DNA from: Polyangiaceae bacterium
GTDB taxonomy: Bacteria; Myxococcota_A; Polyangia; Polyangiales; Polyangiaceae
Assembly (NCBI GenBank): GCA_013214025.1
Contig: JABSRN010000024.1
Location: 1 to 52,890 of the forward strand
Direction of reading: 5' to 3'
DNA: 52,890 nucleotides
Positions 1 through 52,890 of the stretch are shown in pieces (the first letter of the stretch is position 1; each line of letters starts with the position of its first letter). The position numbers and the translations under genes are program-made. The notes under the pieces were generated by a model. That model saw only the letters and a program-made list of their open reading frames with translations, did no database searches and was not told where the DNA came from.

Positions 1-119
1 AGCTCGACAAGCCCTGCCCGTTCGACATCTTGCCCCGCACTTGGGTCGGTCCCGACGGGCCGTGCTTCCTGGCCAGAATCCGTCTCTTAACGACCTCCCA
101 CGTCGACGGCCGAGCTGAC

Positions 120-431
120 TTACTTCCACAACGCTACCTCCAATTGTCTCCGCACCTCTCGAATACTAGCCCGCTCCCTTCGCCGACCTGGGTGTACGGA
201 CTCAAGCCAATCCTCCGCGAGGGTCAGGGAGGACACCGCGGCTTCCTGGGCCAGTCTCAGATGCCCAAAGTCGTCAGGCTTGAATCCAAGGGTCTTGAAG
301 TAGGCCATCGCCAGCTCCCGCGTGTCCGGCTCCTCTAGGCACCCTGAGACCATTCGCCAATCGAAAGGCTGTCCACGGGAACGCCTCGTGCGGCTGGGGC
401 CTTGATTCATAGCGGTTTGTAGTCTGGTCAT
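120..431 (-). CDS. Small hypothetical protein of a putative integrated element
   Basis: Encodes 103 aa with no family I recognise. The start is chosen at the ATG ending at 431 because a strong GGAGGA ribosome binding site lies at 438-443 on the coding strand; an upstream in-frame start would add 25 poorly coding residues. The protein is hydrophilic, with acidic/aromatic stretches (FDWRMVSG, FKTLGFKPDDFGH) and a basic C-terminus, and has no signal peptide or membrane segment. It lies downstream of the Rep-like gene on the same strand, between that gene and the window edge, so it is probably part of the same element. Function unknown. Confidence 0.5.
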   Translation of the reverse strand: MTRLQTAMNQGPSRTRRSRGQPFDWRMVSGCLEEPDTRELAMAYFKTLGFKPDDFGHLRLAQEAAVSSLTLAEDWLESVHPGRRRERASIREVRRQLEVALWK

Positions 432-599
432 TTGAGTCCTCCGATTCCTCTCTGGCCGAAGCCAACAACTAGGCGGTGTGGGCACGGTGCGAGCGCAACT
501 GGTCATTCAAGTCAGCAATGTGCTGCTCGCTCGCTTGTCTGATCCCCAGATCGCAATAAGGAGCCTTGCTCACTCACTGCAGAAACCCGGGTGCTTGTC

Positions 600-1100
600 T
601 CACCAAGGGCCAGGAGCCCAACGACATCCGGTTTTTCGCCGACAAACGCTCGGACGCGGACACGCAACGTTCACGTCCCAGTTTTCGTGGCCACCTTCGT
701 ACCAAGCAGCTCCCTTCGCCGGATCGAAGCGTTCGATTCGTGTGAAACCCGCTGATGAATGGACGCTGCGCCACATCGCGCCGCCCGTCTTCGCATTGAA
801 TCCCCAGGGTTCATCCTCAGGAATGGCCAGCAATGCATGGTACGCCGGGACACCGCGGCGCTGCAGTTCCCAGGCGAACGCTACGCGGACGTGCCTTCGG
901 GTTTCACGGGCTATCGTTCGGCACCAATCTCGAAAGGCCCGGGCCGCCGCAACGTCGGAGACCCTGCGCTTGAAAGTGAGGGTGACCCACCACGTCCAGG
1001 CGCCCTGATCGTTCAGGAACTGCCCGGTCTCCCGCCAAAGTTGCTCATTGAGCTGCTCGACACCAACACCACGCCAACCCGGGTACCGCGACCTCGCCAT
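600..1100 (-). CDS. Rolling-circle Rep-like (HUH-type) protein, probably degenerate
   Basis: 166 aa. The order of motifs resembles rolling-circle replication initiators found as short genes in myxobacterial and phage-like elements: a WWVTLTFKR segment near residue 37 (motif I, TLTF), a VPAYHALLAIP segment near residue 84 (position of the HUH metal motif) and a GAAWY..HENWDVNVACPRP segment near residue 130 (position of the catalytic Tyr region). The first His of the HUH motif appears to be Ala (AYH rather than HYH), and only one Tyr is visible where the family normally has Y-V-x-K-Y. Such proteins nick DNA at an origin, but this one may be inactive. It sits about 190 bp from the ssrA 3' fragment, which suits a mobile element. 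The family call is from motif spacing only. Confidence 0.5.
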   Translation of the reverse strand: MARSRYPGWRGVGVEQLNEQLWRETGQFLNDQGAWTWWVTLTFKRRVSDVAAARAFRDWCRTIARETRRHVRVAFAWELQRRGVPAYHALLAIPEDEPWGFNAKTGGAMWRSVHSSAGFTRIERFDPAKGAAWYEGGHENWDVNVACPRPSVCRRKTGCRWAPGPW

Positions 1101-1290
1101 ACGCTGTTACCGGGGCCCGGCCGACAGGACGCCCATGCGCTCAGCTGCGTAAGCGAGCGCGAGCACCGGGAGGGCATAGGATCTATGTCGCGCGTCATAA
1201 CGTGCACCCCTAAGGGGATTTGAACGGTGTTTTGTGGGTTGTGGAGTTCTCCTCGTTAGACCTCGAACACCCTTGTTTTCACCTAAAAGC

Positions 1291-1329
1291 CTCCGACTAG
1301 TCCGGGTTCGATTCCCGGCGCCTCCACCA
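1291..1329 (+). ncRNA. ssrA: 3' fragment of ssrA (tmRNA), probable att site
   Basis: The segment carries a perfect T-arm (CCGGG-TTCGATT-CCCGG at 1302-1318), a 7-nt acceptor 3' strand CGCCTCC at 1319-1325, a discriminator A and an encoded CCA at 1327-1329. The TTCGATTC loop with a CGCCTCCACCA end is typical of bacterial tmRNA 3' ends. No matching 5' acceptor strand (GGAGGCG or GGGGGCG), D-arm, anticodon arm or tag-peptide reading frame is visible upstream, so this is a fragment. The 3' end of ssrA is a classic integration target of tyrosine-recombinase elements. A fragment with the native terminator attached suggests that the complete gene lies beyond the left edge, at the other end of an inserted element. 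Confidence 0.6.
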
Positions 1330-1361
1330 AAAAGGGCCACCCCATTCGGGGTGGCCTTTTT
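1330..1361 (+). terminator. Intrinsic terminator after the ssrA fragment
   Basis: A 9-bp GC-rich stem (GGCCACCCC at 1335-1343, loop ATTC, GGGGTGGCC at 1348-1356) is flanked by an A tract and followed by five T. It begins directly after the encoded CCA, as expected for the native terminator of a stable RNA gene. Confidence 0.85.
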
Positions 1362-1586
1362 GATGTCGTCTGCGCCGGGAACCTCCCCTCCGGGTTCACT
1401 CGCAGCGATGCTGCGTCGGGGTGCAGGGGCACCCCGAACGTGTGCTCTCCCGGACTCCGTCCAGCTAGCTGGACTCCGTCCACTCGGGCTCGATCCAAAT
1501 GAGCCGACGACAAGTTGAAACGGCGTTCTTGAGACGGTCATTGCCGGATCGCTGAAGACAACCGGGGGGGGCGGACGGGAGCAGTC

Positions 1587-2012
1587 CTAGCTCGCGGCGC
1601 TTGGGGGAAACTGGAGGTCCGTGTGGCGCTCGCATCGTTCCAATTCCCGTTGACAGACGCACTCCAGCATCTCCAGAGCGGCACGCAGCATCCGATCCGG
1701 CAGGGACCATTTGTGGCCTAGCATGTCGGCCAGACCGCGAACTCGCGACATGTCGAAACGGTCGGCAGGAACGCTCGACGACTCCACAGTGCGACCCATG
1801 TCATCGATGATACGACAGACGTCGCTCAATTCTGCCGGATCGATGTTGCGGGCGTGTCGAGCCGCGAAGCTCGACTCACACAATCGCTCACAGTCATCGA
1901 TGAGTTCGGGGGGTAATAGGATTGCGTGGGGCTCACGCTCGGTGATGGTTGGATTGATTGCTTGCACGCCAAATAGCATTGCGACAACCGTGCTGAAAGT
2001 TGGCTGTGACAT
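1587..2012 (-). CDS. Hypothetical cytoplasmic protein
   Basis: 141 aa, not recognised. Start taken at MSQPTFST; an upstream in-frame start exists at 2039. The composition is that of a real soluble protein, with alternating acidic and hydrophobic stretches, several Cys (DDCERLCES, DVCRIID, ECVCQRELERC) and no signal peptide. It is the first gene on the chromosomal side of the ssrA fragment and has no evident partner. The roughly 225 bp between it and the terminator hold nothing recognisable. Confidence 0.5.
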   Translation of the reverse strand: MSQPTFSTVVAMLFGVQAINPTITEREPHAILLPPELIDDCERLCESSFAARHARNIDPAELSDVCRIIDDMGRTVESSSVPADRFDMSRVRGLADMLGHKWSLPDRMLRAALEMLECVCQRELERCERHTDLQFPPSAAS

Positions 2013-2113
2013 TTCAAACACTTCGCGCGGGTGTTGCAAGACGGCGATGCACTGTTGCAGAACAGACGCCTAGAGTCGAAATCCTACATGTCGGATAGGT
2101 CTTCTTGAGGGAG

Positions 2114-2153
2114 CAGAGGACAGAGGGCAGAGGGCAGAGGGCAGAGGGCAGAA
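2114..2153. repeat. 7-bp tandem repeat (CAGAGGG)n
   Basis: Five consecutive 7-bp units (CAGAGGA once, then CAGAGGG four times) followed by a partial unit. It lies about 100 bp upstream of the rhomboid gene. Simple slippage repeats of this kind can vary in copy number; no regulatory role is shown. Confidence 0.85.
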
Positions 2154-2249
2154 CGCTCAAAATGGAGGCCGCGCTCGTCGAACAGCGCAAAAACGCCGAG
2201 TTATGCCCGAAAACCGTGCCGGTGCTAGGCTGGGCGCCGACCGCACCCC

Positions 2250-2876
2250 ATGGATTTCTCGAACCAACTACGCACGCTCTCGATGCCCGCGCTGATCATT
2301 GTGGCGACGGTGATAGTGAGCGCCCTCGCTCTGATGTCCAAACCTGTGCACAGGGCGCTTGTGTTGAAACCCGTGCTGGTCACCCGGAAGGGCGAGTTTT
2401 ACCGGTTGTTCACCGCGGGGCTCATTCACGCGGACGTCACTCACTTGCTCTTCAACGGCCTTAGTTTTTATATCTTCGCCGACCAGCTGATGAGGCACGT
2501 CAGCGAAGCACAATTCCTGGGGCTCTATGTGAGCGCCGTTGTGTTCGCGTTCATTCCGACGGTGATCCGATTCAGCGACAAGGAACGTTACAGCACCCTC
2601 GGCGCATCCGGAGCTGTGGCGGCCATCATGTTCGCGTGCATCGCTCTGAACCCCCACATGAAGATCCGCCTATTGCTGCCGCCAGTGCCGATCCCCGGTC
2701 TGGTGTTTGGACTTGGGTACTTACTCTACAGCATCATTCAGTCCATTCGCGCGCAAGACAACGTGAACCACGACGCCCATTTCTACGGAGCGGTGTACGG
2801 ATGTGGAGTCGCGTACTTCGTGAACCCGAGCCAAGTCGAACGCTCGCTTCGTTTGTTGCTTGCGTATTTTCAGTGA
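2250..2876 (+). CDS. Rhomboid-family intramembrane serine protease
   Basis: 208 aa polytopic membrane protein. It has the rhomboid signatures in order: HADVTHLLFN (the conserved H-x4-H-x3-N) near residue 58, the catalytic serine motif TLGASGAVAA near residue 119 (GASG) and the catalytic histidine in NHDAHFYGAVYG near residue 178. Rhomboids cleave substrates within the lipid bilayer using a Ser-His dyad, and all these residues are present, so the protein should be active. It is short and lacks extra domains, like the basic six-helix bacterial form. Substrate unknown. It stands alone on the plus strand, 30 bp before the end of an opposing remnant, with no visible operon partner. Confidence 0.85.
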   Translation: MDFSNQLRTLSMPALIIVATVIVSALALMSKPVHRALVLKPVLVTRKGEFYRLFTAGLIHADVTHLLFNGLSFYIFADQLMRHVSEAQFLGLYVSAVVFAFIPTVIRFSDKERYSTLGASGAVAAIMFACIALNPHMKIRLLLPPVPIPGLVFGLGYLLYSIIQSIRAQDNVNHDAHFYGAVYGCGVAYFVNPSQVERSLRLLLAYFQ

Positions 2877-2906
2877 AGGGGTCGGGAACTTCGGCTCCCG
2901 CCAGCT

Positions 2907-3722
2907 CTACTCGACCGCCGGCGGTCCCGCTAGCGGTGCATCACTTGGCTGGGGTAGCTCAGCTGGGACTTGCGAAATAGGCGCAACCGGCGTCGTTACG
3001 GCCGGTGGGGGGCTCTCGGAAATCGCATCGGCGGCCGCTTCAGATCCCTGGGGTGGCTCGGCCAACACAGTTGTAGCGCCCGCAGGATTCGGTGCTCGCA
3101 GGGGTGGCGGACTGGCGGGCTGAGGCGAAACCGCATCGGTCGGCTTCGCTACAGCCTCTGCTTCCGGCACAGGCGACGGTTTGGACTCCTTGCTGCCCTT
3201 GCGGTCGCGACTCCGAGTCGCCTCTTCTTTGTCCTCGAGCTCGTGCATTCGCCGGGCCTTCCCCCCGGTGGTGCGGATTTCGCCGGATAGCACCAACATG
3301 ACACCATGGGCGCTTATCGGCACCGCGCGAGGCTCTCCGCTGTTGAATATGTCGCGACTCGCGACCTCCCCCTCGCCGTAGCGATACACCACGCCGTAGC
3401 TGGTCTCGAGCCAGCCATCGAGCACGCCGAGCCCAAGGGCAAAGTGGTACCGATCGAGCCGGCAGTTGTCGCCACTCTCCAAAAAGTCCCCGGACGCGAC
3501 GGAGCGATCTGTTTTGATACCGGCGCGCAAGGTCGAGTCGTCAGCGACAAAGTACTCGCCACCTAGGGAGAGATTGATGGTGTCGGCGGTCGCCGTGCTA
3601 CCCGAAAACTGGACCAGAGCCACCTCGATCGGGCTACGGCTTTGCACGCTGACTAACTCGATCTCGGATTCAAACGTTAGAAACTCGCTCTGGGCAATGT
3701 GCCAGTAGGCATCGGCACCCAC
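2907..3722 (-). pseudogene. 5'-truncated outer-membrane protein remnant with Pro/Ala-rich tail
   Basis: The frame encodes 271 aa whose first half looks like the C-terminal half of a beta-barrel (alternating aromatic/hydrophobic strands such as LSLGGEYFVADD, RYHFALGLGV, LETSYGVVYRY), followed by a charged linker and a Pro/Ala/Ser-rich tail. There is no signal peptide. The only usable start is a GTG at 3722, preceded two codons upstream by an in-frame TAG. Upstream of the TAG the same frame still reads barrel-like sequence (AGPDLLYERPRN) before a further TGA. I therefore read it as a gene that lost its 5' end to nonsense mutations. The intact neighbour on the other strand encodes a FadL-type porin, so they may once have been functionally linked. 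Confidence 0.55.
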
Positions 3723-3956
3723 CGCCTAGTTCCTCGGCCGTTCGTACAGGAGATCGGGACCGGCTCACAACGCCTGACCGTAGCACCGCCATACGTCTAG
3801 TTGTGCTGTCACGCTGGGATCTGACGACGGCCCAGCGCTCCCTCATGGCCAAACCATGAATTCGTCCGCTTCGTGCGGCCCACGGGCCATCAAAATAGCC
3901 AAAACAAGCTGCAAAATTGCCTATTTCTGGCCGTTCTTCTATCTATAGAGGTCCAC

Positions 3957-5627
3957 ATGAGAGTCCCCGCCAGGCGCCACGCGACTTATTCCCGACTGGC
4001 GGGCGTCTGTGTCGCAGCAACGACTCTTGCTCCGATCGCAGCTCACGCCTCCCAAGCCTTCGAACTCTCCGGCGGCACCATGGGGTCCGGTGGGTTCGCG
4101 GCTCGCAACACCGGTGCCAGCGCAGCCTCCACGTATTTCAATCCCGCGTTGCTACCGCGCGCGCGACAAGGTCTCCGGGTCGGCGTGTTTGTCATCGACC
4201 AAGACATCAAGATCGCGCTGGACTCACGCCCAACCGGTCCCGTCTACATCTCGCCGGATCTTGAGACCCGTGCCAGCGTCGGTCCCGACGAAGGCGGTCA
4301 GCTATTCTTCGAGTCGGGGCGACCGGTCAACACCTACGACGTGCCCGCCCGAGTAAACGAAGTCGCCCCCTCCCTGCCGACAATCCCCTTCCCTACGGAT
4401 TGGCTGGAGAATGGGATCTACAAACAACGCAGTGTCGACGGCGAGATCACCACCGAACAGCAACGAGCGGCTTCTCCGCGAGGCGCCCGTTCGACAGGCA
4501 AAGAAAGCCAAGTCTACACGACCATTGGTTTGGTCAGTCGTGTTTGGGACCAGTACTTAGTCGCCGGCTTTTATGCGGCTTTCCCCGTTGGGGTACTCAA
4601 CGCCGGGCGTGCGTTTTTCAACGACGAGCGTGAGCAGTTCTTCAGCAACAGCCTGCACCCGGAACTCTACGCAGATCGTTTGCAGACCACGAACCTCAGC
4701 ATAGGAGTCGGCAGTCAGCTCTTCGACAGTCTGTCGCTCGGGGTCAGTTACGGCATCAAAGTGGTCAACAAGGCGATGGCTCAGACCTATGTGCCGGATC
4801 CCAACCACCTCGATGAAACATTGTTGGCTCTGACTACCGAAGCGGAATCGTCCTTCGCCCCCAATTTCGGGATCGCCTACGATCCCTTGGATCGACTCCA
4901 CCTGACCGCAACCTTCCACACGGTGCAACGCTTCGACGTATCCAATACAGCCGAAAACTTGTTGGTGTCCGGTGCCAACCAAGATTTCCCGCTAAACTTT
5001 ACCTTCTCCTACTACCCGTGGACCGCTGCCGCTGGCGCCACTGTCGACCTGATCTCCGGGCCCACCCCGGGCAGCCGCTTTCTCAGCGTTACAGCTGCTG
5101 CCGAGTATCAAGAATGGTCTGGCTACGTAGACCGACATCGCCATACTCCCCGCGGTGACTACAAGTGGGAAGGCATCGTCAAATCGGTGGTGGGGCTTCG
5201 CCACAGCTTCGGCCCGGACGAATCTTTCCTCGACGTCTATTACCTGCCGTCACCCGTGCCCGACCAAACGGGACGAACGAACTACGTCGACAACAACCGG
5301 GGCGGAATCAGCGGAGGCTACAGTCGAGGCTTCCAAGCCTTCGGCTATCAGTTCGAGGTCGGGGGTCAGATTCAGTTCCACACGCTGTTCCAACGTTCCG
5401 TCGAAAAGATCATCCCGCAGAATCCGGGCAACCCCGACACGCCCACCAGCGATCCGGCGTCCAACCTCATCGTAGACGAGGTGCAAAATGCGTCCTTCGT
5501 TGACCGCGGTGAACGGCAAGCGCTTCCCGGCGGCGACGGGCTGCAAACCAACAATCCTGGCTTCCCTGGCTTCAGCAGCGAGGGTAGCGTCTTTGGCGGT
5601 GGCTTCCACATGAGCCTCTTTTACTGA
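3957..5627 (+). CDS. OMPP1/FadL/TodX-family outer-membrane transport protein
   Basis: 556 aa from the ATG at 3957, which follows an AGAGG site at 3947-3951; an in-frame start 84 bp upstream would precede the signal peptide. Residues 1-35 form a signal peptide ending near AHASQAFE. The mature N-terminus (FELSGGTMGSGGFAARNTG followed by ASTYFNPALL) matches the FadL-family plug/hatch region with the conserved N-P-A segment, and the rest is a long beta-barrel ending in an aromatic residue (MSLFY), as outer-membrane proteins do. FadL-type proteins let hydrophobic molecules across the outer membrane. The stop codon is 2 bp before the next start, so it probably forms an operon with the downstream lipoprotein. 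Substrate not predictable. Confidence 0.8.
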   Translation: MRVPARRHATYSRLAGVCVAATTLAPIAAHASQAFELSGGTMGSGGFAARNTGASAASTYFNPALLPRARQGLRVGVFVIDQDIKIALDSRPTGPVYISPDLETRASVGPDEGGQLFFESGRPVNTYDVPARVNEVAPSLPTIPFPTDWLENGIYKQRSVDGEITTEQQRAASPRGARSTGKESQVYTTIGLVSRVWDQYLVAGFYAAFPVGVLNAGRAFFNDEREQFFSNSLHPELYADRLQTTNLSIGVGSQLFDSLSLGVSYGIKVVNKAMAQTYVPDPNHLDETLLALTTEAESSFAPNFGIAYDPLDRLHLTATFHTVQRFDVSNTAENLLVSGANQDFPLNFTFSYYPWTAAAGATVDLISGPTPGSRFLSVTAAAEYQEWSGYVDRHRHTPRGDYKWEGIVKSVVGLRHSFGPDESFLDVYYLPSPVPDQTGRTNYVDNNRGGISGGYSRGFQAFGYQFEVGGQIQFHTLFQRSVEKIIPQNPGNPDTPTSDPASNLIVDEVQNASFVDRGERQALPGGDGLQTNNPGFPGFSSEGSVFGGGFHMSLFY

Positions 5628-5629
5628 TC

Positions 5630-7168
5630 ATGGTAGCACTTCGCCCCACCCCAGTTCGCCCCACCCCAGTCCGGGCCGACCGCGCCCCCGCCGTGTCTAT
5701 GCCTTGGCTGCGAACTGTCAGCGCCATCGGGCTACTACTCAGCGCCTTCGCTAGCGCCACCGGCTGCGAAGCAGATCCAGTGGAAATCCAGTCGACTCCC
5801 GGCCCCTGCCACGGACCGGACGCTTCTAGCTATTTTTGTGGGCCCGGCACCGTGGACGAGTTGGACGCCATCGGCGACGAATGCGAATATTCGCCTCAGA
5901 TGTCCCTCTCCGACCCCAGCAAGACGCTGGAGGAGCGGCTGAGAGAAAGGTACCCCTGCCGGCTCGACGAGGACGGCAAGAAGCTCGTTCGCCGCTGCAA
6001 AGCGACCGGCAATCCGGCTCCCAGCGATGCCGAATGTGACATGACAGGCACCTGGCTCAGCCTCCAGCGTAGCCTCGGCCTAGCCCCAGCCGTGGGCGTC
6101 GCTCAGACAACTCACACCCTCCAGTATTGGGAGATCGAACAGATCGGCGACCGCTTCGTCGCCACTCGCTCCATGACTTGTGGCAAACAAACGCGCCCCG
6201 AGTTTGATTGCCAAGACTGCGGCACGCTGGACACCGGCGTTTCCTACACTCAGCGCTGGCAAGAAGGAAACGCCCTGCACAGCGAAGAGAGCTGCCGAGC
6301 GGGGACCTTCCGAGCAAATGGCAACGGGGGTTGCGAATTCACCCTGGACCGCGGCTGGGAAATCCGCGGCGCGACTTGGCCGGAAGCGTATACCGGCAGT
6401 CCAACTGACACAAACCAATTGCTAGAGGCCAGCATCAAGGTCCTCCCCTCAGAAGCCATGCCCACCGAGGCCGAGTGCCCCGGTACGCCAGGCCTGGAAG
6501 ACTGGGACGACGATGGACACCCGGGAGTCACGCTGAACATCTCCGGACTGATCCAGGGGGAGCTGCACGTAGTGCAACGCCGCTGGTGGCAGGCCGAGGG
6601 CGGCGAGGCCGTGTCGGACTTAACTGCGATCCCTCCTTACGCCGATCAATTCCGAGCCCAAGTCACTTGGGACACCCAGCAGAATATCATTAGCAATATC
6701 GGCATCTCAATCTCCGCCGAGAGTCAGCCTCACCATGTGCTGGAGGAGCACTATGTTGAATGGTTCCGCCTCACTCCCCGGCAAGCAGCGATCGTGCGTG
6801 ATGGCGACGATCTAATGACCTGTGCTAGGGCGAACGGTTTCTATCGTCAGTTGATTCTCACTGGCGGGCCCATGGGCAGCGCTGCACCCAAGGACGCTGA
6901 CATCGAAGAATCGTGGCCGATTTCCATCGGCTGCAACTTCTCCTCTGATTATCTCGGACTCACTGGTCCGATTGTCCCGGACGCAGGCTCGCCGGACGGC
7001 TCTTCGGAAGACAGCGGAGCCCTCGACCCGGGGGCGGAGGATACGGGCGCGCTGGACTCAACGAGCGACGCAAGCGACGCAAGCGATTCGCCTGCAACGG
7101 ATTCATCCGCCACGGACGCCGCCGACGATGTGGCTACCGACAGCGCCAACGACGCGGCGCCAGATTGA
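5630..7168 (+). CDS. Lipoprotein with Cys-rich domain and acidic low-complexity tail
   Basis: 512 aa from the first start; a start at 5699 (MPWLRTVSAIG) would give a more compact signal peptide. A lipobox (ASATGC) puts the acylated Cys near residue 46, so the protein should be membrane-anchored. The body has many Cys (CEADP, CRLDEDGK, FDCQDCGTL), suggesting disulfides outside the cytoplasm. The last roughly 50 residues are an Asp/Ser/Thr/Ala-rich low-complexity tail common in myxobacterial surface proteins. The 5' end contains two copies of a 15-bp direct repeat (5642-5671), giving a repeated PTPVR segment if the early start is used. The 2-bp gap to the porin gene implies co-transcription; a role accessory to the porin is inference. 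No known family recognised. Confidence 0.7.
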   Translation: MVALRPTPVRPTPVRADRAPAVSMPWLRTVSAIGLLLSAFASATGCEADPVEIQSTPGPCHGPDASSYFCGPGTVDELDAIGDECEYSPQMSLSDPSKTLEERLRERYPCRLDEDGKKLVRRCKATGNPAPSDAECDMTGTWLSLQRSLGLAPAVGVAQTTHTLQYWEIEQIGDRFVATRSMTCGKQTRPEFDCQDCGTLDTGVSYTQRWQEGNALHSEESCRAGTFRANGNGGCEFTLDRGWEIRGATWPEAYTGSPTDTNQLLEASIKVLPSEAMPTEAECPGTPGLEDWDDDGHPGVTLNISGLIQGELHVVQRRWWQAEGGEAVSDLTAIPPYADQFRAQVTWDTQQNIISNIGISISAESQPHHVLEEHYVEWFRLTPRQAAIVRDGDDLMTCARANGFYRQLILTGGPMGSAAPKDADIEESWPISIGCNFSSDYLGLTGPIVPDAGSPDGSSEDSGALDPGAEDTGALDSTSDASDASDSPATDSSATDAADDVATDSANDAAPD

Positions 7169-7328
7169 TTCTTTCCGAAATTCGTAAGTGCACGGCGAAA
7201 GTCGGTTCACCGCGCTCGATTGCCTGCGGCGATCGGTTCGGGCGGCCACTCCGCGATAGCTAGAACTGTCGCCCCACCAACGCACACTGCTATCCATAGC
7301 GCTCGCGAGTGCGGTACACTGGGTCGCC

Positions 7329-8387
7329 GTGTCCGGATACACCCAGCCACTCAGCTCCGCTGTCATCCGGGTCAGACGACTACGCGTGCTCGCTTTGGCG
7401 GGACTGAGCGCGCTCTCTGTAGCGCCTTTGGCTTGCAGCCTCACGCCCTCAGAATCTACACCTGACGACACCCTGCTCGACGGCGGTAACTATGGGTCAT
7501 CAACCGGGGGGCAGTCTTCCGACGGCATGTCCTCCGGCGGAGCTTCTGGTAGCGCTAGCGGCGGCACGTCCGCCACCACGGATAGTGGGTCCTATACGGA
7601 GCTTCCGGTACCGGTGTTGGGTAACGGACTCAGTGCTTACAGCGTCGGCGAAGGCACCTTCCTGGTCTACGATCCCCCGACCCTTTCCGCCGACGAAGCG
7701 GTTCCCGTAGTCTTCGCCTTTCACGGCTTCTCGATGAATGGCGAATCCATGCGCGAGCTCACCCGTCTGGATGCCAAAGCAGACGAGGCGGGATTTATCG
7801 CGGTCTTTCCCGACTCCCCCAACGGGTTTTGGGACATCGGCGGGCTCACCGTCTGCGGGTCGCCGTCCGCAACCCCCAATGGCAAAGACACCATCCTGTT
7901 CTTCGAACAGATGCTCGACAACGTGGCTCTAACACGCAACATCGACCGCGACCGCGTGTTCGTGACTGGCTTCTCCTTGGGCGGCTACTTCGCGAGCACT
8001 ATTGCGTGTGACCGACCAGAACTGGTCCGAGCCGTCGCCCCTCACTCTGGCGGCGGACCAGCTCGCAATTGTGTTGACTCCACCACGCCCGTCTTGATTC
8101 TGCACGGCACAGCGGACAACGTGGTCGGCTATCGTTGCGCCGAACAAAGCCGCGATCGCTGGGTGGAGAACAACGGATGCTCCGCCGGCTACGACGAAGT
8201 GGCCGTGACGGGCGGTGTCTGCGAGCAATACCGAGACTGTCCAGTGGGCGGCACCACCGAGTTCTGCCACTTCGAAGACATGGGGCATGGCTGGGCCGGT
8301 GGGGAGAGCCCGCGCATGTACGCCGGCGGCCTGGAATACGAAGACGCGACCGATCTCGTTTGGGATTTTTTCAGCAAGACTTTCTGA
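7329..8387 (+). CDS. Secreted PHB depolymerase/feruloyl-esterase-like alpha/beta hydrolase
   Basis: 352 aa from a GTG start at 7329. A signal sequence with a probable lipobox (SVAPLACS) is followed by a Ser/Gly/Thr-rich linker up to about residue 95 and then an alpha/beta-hydrolase domain of the LpqC/polyhydroxybutyrate-depolymerase type. Visible catalytic elements are the oxyanion-hole segment FAFHGFSMNG, the nucleophile elbow VTGFSLGGYF (G-x-S-x-G), the acid in LHGTADNVVG and the histidine in FEDMGHGWAGG. Cys residues are abundant in the catalytic domain, as in exported members. It should hydrolyse an ester substrate at the cell surface (polyester, feruloyl ester or peptide ester; not distinguishable here). 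It stands alone after a 160-bp gap. Confidence 0.8.
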   Translation: MSGYTQPLSSAVIRVRRLRVLALAGLSALSVAPLACSLTPSESTPDDTLLDGGNYGSSTGGQSSDGMSSGGASGSASGGTSATTDSGSYTELPVPVLGNGLSAYSVGEGTFLVYDPPTLSADEAVPVVFAFHGFSMNGESMRELTRLDAKADEAGFIAVFPDSPNGFWDIGGLTVCGSPSATPNGKDTILFFEQMLDNVALTRNIDRDRVFVTGFSLGGYFASTIACDRPELVRAVAPHSGGGPARNCVDSTTPVLILHGTADNVVGYRCAEQSRDRWVENNGCSAGYDEVAVTGGVCEQYRDCPVGGTTEFCHFEDMGHGWAGGESPRMYAGGLEYEDATDLVWDFFSKTF

Positions 8388-8435
8388 GTTCGTTCACCAC
8401 CGCCCAACTTCGGCGGTCGGTTGCCCAGTGGGCGC

Positions 8436-11003
8436 TCAGCCAGTCGAGCCAAGCGATGTGAGCGTTAGCATGACGCGATTGGCATCACGGCTAGCCTTGA
8501 GATCGATCTGAAACGTGAAGCTCCACTCTAAGTGGTCCTCAGGATCCGAAAGTGACTGGCGCAGAGTCCAAATGTCTTCTGTTTCGTCGATGCTGACGCG
8601 GCTCGGACCCCGAGCATCGGCGTTCGTCAGCAACGCGTCGTATTCCGTCCAGTACGGGGTGAGGCTTTCAGCGAATCGTTGGCTCGTCCATAATTTGCCT
8701 TGTCCGTCCGACGCACAAATCGTGTCGTCTTCGCACCAGGCGAGTAGTGCCTCACTGGCAGCATCGTAGTTCTGTATCGCCAGCGCTCGGACAATTCGCC
8801 ACGCAGCATTACGAACGGTCACGCGGAAGGCACGTCGATTGTGGGTGATGTCGTGGGGGCGCTCCGCTTGCTGAGCTGGCGCCGTCGACTCGCTGTCGCT
8901 CTCACTGCACTGAAGCGCTTCCCACTCATCGATCAAACTCGCGTCGATGCTTCGCAGTTCCGCTCCCAGCCAGTCTTCTATCTCTAGCACGTCCTCCGTC
9001 TTGAACTTATCGGGAACCGTCTGACGGAGAGTACGATAGGCGTCCGTCAGGTAGCGCAACAGCACGCCTTCGGCTCGCGCCAGGCCATATTCGTTCACGT
9101 AATCTCGGAACGAAGCGCCGAGTTCGAACATTTCGCGGACGATAGATTTCGGGGCGATGTTGAAGCCCGCCACCCAGGGCTGATTCTTCGCGAACAAATT
9201 GAACGCATCGTAGATAAACTCGGCTTCTGGTTTTGGGTACTCCACCTTGTCCAGCTCAGCCAGACGTTCGTTATATTCTACGCCTTCCGCCTTCAGCTCG
9301 GCCAGGCAACGAGTGCGCAGCACATTCACCTGACGCATCAACACAACGCCTGGATTCTCCAGTATCGATTCCATCACGCTGATCAACACGCCGGCGTAAT
9401 CAGTCGCGGTTTCGTCCAAAGATGCCAAGGCTTCCACGGCGAACAAACCCAGCGCTTGATTCAGCGAAAAATCCTGCTGTAGCTCTTCCGATAGAGCCGC
9501 TCCCCCTGCGGTCAAACAAACGATGTCCGCCTCCACCAAGGACCGAAACAGCGCCATGCCATGCCTCATCAGCCGTCGTTTGTTCTGAGCTGACTCGTGA
9601 CTCTGCCGAACCAGTTGTTTGGCGTCGCCACAGGCCCCGCCGGATCGAGACAAGACCGACAGAAGCATGCCGTGATTGATCTTGAACTGGGACGTCAGCG
9701 TTTCTGGCGTACCGTCTCGCAACGCCGTCAGCGTTTCAGCGTTCCACGCTACATAACCTCGTTCCGGTTCCTTTTTCAGCCGCAGCTTTTTCTTCTTCTT
9801 CGGGTTAGCGGCGATTTTCGCTGCGATCCCAAGGTTTTCGATCACATGGGCGGGTGCCTGGACCAGTACACTCCCGCGCTCGTCGAATCCTTTTCGGCCC
9901 GCGCGACCCGCGATCTGATGGAACTCGCGAACACTGACGATACGACTCCGTTCGCCATCGAACTTGCAGAGCTGGGTGAATAGCACCGTTCGGATCGGTA
10001 CGTTCACGCCGACACCCAGGGTGTCGGTGCCACAAATGACCCGCAGCAAGCCCTTGCGCGACAGCCGCTCTACCAGTCGCCGGTACTTGGGCAACATGCC
10101 GGCGTGGTGCACGCCGACGCCATGAGGAATGAATCGCTTCAGCTCCTTGCCGAAGGCGCTGTCGAAGCGAAAGTCAGCGAGCTCATCGCGCAGCAGTTGT
10201 TTCTCGGGTTTGCTGAGTAGATTGGTACTCATCAGATCTTGCGCCGCCTCCGACGCCGCCCGCTGAGAAAAATGGACTATGTAGACCGGGCAGCGTCCCT
10301 GGGACACCAAAGATTCGATGGTCTCCAGAATCGGCGTTTCACAGTATCCGAAGTCCAGGGGTACGGGACGCTGATCCGAGCTGACCAACGCGGCCTCGAC
10401 CCCAGTCCGCATTTTCAGATCTTTTACGAAAAATTCGGTGTTGCCGAGAGTCGCGCTCATCAACACAAATCGTGTTCGGGGCAGGGTCAATAGCGGGATC
10501 TGCCACGCCACGCCGCGATCTCGGTCGGCGTAGTAGTGGAATTCATCCATGACTACCCAGTCGACATCGGCGTGCTCGCCTTTACGCAATGCCATGTTCG
10601 AGAGGATCTCGGCGGTACAGCAAATGATCGGGGCCTCGCGGTTGACGGTGGCATCTCCCGTCATCAAGCCGACATTCTGGGGGCCGAGGGCCTCACAGAG
10701 TTCGAAAAACTTTTCGCTGACAAGCGCCTTAATGGGCGCCGTGTAGAAGGCCCGTTGCCCCATGGCCAGAGCCCGAAAGCACGCCGCCAAGGCCACCAGG
10801 GATTTACCGGATCCCGTGGGCGTACTGAGCACCAGGTGGTGATCCGCAAATATCTCGAGGATGCCCTCTTCTTGGGCCGGGTACAGCTCAAGGCCGATCT
10901 CCAGACTGTAATCCAGAAAGGCGTCAAGTAGCTGGTCGCCGTCCAGCTCCGCCCCTGGCTCGGGCAGGCGTGGCTCCAGGGGGGCTAGTTTGGGCTCGGC
11001 CAT
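8436..11003 (-). CDS. DEAD/DEAH-box Ski2-like helicase with DUF3516 C-terminal domain
   Basis: 855 aa. The N-terminal half is a superfamily 2 helicase: motif I STPTGSGKS near residue 60, motif Ia APIKALVSEKF, the Walker B motif VVMDEFHYY (DEFH) near residue 150, motif III MSATL, and the C-terminal RecA domain with GTDTLGVGVN and HQIAGRAGRKG (motif VI). The RAGRKG form is typical of Ski2/Mtr4-type RNA helicases. The C-terminal half matches in length and layout the DUF3516 family of bacterial helicases seen in actinobacteria and myxobacteria. A role in RNA metabolism is inferred from the family. The gene is complete and stands alone; its strand is opposite to the upstream esterase, the two being convergent. 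Confidence 0.85.
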   Translation of the reverse strand: MAEPKLAPLEPRLPEPGAELDGDQLLDAFLDYSLEIGLELYPAQEEGILEIFADHHLVLSTPTGSGKSLVALAACFRALAMGQRAFYTAPIKALVSEKFFELCEALGPQNVGLMTGDATVNREAPIICCTAEILSNMALRKGEHADVDWVVMDEFHYYADRDRGVAWQIPLLTLPRTRFVLMSATLGNTEFFVKDLKMRTGVEAALVSSDQRPVPLDFGYCETPILETIESLVSQGRCPVYIVHFSQRAASEAAQDLMSTNLLSKPEKQLLRDELADFRFDSAFGKELKRFIPHGVGVHHAGMLPKYRRLVERLSRKGLLRVICGTDTLGVGVNVPIRTVLFTQLCKFDGERSRIVSVREFHQIAGRAGRKGFDERGSVLVQAPAHVIENLGIAAKIAANPKKKKKLRLKKEPERGYVAWNAETLTALRDGTPETLTSQFKINHGMLLSVLSRSGGACGDAKQLVRQSHESAQNKRRLMRHGMALFRSLVEADIVCLTAGGAALSEELQQDFSLNQALGLFAVEALASLDETATDYAGVLISVMESILENPGVVLMRQVNVLRTRCLAELKAEGVEYNERLAELDKVEYPKPEAEFIYDAFNLFAKNQPWVAGFNIAPKSIVREMFELGASFRDYVNEYGLARAEGVLLRYLTDAYRTLRQTVPDKFKTEDVLEIEDWLGAELRSIDASLIDEWEALQCSESDSESTAPAQQAERPHDITHNRRAFRVTVRNAAWRIVRALAIQNYDAASEALLAWCEDDTICASDGQGKLWTSQRFAESLTPYWTEYDALLTNADARGPSRVSIDETEDIWTLRQSLSDPEDHLEWSFTFQIDLKASRDANRVMLTLTSLGSTG

Positions 11004-11165
11004 CGCCGCGGTACTAGCACACCCGCGGGGGCGCTCAACGCGGCAGGAACGGTGGTCAGCGGGAGTCGCCTTCCCGCTCCAGGACAGCCCTGCACACGCT
11101 CAGCTGTGAGTTCGAATCGGGCCACGCCACCCGTCAGGCTCGGCGTGGCCCGACCTAGGAAACGG

Positions 11166-11861
11166 CTACATCGCGCCGACTTGATTGCAGTCTGTGGTGC
11201 CCGTGCCGACGTCACACATGCCGGGCTCATCACACTGGTCGTCATTCGCGAAGAAGCGACTATCGGGTCCGGGAGCGCCGACAGACTCCTCGGCCTCGTT
11301 CAGGCCCGGACACTTGTCGTCCAAGACAACACATTCCGGCGGATCTGCCGGTTCCGTGGCTTGACCCCCGGTCATTTCAGTCAGCTCGCTCGAGCAGCTG
11401 ATGCCCGCGAACATCTCATCAGCGAGGGCGAGTTGCGCATTGCTGCAGGCTTCGAATTCTTCGATGGTCGCCGTGCAATCGGTGGGCAAAGTCGCGGAGT
11501 CGCAATCCGCTGACGTGACGATGGGGGTGCCCTCCGCTACACAGGTATCCCGAGCGGCCTCACAAGCGGTGATATCTACGGTGGCCTCGCCGGAGCCGTC
11601 GAGGGTGATGCCGGCGACGATCCCGGTGAGCGTGCACATGCCGGTTATTAGGTTGGTGTCGGCGAGAGCCGCCTTGTCGGTCTCGTACAGGGTCTTTACC
11701 TCTGCGTCGGTCAGATCAGCGATGGATTTTGTCGGATCGATGCCGGTTGAAATCGGAGTACTGCCACCCCCACTCGTCGCGCCGTCGTCATCGCCGCAGG
11801 CAACGACGCCAAGTGAAAGTGTACATGCCCAAGAAAATACGATCGCTTTTGCACATTTCAT
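11166..11861 (-). CDS. Small Cys-rich lipoprotein
   Basis: 231 aa from the ATG ending at 11861, chosen because it gives a clean lipoprotein signal peptide (MKCAKAIVFSW..LSLGVVACGDDDG, lipobox VVAC). An open frame extends further upstream but contains no such signal. After the anchor come a Gly/Ser linker and a helical region with pairs of Cys (GMCTLTG, TACEAARDTC, ADCDSATLPTDC, FEACSNAQ, ISCSSEL), suggesting several disulfides. Similar small lipoproteins with these Cys pairs are frequent in myxobacteria, but I know of no function. It is divergent from the permease gene across a 190-bp region that contains a 14-bp tandem repeat. Confidence 0.7.
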   Translation of the reverse strand: MKCAKAIVFSWACTLSLGVVACGDDDGATSGGGSTPISTGIDPTKSIADLTDAEVKTLYETDKAALADTNLITGMCTLTGIVAGITLDGSGEATVDITACEAARDTCVAEGTPIVTSADCDSATLPTDCTATIEEFEACSNAQLALADEMFAGISCSSELTEMTGGQATEPADPPECVVLDDKCPGLNEAEESVGAPGPDSRFFANDDQCDEPGMCDVGTGTTDCNQVGAM

Positions 11862-11978
11862 AGTCTCGCTTGGTACCAAGGCCCCGAATAGTTTCCCACG
11901 GTGCCGGTCGTTAGGATCCGTGCTTATTGATTCAGGCCCACGGTGACTCCGTCCTAGACGCGCTCTGATCCATCTTTT

Positions 11979-12030
11979 GGCCGCTCCGCTCTGGCCGCTC
12001 CGCTCTGGCCTCTGGCCGCTCTGCTCTGGC
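11979..12030. repeat. 14-bp tandem repeat (GGCCGCTCCGCTCT)
   Basis: Two identical 14-bp units at 11979-11992 and 11993-12006, then a half unit (GGCCTCT) and one diverged unit (GGCCGCTCTGCTCT). The array lies in the divergent intergenic region just upstream of the permease start, so copy number changes would alter promoter spacing for one or both genes. No function shown. Confidence 0.85.
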
Positions 12031-12047
12031 CACGCTAGGACACGGCG

Positions 12048-13667
12048 ATGTCTGCACAGCCCGCTCCGCGAGCCGTCGTCCGAGGAGACATCGATGGCTT
12101 TTTCGGACTCGCGCTCGATAACCTCGTCCAGCTCCTGCTGATCGACGGCTTGTGTCGGCACGTCCTCGGATTCAGCGACGAACTGCTCTACGGCCATGTC
12201 ATGCCCGGGGTCGCGGTCTCGCTAGTCGTCGGAAACGTCTATTACGCCCGCCTGGCAATGCGCCTATCGAAAGAATCAGGGCGAGACGATATTTGCGCAC
12301 TGCCGTACGGCATCAACACCATCTCGCTGTTTGCATTCGTATTTTTGGTGATGCTTCCCGCCAAACTCGCCGCCGAGAACGCGGGAGTTCCCGATTCCAG
12401 CGTTGTTGCGTGGCAAGCCGGGCTGGTTGCCTGTTTTGGCTCGGGTCTGATCGAGTTCGGCGGGGCCTTCGTCGCCGAACGGCTGCGCAGCATTGCACCG
12501 CGCGCCGCCTTGCTCAGCACGCTGGCGGGCATCGCGCTGAGCTTCATATCCTTGGGGTTCTTGTTCAGAACCTACGCGCATCCAGTCGTCGGGTTGGTGA
12601 CTCTGGGCGTGGTGATGCTCACCTACTTCGGAAAGCTACGTTTCAAAGGCGGTCTTCCCGGTGGACTGGTCGCCGTATGCTTGGGTACAGCCATCGCCTG
12701 GATCCAGGGACTCGCCCCGGTGGGGGCTCTGCCTGAAGGCGGGCCCGTCCTGCGCCTTCCGATCCCCGTCGTGGGCGATCTCCTATCTGCCCTCACCGGT
12801 CCGCACGGGCTCGCCTACCTGGGCGTCATCGTGCCAATGGGCGTGTTCAACGTAGTCGGCTCGCTGCAGAACATCGAGTCCGCCGAGGCAGCCGGAGATA
12901 GCTACGAAACGGCGCCCTGCCTGGCAGTCAACGGCATGGGTACCGTCGCCGCCAGCCTCTTCGGTTCTTGTTTTCCCACCACCATTTACATCGGGCACCC
13001 CGGTTGGAAAGCCATGGGCGCGCGCGCTGGCTACTCAACCCTCAACGCTGCATTTTTCAGCGTCATCGCGCTCAGTGGTACCCTCGCGCACATCGCGTGG
13101 GCGGTTCCGGTGGAAGCGGGCATGGCGGTAGTCTTGTGGATAGGGCTGGTCATCACCGCCCAGGCCTTCGAAGCTGTTCCGCGCAAGCATGCTCCCGCCG
13201 TCGTGCTGGGGCTACTGCCCGGTGTCGCGGCCTGGGGAGCCCTGATGGCCAAGAACGGCCTGCGCGCCGGTGGCTACGGCTCCCCCGGCGGTCCGCCCTT
13301 CTCCGACGAGTTGATCAGCGCCTTCCAACGGTCGGACACGTTCATTACGGGAGCCTTCGCGCTGGAACAGGGGTTTATTTTTACCGCCATGATTCTGTCC
13401 GCCATCACCGTGTGCATCATCGAGCGGCAGCTCGATTCGGCTGCCTACTGGGCTTGGGCCGCCTCAGCTCTCGCAGCCCTCGGCTTCATCCACGCCCATC
13501 GCTACACCCCCGGAGACGTCGTCATGTCCTGGGATCTGAATACTATCACGGCCGGAGCGACGCTCCCGTGGGCCTGGGGTTACGCTCTGATGGGCGCCGT
13601 ATTTTTTTCGGCGCGATGGCTTACGGTTAGCGATGAGCCGTCAGCCGCCGATGACCCGCCGGACTGA
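12048..13667 (+). CDS. NCS2-like (xanthine/uracil-type) membrane permease
   Basis: 539 aa, polytopic with about a dozen hydrophobic segments. The segment GRDDICALPYGINT near residue 74 matches the conserved early motif of the azaguanine/xanthine/uracil permease-like (NCS2/AzgA-like) group; the sequence continues with GGLPGGLVAV and a substrate-region segment (LQNIESAEAAGDSY, with the N-x-E-S-A pattern) near residue 280. It should be an inner-membrane secondary transporter, probably for a nucleobase or a related anion, but the substrate cannot be assigned. An AGGA site lies 8 bp before the ATG. No metabolic genes for purine or pyrimidine use lie nearby. Confidence 0.7.
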   Translation: MSAQPAPRAVVRGDIDGFFGLALDNLVQLLLIDGLCRHVLGFSDELLYGHVMPGVAVSLVVGNVYYARLAMRLSKESGRDDICALPYGINTISLFAFVFLVMLPAKLAAENAGVPDSSVVAWQAGLVACFGSGLIEFGGAFVAERLRSIAPRAALLSTLAGIALSFISLGFLFRTYAHPVVGLVTLGVVMLTYFGKLRFKGGLPGGLVAVCLGTAIAWIQGLAPVGALPEGGPVLRLPIPVVGDLLSALTGPHGLAYLGVIVPMGVFNVVGSLQNIESAEAAGDSYETAPCLAVNGMGTVAASLFGSCFPTTIYIGHPGWKAMGARAGYSTLNAAFFSVIALSGTLAHIAWAVPVEAGMAVVLWIGLVITAQAFEAVPRKHAPAVVLGLLPGVAAWGALMAKNGLRAGGYGSPGGPPFSDELISAFQRSDTFITGAFALEQGFIFTAMILSAITVCIIERQLDSAAYWAWAASALAALGFIHAHRYTPGDVVMSWDLNTITAGATLPWAWGYALMGAVFFSARWLTVSDEPSAADDPPD

Positions 13668-13728
13668 ACGCTAGCCAAACGACGAGACGCACCATCGGCG
13701 GGTCTCCCCAATGCTACAGTCGTGTCCG

Positions 13729-14763
13729 ATGGCTAAACGGCGAGGGAAAAAGCGTCGCGCGCCCGTCGCCCCCACGCCGCGGCCCCGGCGGTCGCTGTTA
13801 AAAACGATACTCCTCGTTGCGCTGGGATTGCTGATGAGCGCGGTACTCGTGCTGCCGCCGTCACTGCTAAAACAAATGCTCAGCCCAAATCTCGCCGGAA
13901 GCATCACCGCTGCCCGTCAGAGGGCCATTCGAGCCGTGCAGCCTGGACTTTCCGACAACAATCCCATTGTTGACCGCGGGGGAGAATTACCGTCGACAGC
14001 CAAAGGTGCCCCGGATTGCGCCGACGGCCTCGCATGGACGGCCAGTCCCGATTGTACAGCTCCGCGGATCCCCAACGATGCGATCGACGACAAGCTGGAA
14101 CGGCTGAGCGAAGAACTCACCAATCAAGCTCGTAGCAGCCAGGGCTTGCCCGAACTCGCTTTCGACGAAGGTCTGCGTGACGTCGGTCGGGCTCATAGCG
14201 AACAAATGTTCCAACTGGACTTCTTCGCTCATGACGACCCCGACGGTCGCGCGCCAGGAGATCGAGTTCACGCCTGGCACCGCACCCTGGTGGGCTCCGT
14301 GGGCGAAAACATCTGGATGTGCCGCAACTGCCTCGCGGGGGATCCAGACGCAACCGCAGCTCGTATCGTGACCGGGCCCAATAGCTGGATGCTTAGTCCG
14401 CCCCACCGGGCGAATATCCTCCGCGACAACTTCACCCATATGGCCATCGGTATCGCGGTGCACGGAAACGATCTGTGGGCTACCCAGGTCTTCTCCGACA
14501 CCCGCGGGTATCTCGTGGGAGGGCTACCCGAGTCCATGGACGCCGGCGACTGTCTGTTGTTGGAGCTGCTTCCGTTCCCCGACGACTCGGACACGGCGGA
14601 GTATTTTGAACTGATATCGGGCGGTAGCTCCAGCCTTGAGCGCAGTGGACTCGGGTGGAAACAGATCGACGCCTCTGGCGGCAAGCATCAGCTGCACTTC
14701 TGGTTTTCAGCGCAACAACGGAGCTTCACGCTGGTGGCGGGGCCGCAACTTCAGATCCTCTAA
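13729..14763 (+). CDS. CAP/SCP-domain extracytoplasmic protein
   Basis: 344 aa from the ATG at 13729 (MAKRRGKKRRAPV); a start 18 bp upstream is also possible. A very basic N-terminus is followed by one hydrophobic helix (LLKTILLVALGLLMSAVLVL), so the protein is anchored with its body outside the cytoplasm. From about residue 120 it carries a CAP (CRISP/antigen 5/PR-1) domain: LTNQARSSQGLPELAFDE, GRAHSEQMFQLDFFAHDD (conserved H..S), GENIWM and HRANILRDNFTHMAIGIA, which are the canonical CAP landmarks. CAP proteins bind lipids or act at the cell wall; the activity here is unknown. The gene follows the permease by 60 bp and may share its transcript. Confidence 0.75.
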   Translation: MAKRRGKKRRAPVAPTPRPRRSLLKTILLVALGLLMSAVLVLPPSLLKQMLSPNLAGSITAARQRAIRAVQPGLSDNNPIVDRGGELPSTAKGAPDCADGLAWTASPDCTAPRIPNDAIDDKLERLSEELTNQARSSQGLPELAFDEGLRDVGRAHSEQMFQLDFFAHDDPDGRAPGDRVHAWHRTLVGSVGENIWMCRNCLAGDPDATAARIVTGPNSWMLSPPHRANILRDNFTHMAIGIAVHGNDLWATQVFSDTRGYLVGGLPESMDAGDCLLLELLPFPDDSDTAEYFELISGGSSSLERSGLGWKQIDASGGKHQLHFWFSAQQRSFTLVAGPQLQIL

Positions 14764-14908
14764 GTGGACTGTGCCCGCGCCACGGGATGGCGGGGTCAGC
14801 CCGAGCACCGAAATGCGAAAAATTCAGAAAAAACCGCCCTTTTGACGCCCACCCACAGCCGCTGAACGGCGCCGGTCCAGGGTCGGTTGTGGTACACCGC
14901 GAGCCAGG

Positions 14909-16885
14909 ATGGCCAATACGCTTTTCGACAAGGAGTTCAAGGAACGCTACCTCAGCTTCGATCCTCGCAGCCTCGCTCTGTTCCGGGTGTGCTTCGGAAT
15001 TACAGCGCTCTTTGAGGTTCGCCGCCGCTTCGGTGTGATTGAACATTGGTACGTCAACGACGGCATCATGCCGAACCACACTCTGTTGTGGCGCCCCCCA
15101 TCCGACCACTTTTACTCATTCTTTCTCTCTCTGAGTTCTTACGAGGGCGCTGTGATCGGCATCGCCCTCTGCGCCGTTGTATTTACGTTTTTCACTCTCG
15201 GGTTATTCCAGAGGGTCACCCATCCGCTGGCTTTCTTCTGCATGTGCAGTTTGAATGCGCGGATCCCCGGCTTGGAAAACGGCGGGAATATGGTAGTCAA
15301 CACCCTGATGCTTTGGACGATGTTCCTGCCTCTCGCGGAACGTTTCAGCATCGATTCCCTCCGGCGTTCCATGCGCGCCCGAACCGAGCATGCTCTCGTG
15401 CAGCTCGAAGACCGGAGCGCGCTCGAGCCCAATCGTAAACGTTTCATTACCGCCGGCGCCCTCGCGATGCTCGCCCAGGGATTTGTGATCTACTACTTCA
15501 ACGTAGCTCACAAGACCGGCCCCACCTGGATCGACGGGACCGCCGTACATTACACACTACACCAAGACCGCCTCGTGCTGCCTCTGGGCGTGTGGATGCG
15601 CGAGAACCTTCCCTTCGCCGTACTGAAAGGTCTCGTCTATTCCACCATCGTTGTGGAATGCTTCGCGGTCTTCGCTATCGCCACCCCGTTCTTTTCCCGC
15701 TGGGCGCGGCTTATCGCGTTTTTCGCGTTGCCCGCGCTGCACTTTGGGTTCGCCATGGCCCTCGACTTGGGTCCTTTTTCCTGGGCGGTCATGTGTTTCT
15801 TCACCGTGCTGCCACGAGAAGAAGACTGGGAAGCGCTGAAACGGTTTGCCACGGCCCGCACCCAGCGCCGGCGAGTATTCATCGATTCAGACTGTGGTAT
15901 CTGCACCCAAACCGCTCGATTGCTCGCCCGCATGGATCGACTCGGACGGCTCGAATTGGTCAGCAATCAAGACGAGTCACTACTCCCCGAGGGTGTCAGT
16001 CAGCAACTCACCCAGAACACGATCGTGGTGCAAAACCTCGATACGGGAGCCGTGGCCAGTTACGGACCCGCCTGTGCACAGGTGCTCAAGGCGCTGCCCT
16101 TCGGGTTTTTGATCGCCTGGCTGGCGAGCATCCCTCCGATCTCGTGGATCATTACGGCAACCTATAAACGCGTCGCCAACAATCGGCATCTGATCAGCGG
16201 CTGGCTCGGCTGGGGTGTGTGCGGCGTAAAAACCGCCGAGACTCCAGAGCCCACCACTTACGTCGCGCCCGCGTTCCACGCCAGCCTCGCCCGGTGCCGC
16301 TTCCGCGTGGGCCAAGTGATTCTTGCCTTGATGGTATTCGCCAACGCCGGCGAATTGGCCCGAGTCAACGCCGCAGTCCCCCAAAGGTTCAAGTGGAAGG
16401 AACCCACTTGGTCCCGCATGTTGGTGGAATACCCCCGATTGCTCCAGGGTTGGCGAATGTTTGCTCCCGACGCCCCACTGGAGGACGAATACTTTTATGT
16501 AGACGCCGTCACCCAGGACGGAAGACATGTGGATCCCTACAACGAAGTCGCCAGCAACGATCCGGCCCCCTTCAGCGACACGGTGCCGACTTTGCTGGGG
16601 CAAGATCAATACTTTACTAGCTACACATTGTTCTTCCCTCAGCGACATTTCGGCGCGTATCGCACGGCCTTTCGCGAGTGGATCGAGCGTTACCAAGATC
16701 GCACTGGCAACCCCAACGACCGCATCGTGTATTTCGAGGCATGGGAAATTTGGGATAGCAGCCCGCCGCCAGGACAAACTCAACCCACTCCGAAGAGTAA
16801 GAAGAAGTTCATGGTTTGGGGCAAACGACCGCGGGACTTCGTCCCCGCCACCGAAGCCGACGCCGTGCTCCGCGATTCGCGCTAG
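14909..16885 (+). CDS. HTTM-domain membrane protein fused to a DCC (DUF393) thioredoxin-like domain
   Basis: 658 aa. Residues 1-310 are an HTTM domain, the membrane fold related to vitamin K-dependent gamma-carboxylase, with opening motif DPRSLALFRVCFGITALFE and several helices. Residues about 325-430 form a DCC-family domain with the hallmark DSDCGICT (D-x-x-C-x-x-C) after RRRVFI and a later helix. A third region from about residue 465 (WRMFAPDAPLEDEYFYVDA) is typical of the C-terminal lumenal part of HTTM proteins. Both Cys of the CxxC are present. The fusion suggests membrane-associated redox chemistry, but no substrate is known for bacterial HTTM proteins. It lies 145 bp after the CAP gene. 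Confidence 0.75.
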   Translation: MANTLFDKEFKERYLSFDPRSLALFRVCFGITALFEVRRRFGVIEHWYVNDGIMPNHTLLWRPPSDHFYSFFLSLSSYEGAVIGIALCAVVFTFFTLGLFQRVTHPLAFFCMCSLNARIPGLENGGNMVVNTLMLWTMFLPLAERFSIDSLRRSMRARTEHALVQLEDRSALEPNRKRFITAGALAMLAQGFVIYYFNVAHKTGPTWIDGTAVHYTLHQDRLVLPLGVWMRENLPFAVLKGLVYSTIVVECFAVFAIATPFFSRWARLIAFFALPALHFGFAMALDLGPFSWAVMCFFTVLPREEDWEALKRFATARTQRRRVFIDSDCGICTQTARLLARMDRLGRLELVSNQDESLLPEGVSQQLTQNTIVVQNLDTGAVASYGPACAQVLKALPFGFLIAWLASIPPISWIITATYKRVANNRHLISGWLGWGVCGVKTAETPEPTTYVAPAFHASLARCRFRVGQVILALMVFANAGELARVNAAVPQRFKWKEPTWSRMLVEYPRLLQGWRMFAPDAPLEDEYFYVDAVTQDGRHVDPYNEVASNDPAPFSDTVPTLLGQDQYFTSYTLFFPQRHFGAYRTAFREWIERYQDRTGNPNDRIVYFEAWEIWDSSPPPGQTQPTPKSKKKFMVWGKRPRDFVPATEADAVLRDSR

Positions 16886-17025
16886 GCGATCGCAACGTCT
16901 GGGACCAGTTCCTGCACGGATTGCCCATTGGAGCGGAACTCGGGCTGTCCTGTTCTGACGAGGCGCACCCTCTTGAAACGCGAGTCGATGCCTCGTGAGC
17001 CGTTCTGGGGCGAAGCGACCGCTTC

Positions 17026-17518
17026 GTGCCATCACCCCTCAATCCCCGGCGAATATTGCCGTTTCCTTACTGGAGCGAGTCCCACAAAACACTGTGGGCC
17101 AGGCAAAGGGATAAGACAAGAGACAAGCGGGATTCCACGCCTGCCTCCGTCATTGCCGCTCAAATCGTTTCGGCTGCGTTAGCGGAACGGGTATCGGTTG
17201 CGGACCTCGGAGAGCTCGCCAAGAGCGACGCTGCCTTCGGAATGAGAGTCCTGGTTCAAGTCAACAGCGGCGTGAAAGACGGGGGCCGTCGGATCGCGGA
17301 CCTTGATCAGGCAGTCGGCATGCTCGGTATTCGCGGCATGACCAACATTGCGCTGGGCTTGGCTCTGAGCCAGCATGATCCCGGACGGCGAGGGCGGACG
17401 ACTCCTGCAGGGGAATTCTCTCCGTCGCGCCATCGCAGGCGAAGGCATCGCGAAAGACGGCGGGCGCAATCGTGTAGCCTTGGCCCCGCCCCGATCGGCC
17501 CAGAAGGCAGCCGCCGGA
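17026..17518 (+). pseudogene. Frameshifted, truncated HDOD-domain gene
   Basis: The plus-strand frame reads an HDOD-domain core (SVADLGELAKSDAAFGMRVL, then VQVNSG, then QAVGMLGIRGMTNIALGLAL), the part of HDOD signalling proteins with the conserved D-x-A-x-x-x-R-V-L and L-G-I-R-G-x-x-N motifs. After ALSQ near 17372 the open frame loses similarity, while the next frame continues with DGEGGRLLQGNSLRRAIAGE, which is the expected HDOD continuation. A one-base indel is therefore likely. The repaired frame ends at a TGA near 17520, far short of a full HDOD protein. The 5' end is also weak. It converges with the membrane-protein gene on the other strand. I read it as a remnant. Confidence 0.6.
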
Positions 17519-17523
17519 TGAGC

Positions 17524-18549
17524 CTAGAGTTCTGTCCCTGTAGCCACATCGCCAGGGGGTGAGGGTGACGGGTCGGCTGGCAAAACCTCTTTGCGGATCT
17601 GGCTAGCTAACAAGCAGCTGTTGAGACCTCGGGAAAACTCCGGGGCCCGCGATTCCGAAACCCACGATGGGTCGACATGTCGCCGCAAGCGCACCAGAGG
17701 CTCACCGCTCTTGAGGCCGACGATGCCGAATCGAACCCAATGGGGGTTTCCACCGTCCAACTCCGTCCGCGTTCCCGGATCCTTGGCTTCGTCGATGGCG
17801 TATATTAGGTACCGGGCCGTCAACGCAGCTCGCGCCCTGAGCAGCCCTGCACTATCGAAAGCTTGCTGCAGTTGCGCCAGCTGATCGGAGCGCTCGGCCT
17901 CGACTACCCGTTCCCTCCAGCTGCCATCCAGATAGTAAATAGCTGCCAAGGCATCCCGGAGACGCCGGACATTACGCGTCGGCTCTTCCAATGCTTTTCC
18001 GCCTCGGTAGGCCGTGTATACGCTGCGGTACACAGACGATTCCCGTTCGAATTTGGGCGGTTCCAGGAGACAGAGCAGAAACGGATCTTTCTGCGATTCC
18101 CTCACCGCCAATTCGAAGCGCTTAGGCTCCTGAAAATCAGCGATGGGACCCCGCACGTAAATCGCCGGCACCGCGATCATCTCGGCCCAGGCCGTCCCTT
18201 TCCCTAGGTCGGGTCGGATCCAATCGCCCGCGTAGTCACTGGAGTCTCGCGCCAACCATCCCTGGGCGCGCTCAACTGTTTTCAGATCGCCACCGGACAA
18301 CACAGAACTTTCCAAGTCCAGAGATTTAAGCAGAAACCCGCGATCTTTTTCGAGTTCACCAATCCGCCGATTGCGCTCGGATACTAGGGAAACGCCACAG
18401 GAGACGATGACAACAATCGCCACCGCACGGATCATTGCGACTTTCGTCGGGCGCGGGATCCCGCTTCCTCTAGCTGCGGTTACCCCGAGGCTCGCTTCGA
18501 TTCGCTCCACTAGATCGGGATGCATGCGCGAGTTCGTGAGTAGACTCAT
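17524..18549 (-). CDS. Single-pass membrane protein of unknown function
   Basis: 341 aa from the ATG ending at 18549 (MSLLTNSRM). A cytoplasmic N-terminus of about 35 residues is followed by one hydrophobic helix (VAMIRAVAIVVIVSCGVSLV) and then a short heptad-like charged segment (RNRRIGELEKDRGFLLKSL), suggesting a coiled coil next to the membrane. The remaining 270 residues are soluble, with no motif I recognise. It begins 7 bp after the stop codon of the MutS-like gene on the same strand, so the two are almost certainly co-transcribed. A protein partnership is inference from that spacing. Confidence 0.65.
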   Translation of the reverse strand: MSLLTNSRMHPDLVERIEASLGVTAARGSGIPRPTKVAMIRAVAIVVIVSCGVSLVSERNRRIGELEKDRGFLLKSLDLESSVLSGGDLKTVERAQGWLARDSSDYAGDWIRPDLGKGTAWAEMIAVPAIYVRGPIADFQEPKRFELAVRESQKDPFLLCLLEPPKFERESSVYRSVYTAYRGGKALEEPTRNVRRLRDALAAIYYLDGSWRERVVEAERSDQLAQLQQAFDSAGLLRARAALTARYLIYAIDEAKDPGTRTELDGGNPHWVRFGIVGLKSGEPLVRLRRHVDPSWVSESRAPEFSRGLNSCLLASQIRKEVLPADPSPSPPGDVATGTEL

Positions 18550-18556
18550 GTTTCGC

Positions 18557-20227
18557 TCATCGGCGGCTCGGGCCCTTCGCCACTTTGTCTTCGATGAGAG
18601 CAAGCAACTGTTCTCCGGTCACGCCCAATCGGGCCGCCGCGTAGGCCGCCAACGACGTGCTGGCGACGCCAAGACCAAATTGGTAAGTCGCCTTCTCATT
18701 TTCATCCAGTAGCACCTGCAAGAATCGCAAATCCTCTATCTTTCCCTCATCCTGAAGGCGTGCGGCGAAGCCGAGGAAGTGCGTGGTGACGAAGGCCTGA
18801 GGCCTGAGCAAGGTCAGCATCCGGATAACCAACTCGAATATTTCTTCACCCTCGGACGGATTTGTGCCCGAGCAGAGCTCATCCAGAATCACCATGGCCC
18901 CGGGCGGAAAATCCTCAAACAAGGCTCGGATCCGGACAAGTTCGGTCCCCAAGCGACCCTCGCTCTGGTTGAGCGTAGTCTCCTGAATGAGCGACACCAC
19001 CAGGCCGGGTACCAACGCCATTTTCGCCGACTGGGCAGGCACATAGAGACCACACTGGGCCAACATTTGAGCCAACCCCAACGCTTGCAGCAGACGGGTC
19101 TTGCCACCGGAGTTGGGTCCGGTAATCAGCACGGTGGTATCCATGCGGTCGGTTTGCACATTAGCCGGGATAGGCGTGATGTCTCCGCCCAACAGCAAAG
19201 GATTGAACAAGGCCGTCAAGGTCCGCGCCTGCGATGCGTCCACGAGTTCCGGCAAACAGACGTCTAGTTTCGCTTTTCGAGCTCGATCGCAAAAAGATAG
19301 GGCCCCGAGATAGAACTCCACGTCGCCCAGAAGCTGAACCAGGCACAACATGGGCTCACGAACCCCCTCAAACACAGCGTCGAGGAGCCGTGCCATGACT
19401 TCACCGTCACTGAAGCGATAGCCGCGAGCGAACAACTCCAACTTGGTCAGCCAGCGACGCCAGGGAGAGCTCACGAAAGGGTTGTCCTGTGTCTCTTTAA
19501 TGGAACGGACCTGAAGGCGCCGGATTCGCCCGTCCGCGCCGAGACCAACCTCGAAACTCAACGTAGCGAGCTGCTCGTCGTACTGCAGGAGGTCGCACAG
19601 GGATTCAAAGGGTTCGCCCGCCTGCACTGCCCCGCCGAAGTTCGCCAGGCGCCGCAGCCCCGAACTGCAAGCGCCGAATGCCTCGCTCAGGGGCTCCACC
19701 AATTCGCGAAACAATCGCAACAGATCAAGCTGCCGTCGGTTCGAATCCCAGTTGCTCCCTATATTGGTGCCCTCCAGCAACGCGCGGAAGCGACACAGTG
19801 TCTGGTACAAAGATTCGAGCTGCCGTCGAAGTTCGGGGTGCTCATTCAATTCAGCGATGATGGCGCGGCGATAGAAGACCGTGTCGGGCTCCGAGGGCGG
19901 ATGGCTCAGCAGTCGCCGTAGATAGTTCGATTGCTGGACCGGCTCGCCCGTGGCGACTCGTATTTGAAAACATTTGGTGACGAAGCTCTTGACGAACAGA
20001 TCGTCGGCGAAGGACGCGGGCTCCCATGTCGAAGGCGCCACGCTCGCCGTCGCTAGCGCATCACTGAACAGTCCGCCGGACGTGCCGCCCGCAAACGCCA
20101 TCACGAGGGCGAGATCCGTTCTCTCCCAATCGATGGTGCGCACGGGGGTAGCGTGCAACAGATCGGGCAGCGCTATGGGACTGCGGGTCGGGGAGGGATC
20201 CTGCGGCGGCATGGGGGAGTCAGACAC
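18557..20227 (-). CDS. MutS-family ATPase lacking the mismatch-recognition domain
   Basis: About 556 aa from the GTG ending at 20227; starts at 20212 and 20269 are also possible. The C-terminal third is a MutS ABC-type ATPase domain: Walker A ITGPNSGGKT near residue 375, the Walker B/signature block MVILDELCSGTNPSEGEE near residue 460, and the H-loop VTTHFLGFA. The preceding 350 residues look like a MutS core/lever region. The N-terminal mismatch-binding and connector domains of MutS are absent, and no C-terminal Smr nuclease of MutS2 is visible, so this is one of the MutS-like bacterial ATPases of uncertain role. It is followed 7 bp later by the single-pass membrane protein, an unusual partner for a MutS homologue. 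Confidence 0.75.
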   Translation of the reverse strand: MSDSPMPPQDPSPTRSPIALPDLLHATPVRTIDWERTDLALVMAFAGGTSGGLFSDALATASVAPSTWEPASFADDLFVKSFVTKCFQIRVATGEPVQQSNYLRRLLSHPPSEPDTVFYRRAIIAELNEHPELRRQLESLYQTLCRFRALLEGTNIGSNWDSNRRQLDLLRLFRELVEPLSEAFGACSSGLRRLANFGGAVQAGEPFESLCDLLQYDEQLATLSFEVGLGADGRIRRLQVRSIKETQDNPFVSSPWRRWLTKLELFARGYRFSDGEVMARLLDAVFEGVREPMLCLVQLLGDVEFYLGALSFCDRARKAKLDVCLPELVDASQARTLTALFNPLLLGGDITPIPANVQTDRMDTTVLITGPNSGGKTRLLQALGLAQMLAQCGLYVPAQSAKMALVPGLVVSLIQETTLNQSEGRLGTELVRIRALFEDFPPGAMVILDELCSGTNPSEGEEIFELVIRMLTLLRPQAFVTTHFLGFAARLQDEGKIEDLRFLQVLLDENEKATYQFGLGVASTSLAAYAAARLGVTGEQLLALIEDKVAKGPSRR

Positions 20228-20382
20228 GAGAACGCCCAGAATGTTCCAACACTTCGCGCACATTGTCACGACACCCCGGTTTGGCAGTGATCAAGGTCAG
20301 CTCAAGACGCACAGCCCAGCGGCCGAGTTAGCTCGCGACAAACAAGGACTACTGATAGTGTTTCCGTCCCGATGCTCCCCCC

Positions 20383-20432
20383 GTAAAGCAGAGCACCGCC
20401 GTAAAGCAGAGCACCGCCGTAAAGCAGCGCAC
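20383..20432. repeat. 18-bp tandem repeat, nearly three copies
   Basis: GTAAAGCAGAGCACCGCC occurs at 20383-20400 and 20401-20418, followed by a diverged partial copy from 20419 (GTAAAGCAGCGCAC). It lies between the divergent MutS-like gene and the LamG remnant. Eighteen bp keeps reading frame, but no convincing gene covers it. Confidence 0.85.
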
Positions 20433-20458
20433 TCAGCTCCGCGCGTTATGCACATTGA

Positions 20459-21256
20459 GGGTCGCGTGGGAGAAGCTTAGCCTTGGCGGCTTGCTCGGAC
20501 GTCACTTTCACGGCTCAGCCAGACACCCCGAGATCCGGCGAAGGCCTGATCGCCTACTACACCTTCCAAGCCGGCGAAGGGGCAATAGTCGACCTCCCAA
20601 GCCCACTCGCTGACCCCATGATCTCCAAATTTCCGGCCCTAGCGCGGTAGAGTGGATGGCCAACGGGGGGCCAAATATTTTCGCTCACACTTCGGCCAGC
20701 AGCGGCGTGGCCGCCACGCTTTACGAACAGATCGCCGCACCGGGCACCGGCAGCCACGCTGTGAGCTTCGAGCTTCGAGCTTTCGGCGAAGGCAGCCAAG
20801 GTTGAGCCAGGCATGCCCGCCAGAATGTTGAGCTACGGCGGCGACGGCAAGGCGGCCAATTTCATGCTCGGCCAAGAGAACGACGAGGTCGTCGTCCGGC
20901 TTCGTACTAATGGCCCCGGCACCAACGAAGGGGGCAAACTGCAAAGCGGTGGGGAGCCGATCCAGGTCGACAAGCAGATCCGCTTCACGCCCGCACATTA
21001 CGTGGTGACTTACGACATCGAGCAGGTCCTACGCCTCTACGTCGACGGGACCCGCATTCGCGAGACTCGCCTGGATGTCCCGGGGCCGATGACGGCTCCC
21101 CGACGAAATTGGGCTCCAGACTTTTCGCTCAACGTCGCGAACGAAGGCAGCAATGACCGTCCTTGGCTAGCCACGGCATACTTCCTGGCGGTCTACAACA
21201 GCGCCCTCGACGCGACTGAGATGCAAGAATACTACGCCACCGGCGTCGCCCAATAG
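20459..21256 (+). pseudogene. LamG/concanavalin-A-like lipoprotein remnant with frameshifts
   Basis: Pieces of one protein appear in different plus-strand frames. The start reads SLALAACSDVTFTAQPD, like the end of a lipoprotein signal, then GLIAYYTFQAGEGA, the usual opening of a LamG domain. A frame change near 20630 is needed to continue as PSAVEWMANGG and AATLYEQIAAPGTGSH, and another near 20770-20790 (where GAGCTTC is repeated) to reach the intact C-terminal 147 codons from 20813. Those contain the LamG beta-strand pattern (RMLSYGGDGKAANFMLGQ, LRLYVDGTRIRETRLD, PWLATAYFLAVYNSALD). No start codon with a full signal peptide remains. LamG lipoproteins of this layout are common in myxobacteria. 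The gene is broken at least twice. Confidence 0.65.
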
Positions 21257-21313
21257 TCTCCCGTCACGGGGTCGCTGGCCATCGCAGGAGCGCGGCGCCT
21301 GAGTCTTCACCGG

Positions 21314-21709
21314 CTAAGCCTGCATCGCTAGGACCATCAGTGCGGTGATCGCCGCCATGCCCACCACGAAACCCAAGCTCCGGATCGGATGCCAGTTGGC
21401 GATGTAGCTCACCGTGTAGAGGACCCGCGCTCCCACGAAGATCATACTCCACTGGGAAATGTCCGCATCCGGCACCGCCGCCAACTTGGCCATCAAGACA
21501 CTCGCCACAAAGGGGGCAAAAGACTCGAAGGCATTCTGGTGTGCCCACAGCGCGCGGAGCGGAGCCCCTTTCAGTCCTTCATGCTGGACGCGGGGCTGAA
21601 CGTTGTCATAGCCGCCCTCGGACTTCAGCATGGCGCCGGCCACGAGCGTCCAGCGCGGCATGTAGATGAGGTAGTAGCTGATCAGAATGCAAAGATAAGG
21701 CGTGTACAT
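21314..21709 (-). CDS. MAPEG-family membrane protein
   Basis: 131 aa from the ATG ending at 21709 (MYTPYLCILISYYLIYMPR). Four hydrophobic helices and the segment LRALWAHQNAFESFAPFVAS match bacterial MAPEG (membrane-associated proteins in eicosanoid and glutathione metabolism) proteins, which carry a conserved basic/His-Asn-Glu pattern between helices 1 and 2. Many bacterial members have unknown substrates; glutathione-dependent activity cannot be claimed from sequence. Its upstream region contains the 13-bp inverted repeat at 21818-21856. Confidence 0.75.
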   Translation of the reverse strand: MYTPYLCILISYYLIYMPRWTLVAGAMLKSEGGYDNVQPRVQHEGLKGAPLRALWAHQNAFESFAPFVASVLMAKLAAVPDADISQWSMIFVGARVLYTVSYIANWHPIRSLGFVVGMAAITALMVLAMQA

Positions 21710-21817
21710 GGTGTCTTCCTCAGCCCAAGAGACCTGGCTTGAGCGAAATCGATAGGCTCCTAGGCCCACCGGCGAGGCCCCACGCTAGTGCGGGATCCAG
21801 AAACACGGAAGGGCATT

Positions 21818-21856
21818 CGAGATCACTGCTCACTCGGGCTGATAGCAGTGATCTCG
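21818..21856. promoter_or_regulatory. Perfect 13-bp inverted repeat upstream of the MAPEG gene
   Basis: CGAGATCACTGCT at 21818-21830 and its exact complement at 21844-21856 are separated by 13 nt. There is no T tract on either strand, so it is a poor intrinsic terminator. Its position about 110 bp upstream of the MAPEG start and downstream of the receiver gene suits an operator for a dimeric regulator or a processed hairpin. The roughly 300 bp between the two genes hold nothing else I recognise. Confidence 0.5.
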
Positions 21857-22011
21857 ACGAAATAGGGACAACTCTGTTTCTGCCGCAGGATCTTATGGTC
21901 GCGATTCCCTTCAAGTGAAGTGAATCGCGTACTAGCACCGGACCCAGGCCAAACGGCACGCTCAGTGCCGTACTTCCGTGTGCTGCCGCGAGCACTGAAT
22001 AACCTGGGGTT

Positions 22012-22386
22012 CTAGTTCGCGGCGTTTAGCGCCCGAGTCGCTACCTCAAGCAATATTGAATGATTGATAGGCTTGGTTATCCAAACGGTTTCCACCGCCG
22101 AGTGGCTCATTTCGTCGACGTTGTTACCCAAATCGGCAGTCAACATGACCACCGGTAGAGTCGCGAGTCCGTCAATTTTCCGCAGCGCGCTCACCATTTT
22201 TTTTCCGTCCATGCCCGGCATCACCACGTCGCAAAGCACAAGAACCACTGCTTCAGATTTCAGCATCTCCAATCCCTCAGCAGCGTCCGCCGCTTCCAAT
22301 ACGTCGAAACCATTCTTACCGAACAGCTGCTTGAGTTCTTTTCTGGCTACCGCCGAATCATCGACAATCAATATCTTCCCCGCCAT
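22012..22386 (-). CDS. CheY-like single-domain response regulator
   Basis: 124 aa from the ATG ending at 22386, which is preceded by AAGGTGG at a suitable distance; a GTG 9 bp upstream is an alternative. It is a stand-alone receiver domain: acidic pair in ILIVDDSAVA near residue 10, phosphoacceptor Asp in LVLCDVVMPGMDG near residue 54, the conserved Thr in VVMLTAD and Lys in WITKPINH. All key residues are present. With no output domain it should act by protein contact. It is not next to a histidine kinase or chemotaxis genes, so its partner is unknown. Confidence 0.9.
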   Translation of the reverse strand: MAGKILIVDDSAVARKELKQLFGKNGFDVLEAADAAEGLEMLKSEAVVLVLCDVVMPGMDGKKMVSALRKIDGLATLPVVMLTADLGNNVDEMSHSAVETVWITKPINHSILLEVATRALNAAN

Positions 22387-22532
22387 GGTTTCCACCTTGC
22401 CCCTCGTCGCGTCAGCCGCATCAGCACTACGGGTGGTTCCGCCTATGGGTTTATTTCTCGCTGAAAATTCTTTTCGTCAGAAGCCCGAGTCGCAAATCGG
22501 ACCACTACTCCCGGCCCAATGCCTGTCCCGGC

Positions 22533-23600
22533 TCAATGCCTGCGATCCAGAGGCGACCACCGGTCCATCGCCTCGCCGACCAACTGGGCCCACCCCGAGT
22601 CGCGCCGATCGAAGGACGCCACGGCAGAGCTCGGCCGACGCGGCACCAGGATGCGCAAGTACCGACCGTTTCGATACACAATCAACTCAACGTCCGAGTT
22701 TAGTCCCACGGCTCGCAACGACTGGTCGAGGGCGAACTTCGTCGTCGTCGGGTGCCCGGCTACCGCGACGATCAAGTCTCCGCCACGCCCGGTCGCCCGC
22801 GATATCAATCCGGCACGCGCCGCGCGAGTTCCAATTCTTACTGAAACAATTCGAACACCAAATACGCCGCCGTCCTGTGCCGCCACCGCGCTGATACCCA
22901 GGTTGATGGCCGGGGCTAGGCGCGGCCCCGCCGCGAGAATGAACTGCCGGATGGTCGCGGAAGGGATACCGACCCGAGAATGTCAGGCGCAGCCTGTCCT
23001 TGGGTCAATACACGCGTGTCCTACGATGGCGGCAATCCTGCCGTGGTCGTCAAAAATGGGCGTACCGGCTTGCGGGGCTGCTGCGAGTTGGAACACTCCA
23101 AACAACTGTGTGTTGTACGCACCCGTGGCTCGAACAGCCCGCCGCACTACCGCAGCTACCATGCGACCCGCCAACGGATACTGGAACGGGCCGATCGCAG
23201 CGGCGGCAGCGGCCTGGAACCCCGCTTGTCCGAGCTCGGAACTCGCGCCAGAAAGTGTCGCAAGATCCCATCCACAATGGGTATAGAGAACGCTCAAGGG
23301 CCGCACCTGGAGCCGACTTCGCCCGCCCGAGATTCCGGTACCAAATCCGATTGCCGACAAGCTGGTCAGGACCATGCCCGGAGCCACCACCACTCCAAGC
23401 GCGACTTGAGTGTTGCCGCAATACAACACCACGGTCGACGCCAGCGCACGCTCACGCGGTAGGGGCCCCCCATGTTTCGCGGGCATCCGGCCCTCGCGAG
23501 GACGCCGAAAGTCCTTCGCCGTTGCCGGAGTCGAGACAAGGCACGCGGCCACGAGGGCGGGCAGGAGACACGCTCCAGCAAGATGTTTCCGATCGATCAC
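22533..23600 (-). pseudogene. HtrA/DegP-like trypsin-PDZ protein split by an in-frame TGA; catalytic triad lost
   Basis: One reading frame of 355 codons is interrupted once, by TGA at 22985-22983. Codons 1-205 give a signal peptide (ACLLPALVAACLVSTPATA) and a trypsin-fold domain. Codons 207-355 continue without a gap (HSRVGIPSATIRQFILAAG, the usual end of the HtrA protease domain) into a PDZ domain (GTRAARAGLISRATGRGGD, LIVAVAGHP). Compared with HtrA proteins, the catalytic His segment reads VLTSLSAIG without His, the Ser segment reads PQAGTPIFDDHG instead of GNSGGP, and only the Asp segment WDLATL is kept. Even the full-length form was probably a non-catalytic protease homologue. A sequencing error or recent nonsense mutation (for example CGA to TGA) could explain the stop. 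Confidence 0.7.
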
Positions 23601-23751
23601 AGCTGTAGTCTTTCAGCACCCGTTGCACGGGTCGACAGCAAATACTCGTTGCCACTTCCACTGCGGGGAAATTCACAAGATATCGGGCTTCGACAATCGC
23701 CATCCCTACAATTTCTCCTACGGCTCGGACATCGCCGCGAGCGGTCTCGGC

Positions 23752-24657
23752 CTACATCGAGGGGGGCCGGCGACTGTCTCGTCTAGCCTGACTGAGGGCG
23801 GCGGCGGCACGGGAGGCTACCCCGCGGTTGGACAGCAGCTTCTCCGCGGCTTTCCGCCATGTCTTGTTCGCTGGGTCAGCGAGCAATAGCGTCTCGACAT
23901 GATCGATGGCCTTCTCGGGCGTGTCGCTCAGCGCTTGGTAAGTTTCGATCAAATTTTTCTGGACGGTCAGCACCGCGGAATCGGGCAGCTCGTAACTTTC
24001 CAGTGCGGTCTCTTGCAGTGAGCAGGCGAGGGCGACACGCTGTGTTTTCTTGCAGTGAGCATCCAGCATCGTCACGACAATGAGCTCTGTTGGCAGCAGG
24101 GTCAGCAGCCCCTCGCATGCTGCTGCGGACAGCGGCTTAGATCCGGGCAGCCGAGCCACACAGTTGAGCGCCTTACGTACTAGCGCGGGCAGCGGGGGCT
24201 TTTGAGCGCTCACGACCTTTGCGTAAAACTCAGCTATGGTCAAGCTGTCGCCGCCAGCCTTGAGCCGAGTCTCGATCCGTAGGAAGGCTTCCTCGTGAGT
24301 GGGTCGCACTTCAAGAACACGAGTCAACGCAACTGCTGCGCCATCCGTATCCCCCAACATGCCGAGTAAATAGTCTGCCGCTCGAATCAAGACCATGACC
24401 TGGTCGTCCAGCTCGAGATCTCGCAAGCGCCTTTGCTGAATCACCTGTCGGTAGGCGGCGCCCAGACGCGCCTCAACATCGCTGCCGTCGCGGGCAGCAG
24501 CCGCATGAAGTCGCTCCCACAGCGCCGAGTCGGCTTGCCCGATCTTCATTTCCGAGAGGATGATCTCCAACGCTGCCGCCGGAGGCTCTAACTTCGTCTC
24601 GAGCATCTTCTCAAGACGCTGTAATCGCAGCGTCCGGGCCTTGTCCGGTCTATCCAT
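23752..24657 (-). CDS. TPR-like helical repeat protein
   Basis: 301 aa, all-helical and without a signal peptide. Repeated patterns such as ADYLLGMLGDTDGAAVALTR followed by VLEVRPTHEEAF, and AIDHVETLLLADPANKTWRK followed by AAEKLL, resemble tetratricopeptide-type repeats; an N-terminal charged segment (ARTLRLQRLEKMLETKLEPP) may form a coiled coil. Myxobacterial proteins with the same repeat type are often much longer, so this may be a short paralogue or a truncated one; the C-terminus ends in a basic stretch (QARRDSRRPPSM). TPR proteins act as scaffolds. No adjacent partner suggests a pathway; it is divergent from ogt by 200 bp. Confidence 0.6.
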   Translation of the reverse strand: MDRPDKARTLRLQRLEKMLETKLEPPAAALEIILSEMKIGQADSALWERLHAAAARDGSDVEARLGAAYRQVIQQRRLRDLELDDQVMVLIRAADYLLGMLGDTDGAAVALTRVLEVRPTHEEAFLRIETRLKAGGDSLTIAEFYAKVVSAQKPPLPALVRKALNCVARLPGSKPLSAAACEGLLTLLPTELIVVTMLDAHCKKTQRVALACSLQETALESYELPDSAVLTVQKNLIETYQALSDTPEKAIDHVETLLLADPANKTWRKAAEKLLSNRGVASRAAAALSQARRDSRRPPSM

Positions 24658-24859
24658 ATCGCGCGGATGCTAACGCGCTTTTCGACACGAAAGCCAGCCG
24701 GACGGCAGCGCCCTGCATTCGCCCCACACAATGGCTACATTGGCGGATAAAGCCCCTGCGCCTGCAGGCGCCCTTAGCGCAGACGTTTCTCGTTAAATCC
24801 GTCGATTCCCGCCACGTAGAAAGCCGCGACAAGTTTGGTCCCCGCTGGCGGTTTTTCCT

Positions 24860-25447
24860 ATGACCAGTCGCGCTACGCTCCCCGGGCTAATGACTGACAT
24901 CCCACAACGATTCGTCGATTCCATCGACACCCCGATCGGCATCTTCCAATTCGTGGGCAGCGCTGACGGCGTGCTGCTCGCCACTGGTTTTTGTGACGGG
25001 CACCCCCGCATGCAACAACAGCTTCGCCGCTGGGCGGAGAATTCAACCGGCCTCGTCCATCGCCGCACGTCGTGGATCCTTCGCGATCAGTTGCAAGGCT
25101 ACTTCGATGGAGACGCCGGATGCCTCAACGAGTTGCCCACCACCGCCGAGGGCACAGTATTTCAGCGCGATGTTTGGAGCGCACTCCAGACAATCCCTCG
25201 AGGACAAACTCGCTCCTATGCGGACATCGCCCGAAGCATCGGTCGTCCCAAAGCCGTCCGAGCCATAGGCCTGGCCAATGGCGCAAATCCCGTCGCGATC
25301 GTCGTCCCCTGTCATCGGGTGATCGGAGCTGACGGCTCGCTCGCGGGTTACGGAGCTGGAGTCGAACGCAAACGCTGGCTCCTCAAACTCGAGGGGATTG
25401 TGCCAACGGGTCCAACCTCGCAGACCGAGCTTTTTCCGCTCGCCTGA
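24860..25447 (+). CDS. ogt: Methylated-DNA-protein-cysteine S-methyltransferase
   Basis: 195 aa (185 from the alternative ATG at 24890). It transfers the alkyl group from O6-alkylguanine in DNA to its own cysteine. The C-terminal domain has the hallmarks: FQRDVWSALQTIPRGQTRSY, the helix-turn-helix region SIGRPKAVRAIGLANGANP, the active-site motif VVPCHRVIGADGSLAGY with the acceptor Cys in PCHR, and the closing ERKRWLLKLEG. The N-terminal ribonuclease H-like domain is present and of normal length. It stands alone, with no Ada regulatory domain. The 268 bp downstream to the kinase hold no recognisable gene. Confidence 0.92.
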   Translation: MTSRATLPGLMTDIPQRFVDSIDTPIGIFQFVGSADGVLLATGFCDGHPRMQQQLRRWAENSTGLVHRRTSWILRDQLQGYFDGDAGCLNELPTTAEGTVFQRDVWSALQTIPRGQTRSYADIARSIGRPKAVRAIGLANGANPVAIVVPCHRVIGADGSLAGYGAGVERKRWLLKLEGIVPTGPTSQTELFPLA

Positions 25448-25715
25448 AGGCGTCTCTGGCATTGGGTTGTGACTACCCGGCGGCCATCCGTGGAAAATCC
25501 GCCGATCCTGGTGCCTAGGCCTGTCGTCCGACGGCTGAATAGGCGCCCAGGCTCACGTGTAATGTGGACAAAGGTATGAAGTTACCGACACTATAAGTTC
25601 CGGGAGAAACCCGGTTTCTTGCCGGTAATTCAATAACGGTGCGGTCACCCCGACGAGCCAAAGCGTCGCTAGGAATGCTCGTTTTCGCAAGGGGCCATGA
25701 TATCCTAGGGGGCTG

Positions 25716-27203
25716 ATGGATCCCATTGACGAGGTCGAAGAGCGGGCGCTGGCCCGCATCGGTAGCGTGCTTAACGGCAAGTGGACCATCGATAGCGTGC
25801 TGGGCGTCGGCGGAATGGCGTCGGTGTTCGCAGCAACCCATCGAAATCGCAACCGCGCTGCTCTGAAGATGCTCCATATGGAGCTCTCGACCAACCGGGA
25901 GATTCGCGAGCGTTTTTTGCGGGAAGGCTACATCTCCAACTCCGTAGGACACCCCGGCGCCGTCCGGGTCCACGACGACGAGGTAGCGGAGGACGGCTCC
26001 GCCTACATCGTCATGGAGCTGATCGAAGGCGAGTCGCTGGAGACACGAGTAGCTCGCAAGGGAGGCAACCTCCCCGCCGAAGAAGTGTTGTCCCTCATGG
26101 ACCAGGTGCTCGACACCTTGGCCTCCGCCCACGACAACGGCATCACCCATCGCGATATCAAACCCGACAACCTCTTCCTCGACCGCTCCACAGTCGTGAA
26201 AGTCTTGGATTTCGGAATCGCCCGACTCAAGGAATCGGGGCGTTCCGGCGGTACGAAAACCGGCAGTCTACTCGGGACCCCCGCGTACATGGCGCCGGAA
26301 CAAGCCCGCGGGCGCTGGAACGACGTCGACGCGCAAACCGATCTCTGGGCAATCGCCGCCACCGCCTTCAGTCTGATAAGCGGGCGACTGGTGCACGAGG
26401 CCGAGACCCTCAACGAAACCTTGGCCCGGGCAATGCAGGAACCCGCGCCACCCATCGCGTCCGTGATGCCTGGGATTCCGGTGCCAGTCGCCGACTGGAT
26501 CGACAAAGGGGTGGCCTTTGAGAAGTCAGACCGCTTCGAGGATGCGCGGGCGATGCAGGACGCCCTGAGGGAGGCATACGCAAGCAGCTTCGGATCCGAG
26601 GCCCGAGACGCCATGCTGTCCTTACCCGACTCCTCCTCCCGCAGCTTCGGTGGCTCACCGGCGACGCTCTCCCTCGAAGACGTAGACGAACTCGTCGTTC
26701 CGATAGATGGCGATTCCTCACGACCCACGAGTCCGCTGATCGACGGAATGGCGGGCGTGCCGATCGCCGCAACCTCCCCGAACCCGACACTGACGACCTC
26801 CAGCGGAGTGGTGACGAGCAGCGGCGATCTGATGCCCAACATCAGGCCGCGTGCTTCCCGCGGCACCCTGCTTATCGGAGCTGCCGCAGTGCTTGCGGTA
26901 TTGGGCATGGCCTTCGCGATGTCCGACTCGGAAGACGAGACGACCCACGCTACGGATACGAGCCCTGCCATCGCCACAGCAGCTCCATCCGCGAAGCCGG
27001 CTTCTGTCACTCCTCCCGTGGCAGCTCCGGCCCGTCCGGACAATGCGAACGAAGAAGTGGATTCAGAGGACAAGGAAGTGGCGCCGCCAGCTCCCGCCCC
27101 CGTAGCCATACCAGCCAAAGCCAAAAAATTGTGGAAAAAGCCTAGAAACGTCCGCACGTGGAAACCCAAACCGAAACCCAAAAAAGCCCCTGCGTATCTC
27201 TAA
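25716..27203 (+). CDS. Transmembrane Hanks-type Ser/Thr protein kinase
   Basis: 495 aa, with a GGGGG-rich ribosome binding site just upstream of the ATG. Kinase domain at residues about 20-280: glycine loop LGVGGMASVF, catalytic Lys in AALKML, catalytic loop THRDIKPDN, VLDFGIA, and GTPAYMAPEQA. The HRD Arg indicates activation-loop control. After a Ser/Thr/Pro-rich linker, one transmembrane helix (LLIGAAAVLAVLGMAFAM, about residue 385-405) leads to an Ala/Pro/acidic stretch and a strongly basic tail (KAKKLWKKPRNV, then WKPKPKPKKAP) that should lie outside the cytoplasm and could bind an anionic polymer. All catalytic residues are present. The PEGA and VWA genes follow on the same strand 132 bp later, so a common transcript is plausible. 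Confidence 0.92.
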   Translation: MDPIDEVEERALARIGSVLNGKWTIDSVLGVGGMASVFAATHRNRNRAALKMLHMELSTNREIRERFLREGYISNSVGHPGAVRVHDDEVAEDGSAYIVMELIEGESLETRVARKGGNLPAEEVLSLMDQVLDTLASAHDNGITHRDIKPDNLFLDRSTVVKVLDFGIARLKESGRSGGTKTGSLLGTPAYMAPEQARGRWNDVDAQTDLWAIAATAFSLISGRLVHEAETLNETLARAMQEPAPPIASVMPGIPVPVADWIDKGVAFEKSDRFEDARAMQDALREAYASSFGSEARDAMLSLPDSSSRSFGGSPATLSLEDVDELVVPIDGDSSRPTSPLIDGMAGVPIAATSPNPTLTTSSGVVTSSGDLMPNIRPRASRGTLLIGAAAVLAVLGMAFAMSDSEDETTHATDTSPAIATAAPSAKPASVTPPVAAPARPDNANEEVDSEDKEVAPPAPAPVAIPAKAKKLWKKPRNVRTWKPKPKPKKAPAYL

Positions 27204-27335
27204 ACCGTCGTCCTGAATGACGCCCGGCCTCGGCCGCTACGCGGCATTCCCGTTCCGGACACCGGGCGCTGTTGCCACGGAGTCGCGCCGGGTGAATTGC
27301 TGCGAACGACTAGCGTCTGGGGTACGCTGGCTTCG

Positions 27336-28256
27336 ATGTCTCGGCTTCGTCTTGTCTCGCTGCTCGCCGTCGCTCTCTGCGCAGCGACTTGGCACACACC
27401 GGCTTGGGCAATCTCCGAGTGTGAGGACACCAAGAAGCTGGGCGACCGTGCAATGGATGATTCTCGCTATAGCGACGCCCTGGCCGCGTACAAGAAGTCC
27501 TACGAGTGCAATGGAGAACCCAGCCTGCTCTACAATCGAGCCCGGGCTCTGGAGGCCCTGGGTCAGTTTCCCGAATCGTTGAAGCTGCTGCTGCAATTTC
27601 AGAACGCCGCCCCTGAGAGCCTCCTCAAAAGGGTTCCGGGACTGAGCGATCTCGTCGCGGAAACTAGGAACAAGGTCACCACTCTCGACATCCGCTGCAA
27701 CGTGGAGGGCGCGGAGGTGCGAACACGGGATCAGGTGGTCGGAACGGTGCCCTTCGCCGAGCGTGTTCTGATCAATGCCGGAGGCGCCACCATTCAAGTA
27801 GCGTTGGACGGGTACCTACCGTGGGAGCAACATCTCGATCTTCCCGGCGGCGGCCAAGTCGTGTTGGACGTAAAGCTCCACACCAACGACAAAGACGGCA
27901 TGCTAGTCGTCGAATCCCCCGCCTCTGGTTCCCAGGTATTCATCGACGATAAACTTGTCGGGACTGTCCCTACAGAGACACGCGTCTCTCCTGGCCCTCA
28001 TCAAGTCGTCGTCACCCATTCGGGCTACTCGGACGCCGAAGAGTCCGTCGTGGTGCCGGCAGGGACAAGGAAATCCCTTGTGATGAAGATGGTGGAAAGC
28101 TCCTTCTTGAGCTCTTGGTGGTTCTGGGGCGGAGTCGTCGGCGTGGTCGCAGGCGGCGCAGCAGCCGGCTATATGCTGTTCCCAGAAGCCGAAGAAGCCG
28201 GTCGGGGAGACATCGCGCCAGGTCAAATCGAAGCCCCATTGATGGTGCAATTCTGA
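27336..28256 (+). CDS. PEGA-domain protein with signal peptide and C-terminal membrane helix
   Basis: 306 aa from the ATG at 27336 (MSRLRLVSLLAVAL); an in-frame start 39 bp upstream would precede the signal peptide. After cleavage near PAWA come TPR-like helices (AMDDSRYSDALAAYKKSYEC, SLLYNRARALEALGQFPESL) and then two tandem PEGA-type beta domains (the second: VVESPASGSQVFIDDKLVGT, then VSPGPHQVVVTHSGY). A hydrophobic helix near the C-terminus (WWFWGGVVGVVAGGAAAGYM) anchors it. This TPR-PEGA-TM layout is common next to kinases in myxobacteria; PEGA domains are thought to bind surface proteins or polysaccharides. Its stop overlaps the start of the VWA gene (TGATG), implying translational coupling. 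Confidence 0.8.
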   Translation: MSRLRLVSLLAVALCAATWHTPAWAISECEDTKKLGDRAMDDSRYSDALAAYKKSYECNGEPSLLYNRARALEALGQFPESLKLLLQFQNAAPESLLKRVPGLSDLVAETRNKVTTLDIRCNVEGAEVRTRDQVVGTVPFAERVLINAGGATIQVALDGYLPWEQHLDLPGGGQVVLDVKLHTNDKDGMLVVESPASGSQVFIDDKLVGTVPTETRVSPGPHQVVVTHSGYSDAEESVVVPAGTRKSLVMKMVESSFLSSWWFWGGVVGVVAGGAAAGYMLFPEAEEAGRGDIAPGQIEAPLMVQF

Positions 28257-29599
28257 TGGCCCGCCGCCTACTGAAACGACTAGCCCGCGGCTTGCTACCG
28301 GTGGGCGCCCTCACGTCAATCCTGGTCGGAGGCTGCAACGAAGGCCCAACCCAGGTCACCCTCCTGCTCACCACGGATCTGCCCTGCAGCGAGCTCAGCG
28401 AGGTGTCTATCGCCAGCGGTGCCGTCGGGCAGATCGACTGAAAGACTCCGCAAGCTGTCACCACAAGCTGTAACAGCGGCTCACCTGAGTCCCGGATCGG
28501 CAGCATCGTAATCGTGCCCAGCGGCGGCGAAGACGACGCCTTCGAAGTTCGAATCGTCGGCTCGACCACATCGGGGGAAAGCATCGTCGCCCGTAGAATC
28601 GCGCGCTTTGTCGCCCACGAACAACTCACCATCCCAGTGATTCTTCGCGGCAGTTGCGCAGACGTGCCCTGCGCCGCCGATGAGTCCTGTGTCCAGGGGG
28701 CCTGCGTCTCTGCCGAGATTCAAGACGTCGGCTCCTGCGCAAGCGCCGGGTGCAGGGAGGACGTATTGCTGGCATCAGCAGATGGCGATGCCGGAGCCCT
28801 CGAAGACGTGTCTGTCACCCGAGATGTTGCGGTCCCCGAAGCCTCCACTCCGAGTGGTGGCGACAGCCAAAGCGATAGCCAATCCGAAGCGGTAGCCCCC
28901 GACGGCGGCTTCCATGGATGCCCCGAGATGATGTTGCTCGTTGATATCTCGGGGTCCATGGACCTCGACGGACGCTGGGATGGCGCCAAGATAGCTATCC
29001 AAAATTTCCTCAGCGCCGATCGAGATCCGGGAGCGCGGATCTCACTCAGCTACTTCCCGTTGCGCGTCGGTGACATCCCGAACTACTGCAGCGGCGATGC
29101 CAGCTGCAACGGCTGGGGAACTTGCGAGGGACTCGCCTTCACCTGCAGCACCCCAGATTCTTGCTACTGCAGCGATACCTGCGAAGCCATCAGCTACACC
29201 TCGCCGATCCTGCCCCTCAGTTCTGTCCCTCTGCTCACGGGGCTCAGCGAGCTGCTCGGAAAGACGGCGGGCGGGAGAACTCCGACCCGGCCGGCAGTGG
29301 AGGGCTCGCTAGCCTACCTGCAACTAAACGCCAACCCCACCTACCCTGCGAACCTCGTTTTGATCACCGACGGCGAACCCGACGGGTGCACCGACAACAC
29401 CATCCCAGACGTAGAAGCCCTCGTTGCTGCGGGCAACCCGGCCGTCAGGACCCACGTCATATCCATCGGTGTCATCCAGGACGTCGGCAACATTGCCATC
29501 GCCGGCGGCGGCCGCTACGACTCGGTTCCTACCAACAACGTCCAGAACGGTGTCGAGGACGCGCTGACACGAATCTTCGACGCAGTTCGCTGCAACTAG
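28256..29599 (+). pseudogene. VWA-domain lipoprotein interrupted by an in-frame TGA
   Basis: The ATG overlaps the PEGA stop codon. The product starts with a lipoprotein signal (LLPVGALTSILVGGC), runs to GAVGQID, meets TGA at 28439-28441, then continues in the same frame (KTPQAVTTSCNSGSPESRIG) for 386 more codons. The continuation holds a Cys-rich segment (CADVPCAADESCVQGAC) and a von Willebrand A domain with an intact MIDAS (MMLLVDISGSMD near codon 225, the Thr segment GGRTPTRPA, and LITDGEPDGC). Sequence on both sides of the TGA fits one protein, so a single nonsense change or sequencing error is likely. A GTG near 28518 could restart translation but would make a product without a signal. 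Intact homologues are probably surface adhesion or metal-binding lipoproteins. Confidence 0.7.
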
Positions 29600-29736
29600 C
29601 GCCAGTGTAGCTCGGGAGCCTCGCTAGGTCAGTTCGATTCTGCGCAGAGTCAGTCGGAATTAGAGCAGGGTCAGAGGTAGCGCCAAAGGCAGCGCCAGGG
29701 CAACGTCGCTAGAGCCAACGTGCCCCCCGGGGCATG

Positions 29737-30405
29737 TCAGCTCAAGGCGCGACGCAGCGGACAGCTACTAGGCGCGCTTCCTGAACGGTAGCAGTTGAGC
29801 AACTTGCGAGAGCACTCGGCGAGCAGGCGACGGGTCTCTCGACGCTGTCCTTTTACCCGAGGGATGCTCAGATCGTCGTAGGCAGTAGTCTGATGCCTCA
29901 TCCAGGCGATAGTCGCGGCCTCCGCCCGTCGCTCTACCGACATGCGCTGGGTGCGGGCAACCGTACCGCTACCGACAGGAACCGCGTGATCCGATATCGC
30001 ACGAGCCAACTGCGTCTCAAGCTCAGCGTACCGAGCGTCAAAGCTGAGGAAGCGCGTCACCGTGGATTCAAATTCAGCGGCATAGGCGATCTGTTCTTTG
30101 GCCCGCCGCAGCCTCCCCGTCTCCAGCTTTCGCGCGTAGGTGGGATCCGCACGCTCCGCCACCAACGCCTCAGCCAGCCGCTCGATACGTTCGCTGGGGG
30201 CATAGATCCCTCGAGAAAAACTCTTGCGTCCGCGCATCTCCTTCACCACCCAACAGGGGCCCTCCTTCTTTACTCTACGACTGAGGGCGGCGTCCCCCGG
30301 GGGCAGTAGACACCAGTCGTCAGGCACCGAAAGCTGTGTCCCGTCAGCGGTCAGGACGCAGCGCGGCGCCAGGCTGGGCGCTACCTCACGGGTCTGCTCG
30401 GGCAT
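29737..30405 (-). CDS. DUF2293-containing protein
   Basis: 222 aa from the ATG ending at 30405 (MPEQTREVAP); an earlier in-frame start exists at 30453. The C-terminal 80 residues contain the DUF2293 signature: RRAEAATIAWMRHQTTAYDD, then LSIPRVKGQRRETRRLLAE, with the characteristic R-H-x-x-T-x-Y-D and R-V-K-G-x-R-R-E. The N-terminal part is basic and helical. The protein lacks a signal peptide and should be cytoplasmic; the domain's function is not known to me. It stands alone between the VWA remnant (convergent) and the repeated-domain lipoprotein. The intergenic 140 bp before it hold no feature. Confidence 0.8.
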   Translation of the reverse strand: MPEQTREVAPSLAPRCVLTADGTQLSVPDDWCLLPPGDAALSRRVKKEGPCWVVKEMRGRKSFSRGIYAPSERIERLAEALVAERADPTYARKLETGRLRRAKEQIAYAAEFESTVTRFLSFDARYAELETQLARAISDHAVPVGSGTVARTQRMSVERRAEAATIAWMRHQTTAYDDLSIPRVKGQRRETRRLLAECSRKLLNCYRSGSAPSSCPLRRALS

Positions 30406-30505
30406 CGCCGGACTTGTAGCAGACTCCGCCCCAAAGTGGCGCAGGGGCGCCATTGCGCCCCTGGACGAGTCAAGGACGAGCGCGGGGTTTGCGGGAGGGA
30501 GCTAA

Positions 30506-33178
30506 TTATTGCTGACAGTCGGGATCTTCACTGTCAGTCAGGAAGTCTGCATCGTCGTCCACACCGTTAGTGCAGTCGGTCTCCGGCACGGTCGGATTGC
30601 ACACTACGGACAGTTCGTAGTCAGCCGTCTCGCCTTCGTAGAGCGTGTCGACCACCACGTGGTAGGTCTTGCCCTCCTCTACATAGGCCATAGCGCCGTA
30701 GTAATTCGTATCCAGGCAGTCGTAGGGATCGCAGCTACCGGCGACGTCCTCGATGACGGAAACGACCACGTAGCTAGTGATGTTGCTGGTGGTAAACCAG
30801 GTGTATCCCGTCGAGGTCGCCGTGAAGGTGTAGGCGTACTCGGGTCCGGGGGCCGAGAAATCATTGCATAGGTAGTCGTCGATAACGTCCGTTGCCCCCG
30901 CGCCGGAAGTGGTACCCGACAAGCGCAAGGTCCCGCAGTCCACAGTCTCCTGCGGCTCACAGGTGGCCCCTGTGCTGCAGCTGGCTTCACAGTCCGGGTC
31001 ATCGCAGTCGATGAGGAAATCGCCGTCCTCATCGACCCCATCAGAACAACTGGTTTCCGTGCTCGTCGGGTCGCAGATCACGGCCAGACCGAAGTCCACT
31101 TCCGCGTCATAGTAGCCTTCCACCGAAATGTAGTAGTTGACCCCCTTGCGCGCCGTGAAACTCGTTGCGTAGAAGTTGCCAGAGGTGCACGATAACGGGT
31201 GGCAGTCGGCGCTTTCCCCAGTCACTTCGATTTGCTGCGTGGGGGATTGGCTGAGCCCATAGTACGCAACGTTGCATCCAGCACCTGCAGGCAGAGTACA
31301 ATCCGTCTGCGCCGTGGTGTCGTCAGCATACTGAGACACGGTCGAATCGATATCGTACAGATAACTGTAAAATATCGTGCTCAAGTTTGGACTATCGCCC
31401 CAAAACACGTAGCCACCGCGAACGAAGTTGTCGTCGTAGCTAAAGTTGTCGAGCGGCGCGTAGTAGAATAGGTAGTTGTAGTCAGGGTTGGAGTACTGCC
31501 AAGACGCCAGCACTGAGACATCCACGTCCACATCAAAGCTCTCGCCGGGAGCTAGCGCCGGGACCTTCCACGCGTTGATGCCATCGATCAGACCCATGCG
31601 TTCGAACAGCACGTCGACGTTGCCGTGGTCGTTGCAAGTCGCCGCCGGACAGAACCCGTCATCGATCTGATAGTCCGGCTCTAGATAGGCATACATCGGG
31701 AAGTTATCGTCGCCGGGTACCGGCGTGGGACCCGCCCCCATGATGTTCTGAATGGTCACGAAACCCGGCGCAAAGTCCTTATCGGAGTAGAAATTCTGCA
31801 CAGGCACCGTCATCGAAAACAGTGGACTCTCCTCGATGGCGGATACGGTCGCGTAGGATGTCTCATCGAATAGGCTCAGCAGAACTTCCCGCTCGTCTGG
31901 ACCGGTATCGTAGGAAAACTGATACACCCGCTCCGGGCCACCCAAGCTCAGTCCAGGCATGCAAGCGTATTGGCTCATTTTGCTTTCGCCACCCGTGGTG
32001 GTGCCCGCAAGCACCGAGCCACAACCCACAACATCCGAGAAGCTGCAGGTGTTGTTGACACAACCTTCCGCGCTGACGCAATCGGGATCCCGGCAGTCAA
32101 TGAAACCATCACCGTCGCCGTCTACACCGTCGGAACAGTCTCCCTCGGCCGAAAGGGCCGGACAAACCACTGAGGCCTGGTAATTGAAGCCCGCGGCATC
32201 ATCACCATCGACCACTAGGTAGTACGTCTCTCCGGCAACCGCGTCGAAGCGAACCGAGTAATAGTCCGAACCCACGCAATCGAAGGAGTAACAACCGTTG
32301 CCCTGATCGTGAATGACGGTCAACAGCGGGTAGTTGGACGCCGCGCTTACGGTGAACACCACTTGCTCGGTCGCTGTGGCCGTGAACTGATAGGTGTACT
32401 CAGGCCCGATGGCTGTCGCTTGGGGGGCGCACATGGCGTAACTGTCCACCATCGAGGTAGAGCCAAAAGCCGCGGTATCCCCGGCGACGAGCGTGTCTCC
32501 ACAACTCAGCACATCGACTGGCTGGCATGTCTCGCAACCGGCACTACCGATACAATCATCGTCGTAGCAATCGAAGAGATGGTCGTTGTCGTTGTCAAAG
32601 CCATCGTTACAGCTAGTTTCCACTCCCACTGCGGAACACTCGGCGAGGAAGTCCAGCGCCATATCTGCGCCGTTGTCTGGCTGATCAACGATGACGTAGT
32701 AAAACGCGCCCGGGGTGTAATCACCTTCCGCGATGCGGATCGAATACCAGTTCGCTGCGACGCAGTTCCCCGGATCCGGACTATCGCCAACTTCTCCAAC
32801 CACCGAGATGAACGCGTAGTTGGTCGCGTTGCCGACGCTGAAGACGATATCACCGTCATCGGGTGCTTGAAATCGTTGGACCCATTCACTGCCGCCCAAA
32901 TCCAAGGCCTCCGCCGTCTCCGGCGCGATGCAGCTATACGCAGTAGCGGCATAATTTGATCCGGCGAAGGTGCACTGATCCGAGAGACTGACGCCACAGG
33001 ACAATGGGTCCATCGAAGAGCAGGACGCGAGGCGCTGCTGCATGCTGGATATCACGGAAGGCTCCGCAAGGCCGGAATAGACTCCACTACCGGCATCGTC
33101 ATTCCCGCAACCCGCCCCGCCCGCAATCGCTACCCCCGCTGCGAGGGCCGCCATGAAGCGTTCTTTTAGATTTCGCAT
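30506..33178 (-). CDS. Large surface lipoprotein with repeated PPC-like and Asp/Cys-rich modules
   Basis: 890 aa from the ATG ending at 33178 (MRNLKERFMAALAAG), giving a lipoprotein signal with lipobox GGAGC. The protein is built from repeats, each a beta-sandwich segment resembling bacterial pre-peptidase C-terminal (PPC) domains (for example YTYQFTATATEQVVFTVS, then AGETYYLVVDG) followed by an acidic Cys-containing module (CSDGVDGDGDGFIDCRDPDC and relatives) that resembles calcium-binding D-rich loops. Four D/C modules are visible, at residues about 190, 350, 735 and 880. A long divergent insert of about 330 residues separates the second and third, and ends in its own PPC-like piece. Such modules suggest a calcium-stabilised extracellular adhesin or scaffold. 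The frame is intact throughout, in contrast to the related genes at 40-47 kb. Confidence 0.75.
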   Translation of the reverse strand: MRNLKERFMAALAAGVAIAGGAGCGNDDAGSGVYSGLAEPSVISSMQQRLASCSSMDPLSCGVSLSDQCTFAGSNYAATAYSCIAPETAEALDLGGSEWVQRFQAPDDGDIVFSVGNATNYAFISVVGEVGDSPDPGNCVAANWYSIRIAEGDYTPGAFYYVIVDQPDNGADMALDFLAECSAVGVETSCNDGFDNDNDHLFDCYDDDCIGSAGCETCQPVDVLSCGDTLVAGDTAAFGSTSMVDSYAMCAPQATAIGPEYTYQFTATATEQVVFTVSAASNYPLLTVIHDQGNGCYSFDCVGSDYYSVRFDAVAGETYYLVVDGDDAAGFNYQASVVCPALSAEGDCSDGVDGDGDGFIDCRDPDCVSAEGCVNNTCSFSDVVGCGSVLAGTTTGGESKMSQYACMPGLSLGGPERVYQFSYDTGPDEREVLLSLFDETSYATVSAIEESPLFSMTVPVQNFYSDKDFAPGFVTIQNIMGAGPTPVPGDDNFPMYAYLEPDYQIDDGFCPAATCNDHGNVDVLFERMGLIDGINAWKVPALAPGESFDVDVDVSVLASWQYSNPDYNYLFYYAPLDNFSYDDNFVRGGYVFWGDSPNLSTIFYSYLYDIDSTVSQYADDTTAQTDCTLPAGAGCNVAYYGLSQSPTQQIEVTGESADCHPLSCTSGNFYATSFTARKGVNYYISVEGYYDAEVDFGLAVICDPTSTETSCSDGVDEDGDFLIDCDDPDCEASCSTGATCEPQETVDCGTLRLSGTTSGAGATDVIDDYLCNDFSAPGPEYAYTFTATSTGYTWFTTSNITSYVVVSVIEDVAGSCDPYDCLDTNYYGAMAYVEEGKTYHVVVDTLYEGETADYELSVVCNPTVPETDCTNGVDDDADFLTDSEDPDCQQ

Positions 33179-33214
33179 GTGTTCGCTATTCCGGTGCTCG
33201 TTACCGCAGTCCAC

Positions 33215-34220
33215 TCACGAACAACGTCGAGTGTTGTTCGTTCGATTCAGCACGCGCCGTTGCGACGCAGGCGAGGTGAAGGGACCTTCAACTAATCAGC
33301 GTACCAGCGTAATCCTTCACTTGCCAAACCCAGAATCATGAAAAACATTGGGCAGCACATCAACCTACAAGAACCCGACTGCAGGTAATCGTCTGTGGCA
33401 CAGGCAGGCTGTGTATCGGTAATGACGCGGCAAGCCCCACAAGAACTTCAGGTGCATGCAACTGCGGGTATTGTAGGTGCCGCCCTGCAGGCGCACACCT
33501 TGTGCATCCGTGTCACATCAGATCTCTTGGCATTACGAGCTAAACGCCCCTCTTGACGCAACGCGCGCGACTCAAACCGGCAGTGTGCACAGACCGCAAT
33601 AAACCCGACTCATCGATTACTTGAGCTAACTCACGTGAACAAACTCACGGGGCGCGAGTTGCGGCCAGGCTGTACCGGGCTCCGCAGTTTCATTGTCCAC
33701 AACACAACTCGTTCTCAACGCACGTCCGCCCTTCTCGCAATCAATAGTTATCGATGTGGGATACCAAGAGCCTCAAGGGAGTAGCGAGTCGCCGCGCGCT
33801 CCAGTTTATCGATGCGAAGGTTTATCGATGCCGAAAATTTATCGACGTAAGACACGGCATCGTGGCGGTGCCCAGACCGTCCTAGGTGGGCCCGCGACGC
33901 GCATCGCTACGCGCAGTTTTACCGACGAATGTGCGACGTATTTCACGCGGGCTCCACGGCAGTCGACGCGGAGTCTCACCGCGAATCTATCGCAAGGGCA
34001 ACTTCAGGAAGTGACCAGTCATTAAGTGCCGTGCTTGAACCTCCGACCCCTCCCCATCAGCTGTGGGGGACAGCCCTCGGTGACTGCCGCAATAGGCCTT
34101 CCTGCAGCCGCCGATGATTGCGTATCGCTGGTTGGATAATGATACGATCTGCGCCGTGAGATCTGCCTGTAGTCTCCCAATAGCTAACGCCCTCACGCTG
34201 GGTGCGACGAGGCATGCGCG
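33215..34220. other. Gene-poor stretch upstream of the sugar transferase
   Basis: About 1 kb with no convincing coding sequence on either strand. A plus-strand open frame at 33693-34025 has unlikely composition and spans the 16-bp repeats, so I leave it out. The stretch is visibly richer in A+T than its surroundings in places (33290-33360, 33570-33640). The only clear structure is the repeat block at 33804-33851. It is divergent to the PPC lipoprotein and upstream of the sugar transferase, so it probably holds promoters of both. Confidence 0.6.
33804..33851. repeat. Three 16-bp direct repeats with a TTATCGA core
   Basis: Units at 33804-33819 (GTTTATCGATGCGAAG), 33820-33835 (GTTTATCGATGCCGAA) and 33836-33851 (AATTTATCGACGTAAG); a lone TTATCGATG is also present at 33748. 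The core TTTATCGA is kept in all three while flanks vary, which looks more like repeated protein-binding sites than slippage. The array is about 370 bp upstream of the sugar-transferase start. Function inferred only from spacing. Confidence 0.75.
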
Positions 34221-35639
34221 GTGAGTGACCCTCGACGACATCGGGCGCTGCGCGGGCTGATTCGGCTATCAGACATTCTGTCCACCAGCCTGGCGATGGT
34301 ACTCGCGTACCATCTTCAGGAGTCGCTGGTGGGCACGATCCCAGGTCTGCGCGCAGCAACCGAGATATGGATGTTCGTACTGGCCCTCTATATTGCGCTG
34401 CCCGTGTGGGTGGCGCTCTTGACGTGGCAACGCCTCGACCGAATTCTGGAAGCACCGCTTTCGGCGCTGCGTTTGACCGCGGAACTGGCCCGAGTGCACG
34501 CCTTCGGCGGAGCTCTCGTATTGGCCGTACTCTGGCTAGCGCAGATCGTTCTCAACCGATCCGTCTTCGGGCTTTTCATCTCAATCAGTTTTCTCCTGAT
34601 GTGGGGTCAACGCCTGCTCCTACTCCGTTGGGCGCGGGTTCAGTTTTCGTCGGGAGTGGGGCGAGACCGCGTGCTGTTTGTTGGTCAGCTCAAGGTTGCT
34701 CTGAATGTACGCGCCCACCTCGCGGGCAGTCCTTGGCCGCCAGATTTCGTGGGGGTACTGACGGACGAGGCGAAAGCTGACGAGACAGGCGCAGATTCGA
34801 TCCTTGGAAAACCCACAGTTCTACAAGCTGTGCTGCACGATCACGCGGTAGATCACGTCATCTTCGTCGCTCCTTTCGAGTCTCTGTCGGCAACTGAAGA
34901 GTTCATCGCGATCTGCGAAGAGCAGGGCGTAGCCGCCGAGTTCGCCTTGCATCGCGACGAACGGGAGTTTCGACGCCCACGCATTGCCCACTTCCACGGC
35001 GAACCGCTGCTCACTTACGATTCGCCACCGAAACGCCCGGAGAGTCTAGCCCTCAAACAGATTGGCGACACCGTTGGCTCCGGCCTGTTGCTGCTCATTT
35101 CAGCTCCCCTGCTGTTCATGGTCGCGGTCGCCATCTTGTTAACCATGGGGCGCCCGATCCTTTTCATCCAAGAGCGAATCGGCCGCCGGGGACGCCGCTT
35201 CTCGATGCTGAAGTTCCGCACTATGGTGGTCGACGCCGAACAGCAGAAGGGCGAGCTGGAACATCTCAACGAAGCCGGCGGCCCAGTATTCAAATCAGCT
35301 ACGGACCCACGAGTCACGAGGCTGGGAAATTTCCTCCGACGAAGCAGTATTGATGAGCTCCCCCAGCTCATCAACGTACTCAACGGTTCCATGAGCATCA
35401 TCGGACCGCGCCCATTGCCAGTGGCCGAACAGCAGAACATTCGCGGCCATCACCGCCGCCGGCTGGCACTCAAGCCGGGCATCACCGGTCTCTGGCAAGT
35501 GAGCGGCCGCAGTAACATCACCTTTGAGGCCTGGATGGAGCTCGATCTGCGCTACGTGGATGAGTGGTCCCTCGGCCTCGATCTGAAAATATTGCTGCTC
35601 ACGATCCCAGCAGTCCTCTTCGGGCGAGGCGCGCGCTAA
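34221..35639 (+). CDS. Polyprenyl-phosphate sugar phosphotransferase (exopolysaccharide initiating enzyme)
   Basis: 472 aa from a GTG start. It transfers a sugar-1-phosphate onto undecaprenyl phosphate, the first step of exopolysaccharide repeat-unit assembly. Residues 1-150 hold four hydrophobic helices; residues about 150-270 form a CoA-binding-like (CoA_binding_3) Rossmann domain (RVLFVGQLKVALNV, DFVGVLTDEAK, VDHVIFVAPF); a fifth helix near 290 leads to the bacterial sugar transferase domain (LFIQERIGRRGRRFSMLKFR, then SSIDELPQLINVLNGSMSII, then GPRPLP, then KPGITGLWQVSGRSN). All family motifs are present. No other polysaccharide genes follow, which is unusual, since this enzyme is often clustered with glycosyltransferases and a Wzx/Wzy system. 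Confidence 0.9.
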   Translation: MSDPRRHRALRGLIRLSDILSTSLAMVLAYHLQESLVGTIPGLRAATEIWMFVLALYIALPVWVALLTWQRLDRILEAPLSALRLTAELARVHAFGGALVLAVLWLAQIVLNRSVFGLFISISFLLMWGQRLLLLRWARVQFSSGVGRDRVLFVGQLKVALNVRAHLAGSPWPPDFVGVLTDEAKADETGADSILGKPTVLQAVLHDHAVDHVIFVAPFESLSATEEFIAICEEQGVAAEFALHRDEREFRRPRIAHFHGEPLLTYDSPPKRPESLALKQIGDTVGSGLLLLISAPLLFMVAVAILLTMGRPILFIQERIGRRGRRFSMLKFRTMVVDAEQQKGELEHLNEAGGPVFKSATDPRVTRLGNFLRRSSIDELPQLINVLNGSMSIIGPRPLPVAEQQNIRGHHRRRLALKPGITGLWQVSGRSNITFEAWMELDLRYVDEWSLGLDLKILLLTIPAVLFGRGAR

Positions 35640-35795
35640 GAGCAGACCCTAATGAGGCTCTGCGAGCGTCCGGAAGAGAGACCTACGATCAGAGGGATTC
35701 GGGAGTAACAACGCAGGCACGATCTAGCTTGGGTCGGGCGGAAGCGGTGGATTCTACGATCCGTTCCGCAGCGCGGCTCCCAACCCGCGCCCGAA

Positions 35796-38006
35796 TCAGT
35801 CCAGCAAAGTGGGAGGGTACTCGCGCTTCTGACGCTGAACGTTAGCGTAATAGCCCATTTGCAAGCGCCGCCAGCTCCCCAATCGTTCACTCAGCTTCTC
35901 GGTCGCCAAGGGGCGTTGACGGCTGATCTCGTGCCGCTCGCCGGGGTCGCGAGCCAAATCGTACAGCCGAGTTCGATTGCGATGCACATCGAAGATCAGT
36001 TTCAGGTCATTTCTTACGACCGCGTATTGATGGGCCATGGGCGTACGCACCGCCATGTACACGGACCGGTCGGAAGACTCCTCGCCAAACAGGTCTTGGC
36101 CCTGAAAACTGGGGTGGAGCGGCAGGCCCATCAGCGAAAAGAGCGAGGGGGGGACGTCCACATGCTGGGCCAGGCGGTCATCGATTCGAGGCTTCATGCC
36201 GGGCGCCCGCACAATGATGGGTACACGCATGACTTCGTTGAACAGGTCACGAGAGTGACTAAAGAAACCGTGCTCCATAAACGCCTGACCCGTATCCCCC
36301 GTCACTACCATCACCGTTCGATCCCAAGCGCCGGTTTTCTTTAGATGGTCGATCAGGCGTCCGAGCTGCGCGTCTACGTAGCCTAGGCTTTCCGAGTACA
36401 GGCGCTTCGCGATTGGCAGCTGGTCCGGAGTCAGCCGAGCGAAGGTAAATCTAAACGTTTCGCCCGGCTTGGAAAAACGGCGCTCGTGGTCCGCCGGCAC
36501 TTCATAGGGCACATGACTGTTTTGCAAGTTCATGTAGATGAAGAATGGCTTCGTCTCGTCGTCGACCCACTCAATCGCCTTGTTCACCGTAAAACGATCG
36601 TCGATCTTTCCAGCCCGTTTAGTGCCCTTGACGAACTCCAGAAATCCCGGGTTGTCCCGCGGCACATACGTGGGTCCTTCGAAAGTTTCGGAGTGCAGGA
36701 TGTAATCCAAACCACCTGTATCCAGATAGTGCAGAAGATTTCCCCACGTCTCGTTCTGTGAGGAGATGAGCGCCGTACGATATCCGAGGGATTTCAGCAC
36801 ATCGTAAATCATCACACGAGGGTACAGCGGGTTCTTCTCGTAGGGCATGATCGGTCGCACCGGATAGTGGGACGACAAGGGGCATGGATCGGCCCAATCG
36901 GAATGACTGGCCTGAGTGTAGGCGTTGCTGAAGACCACTCCCTCCGCAGCCACTCGCTCCAAATTCGGCATCACAACCCGGGGGCCGCCCAGTACCTTCA
37001 ACTGGTCCGAACGCAGACTCTCAACGATGACAACAATGACATGGTAGCGCTCGAAGTCCCCTACCCCAGCCTTGTACTCGTCCAGCGTCATCAGTGGGCG
37101 CCGCACTACCGGCAAGGAGTCGTCATGCAATAGGGTCCACACTCGCGGCTTCAAACGAAACCTCAAGTCTCGGACTATATCTGCCAACGGGCCCGCCCGA
37201 TAGTCTCGAGCCACGGTGAAGAGCTCTGCGATGGTCACGCCAACGTCCGTCGCTGGATCTACCTTCATTTCATCGGAATCCGCGTACAGACGCTGCCCGG
37301 CGATGGCGACGCCAGCGTAAGCGAATAGACCCGCTACCGCTCCTAGGCTCACCCGCAGCGCAGCCGACTGGTAACGGGAAACGAGCCGCGGCAGAACAAC
37401 CGTCAATCCGTAGGCGAACCCGCCACTGAGTATGGGCAAGGCGAGAAAGATCAGCACCGACTGCTGAACCGCGTGTTGAAACATCTGAACCGCACTCGCC
37501 ATCCAGAACGCCATTCCCGCGATACCCGGAAAATTTCCTGTTTGGTGCAGCGTGGCCCAGGTTGCGGCGTAGGCGTAAAGCAAAGCTGTCACGAGCACCC
37601 ACCGAAACCCGCGTCCCAGCGCGCGCGGTCCGAATGCACGGCGGACCATCGCCATCGGTTTGATCAGAAACCGGATGATGGTTTCTGCCAATCCGTCCTG
37701 AGGAAACGCCACTCTCAGAGGGTTCGCCAGACGTTGCGCGAGGGGACTGCGGCGACAACGCCGCACTCCATCAATCAGCCAGTTATTGGCAAGAAAGAGA
37801 CAAAAAAGCACCAACGCCACGCCAAAAATCAGGGCTGCCATCAGCAAGGCGTTAAAGCCGGTCGCCGCGATCCGCCCAAACACTGGGAGCTGAGCCTGCC
37901 TCATCACCCCCTCAGGGCTCAAAACCCCGATCAATAATTCCAGCGAGGTCAGGGCCAGCCACACTGCCGCAGCCACACCGATCCAGACTCGCCCTTGTTG
38001 CAACAC
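35796..38006 (-). CDS. Membrane-anchored sulfatase/phosphoglycerol-transferase-family protein
   Basis: 736 aa from a GTG start. The N-terminal 250 residues hold about five transmembrane helices; the rest is an alkaline-phosphatase-fold sulfatase domain: metal-binding VIVVIVESLRSDQL, the nucleophile region YTQASHSDWADPCPLSSHYP, TVMVVTGDTGQAFMEHG, and the closing LYDLARDPGERHEI. There is no CxPxR formylglycine motif, so it resembles lipoteichoic-acid-synthase-like members that use Ser/Thr. Likely role: transfer or removal of a phosphate- or sulfate-linked group on an envelope polymer. It is convergent with the sugar transferase across about 150 bp; a shared role in the cell surface is only suggested. 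Confidence 0.85.
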   Translation of the reverse strand: MLQQGRVWIGVAAAVWLALTSLELLIGVLSPEGVMRQAQLPVFGRIAATGFNALLMAALIFGVALVLFCLFLANNWLIDGVRRCRRSPLAQRLANPLRVAFPQDGLAETIIRFLIKPMAMVRRAFGPRALGRGFRWVLVTALLYAYAATWATLHQTGNFPGIAGMAFWMASAVQMFQHAVQQSVLIFLALPILSGGFAYGLTVVLPRLVSRYQSAALRVSLGAVAGLFAYAGVAIAGQRLYADSDEMKVDPATDVGVTIAELFTVARDYRAGPLADIVRDLRFRLKPRVWTLLHDDSLPVVRRPLMTLDEYKAGVGDFERYHVIVVIVESLRSDQLKVLGGPRVVMPNLERVAAEGVVFSNAYTQASHSDWADPCPLSSHYPVRPIMPYEKNPLYPRVMIYDVLKSLGYRTALISSQNETWGNLLHYLDTGGLDYILHSETFEGPTYVPRDNPGFLEFVKGTKRAGKIDDRFTVNKAIEWVDDETKPFFIYMNLQNSHVPYEVPADHERRFSKPGETFRFTFARLTPDQLPIAKRLYSESLGYVDAQLGRLIDHLKKTGAWDRTVMVVTGDTGQAFMEHGFFSHSRDLFNEVMRVPIIVRAPGMKPRIDDRLAQHVDVPPSLFSLMGLPLHPSFQGQDLFGEESSDRSVYMAVRTPMAHQYAVVRNDLKLIFDVHRNRTRLYDLARDPGERHEISRQRPLATEKLSERLGSWRRLQMGYYANVQRQKREYPPTLLD

Positions 38007-38132
38007 TCGTGGAATCCGTCCGTCCAGCCGAAGCTGGATCCAGCACCTCAGAATCCCTCAGCGCTTCGCCTGCCGCAAGGCGGAATTTCCTAATGTTCCT
38101 GCTACTTCCAGTCGGCTAACGCTTCGTTGCAG

Positions 38133-39029
38133 CTATCTCCGGAGGGCGACATCTCCGGCGAGCCAGCTCTCCAGCCGCTCGTACGGCACACCCTCGCGGC
38201 GACGCCGCTCCGCCTCTCGTCGAAGTGCGGCAATCTGCCGCGTCGTTACGCCCTCCCTCTGTCCGATCGCCCCCCACAAAGTGTCCAGCTCGTGATCATA
38301 CAGAGACCGCCAAGAGCCGATCGCCAGCTCATCCAGCCCGAGAGGTCCGATACTTCGCCGATGCAGGTGCAAGAGGCGATAGTTCAAAGCGCGGCACATG
38401 CGCCGAATTTGGCGGTTCATGCCTTGTTCGAGGGTAAGCAACAGCTCCGTATAGTCCACTGATTTGTGTGTGATGACGGCCGCGCTGGCACGGGCCAGCA
38501 CGCCGCTCCCCAATCGCACGCCGTCGGTGAACGCCTTCTCGTCACCCTCAGCTAGACAGTCGTTTAGCCACAACCAATACTCTTTGCTCGCATGGTGATC
38601 TGGTTGCAGCACCCCATTGGCTAGATCTCCGTCTGTCGTGAACAGCATGAGACCCGTAGTGGCGCGATCCAGCCGTCCGACGGCAAAACTACCCGGAGGC
38701 ATCTCCTTAAGCCAACGGGACAAGTCTTGCTTGCCCTGGGGATCCCGCGCCGTACACGTAACAGACTTCGGCTTGTTCCAGATGCCAACGAACTCTCGCT
38801 CACGACGGGCCAGCGCCTGACCATCGAGAGTGACCACATCCTGCCCGAACACAAGATCGGATATCCGCGGCGCCTCTCGAACGGACCCCGCACGAGTCGT
38901 CAACCGAAGCCGCCCCCCGATAATGGCGTCTCGAATTTTTACGGCACTCAGCGGTGTGCATTCCGCGACCAGCTTGTCCAGTCTTCTCGGTACAAACTCG
39001 GGTCCGAGATCATGTTCTGGCAAGCTCAA
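38133..39029 (-). CDS. RsuA/RluB/RluF-family pseudouridine synthase
   Basis: 298 aa from a TTG start that overlaps the kinase stop codon (TTGA, 39026-39029). An N-terminal S4-like RNA-binding region (RLDKLVAECTPLSAVKIRD) is followed by the catalytic domain: GIWNKPKSVTCTARDPQGK, the catalytic Asp in GRLDRATTGLML near residue 122, and LEQGMNRQIRRMCRALNYR with LHRRSIGPLGL, the two conserved blocks of the family. It converts a uridine in rRNA or tRNA to pseudouridine; the exact site cannot be told from sequence. Overlap with the kinase gene implies translational coupling, an unusual pairing. Confidence 0.87.
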   Translation of the reverse strand: MSLPEHDLGPEFVPRRLDKLVAECTPLSAVKIRDAIIGGRLRLTTRAGSVREAPRISDLVFGQDVVTLDGQALARREREFVGIWNKPKSVTCTARDPQGKQDLSRWLKEMPPGSFAVGRLDRATTGLMLFTTDGDLANGVLQPDHHASKEYWLWLNDCLAEGDEKAFTDGVRLGSGVLARASAAVITHKSVDYTELLLTLEQGMNRQIRRMCRALNYRLLHLHRRSIGPLGLDELAIGSWRSLYDHELDTLWGAIGQREGVTTRQIAALRREAERRRREGVPYERLESWLAGDVALRR

Positions 39030-39940
39030 CTGTACGGCGGATTACTCGGCGGCGGAGGAGGCGCCGGCGGCAACATCGTGGGCTTGAGGATCGCGTGAAG
39101 AGCGGTCCACATCGCCAGCACGCTGCCATAGCGTTCCTCAGGGTTAACGGCGAGGGCGCGTTGGGCCCAGTCGTCGACCCCCACCGGTAATTCGGGACGT
39201 AAAGTGGTCAACTTCGGCCGCTCGCCCTTGGTCACCGCCCGTAAGAGGTTGATCACGTCCGCGATATCGAAGGGGGGGGCGCCAGTCAGGCAGCGGAATA
39301 TCACCGCTGCGAAAGCGTACTCGTCCACGGAGGGGCCAACGTCTGTTTTTCCAAGCCACGTTTCTGGCGCGATGTAGCGCGGGGACCCCGCAATCATATT
39401 CGCTCCCGTCAAGCCAGACAGATGCGTAAACTTGGCAAAGCCAAAATCGAGCAAGCGCACGCCGCCACCTTGAGCCGCATCGATGATGAAAATATTCGCC
39501 GGCTTGATATCACGGTGAACAATGTCCCGATCATGAGCCTGCTCCAAGGTCGACACGATGGGATCTAAAAGACGAAACATGGCGTTGGGATGAAGCCGAA
39601 TCCCGGTGGCTTCGATCGTGTCTAGATAGTTCTCCAGGTCGCGCCCAATGAGCAGTTCCGTCACCAAACAGAGTGCACCTTCAGGAGTCCACTTCTGATC
39701 CAGCACACGAAGAGCGGCCGTGTTGCTCAGGTTCGTCATGGCACGAGCCTCGCGAAACATTCGCTCTCGTACCTCCGGATCGTTGGACATCTCCTCTTTG
39801 AGGATTTTCACAGCGACGCGATCCCGATCGATAACGTCGAAGGCGTTGTACACGACGCACTGACCACCCTCGCCGATCTTTTCCATCAGCTGGTAGCGCT
39901 CGCCAATGAGCTGACCAATTCGTGGATCCCCAGCGGCCAT
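39026..39940 (-). CDS. Soluble Hanks-type Ser/Thr protein kinase
   Basis: 304 aa. It has a complete kinase domain and very little else: glycine loop IGEGGQCVVY near residue 24, Lys in RVAVKILKEE, catalytic loop VHRDIKPANI, DFGFAKF, and GSPRYIAPE in place of the more usual GTPxYMAPE. The protein ends in a short proline-rich tail (PPAPPPPPSNPPYS) with no transmembrane helix, so it should be cytoplasmic. All catalytic residues are present. It overlaps the pseudouridine synthase start by 4 bp, so both are made from one message; whether the kinase acts on the synthase is unknown. Confidence 0.9.
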   Translation of the reverse strand: MAAGDPRIGQLIGERYQLMEKIGEGGQCVVYNAFDVIDRDRVAVKILKEEMSNDPEVRERMFREARAMTNLSNTAALRVLDQKWTPEGALCLVTELLIGRDLENYLDTIEATGIRLHPNAMFRLLDPIVSTLEQAHDRDIVHRDIKPANIFIIDAAQGGGVRLLDFGFAKFTHLSGLTGANMIAGSPRYIAPETWLGKTDVGPSVDEYAFAAVIFRCLTGAPPFDIADVINLLRAVTKGERPKLTTLRPELPVGVDDWAQRALAVNPEERYGSVLAMWTALHAILKPTMLPPAPPPPPSNPPYS

Positions 39941-41066
39941 GCGGCGGACGCTAGCACCCCCACTGGACAGCTCCTAGGGTTCCCGCGTTGCAGGCAGAAA
40001 TTGGCCGCTGCCGTTCTAAATCCGCCGCAATCCGTCGGATCCCCGCGTTCTAGAACCAGAGTCCGGGCCGGCCCTAGCTCACGGTGCGTCGTCTGAACAG
40101 CAACGCAATCCCAGATTGCCGTACTGAAAGTCGAGCTCGACACTGATGAAGTTGAACTGGCAGCTCAGCCCCCCTTCGATGTTGCCGTAAGCGCCACCCC
40201 GAACCAGGTAGATGTCGGAGCTGGGCGACATCTCGCTACTCCTCCACTCCATTAAGTTGCCGCTCATATCCAAAGTGCCAAATCCGCTTTGGCAAAGCGC
40301 CGGGCTTCCGTCGCAGCCGTGAAGCGCCCCGGTCACCGCGACCACGTCGTCGTCCAGTCCTGAGCAATCTGGGTCGAGGTCCGCCCCATTGCAAGCGCCT
40401 GGTTCGTACACGCTGCCGTAGGGATAGGTGTTTTGAGCTAGCCCTTCGCAACCGAGCTGCCACTCGTCCTCAGTGCACAGTCGTTTGCCGGCGGCGATGC
40501 AGGCGATGCTCGCGTCGGTCCAACTGACGTTGCTCCACAGCAATACGCCAGTGTTGGAACAGGCACGGGCCGATCGCGCCTCCGGATCCGAAAGGCTCGC
40601 GTCCGGGCGTGATGTCTCGTAGATGTACATCCAAAAATCTAGGCCTGTGTCGACGACGTGCACCATTTCGTCGACGACTCCTTCGTCGATCTGTCCGTTG
40701 CACTTATCGTCGATCCCGTTGCAAATCTCATCGGTCGAAGCCGCCGGATCCGGGAGCTCCGTCAGATCACAATAGGTCTGACTGTCGTCGTTCGGATCAC
40801 AACGCATCAACCCGCCATCTTGGCACGCGCCAGTACCCCGTCGTCGCAGACCTCGCCAATGTCCAGCCATGCCTCGTCCGCTTGGCCATTGCAGTTGCCA
40901 TCGAAACCGTCGCAACGGGATTCGACGACCACCAACACACCGTCGGCATCCGTCTCCACTTCGCCCGAATAATCACAGCGCCAGCCGAGGTTCCCCAGAC
41001 AGACGAAGTCAGCGGCCTCGCAGGGTGACCCCGCCTGGGGGTAGCAGCCGGCTACAACGGGGTTTT

Positions 41067-41098
41067 GGCTGGCGATGACACCCGTGTCATCGCCAGCC
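41067..41098. repeat. Perfect 15-bp inverted repeat inside gene B
   Basis: GGCTGGCGATGACAC at 41067-41081 and its exact complement at 41084-41098, separated by 2 nt. On the coding strand it interrupts the sequence right after the repeat motif CNGADDDCNG, and the reading frame changes across it. Confidence 0.9.
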
Positions 41099-41372
41099 AT
41101 TGCAGTCGTCGTCCGCGCCGTTACAAACTTCAATGCTCGGGGGATTCACCGGGCAGGCGTATTCACAACCGGGCGTCGCATCGCCCTCCACGTCAGCGAA
41201 ACCGGGGAGACAGGTCTGCATCTTGCACTCGCTGGCGTCTCGACGCGGCACCGCCCCGGGAAGAACACAGGCGTCGCCACAAGCCCCGTAGTTCAGCGGG
41301 GGTCACTAGTGGTATCAAAGCCGTTGTCATCGACGCCATCGCAGTCGTTGACATCGCGGTCACAGACTTCCA

Positions 41373-41381
41373 GGGGGGGGG
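41373..41381. repeat. G9/C9 homopolymer at a frameshift in gene B
   Basis: Nine consecutive G on the plus strand. On the coding strand, eight C instead of nine would join TIVYIGGTGPP to LEVCDRDVNDCDGVDD in one frame. Such tracts are both slippage hot spots and common sequencing-error sites. Confidence 0.85.
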
Positions 41382-41695
41382 CCTGTCCCGCCGATGTATA
41401 CGATGGTAGCATCTGCGCACAGAGTCTCCCCGGGTTGGCACTCGCCTTGGCATACACTATTGGGGCAGTTGCTCTCGCAGGCTATCCCCCCCCCGGGGTT
41501 ATCCTCATTGACGAGGCCGTCGCAGTCCTCGTCTAGGGTACTACACACCTCTGCGACCGGCGGATTCACCGGGCACTCGTACTCACAACCCGCGGCGAAA
41601 ATCCCATCTAGATCGGCGAAGCCATCATCGCAGGAAGTGATGACGCAGCGCAGAGAGCCGTCCTCCACAGCACAGGCCCCCTGACCATTGTTTGG

Positions 41696-41746
41696 CTCGC
41701 ACACGAATCCAAACAACTGCCGCAGTTGTTTGGATTCGTGTGCGAG
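41696..41746. repeat. Perfect 25-bp inverted repeat (51-bp palindrome) inside gene B
   Basis: Arms at 41696-41720 and 41722-41746 are exact complements with a 1-nt centre. On the coding strand it encodes FGLAHESKQLRQLFGFVCEP without breaking the frame; the second FGFVCEP half looks original and the first half a reverse copy. Confidence 0.95.
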
Positions 41747-42236
41747 ACCAAAATCCTCATCGACTTCTCCATCACAGTCGTTGTCAGCTCCGTCGCACAA
41801 TTCGACTCCGCCGTTGCTCACCGGGCAAGCCACCTCGCAGCCGTCCGGCACGATCCCGTTGCGATCGAACCGACCCGGGGCACATTTTGCGATTTCGCAG
41901 TTCGCCGCTACACAGCCTGGAAACGCGCCAGCCAGAGAGCAAACCGTGCCGCACCGACCACAATTGAGCGGGTCGCTTTCTGTGTCGGTACAGCTGCTGC
42001 TCCCTGCGGATCCCCCCCCCACGAGAGCCGTAGCATCCAGCGTCCCAGCTCCGCCGGAGCCTCCAAAACTGAAGATGCCTCCGCCCCCGCGGCTGCCACC
42101 GTCCGCAGAGCCATCCACCGTGCCAAGTCCGTCACCCGGATCTTCGCAGGCGAAGCAAAATGCTTCCGTGCTGCATCCTCTCGCTCCAAGACCGAGCACC
42201 GCTGTGAGAGCCGAAGTCAGAAGAACAGAGCCGTTT

Positions 42237-45200
42237 GACCGACGACGTCTCCAAACCGACACGCCCAAAACCAGCAGCAAGCCCCAACCACCGCGGGTCG
42301 CATCGGAGCCGCTCTGAGCAGCGAGCCGACACGCACAGCCGCCGCCGCCCGTCGCCAATCCGTATTGGTCATTCTCACCCGTGCGGGCTTTGCCTGACCC
42401 GCCTCCGGCCGCTCCAGTTCCGCTGCTTGATGCCCCAGCACCCGTCGCACCTCCAGTGGCACCGCCGCCAGCACCCCCGCCGTCCTGGGTACCGGTCCCG
42501 GAATCGCCGCCCCCAGCGCCGCCAGTGGCCGTTCCACCACTAGAGGATCCGCCAGCTCCTACGCTTCCCGCGCTGCCGCCAGCACCGGCTCCACCACCAC
42601 TGGGCGCCACCCACGGTACACGCTACCATTGCAATCATTGTCAATATCATCACAGGTCTCGTCCAATGCGGGAACAGCCCCGGAGCACTGACCGCTACCC
42701 CCCACGCAGGCAGTCACACCCGCCTGATACGGGGCCTGGTCGTTCAGTGCGGCCAGTGGCAAGCAAACAACGCCCATCGTCGAGTCGTTGTCACTAATGT
42801 CCGGCTCCTCATCGATGCTGCCGTCACAGTCGTCGTCAATACCGTTGCACACCTCTAGCGCCGGGTTCTCCAACGCTACGCACACCGGCGCGGGCTGCCC
42901 GTCCGTACAAGCGAAGCTACCCGCACACCCGCCCGGAAGCGTGCACAGCACCGCCACTCCCGCAACATCGTCATCTTGACCGTTACAGTCGTTATCCAAG
43001 CCGTCGCAGATTTCGTCCGACGGAGCGGCACCACCGACACAGCTCACTTGCGCGCCGGCACATTCGTAACTGCCGGCCGTGCAGACGCCCGTCCCACAGA
43101 GTCCGCCGAAGCGGCAACAACTATCGCCAGTCTCGTTGCCGAAGTCATCACTGACGTTTTCGTCCACCTCCGTATCGCAGTCGTTGTCCAGCCCGTCACA
43201 AATCTCTGTGCCTGGACTCATCTCGCCGACGTAGCTGCCCCAGGCCTCAACACCGCTGTTCCGCACCGATGTGCAAGCCTCCGTACCACCGAAGCACACA
43301 CCCACACCCTCCGTGGCATTAGCTCCTGTGTAACAGCCCCGGGTCATGCCGTCGGTCACGCCATCGCAATCGTCGTCCAGACCGTTGCAGACTTCTTCGA
43401 AGGGGCCCGTGTCGCCGTCACAATCTTGCGTGCCATTCGCAAGACACTTGGTCTTGCCCGAGGTGCAGCGCCCCAAACTGAGCCCACAATCCTGATCCAC
43501 GTCGATGGGATCCACATCTATGTCCCCATCACAGTTGTTGTCTTCGCTGTCACACACCTCCACGGTGGGTACACAGCTCTCGCAGCCCCCGTTTTCATCG
43601 ATTACGCCGTTGCAGTTGTCGTCGACACCGTTACAGACTTCCGTTTGCTGGGCGCTCCGGCAGTCGTATATCGCAAATAGTACCGTCTTCCGTGGCATTG
43701 CAAATCCGATTGCCCGTGCCCTGACAGATTCCAAAATCGCCGTCATCGCAGGCGTCGCCCAGATCTGGGAAGTCCTCGTCCTCCAATCCGTCGCAATCAT
43801 CGTCCTCGCCGTTGCAGGACTCCACCAAGATGGAATCGCTAATGCTCTGAGCGAAGGCAGCTGACAGGACGACTGAGTTGTCGACAAATATCGCGCTGGT
43901 GGTTCCGCCCGCAGCTGCAATCGTGTTGATTGCTTTCCGATGATCGTCGCATCGCTGGCCGCGAATCCGATGACGTATACCGGCACGCCTGCCAAGCGCA
44001 GTACGTCTGCTGCCGTCTCGGGAGTCCCGCCACAGGTATCCTCGCCATCGGTCACCAACACGACTCGGTAGGGCCGACAAGTTCCGACCGCATCAGCCGT
44101 TCGAATTTGGTTCACGTAGCTGAAAGCTGAGTCCTGGGCGCCCTCCAGTGGGGTTATACCTGAGCCACGGAGTTCGATATCCAGACCCGCTGGAGGTGCA
44201 GCCGGAGGATTGAGAGTCGCGTAGTTGGAGTCCCGGTCCATGTACTCCAACAGGTCAGCCACGTTTTCTCGGTTGAAACCGACCACTAGATCCCCGAAAT
44301 TGAAGCCTCCGCCGCAGGGGGAAGCGCCCGCTCCCTGCCATCCACCTGAAGGCCCACTCGCGAATTCCATCGGACAATCGAAGGGCGCAGCCCGCTGATG
44401 AAAGAGCATCAGCGCATAGTCGGCAGCGCCGTAAGCGGTGATGGCATCCGTCAGCCCCGTTTTCACCGTGGCGATACGGCTATCGTCGCTCAACCCGTTG
44501 CCGCAAGTGGGCACATCATCGTGGGGGTATTCGGCGGAGCCATCACCGCCAGTGAAGTCACTGTCGCATGCATGCCAGTTCATCGACCCAGAAGTAAGTC
44601 ACTGTCGCATGCATGCCAGTTCATCGACCCAGAAGTGTCGAAAACCACCAACAGTCGCGGTTTGATCTCCGACTCCGGCAGATCGACATCGACCTCAGCG
44701 TCGTCGTTGGCCGAGTGGCAACCGGGATCCTCGGGAAAGTCGATCTTGCCGTCGTTGTCGTTGCCGAGGCCGTCCATGCAGCTTCGATATTGGATTTCGT
44801 TTTGGTCCGTCGCCGAGGTGCAACCCGAATCGTTGGGGTAGTCCGTATATCCGTCGTTGTCGTTGTCGACAAAATCGCTACACGCCGGAAGACTGTCCTC
44901 GCTGTCGTCGTTCGTATCCTAACAGCCGAGGTCGTCGGAGAAGTCCGTAAATCCGTCGGGTTCGTTGTCCTGGAAGTCTGAATATTCCGGAACATCAGTA
45001 TCCACTTTGCTGTTGTCGAGGGCAGAATCGCAACCGGGGTCGGCCGGGAAGTCCACCAGGGTGTCGTTGTCATTGTCTAGCCCGTCGTTGCAGACAGAAT
45101 AGACCGACACAAACACCGACGGGGATCGCTCACTTTCGTACTCGCTCAGTGGCGTGTTGGTGACGGTAGCCCAAATCTCCTGACCTCCAAAAAAGGGAGG

Positions 45201-47122
45201 CAGGTTTTCTACTAGGAAGCGGTTGTTCCTCACCGTGGACCAGCCCCGGTAGATACCGTTCACATACACATCAACAATGGCGCCACCCTCTTCCGTCGAG
45301 TCACCAGTTACGCTGGTCTCCCCCGAAGCGACAACGTCATCCACTGTCGGTGCGTCGGAACGCACATTGCCCACAGCCACCGTACCGATACTGCAAACGG
45401 AATCATTCACGTTTTTTCCGAAACCCGTGACCGTGTGCTAAGTTTCAATGCAAGACGTATACATGCAGGGCGCCACTCCGCCACCGACAGTCGCGGTAAA
45501 ATCGATCACCACAACGCCTCCGCTCGCAGCGATGTCCAACACTCCGTCCGTGAAAACGTACGCACCATCCACGAGGTCCGGAGGGTCAACGTTTGCGCCA
45601 TTGATGTGGCTCTGTCCCGTAATGGTAAAGTCGGTGGGCAACGTTACCGCATAGGAAATGGAGACTGCGTCAGCGTTACCGGTATTGGTGAGCGTCGCCT
45701 GGTGGGCGACGCTTCCACCTGGGCTCGTGTTGTCCGGCGCGGCGTCCAGCTCCAAGCTCCGCAGTGTGATCGGATCGAGATTGGTCAGGGCAACAGTTCG
45801 AAACGTTCGCGCGGGGCTCTGGGACGCATAGTTGGCGTGATTGAGCGTCGGACCGCTCGCCCCTGCGAATACCTCAGCCTGAATCAGATAGACGTCCTCG
45901 GCGCCGGGCAGCCATTCGGTAATCGCCGGCCAGGTGATGACGCCGTTTACGTTCGACTCAAAATTGGGAATTGTGTCGATGATATTGATGACGAGCGGAT
46001 CGTACTCGTCGGTAACCTGGACACCGAACTGTGAATCGGTCGATAGGTTCTTGGCCGTGATGGGGTAGTCCAGCAAGTCGAGCGGTAGGGCCATGATGGC
46101 GCTGACATCCAAGTCGAACAGAAGGTTCAGCAGCACGCAGTTCGGTGCCGGAACAAAGCAGCGCCAAGTATTGTCTTTGTCGATCTTGGTGGCCGATCCG
46201 GCTCCGCCAAATATCTCGGCACAGTTGGCGTCGCCCAACTTAGGATCGAGCGGAGATTTGAGGACTTTTAGGGATATTTCCGCGAAGTATTCGTCGCCTA
46301 CGACCAACTCGCCGACGGCGAAACGAACCGCGTTGATCCAAGGTGCCACGCAGGGATCCGGCTCCGATGCCGCGTAGTCACAAGCCGGTGGCGGATTGTC
46401 GACAGAAAGATCGAAGCCGTCAAAATTGGGTACACCGACCCGGGTGGAAAGCCCCTTAATCGTGGTAGCTCCTCCCGTGCCTTTTTCGCGCCGGGATACA
46501 GGATGCGATTCCAAGGGCCGACCGTCTCGTTGGGCACGATGGCCTCGGGAACGATTAGAATGGCCTCGTAGGGCTAATGTGTATCCGGACCCGCTACTGC
46601 CGACCCGTATAAGTAAGGAGTATTGCCGCGCCCAGTATAGTTGATATCGCCGCCCAGAGCGCCACCGTGCGCGTCCGCGGGATCGGCCTTGGTGCCAAAC
46701 GCCATCGCCTGGATCCAATCCCACTCGTTATGCGAATACACGGGGCCGCCGTCAGCAATGCCCAACAGTACATCTAGCTGTTTGGCGCCCGTGGGCGGCA
46801 CCGACATGAGAATCCCGTTAAAAACAGTGCTCAGCTCGTCGTCAGGGAAGCGCTCGGTCAGAGTATTCGTCGAATAGAAGATGCCGGTGTCTGCGTAGAT
46901 CGCAGAGATGGTTCCCTGCCCCACCGGGGAGTAACTCCCCCAGGGAGCATAGGTGTAGTCCTTCTGGATCGATGAGGGCTACCGCGGAGGCGGCGATTCG
47001 TTTGGCTGTTTGAACCTGGGCAACCGAGTCCGCGCGGGCGTCGATTGCTGCCCACTGGCTGAGTGCCCAAGCACCGGCAACAATAGTTGCCCTAGGCCAC
47101 AGTACTTTCGAAAGCTACTCAC
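42237..47122 (-). pseudogene. Disrupted giant surface protein: VWA domain, MopE-like repeats, MYXO-CTERM-like anchor (gene A)
   Basis: From a GTG at 47122: short signal-like region (ATIVAGAWALSQWAAIDARA), extracellular beta region (DYTYAPWGSYSPVGQGTIS onward), a DUF11-like repeat (LTNTGNADAVSISYAVTLP), D/N-rich modules (CNDGLDNDNDTLVDFPADPG), a VWA domain with MIDAS (VVFDTSGSMNWHACDSD; LVTDGEDTCGG), at least eight MopE-type repeats (VCNGLDDDCDGV), a Gly/Ser/Ala-rich linker and a C-terminal GGGCACR-helix-RRRR resembling the MYXO-CTERM sorting tag. The frame is broken by in-frame TAG at 46574-46576, 45438-45440 and 44919-44921; by single missing bases at the T5 run 46482-46486, near 43934-43936 and at 42610-42612; by an indel near 43660; by a 41-bp tandem duplication at 44555-44636; and by frame changes near the 5' end (47100, 46970). 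Repaired, it is one protein of about 1,600 residues. Confidence 0.75.
44555..44636. repeat. 41-bp exact tandem duplication in the VWA domain of gene A
   Basis: Two identical 41-bp copies, 44555-44595 and 44596-44636, spanning the MIDAS motif (SGSMNWHACDSD). Forty-one is not a multiple of three, so the duplication shifts the frame; removing one copy restores a continuous VWA domain. Confidence 0.95.
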
Positions 47123-47736
47123 CTAACCCCCCATCAAAGAACACCGTATCGTGTGTCATGTTGCTCCGCCGGTTGCCCAACATGTCTCGGAACGGAAGCG
47201 CCGGCGGCTGCATAAGTTGGGTTGGGACGGCTGAACCCTGCTTCATGCCCCCCCCCCCAAAAAGCATTGGCTCAGACCGCATTCGCAGCGGCAAGTCGAT
47301 ATTGTCGGTCGACCCAAGCAACGGGACCGCTTCAGGGTTTCTGCTTTAGGAGACGATAGCCAACACGCTCCCCACCTATGGCGGAGTGGGGAAAAGCGAG
47401 ATAGCTGAGCGGCTGGGCGATGCCCCCCGGCGAAATAGCCAGAGCACCCATTAATCCGGCTCGCAGCGCCCGACCCTTGGAGCTCGCCCCCGCCGCCCGC
47501 GCGCCATACTCCAGCCCCTGCCGTGAATCCCCCACCCGAATGATTCGCTGAATCGTACGATGAGCGAACGAGCATCACCGATCAGCATCAGGCCCCCCAA
47601 ACAAACCGCCAGTTCGTCAATGTTATGACGATATCGAGGGCATCCGAGCTCTGACAGCGCGTGCGGTATTGCCACGCTGGGGTCCGGGCAATAGGCTCAG
47701 CCGCGCCCAAACGGACGGGCAAATGAAGGAACTACC
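47123..47736. other. Gene-poor stretch between gene A and the P450 gene
   Basis: About 600 bp with only short, overlapping open frames on the minus strand (for example one reading LMGALAISPGGIAQPLSYLA and another reading MLIGDARSLIVRFSESFGWG) that do not join into a protein I recognise. They may be pieces of a further decayed gene. A run of 12 C lies at about 47249-47260. Confidence 0.5.
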
Positions 47737-48993
47737 GTGACTGAAGCGAAGCCAGAGATCACTCCCGAAAAGCTCACACTCTGGGGTCCGTTTCGCGACG
47801 ATCCTATCGGCGTCGCAGCAGGCCTACGTGACAAACACCCCTCCGGAATTTTTCCTCTCGAGTACCCCGGTGGCCGCATCGGCTACGGCATCCTGTCCTA
47901 CGACATCGGAAGGGATGCATTGCTCTCGCCCGACTTCATCCGCTGGGCTCCGCCGAACCCGAAGCCCGGTCGCGCTCCGATGGCGGAGCTCGTCTACACC
48001 CAGTCCCTACTCAACTTGAACGGGCCGGAGCTGGTCACCCAACGCCGCGCGTTCATGGAACTCTTCAAGCCAGGACATCTCCAAGCCACCTTGGCCGGAC
48101 AGATCAAGGATATCATCACCCATGTGGTGTCCGACCTGGAGCCAGGCGCCGGCAACATCGCCCAGACCCTCGGCTTCTTCCTGCCCATTGACGTGATGTC
48201 CGGACTGATGGGGATCAAGCACTTGCCGCGCGAAACTTTTCAGCGCTGGATTCTAACCTTTCTCGCACCCCACAATCACCTAGGTGGCTCGAGCCGAGAA
48301 ATGTGGCTGCAGAGCGAAGCGGCCGGAGTGGAGATGGCTAGCTTCCTAGAAGCAGAGCTCAAAGAGCGTGATCAACGAGCCGCCGACGGCAAACCCGTTG
48401 CCGATTTGCTTGACCGAATCGCACGCTCAGAAGTACTCGATGAAAAGCCGCGTCTGGCCATGGCTATCTTATTCATGGTGGCGGCCTTCGACACCACCCA
48501 AGGCTCTTTCGGTCGGGGATTGCTCGCGCTCCTCTCGGCTCCCAAACAACTGAAGCTATTTCGCGACCACCAAGGGGATCGAAACTTCAACCGCCGCGCC
48601 ATCTCTGAGCTGCTGCGAATCGCCTCCCCCACACTCACCACGAGTCGCCACGCAGACAAGGACACCCAACTGGGTGGCATCGACATGCCCAAGGGGACAG
48701 AATTGCTGCTCTTCCTGAACGCCATGAACCGCGATCCCGCGCACTTCCCCGATCCCAACAAGCTCGATCTTGAGCGGGAAAACGCGGGAGATCAGCTGGC
48801 TCTCGGCTTGGGCGCTCATTTTTGCATGGGGGCTAACCTAGCCAAGCTCGAGCTTGAGCACGCGTGGGGGGAATTGCTCAGAACTTTCCCTGATATCGCC
48901 CTCGTGGGTGACGGCAATGTGGAGCCCGGGCCTTCCCCGAATTTTCACGACGTCCAGCGTCTGGATGTCAATCTCGGCGCTCGAATCAGCTAA
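47737..48993 (+). CDS. Cytochrome P450 monooxygenase
   Basis: 418 aa from a GTG start with an AAGGA site at 47726-47730. Soluble bacterial class I-type P450 with all landmarks: I-helix oxygen-activation motif VAAFDTTQG near residue 250, the K-helix ExxR in ISELLRIASP near residue 290, and the heme-binding loop LGLGAHFCMGANLAKLEL near residue 350, where Cys is the heme ligand (the usual first Phe of FGxGxHxCxG is Leu here). It needs ferredoxin and reductase partners, neither of which lies in this window. Substrate not predictable; many myxobacterial P450s act on secondary metabolites or steroids. It is 82 bp upstream of the pyruvate carboxylase gene on the same strand. Confidence 0.92.
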   Translation: MTEAKPEITPEKLTLWGPFRDDPIGVAAGLRDKHPSGIFPLEYPGGRIGYGILSYDIGRDALLSPDFIRWAPPNPKPGRAPMAELVYTQSLLNLNGPELVTQRRAFMELFKPGHLQATLAGQIKDIITHVVSDLEPGAGNIAQTLGFFLPIDVMSGLMGIKHLPRETFQRWILTFLAPHNHLGGSSREMWLQSEAAGVEMASFLEAELKERDQRAADGKPVADLLDRIARSEVLDEKPRLAMAILFMVAAFDTTQGSFGRGLLALLSAPKQLKLFRDHQGDRNFNRRAISELLRIASPTLTTSRHADKDTQLGGIDMPKGTELLLFLNAMNRDPAHFPDPNKLDLERENAGDQLALGLGAHFCMGANLAKLELEHAWGELLRTFPDIALVGDGNVEPGPSPNFHDVQRLDVNLGARIS

Positions 48994-49075
48994 TTGGAGC
49001 CGCCGCAGGGGCTGGCCCGGACAGTCTGAGGCTAGGCCCACTTATCCCGGAGCGAGATCAGCCGTTGCGTATACG

Positions 49076-52000
49076 ATGGGGGCGGGCAAGATCAAGAAAC
49101 TCCTCTGCGCAAACCGCGGGGAAATCGCGATCCGTGTGTTCCGAGCGGCGACCGAGCTCGGTACCCGCACTGTCGCCGTTTTCAGCCACGAAGACCGCGT
49201 ACACCTTCATCGCTACAAGGCCGATGAATCCTATCTGATCGGAAAGGGTCTCTCGCCGGTCGCGGCCTATCTGGCTATCGACGAGTTGATTCATATCGCG
49301 ACGAGCTGTGGCGCGGACGCCATTCATCCAGGATACGGCTTTCTGGCGGAAAACGCAGAGCTCGCTCGCGCCTGCGAAGAGGGCGGCATCCGATTCGTCG
49401 GACCGAAGGCTAGCGTTCTCGAAACTTTTGGAGACAAGCTCAGTGGCCGACAGGTCGCCATCGAGTGCGGCGTACCGGTAACACCCGGCGGGGCTCAGCC
49501 CCTCGCTAACGTCGATGAGGCAAAAGCCTTTGCCTCCAAGTTCGGCTACCCGCTCATGCTCAAGGCTTCCCATGGCGGCGGGGGGCGAGGGTTACGGGTC
49601 GTTAGATCAGAAGCCGAATTACAGATCGCGATGGAGAGCGCGATCTCCGAGGCGCTTGCTGCCTTTGGGAATGGCAGTGTGTTCGTCGAGCGCTATCTCG
49701 AAAATACCCGACACATTGAAATACAAATCCTCGGCGACCATCACGGAAATGTCGTGCACTTGTTCGAACGAGATTGCTCCGTCCAGCGGCGGCACCAGAA
49801 AGTCGTCGAGATAGCTCCAGCACCTGGCTTATCGGATGCCATTCGCTCCGCCATGGCCAGCGACGCCGTTCGGCTCGCTGAGCACGTGCAGTTCACCAAC
49901 GCGGGGACCATGGAGTTCTTGCTCGCGGCGAACGGGCAGCACTACTTCATGGAGGCGAACCCGCGCATTCAGGTGGAACACACCGTCACCGAGGAGGTGA
50001 CGGGGGTAGACATTGTTCAGTCCCAAATCCGTATCGCCGAAGGCGCCTCGCTCAGCGAACTGGGACTCGTCCAGGCAGAGATCGGGGTGCACGGCTGTGC
50101 CGTCCAGTGTCGCGTCACCACCGAAGATCCGGAAAAAGAATTTCAACCGGATACGGGAACCATCGAAGCTTTTCGAGCTGGTGAAGGTTTTGGCATCCGT
50201 TTGGATGGCGGATCCGGATACGTCGGCGCCACCATCGCGCCCCACTACGACTCCCTCCTAGTGAAGGTAACAGGCCGCGCTAGTAGCTTAACGGAGGCGA
50301 CACGGAAGCTTCGACGCGCACTCACTGAGTTTCGCGTGCGCGGTGTAAAAACCAACATCCCGTTCTTGCTCAATGTGCTGGGGCACCCAGACTTTGCGCG
50401 CGGCAAGACCCACACGCGATTCGTGGATGATAGCCCTGAGCTATTCAGATTCATTCCTCGTAAGAACCGAGCGCAGAAACTGCTGCGATTTCTTGGAGAT
50501 CTGGCCGTCAATGGCCGGTGCACACCGTGGTCGCGAGATCAAGAGCCAGCCCGCGGAAGCGTGACGCCGCCACAGCTTCCCAGCAGCGATGACACTGGTT
50601 GGAGAGCGCTACTTGAAGAAAAGGGCCCCACCGAATTCGCTCGAAGCATTCGCCAACACCCGGGTTTGCTGCTCACCGACACGACGTGGCGCGACGCGCA
50701 TCAGTCCGTATTAGCGACTCGAGTGCGCACCTACGATCTATTGCGTATCGCCCCCGCTACCAGCCGCGCCCTGGCTCCCGCTCTCAGCCTCGAGATGTGG
50801 GGCGGCGCCACCTTCGATGTCACTCTGCGGTTCCTGCATGAGTGCCCGTGGCAGCGCCTGGAAAAACTCCGAGCACTGGTGCCTAACATTCCCTTTCAGA
50901 TGCTCCTGCGGGGCTCCAATGCGGTCGGGTACAAGAATTACCCGGACAACGTCGTGCGCCGCTTCGCCCGCACCGCCAAGAATCGCGGTATCGATGTGTT
51001 CCGAATCTTCGATTGTCTGAACTACGTGGACAATCTACGGGTCGGTATGGACGCCGTGGGTGAAGCCGGCGGCGTGATTGAAGCCGCGCTCTGCTACACG
51101 GGGGATATTTCCGATCCTCGGCAAAACAAGTATTCCCTCGACTACTACGTTGATGTCGCCGGTCAGCTAGTGGACGCAGGAACTCACATCCTCGCCATCA
51201 AGGACATGGCCGGATTGCTCAAGCCCCCCGCAGCCACCACTCTCGTCGCGACGCTGCGAAAAAATTTCCCCGAGATCCCCATTCACGTTCACACCCACGA
51301 TACGGCCGGCACTGGGGTGGCATCCATGCTTGCCGCCGCAGCCGCCGGTGCCGATATCGTAGATGGCGCCATATCCTCCATGGCAGGAATGAGCTCGCAG
51401 CCTTCCCTGGGGGCGCTGGTCGCCGCCACCCACGGCACTCCCCAAGACACCGGTATTCAATTCGAAGCCCTCAGTGAATTGTCAGAGTACTGGAGCCGCG
51501 TGCGCGAGATCTACGCACCCTTCGAGCTGGGCCTACGAGCGGGTAGCATCGACGTGTACAAACACGAAATGCCCGGTGGTCAGTACACGAACCTGGCCTT
51601 TCAAGCACAACAACTGGGGCTTGAGGAGCGCTGGGCTGCGGTCAAGCGCGCCTACGCCGCCGCCAATCAGGTGCTTGGAGACATCATCAAGGTCACTCCT
51701 TCTTCCAAAGTAGTCGGCGATTTAGCTCAGTTCATGGTGCAAAACGATCTGGATGAGAACGACGTCGTGGATCGTGCCGAATCTCTCAGCTTCCCCACGT
51801 CGGTGCGGGAGTACCTACAAGGCTGCCTGGGACAGCCTCACGGTGGATTCCCCGAACCCTTGCGTTCGCGGGTAGTAGGGGATCTGCCGACCTTCACGGA
51901 ACGGCCAGGCTCCCAGTTAGCCGACCTTGATTTCGACGCACTCGGCCGGGAGCTGAGCGGGAAAGGACGCCTCCCCATCAGCGATGCGCAATTGCTCAGT

Positions 52001-52573
52001 GCAGCCCTCTACCCAGAGGTTTATCGGGACTACGCCAAACGACTTGAGCAGTTTGGGGATGTGTCCGTGCTACCAACAGCGACCTTTCTTGCTGGCCTGC
52101 GCTTCTCAGACGAGCTCAGCGTCGAGCTGGAGCCTGGCAAGACTCTGATCGTCCGCCTCATCGCCGTCGGGCAGATTGATTCGGAAGGGCGCAGAGACGT
52201 CATGTTCGAGCTCAATGGGCACCGGCGAATCGTCCGAATCACTGACAAGAGCCACGCTGAGGACAGTCAGCCCCGCGAAATCGCCGACAGCCACGATAAA
52301 TTGTCGGTGGGAGCCCCCATGCAAGGTGCCGTCGTCAAAGTTCATGTGAAAGCCGACGACGAAGTCACGATGGGTTCACCACTAGTCGTGATAAGCGCCA
52401 TGAAAATGGAGACGGTAGTCGTCGCTCCGATAGCAGGAACCATCAAACGCTTGGTTGTCGCTAGCGGCGATACACTGCAGGCGGGCGATCTATTGTGCGA
52501 ATTCCTCTCAGCAGGCGAGCAGGATATCACTGCCGAGAGCGCCGAGAGCGCCGAGAGCGCCGAGAGCGCCTAG
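49076..52573 (+). CDS. pyc: Pyruvate carboxylase
   Basis: 1165 aa, the normal length for the single-chain enzyme. It carboxylates pyruvate to oxaloacetate using ATP, bicarbonate and biotin, an anaplerotic reaction in the cytoplasm. The ATG at 49076 is chosen because MGAGKIKKLLCANRGEIAIR is the expected N-terminus; the frame is open further upstream but overlaps the P450 gene. Domains: biotin carboxylase (residues 1-450, KASHGGGGRGLR, MEFLLAANGQHYFMEANPRI), carboxyltransferase (about 530-810, TTWRDAHQSVLATRVR, RGSNAVGYKNYPDN), allosteric/OADA region, and a C-terminal biotinyl domain with the biotinylation motif ISAMKMETVV. The protein ends in a repeat tail (AESAESAESAESA) encoded by 9-bp units. 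Its stop overlaps the convergent gene's stop at a CTAG. Confidence 0.95.
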   Translation: MGAGKIKKLLCANRGEIAIRVFRAATELGTRTVAVFSHEDRVHLHRYKADESYLIGKGLSPVAAYLAIDELIHIATSCGADAIHPGYGFLAENAELARACEEGGIRFVGPKASVLETFGDKLSGRQVAIECGVPVTPGGAQPLANVDEAKAFASKFGYPLMLKASHGGGGRGLRVVRSEAELQIAMESAISEALAAFGNGSVFVERYLENTRHIEIQILGDHHGNVVHLFERDCSVQRRHQKVVEIAPAPGLSDAIRSAMASDAVRLAEHVQFTNAGTMEFLLAANGQHYFMEANPRIQVEHTVTEEVTGVDIVQSQIRIAEGASLSELGLVQAEIGVHGCAVQCRVTTEDPEKEFQPDTGTIEAFRAGEGFGIRLDGGSGYVGATIAPHYDSLLVKVTGRASSLTEATRKLRRALTEFRVRGVKTNIPFLLNVLGHPDFARGKTHTRFVDDSPELFRFIPRKNRAQKLLRFLGDLAVNGRCTPWSRDQEPARGSVTPPQLPSSDDTGWRALLEEKGPTEFARSIRQHPGLLLTDTTWRDAHQSVLATRVRTYDLLRIAPATSRALAPALSLEMWGGATFDVTLRFLHECPWQRLEKLRALVPNIPFQMLLRGSNAVGYKNYPDNVVRRFARTAKNRGIDVFRIFDCLNYVDNLRVGMDAVGEAGGVIEAALCYTGDISDPRQNKYSLDYYVDVAGQLVDAGTHILAIKDMAGLLKPPAATTLVATLRKNFPEIPIHVHTHDTAGTGVASMLAAAAAGADIVDGAISSMAGMSSQPSLGALVAATHGTPQDTGIQFEALSELSEYWSRVREIYAPFELGLRAGSIDVYKHEMPGGQYTNLAFQAQQLGLEERWAAVKRAYAAANQVLGDIIKVTPSSKVVGDLAQFMVQNDLDENDVVDRAESLSFPTSVREYLQGCLGQPHGGFPEPLRSRVVGDLPTFTERPGSQLADLDFDALGRELSGKGRLPISDAQLLSAALYPEVYRDYAKRLEQFGDVSVLPTATFLAGLRFSDELSVELEPGKTLIVRLIAVGQIDSEGRRDVMFELNGHRRIVRITDKSHAEDSQPREIADSHDKLSVGAPMQGAVVKVHVKADDEVTMGSPLVVISAMKMETVVVAPIAGTIKRLVVASGDTLQAGDLLCEFLSAGEQDITAESAESAESAESA
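52533..52570. repeat. 9-bp tandem repeat at the 3' end of pyc
   Basis: Four consecutive GCCGAGAGC units encode the C-terminal AES repeats of pyruvate carboxylase. Copy-number change would add or remove three residues without shifting the frame. Confidence 0.9.
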
Positions 52574-52890
52574 ATCCCAGAGTCCCCAGAGTCATTCGCC
52601 GCATCGGCCGATGCCTCTCCGTCCGTGCCGCCATCTCCGACAGTCGCGTCGGGGACGCCGCCTTCTGAAGCGTCTACCGTTCCCGAGTCACCGGGGCTGG
52701 AGTCAACTTCAGCAGACGAATCCGGTGAGACCGACACCTCATTGAACGATTGCCCGTCGAGCACGCCCGCGTCCACCGCGTTGCCTTCGGCGGGCGCATC
52801 CAGCGAAGCATCCGACAGTCCGCCATCGAAGCCACCCCACAGCCGTTCGTTGTAAGCTTCTCGATCCGTCGCCGCCATCACCTCGATCAA
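52570..52890 (-). CDS. C-terminal part of a low-complexity acidic surface protein (partial)
   Basis: The frame is open to the right edge of the window, so only the C-terminal portion is seen (106 residues). It reads YNERLWGGFDGG and then becomes an Asp/Ser/Gly/Ala/Val-rich acidic tail (PDSSAEVDSSPGDSGTVDAS), the same kind of tail as on the lipoprotein at 5630-7168. It is probably an exported or surface protein. Its stop codon lies within CTAG at 52570-52573, shared with the stop of pyc on the opposite strand. Confidence 0.6.
   Translation of the reverse strand: MIEVMAATDREAYNERLWGGFDGGLSDASLDAPAEGNAVDAGVLDGQSFNEVSVSPDSSAEVDSSPGDSGTVDASEGGVPDATVGDGGTDGEASADAANDSGDSGI

Follow-up and report, generated by a model that had tools for sequence, protein, structure and literature searches.

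A MutS-family ATPase and a single-pass membrane protein are encoded side by side in the window (i.e. the whole stretch of 52,890 nucleotides that was analysed), and the same pair recurs in nearly every genome of the window's order, Polyangiales, that carries this class of ATPase. The pairing is far above chance expectation. We propose a two-part inner-membrane module: the ATPase would dock on the short tail of the membrane protein (named MEM here), its ATP cycle being coupled to a domain that is probably periplasmic. To this reading we assign about an even chance.

The gene pair and its conservation

Both genes lie on the minus strand, as do all features given below, with the ATPase first and MEM downstream. 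The ATPase gene (18557..20212; 551 amino acids) was assigned to class A of the MutS family on the basis of MutS_V, its predicted fold and its relatives. Its reading frame is open further upstream to a GTG at 20269 (18557–20269), and we chose the in-frame ATG at 20212 as the start. MEM (17524..18549; 341 amino acids) has one hydrophobic segment and no Pfam family, and a gap of 7 bp (18550..18556) separates the two genes. The source genome (G000) comprises 5.8 Mb in 184 contigs. The original prediction had described a MutS-like ATPase with a membrane protein starting 7 bp after its stop, and both the genes and the distance between them are as it described.

Class A ATPases, defined by an HMM score of at least 792 bits, are carried by 48 of the 183 genomes of the order, and 47 of these 48 have MEM directly downstream. 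Among the 47 paired genomes, MEM is cut by contig ends in three (G028, G056 and G413, the last judged from locus L131), truncated in G375 and present in two frames in G388; one further genome (G356) was left out of the 48 because its ATPase is cut by a contig end. In named genomes, sampled as the best 80 of 579 ATPase relatives, MEM lies directly downstream on the same strand in all 38 class A loci, as opposed to none of the 42 loci of the sister class (class B; score up to 722 bits), some unlinked loci having little DNA behind the ATPase (e.g. 275 bases in L174 and 500 bases in L172). The named loci and the order genomes overlap, and the two counts are not independent. Carriers of the linked pair include Polyangium, Minicystis and Labilithrix, while four named Sorangium cellulosum loci and five Acidobacteriota loci are unlinked among the best 80 of 579. 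The original prediction was to be given up if the pair occurred nowhere else; with 47 of 48 order genomes and 38 of 38 named loci, it is conserved well outside the window's own genome.

The spacing is nearly zero: across 42 loci, the ATPase and MEM genes lie a median of 3 bp apart, and in 40 of them the gap is at most 10 bp, eight of these being overlaps. Little else is constant around the pair. When the pair itself and antisense ORFs are set aside, the widest other neighbour family occurs in 15 of 43 loci, scattered from −7.5 to +10.3 kb, and a conserved larger operon was rejected since no other family is found in more than 15 of the 43 neighbourhoods. Within 5.5 kb of the class B ATPases, 14 of 42 loci have a protein-kinase-like family, at no fixed place, and there is synteny among Sorangium strains. 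At the phylum level, 282 genomes yielded MEM-family matches (E up to 1e-5) in 26, all belonging to the window's family or order, and in 10 of these 26 the match is strong and of the linked type.

A phylogeny among MutS-like subfamilies had been suggested earlier as a check, and it unites the linked ATPases. In a tree of 85 rows, from a quick search and with the distant outgroup on long branches, 39 MEM-linked rows and the ATPase of G019 form one clade (SH-aLRT 100) nested inside the unlinked ATPases. The fewest changes on this tree would be one gain of MEM and one loss, in G019. A membrane partner for a MutS-like ATPase is supported, the evidence for their coupling being gene order, spacing and co-inheritance.

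A MutS-type ATPase without domains I and II

For the window ATPase, MutS_V is the sole Pfam family above cut-off (E 7e-19), and it is present in all 19 class A members. No Pfam family for MutS domains I–IV or for Smr was matched by the window ATPase at E up to 1, nor, at E up to 0.1, by any of the 19 class A members. The window ATPase shares 55–62% identity with 18 relatives, and its nucleotide-binding motifs are retained as originally predicted: Walker A (TGPNSGGKT, residues 364–372; 19097..19123), Walker B (LDELCSGTNPSEG) and the H-loop (TTH, residues 476–478; 18779..18787) show no variation among the 19 class A members. Each Walker A residue occurs in at least 95% of the class A rows and likewise of the class B rows. 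Alignments of both classes support the VILDELCSGTNPSEGEE region (residues 440–456; 18845..18895) as Walker B and the loop that follows it. Because these residues are invariant among the relatives, the window ATPase is probably catalytically active. With MutS_V and the invariant motifs, it belongs to the MutS family as defined by the domain V ATPase, whereas neither domain I (mismatch recognition) nor domain II, which mark MutS1 of mismatch repair, is matched in any of the 19 class A members (E up to 0.1).

The structural model, which has a mean pLDDT of 73 and is less reliable in the clamp and some of the ATPase domain, aligns with MutS proteins over residues ∼45 to 511 in VIA comparisons, i.e. 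with MutS 1nne (Z 25.9, rmsd 4.1, 357 residues aligned) and with the MutS2 core 7vuk (Z 23.4, rmsd 3.1, 338 residues aligned); the best Foldseek match has an E of 1e-14. Since the model aligns with both, the core, lever, clamp and ATPase parts are retained in the predicted fold, and domains I, II and Smr are missing. The claim that the protein lacks the MutS N-terminal domains and any Smr domain thus holds for domains I and II and for Smr, as judged from Pfam, but not for the core, lever and clamp, which the model keeps.

This resembles the architecture outlined for MutS2 (PMC12292046), which likewise combines core, lever, clamp and ATPase but has no domains I and II. The window ATPase differs from MutS2 in lacking Smr, in scoring 103.9 bits with the MutS2 NCBIfam model against a cut-off of 400, and in having a membrane partner gene, and the genome holds a true MutS2 besides. 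With the mutS1 model it reaches 43.8 bits (cut-off 641.7). The second-best NCBIfam match is KamC, the reactivase ATPase of lysine 5,6-aminomutase, which shares the MutS-type ATPase domain and matches the ATPase part with an E of 5e-27; here too the window ATPase stays below the cut-off (94.8 versus 300 bits) and differs by its membrane partner gene.

Only five ATPase residues are specific to class A (W254, E259, G303, T360 and V405), too few for surface mapping. The clamp stretch has a median net charge of +3 in the MEM-linked class versus +5 in the unlinked class; lever and clamp charge gave no decision on DNA binding. A known anti-phage defence system is unsupported: PADLOC returned five weak, short matches in the ATPase part (the best being to AriA, with E 2e-6 over 21 residues) and none for MEM, so that no match spans either protein.

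Three further MutS homologues are encoded in the window's genome: a MutS1 (791.7 and 749.7 bits with two NCBIfam models, above their cut-offs), a MutS2 (646.6 bits, above the cut-off) and a 627-amino-acid MutS_V ATPase (G000:C97:185541-187421). The last is 27% identical to the window ATPase over the ATPase part, and relatives of it occur in 31 of 39 genomes. It carries hydrophobic segments in its own N-terminal part, i.e. in the same chain instead of in a partner, and is probably located at the membrane. Membrane-linked MutS ATPases are therefore probably not confined to the pair. The original prediction had called a membrane partner unexpected for a MutS relative; the 627-amino-acid protein indicates that a membrane link is not unique even within this genome.

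The membrane protein MEM

The single hydrophobic segment of MEM (residues ∼34–56; 18382..18450) confirms a single-pass membrane protein. In the AF2 model (mean pLDDT 87, with low values for the first 30 residues), one unbroken helix is predicted from residue 34 to 82, so that residues 57–82 (18304..18381) would extend the helix behind the membrane segment; the earlier idea of a membrane-proximal coiled coil is supported as far as a helical extension goes, the coiled coil itself being putative. Ahead of the membrane segment, residues 1–20 (18490..18549) contain the motif L-x4-M-x3-L-x2-R and form a predicted cytoplasmic, candidate ATPase-docking segment of low model confidence. Behind the helix, the AF2 model and conservation outline an alpha/beta domain (residues 108–326; 17572..18228) that is predicted to be periplasmic and contains Cys160 and Cys312.

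By the positive-inside rule, the positively charged flank of a membrane helix is cytoplasmic. The N-terminal flank of the MEM segment is more positive than the C-terminal flank in 13 of 14 rows, which places the N-terminus in the cytoplasm; in the window MEM the difference is small (+1 versus 0). Of 57 family members, all have Cys160 and 55 have Cys312, and a four-Cys insert occurs in 8 of 16 main paralogues. These cysteines favour a periplasmic location of the outer domain. We infer that the short tail is probably cytoplasmic and the alpha/beta domain probably periplasmic.

For the alpha/beta domain, structural searches gave weak neighbours (best VIA Z 5.8; best Foldseek E 0.046), which are largely envelope proteins (i.e. 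the CC_3750 lipoprotein, PelC, PqiC, CsgG, FlgT, LptE, TolB and LpoB), although the unrelated RecA, Mgm101 and designed helical switches stand in the same lists. The C-terminal domains of TolA and TonB are absent from the 50 VIA matches listed, an absence that carries no weight against a relationship. Family searches assigned no Pfam family to the window MEM and only weak single matches to other rows (e.g. DUF4381, which 2 of 14 rows matched with a best E of 0.04); the best NCBIfam match was DVU2496_dom (E 0.13), and the best hit of a sequence search against solved structures had an E of 0.66. Several points speak against the module reading: the low model confidence of the tail, the weak fold matches of the domain, the small charge difference across the membrane helix of the window MEM, and the lack of ExbB/ExbD genes at 39 MutS–MEM loci (see below).

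MEM paralogues and exceptional lineages

MEM paralogues occur in the same order, one of them in the window's own genome. At least 16 loci of the main paralogue (MEM2) exist, and the 16 fetched for analysis revealed an unexpected setting: 14 follow two ExbD-like genes, which are preceded by an ExbB-like gene in 13 cases, the contig starting at that point in the remaining one (L194). A second, divergent ExbB–ExbD–ExbD set is found in 12 of the 16 loci, and two loci (L190 and L195) have none of these genes. A third MEM subgroup, of two loci, has a same-strand ExbB-like gene almost 3 kb downstream. No ExbB or ExbD gene was found at the 39 MutS–MEM loci within the flanks examined (8 kb at most outside the window).

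MEM is thus homologous to proteins encoded beside ExbB/ExbD-type genes, which suggests that the family belongs beside energy-transducing membrane machines. In a MEM tree of 57 proteins, the MutS-linked ones form one side of a branch (support 97/90), and the main paralogues are grouped weakly (73/45); the tree is unrooted and does not order the MutS-linked and motor-linked settings by age. Four loci were left out of it, i.e. L123 and L132 (cut by contig ends), L239 (the 76-amino-acid MEM of G375) and L240 (G356, in two frames). As judged from gene neighbourhoods, the MutS link is one of two main settings of the MEM family.

The N-terminal motif L-x4-M-x3-L-x2-R follows this division. By pattern it is present in 42 of 43 linked MEM loci, the 43rd (L122) having it in a second frame, and in none of 18 paralogue loci. 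Behind the ATPase of G375 lies a gene for a protein of 76 amino acids that consists of the motif segment and the membrane helix only; its start shares one base with the stop codon of the ATPase. Since linked MEMs carry the motif and G375 keeps it together with the helix, the motif segment is a candidate site for holding the ATPase. The same locus indicates that the outer domain can be lost.

The other exception is G019, a single-contig genome that keeps the class A ATPase without a MEM of the linked type; its best match is a paralogue (E 7.8e-8), and no MEM remnant was found beside its ATPase. Two congeners (G396 and G397) have the pair. The partnerless ATPase has three private changes (Y211H, E259A and V500A), within the range of 0–9 in the other 42 rows, and therefore gives no signal of relaxed residues.

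Comparison with known membrane machines

In FtsEX and MacB (type VII ABC systems), the ATPase is not MutS-like and the membrane subunit has four helices, as opposed to the single helix of MEM. The likeness is a functional analogy, i.e. a cytoplasmic ATPase of the ABC class coupled to a periplasmic domain, as outlined for MacB and by extension for FtsEX (PMC7668044).

TolA and TonB match MEM in layout: a short N-terminus, one membrane helix, a helical stretch and a globular C-terminal domain, the arrangement given for force transducers of ion motors, which carry an SHLS motif in the membrane helix (PMC12204202). By contrast, the membrane segment of MEM lacks histidine, and hence SHLS, in 14 of 14 rows. 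Motor genes (ExbB–ExbD–ExbD) lie beside the main MEM paralogues but at none of the 39 MutS-linked loci. The AglRQS motor of Myxococcus is made up of one TolQ-like and two TolR-like genes (PMC3169522), the same make-up as in the operon of the MEM paralogue, though not of the MutS-linked MEM; that account, as far as it covers the motor, describes no MEM-like gene (PMC3169522).

Possible mode of action

In the proposed module, MEM would be anchored in the inner membrane, its short basic tail being cytoplasmic and its helix and alpha/beta domain periplasmic. MutS proteins tend to form dimers, and the MutS-type ATPase presumably does so too. It would dock on the tail, and its ATP-driven opening and closing would be coupled through MEM to a partner in the envelope. 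Coupling might run outwards, as a push of the FtsEX/MacB kind, or inwards, with a periplasmic signal gating the ATPase. A more specific version seems to us rather unlikely: beside MEM, the MutS-type ATPase, formerly of DNA repair, would have replaced a proton-driven motor of the ExbB/ExbD type, and its binding and hydrolysis of ATP would either power work on the periplasmic side or be gated by it.

The main rival is that MEM does nothing but anchor the ATPase at the inner membrane, where it would act on a cytoplasmic client (e.g. DNA, stalled ribosomes or a protein complex) with no transmission across the membrane. G375 and G019 argue for this weaker reading: G375 retains just the motif and the helix, and loss of the periplasmic domain, hardly tolerable if force were transferred, counts against force transfer there. 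The lever/clamp fold by which relatives hold DNA or ribosomes is also present in the model of the window ATPase, its clamp stretch carries a net positive charge (median +3, lower than the +5 of the unlinked class), and a role on stalled ribosomes has been reported for MutS2 (PMC12292046). A mere anchor would, however, have no need of a structured outer domain of ∼220 residues with invariant residues, which nearly all lineages have kept, and the sister class manages without a MEM-type gene in 42 of 42 loci. We regard an anchor alone as possible but doubtful.

The remaining explanations fare less well. A KamC-like reactivase or assembly factor, remodelling a membrane protein client recruited by MEM, is unlikely: KamC ranks second among the NCBIfam matches (E 5e-27, covering the ATPase part), and MutS-like proteins found in operons of adenosylcobalamin enzymes are proposed in a review to assist complex assembly (PMC9164220), but the ordinary MutS1 and MutS2 of the same genome score higher with the KamC model (162.6 and 151.4 bits) than the window ATPase does (94.8 bits, against a cut-off of 300), and most neighbourhoods lack a visible client gene, no family exceeding 15 of 43. 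That two independent functions merely share an operon would suit G019, which keeps the ATPase alone; we think it very improbable, given a pair retained in 47 of 48 genomes amid otherwise poorly conserved neighbourhoods and linked MEMs that have a motif of their own and form one side of a branch (97/90). Hardly credible at all is a usual mismatch repair or recombination protein with an incidental membrane neighbour. The predicted MutS family fold would fit it, yet the window ATPase lacks domains I, II and Smr, and a MutS1 (791.7 and 749.7 bits) and a MutS2 (646.6 bits) are encoded elsewhere in the genome.

Implications

MutS proteins are generally described as soluble clamps on DNA and, in the case of MutS2, on ribosomes. 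No MutS ATPase with a separate membrane partner is described among the titles and abstract openings listed in our literature search; Krishnan et al. 2020, reportedly a classification of ABC ATPases and said to be the likeliest place for related genes, may cover some of them. Among the prokaryotic MutS subfamilies that lack domains I and II, many are largely uncharacterised according to PMC12292046.

The near-constant adjacency to the MEM gene suggests that a repair-type ATPase has been re-used at the cell envelope in a group of soil myxobacteria. Nature has supplied exceptions by which the docking question can be tested, i.e. a lineage that lost the partner, one whose partner is reduced to motif and helix, and a paralogue beside ion motors. 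If the module reading is true, the MutS family would reach into envelope biology through an ATPase that has a membrane partner of its own, and the pair would show ABC-type ATPases switching from nucleic acid to membrane work.

Surroundings of the gene pair

The end of the gene for MEM, the single-pass membrane protein encoded downstream of the class A (MutS-family) ATPase, is overlapped in convergent orientation by a partial HDOD domain (window 17026–17562, +; profile positions 7–81 of 196). This shortened HDOD stretch is perhaps a gene remnant. A single protein encoded at 14909–16885 (+) contains both a DCC1-like thiol-disulfide oxidoreductase domain and a sub-threshold HTTM match. Upstream of the class A ATPase gene, almost three copies of an ∼18-bp unit (CGTAAAGCAGAGCACCGC) form an apparent short tandem repeat (∼20391–20435).

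The same genome also encodes a distant MutS_V ATPase of 627 aa (G000:C97:185541–187421, i.e. locus L197:3542–5422). Its N-terminal region contains two hydrophobic segments, and 31 of 39 relatives have a match at E ≤1e-40; four NCBIfam models match the protein, every score being under its cut-off.

MEM variants and paralogues

The MEM of G375, another genome with a class A ATPase, is a 76-aa protein encoded immediately downstream of that ATPase (L239:3262–3492) and consists of the MEM N-terminal motif and the membrane helix, and nothing more. Members of a third MEM subgroup (L244:5354–6751 and L245:5806–6768) have a downstream ExbB-like gene on the same strand; the L244 protein carries a run of RRDDLG-type repeats N-terminal to its membrane helix.

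Motor-type genes lie upstream of the MEM paralogue, which is not linked to MutS, in 14 of the 16 loci fetched. Our window's genome contains two divergent ExbB-ExbD-ExbD sets (G000:C150, locus L196:2665–8710), one of which is followed by a MEM paralogue. This arrangement may represent a motor of the TolQR type, with the paralogue as a candidate for its dedicated periplasmic transducer.
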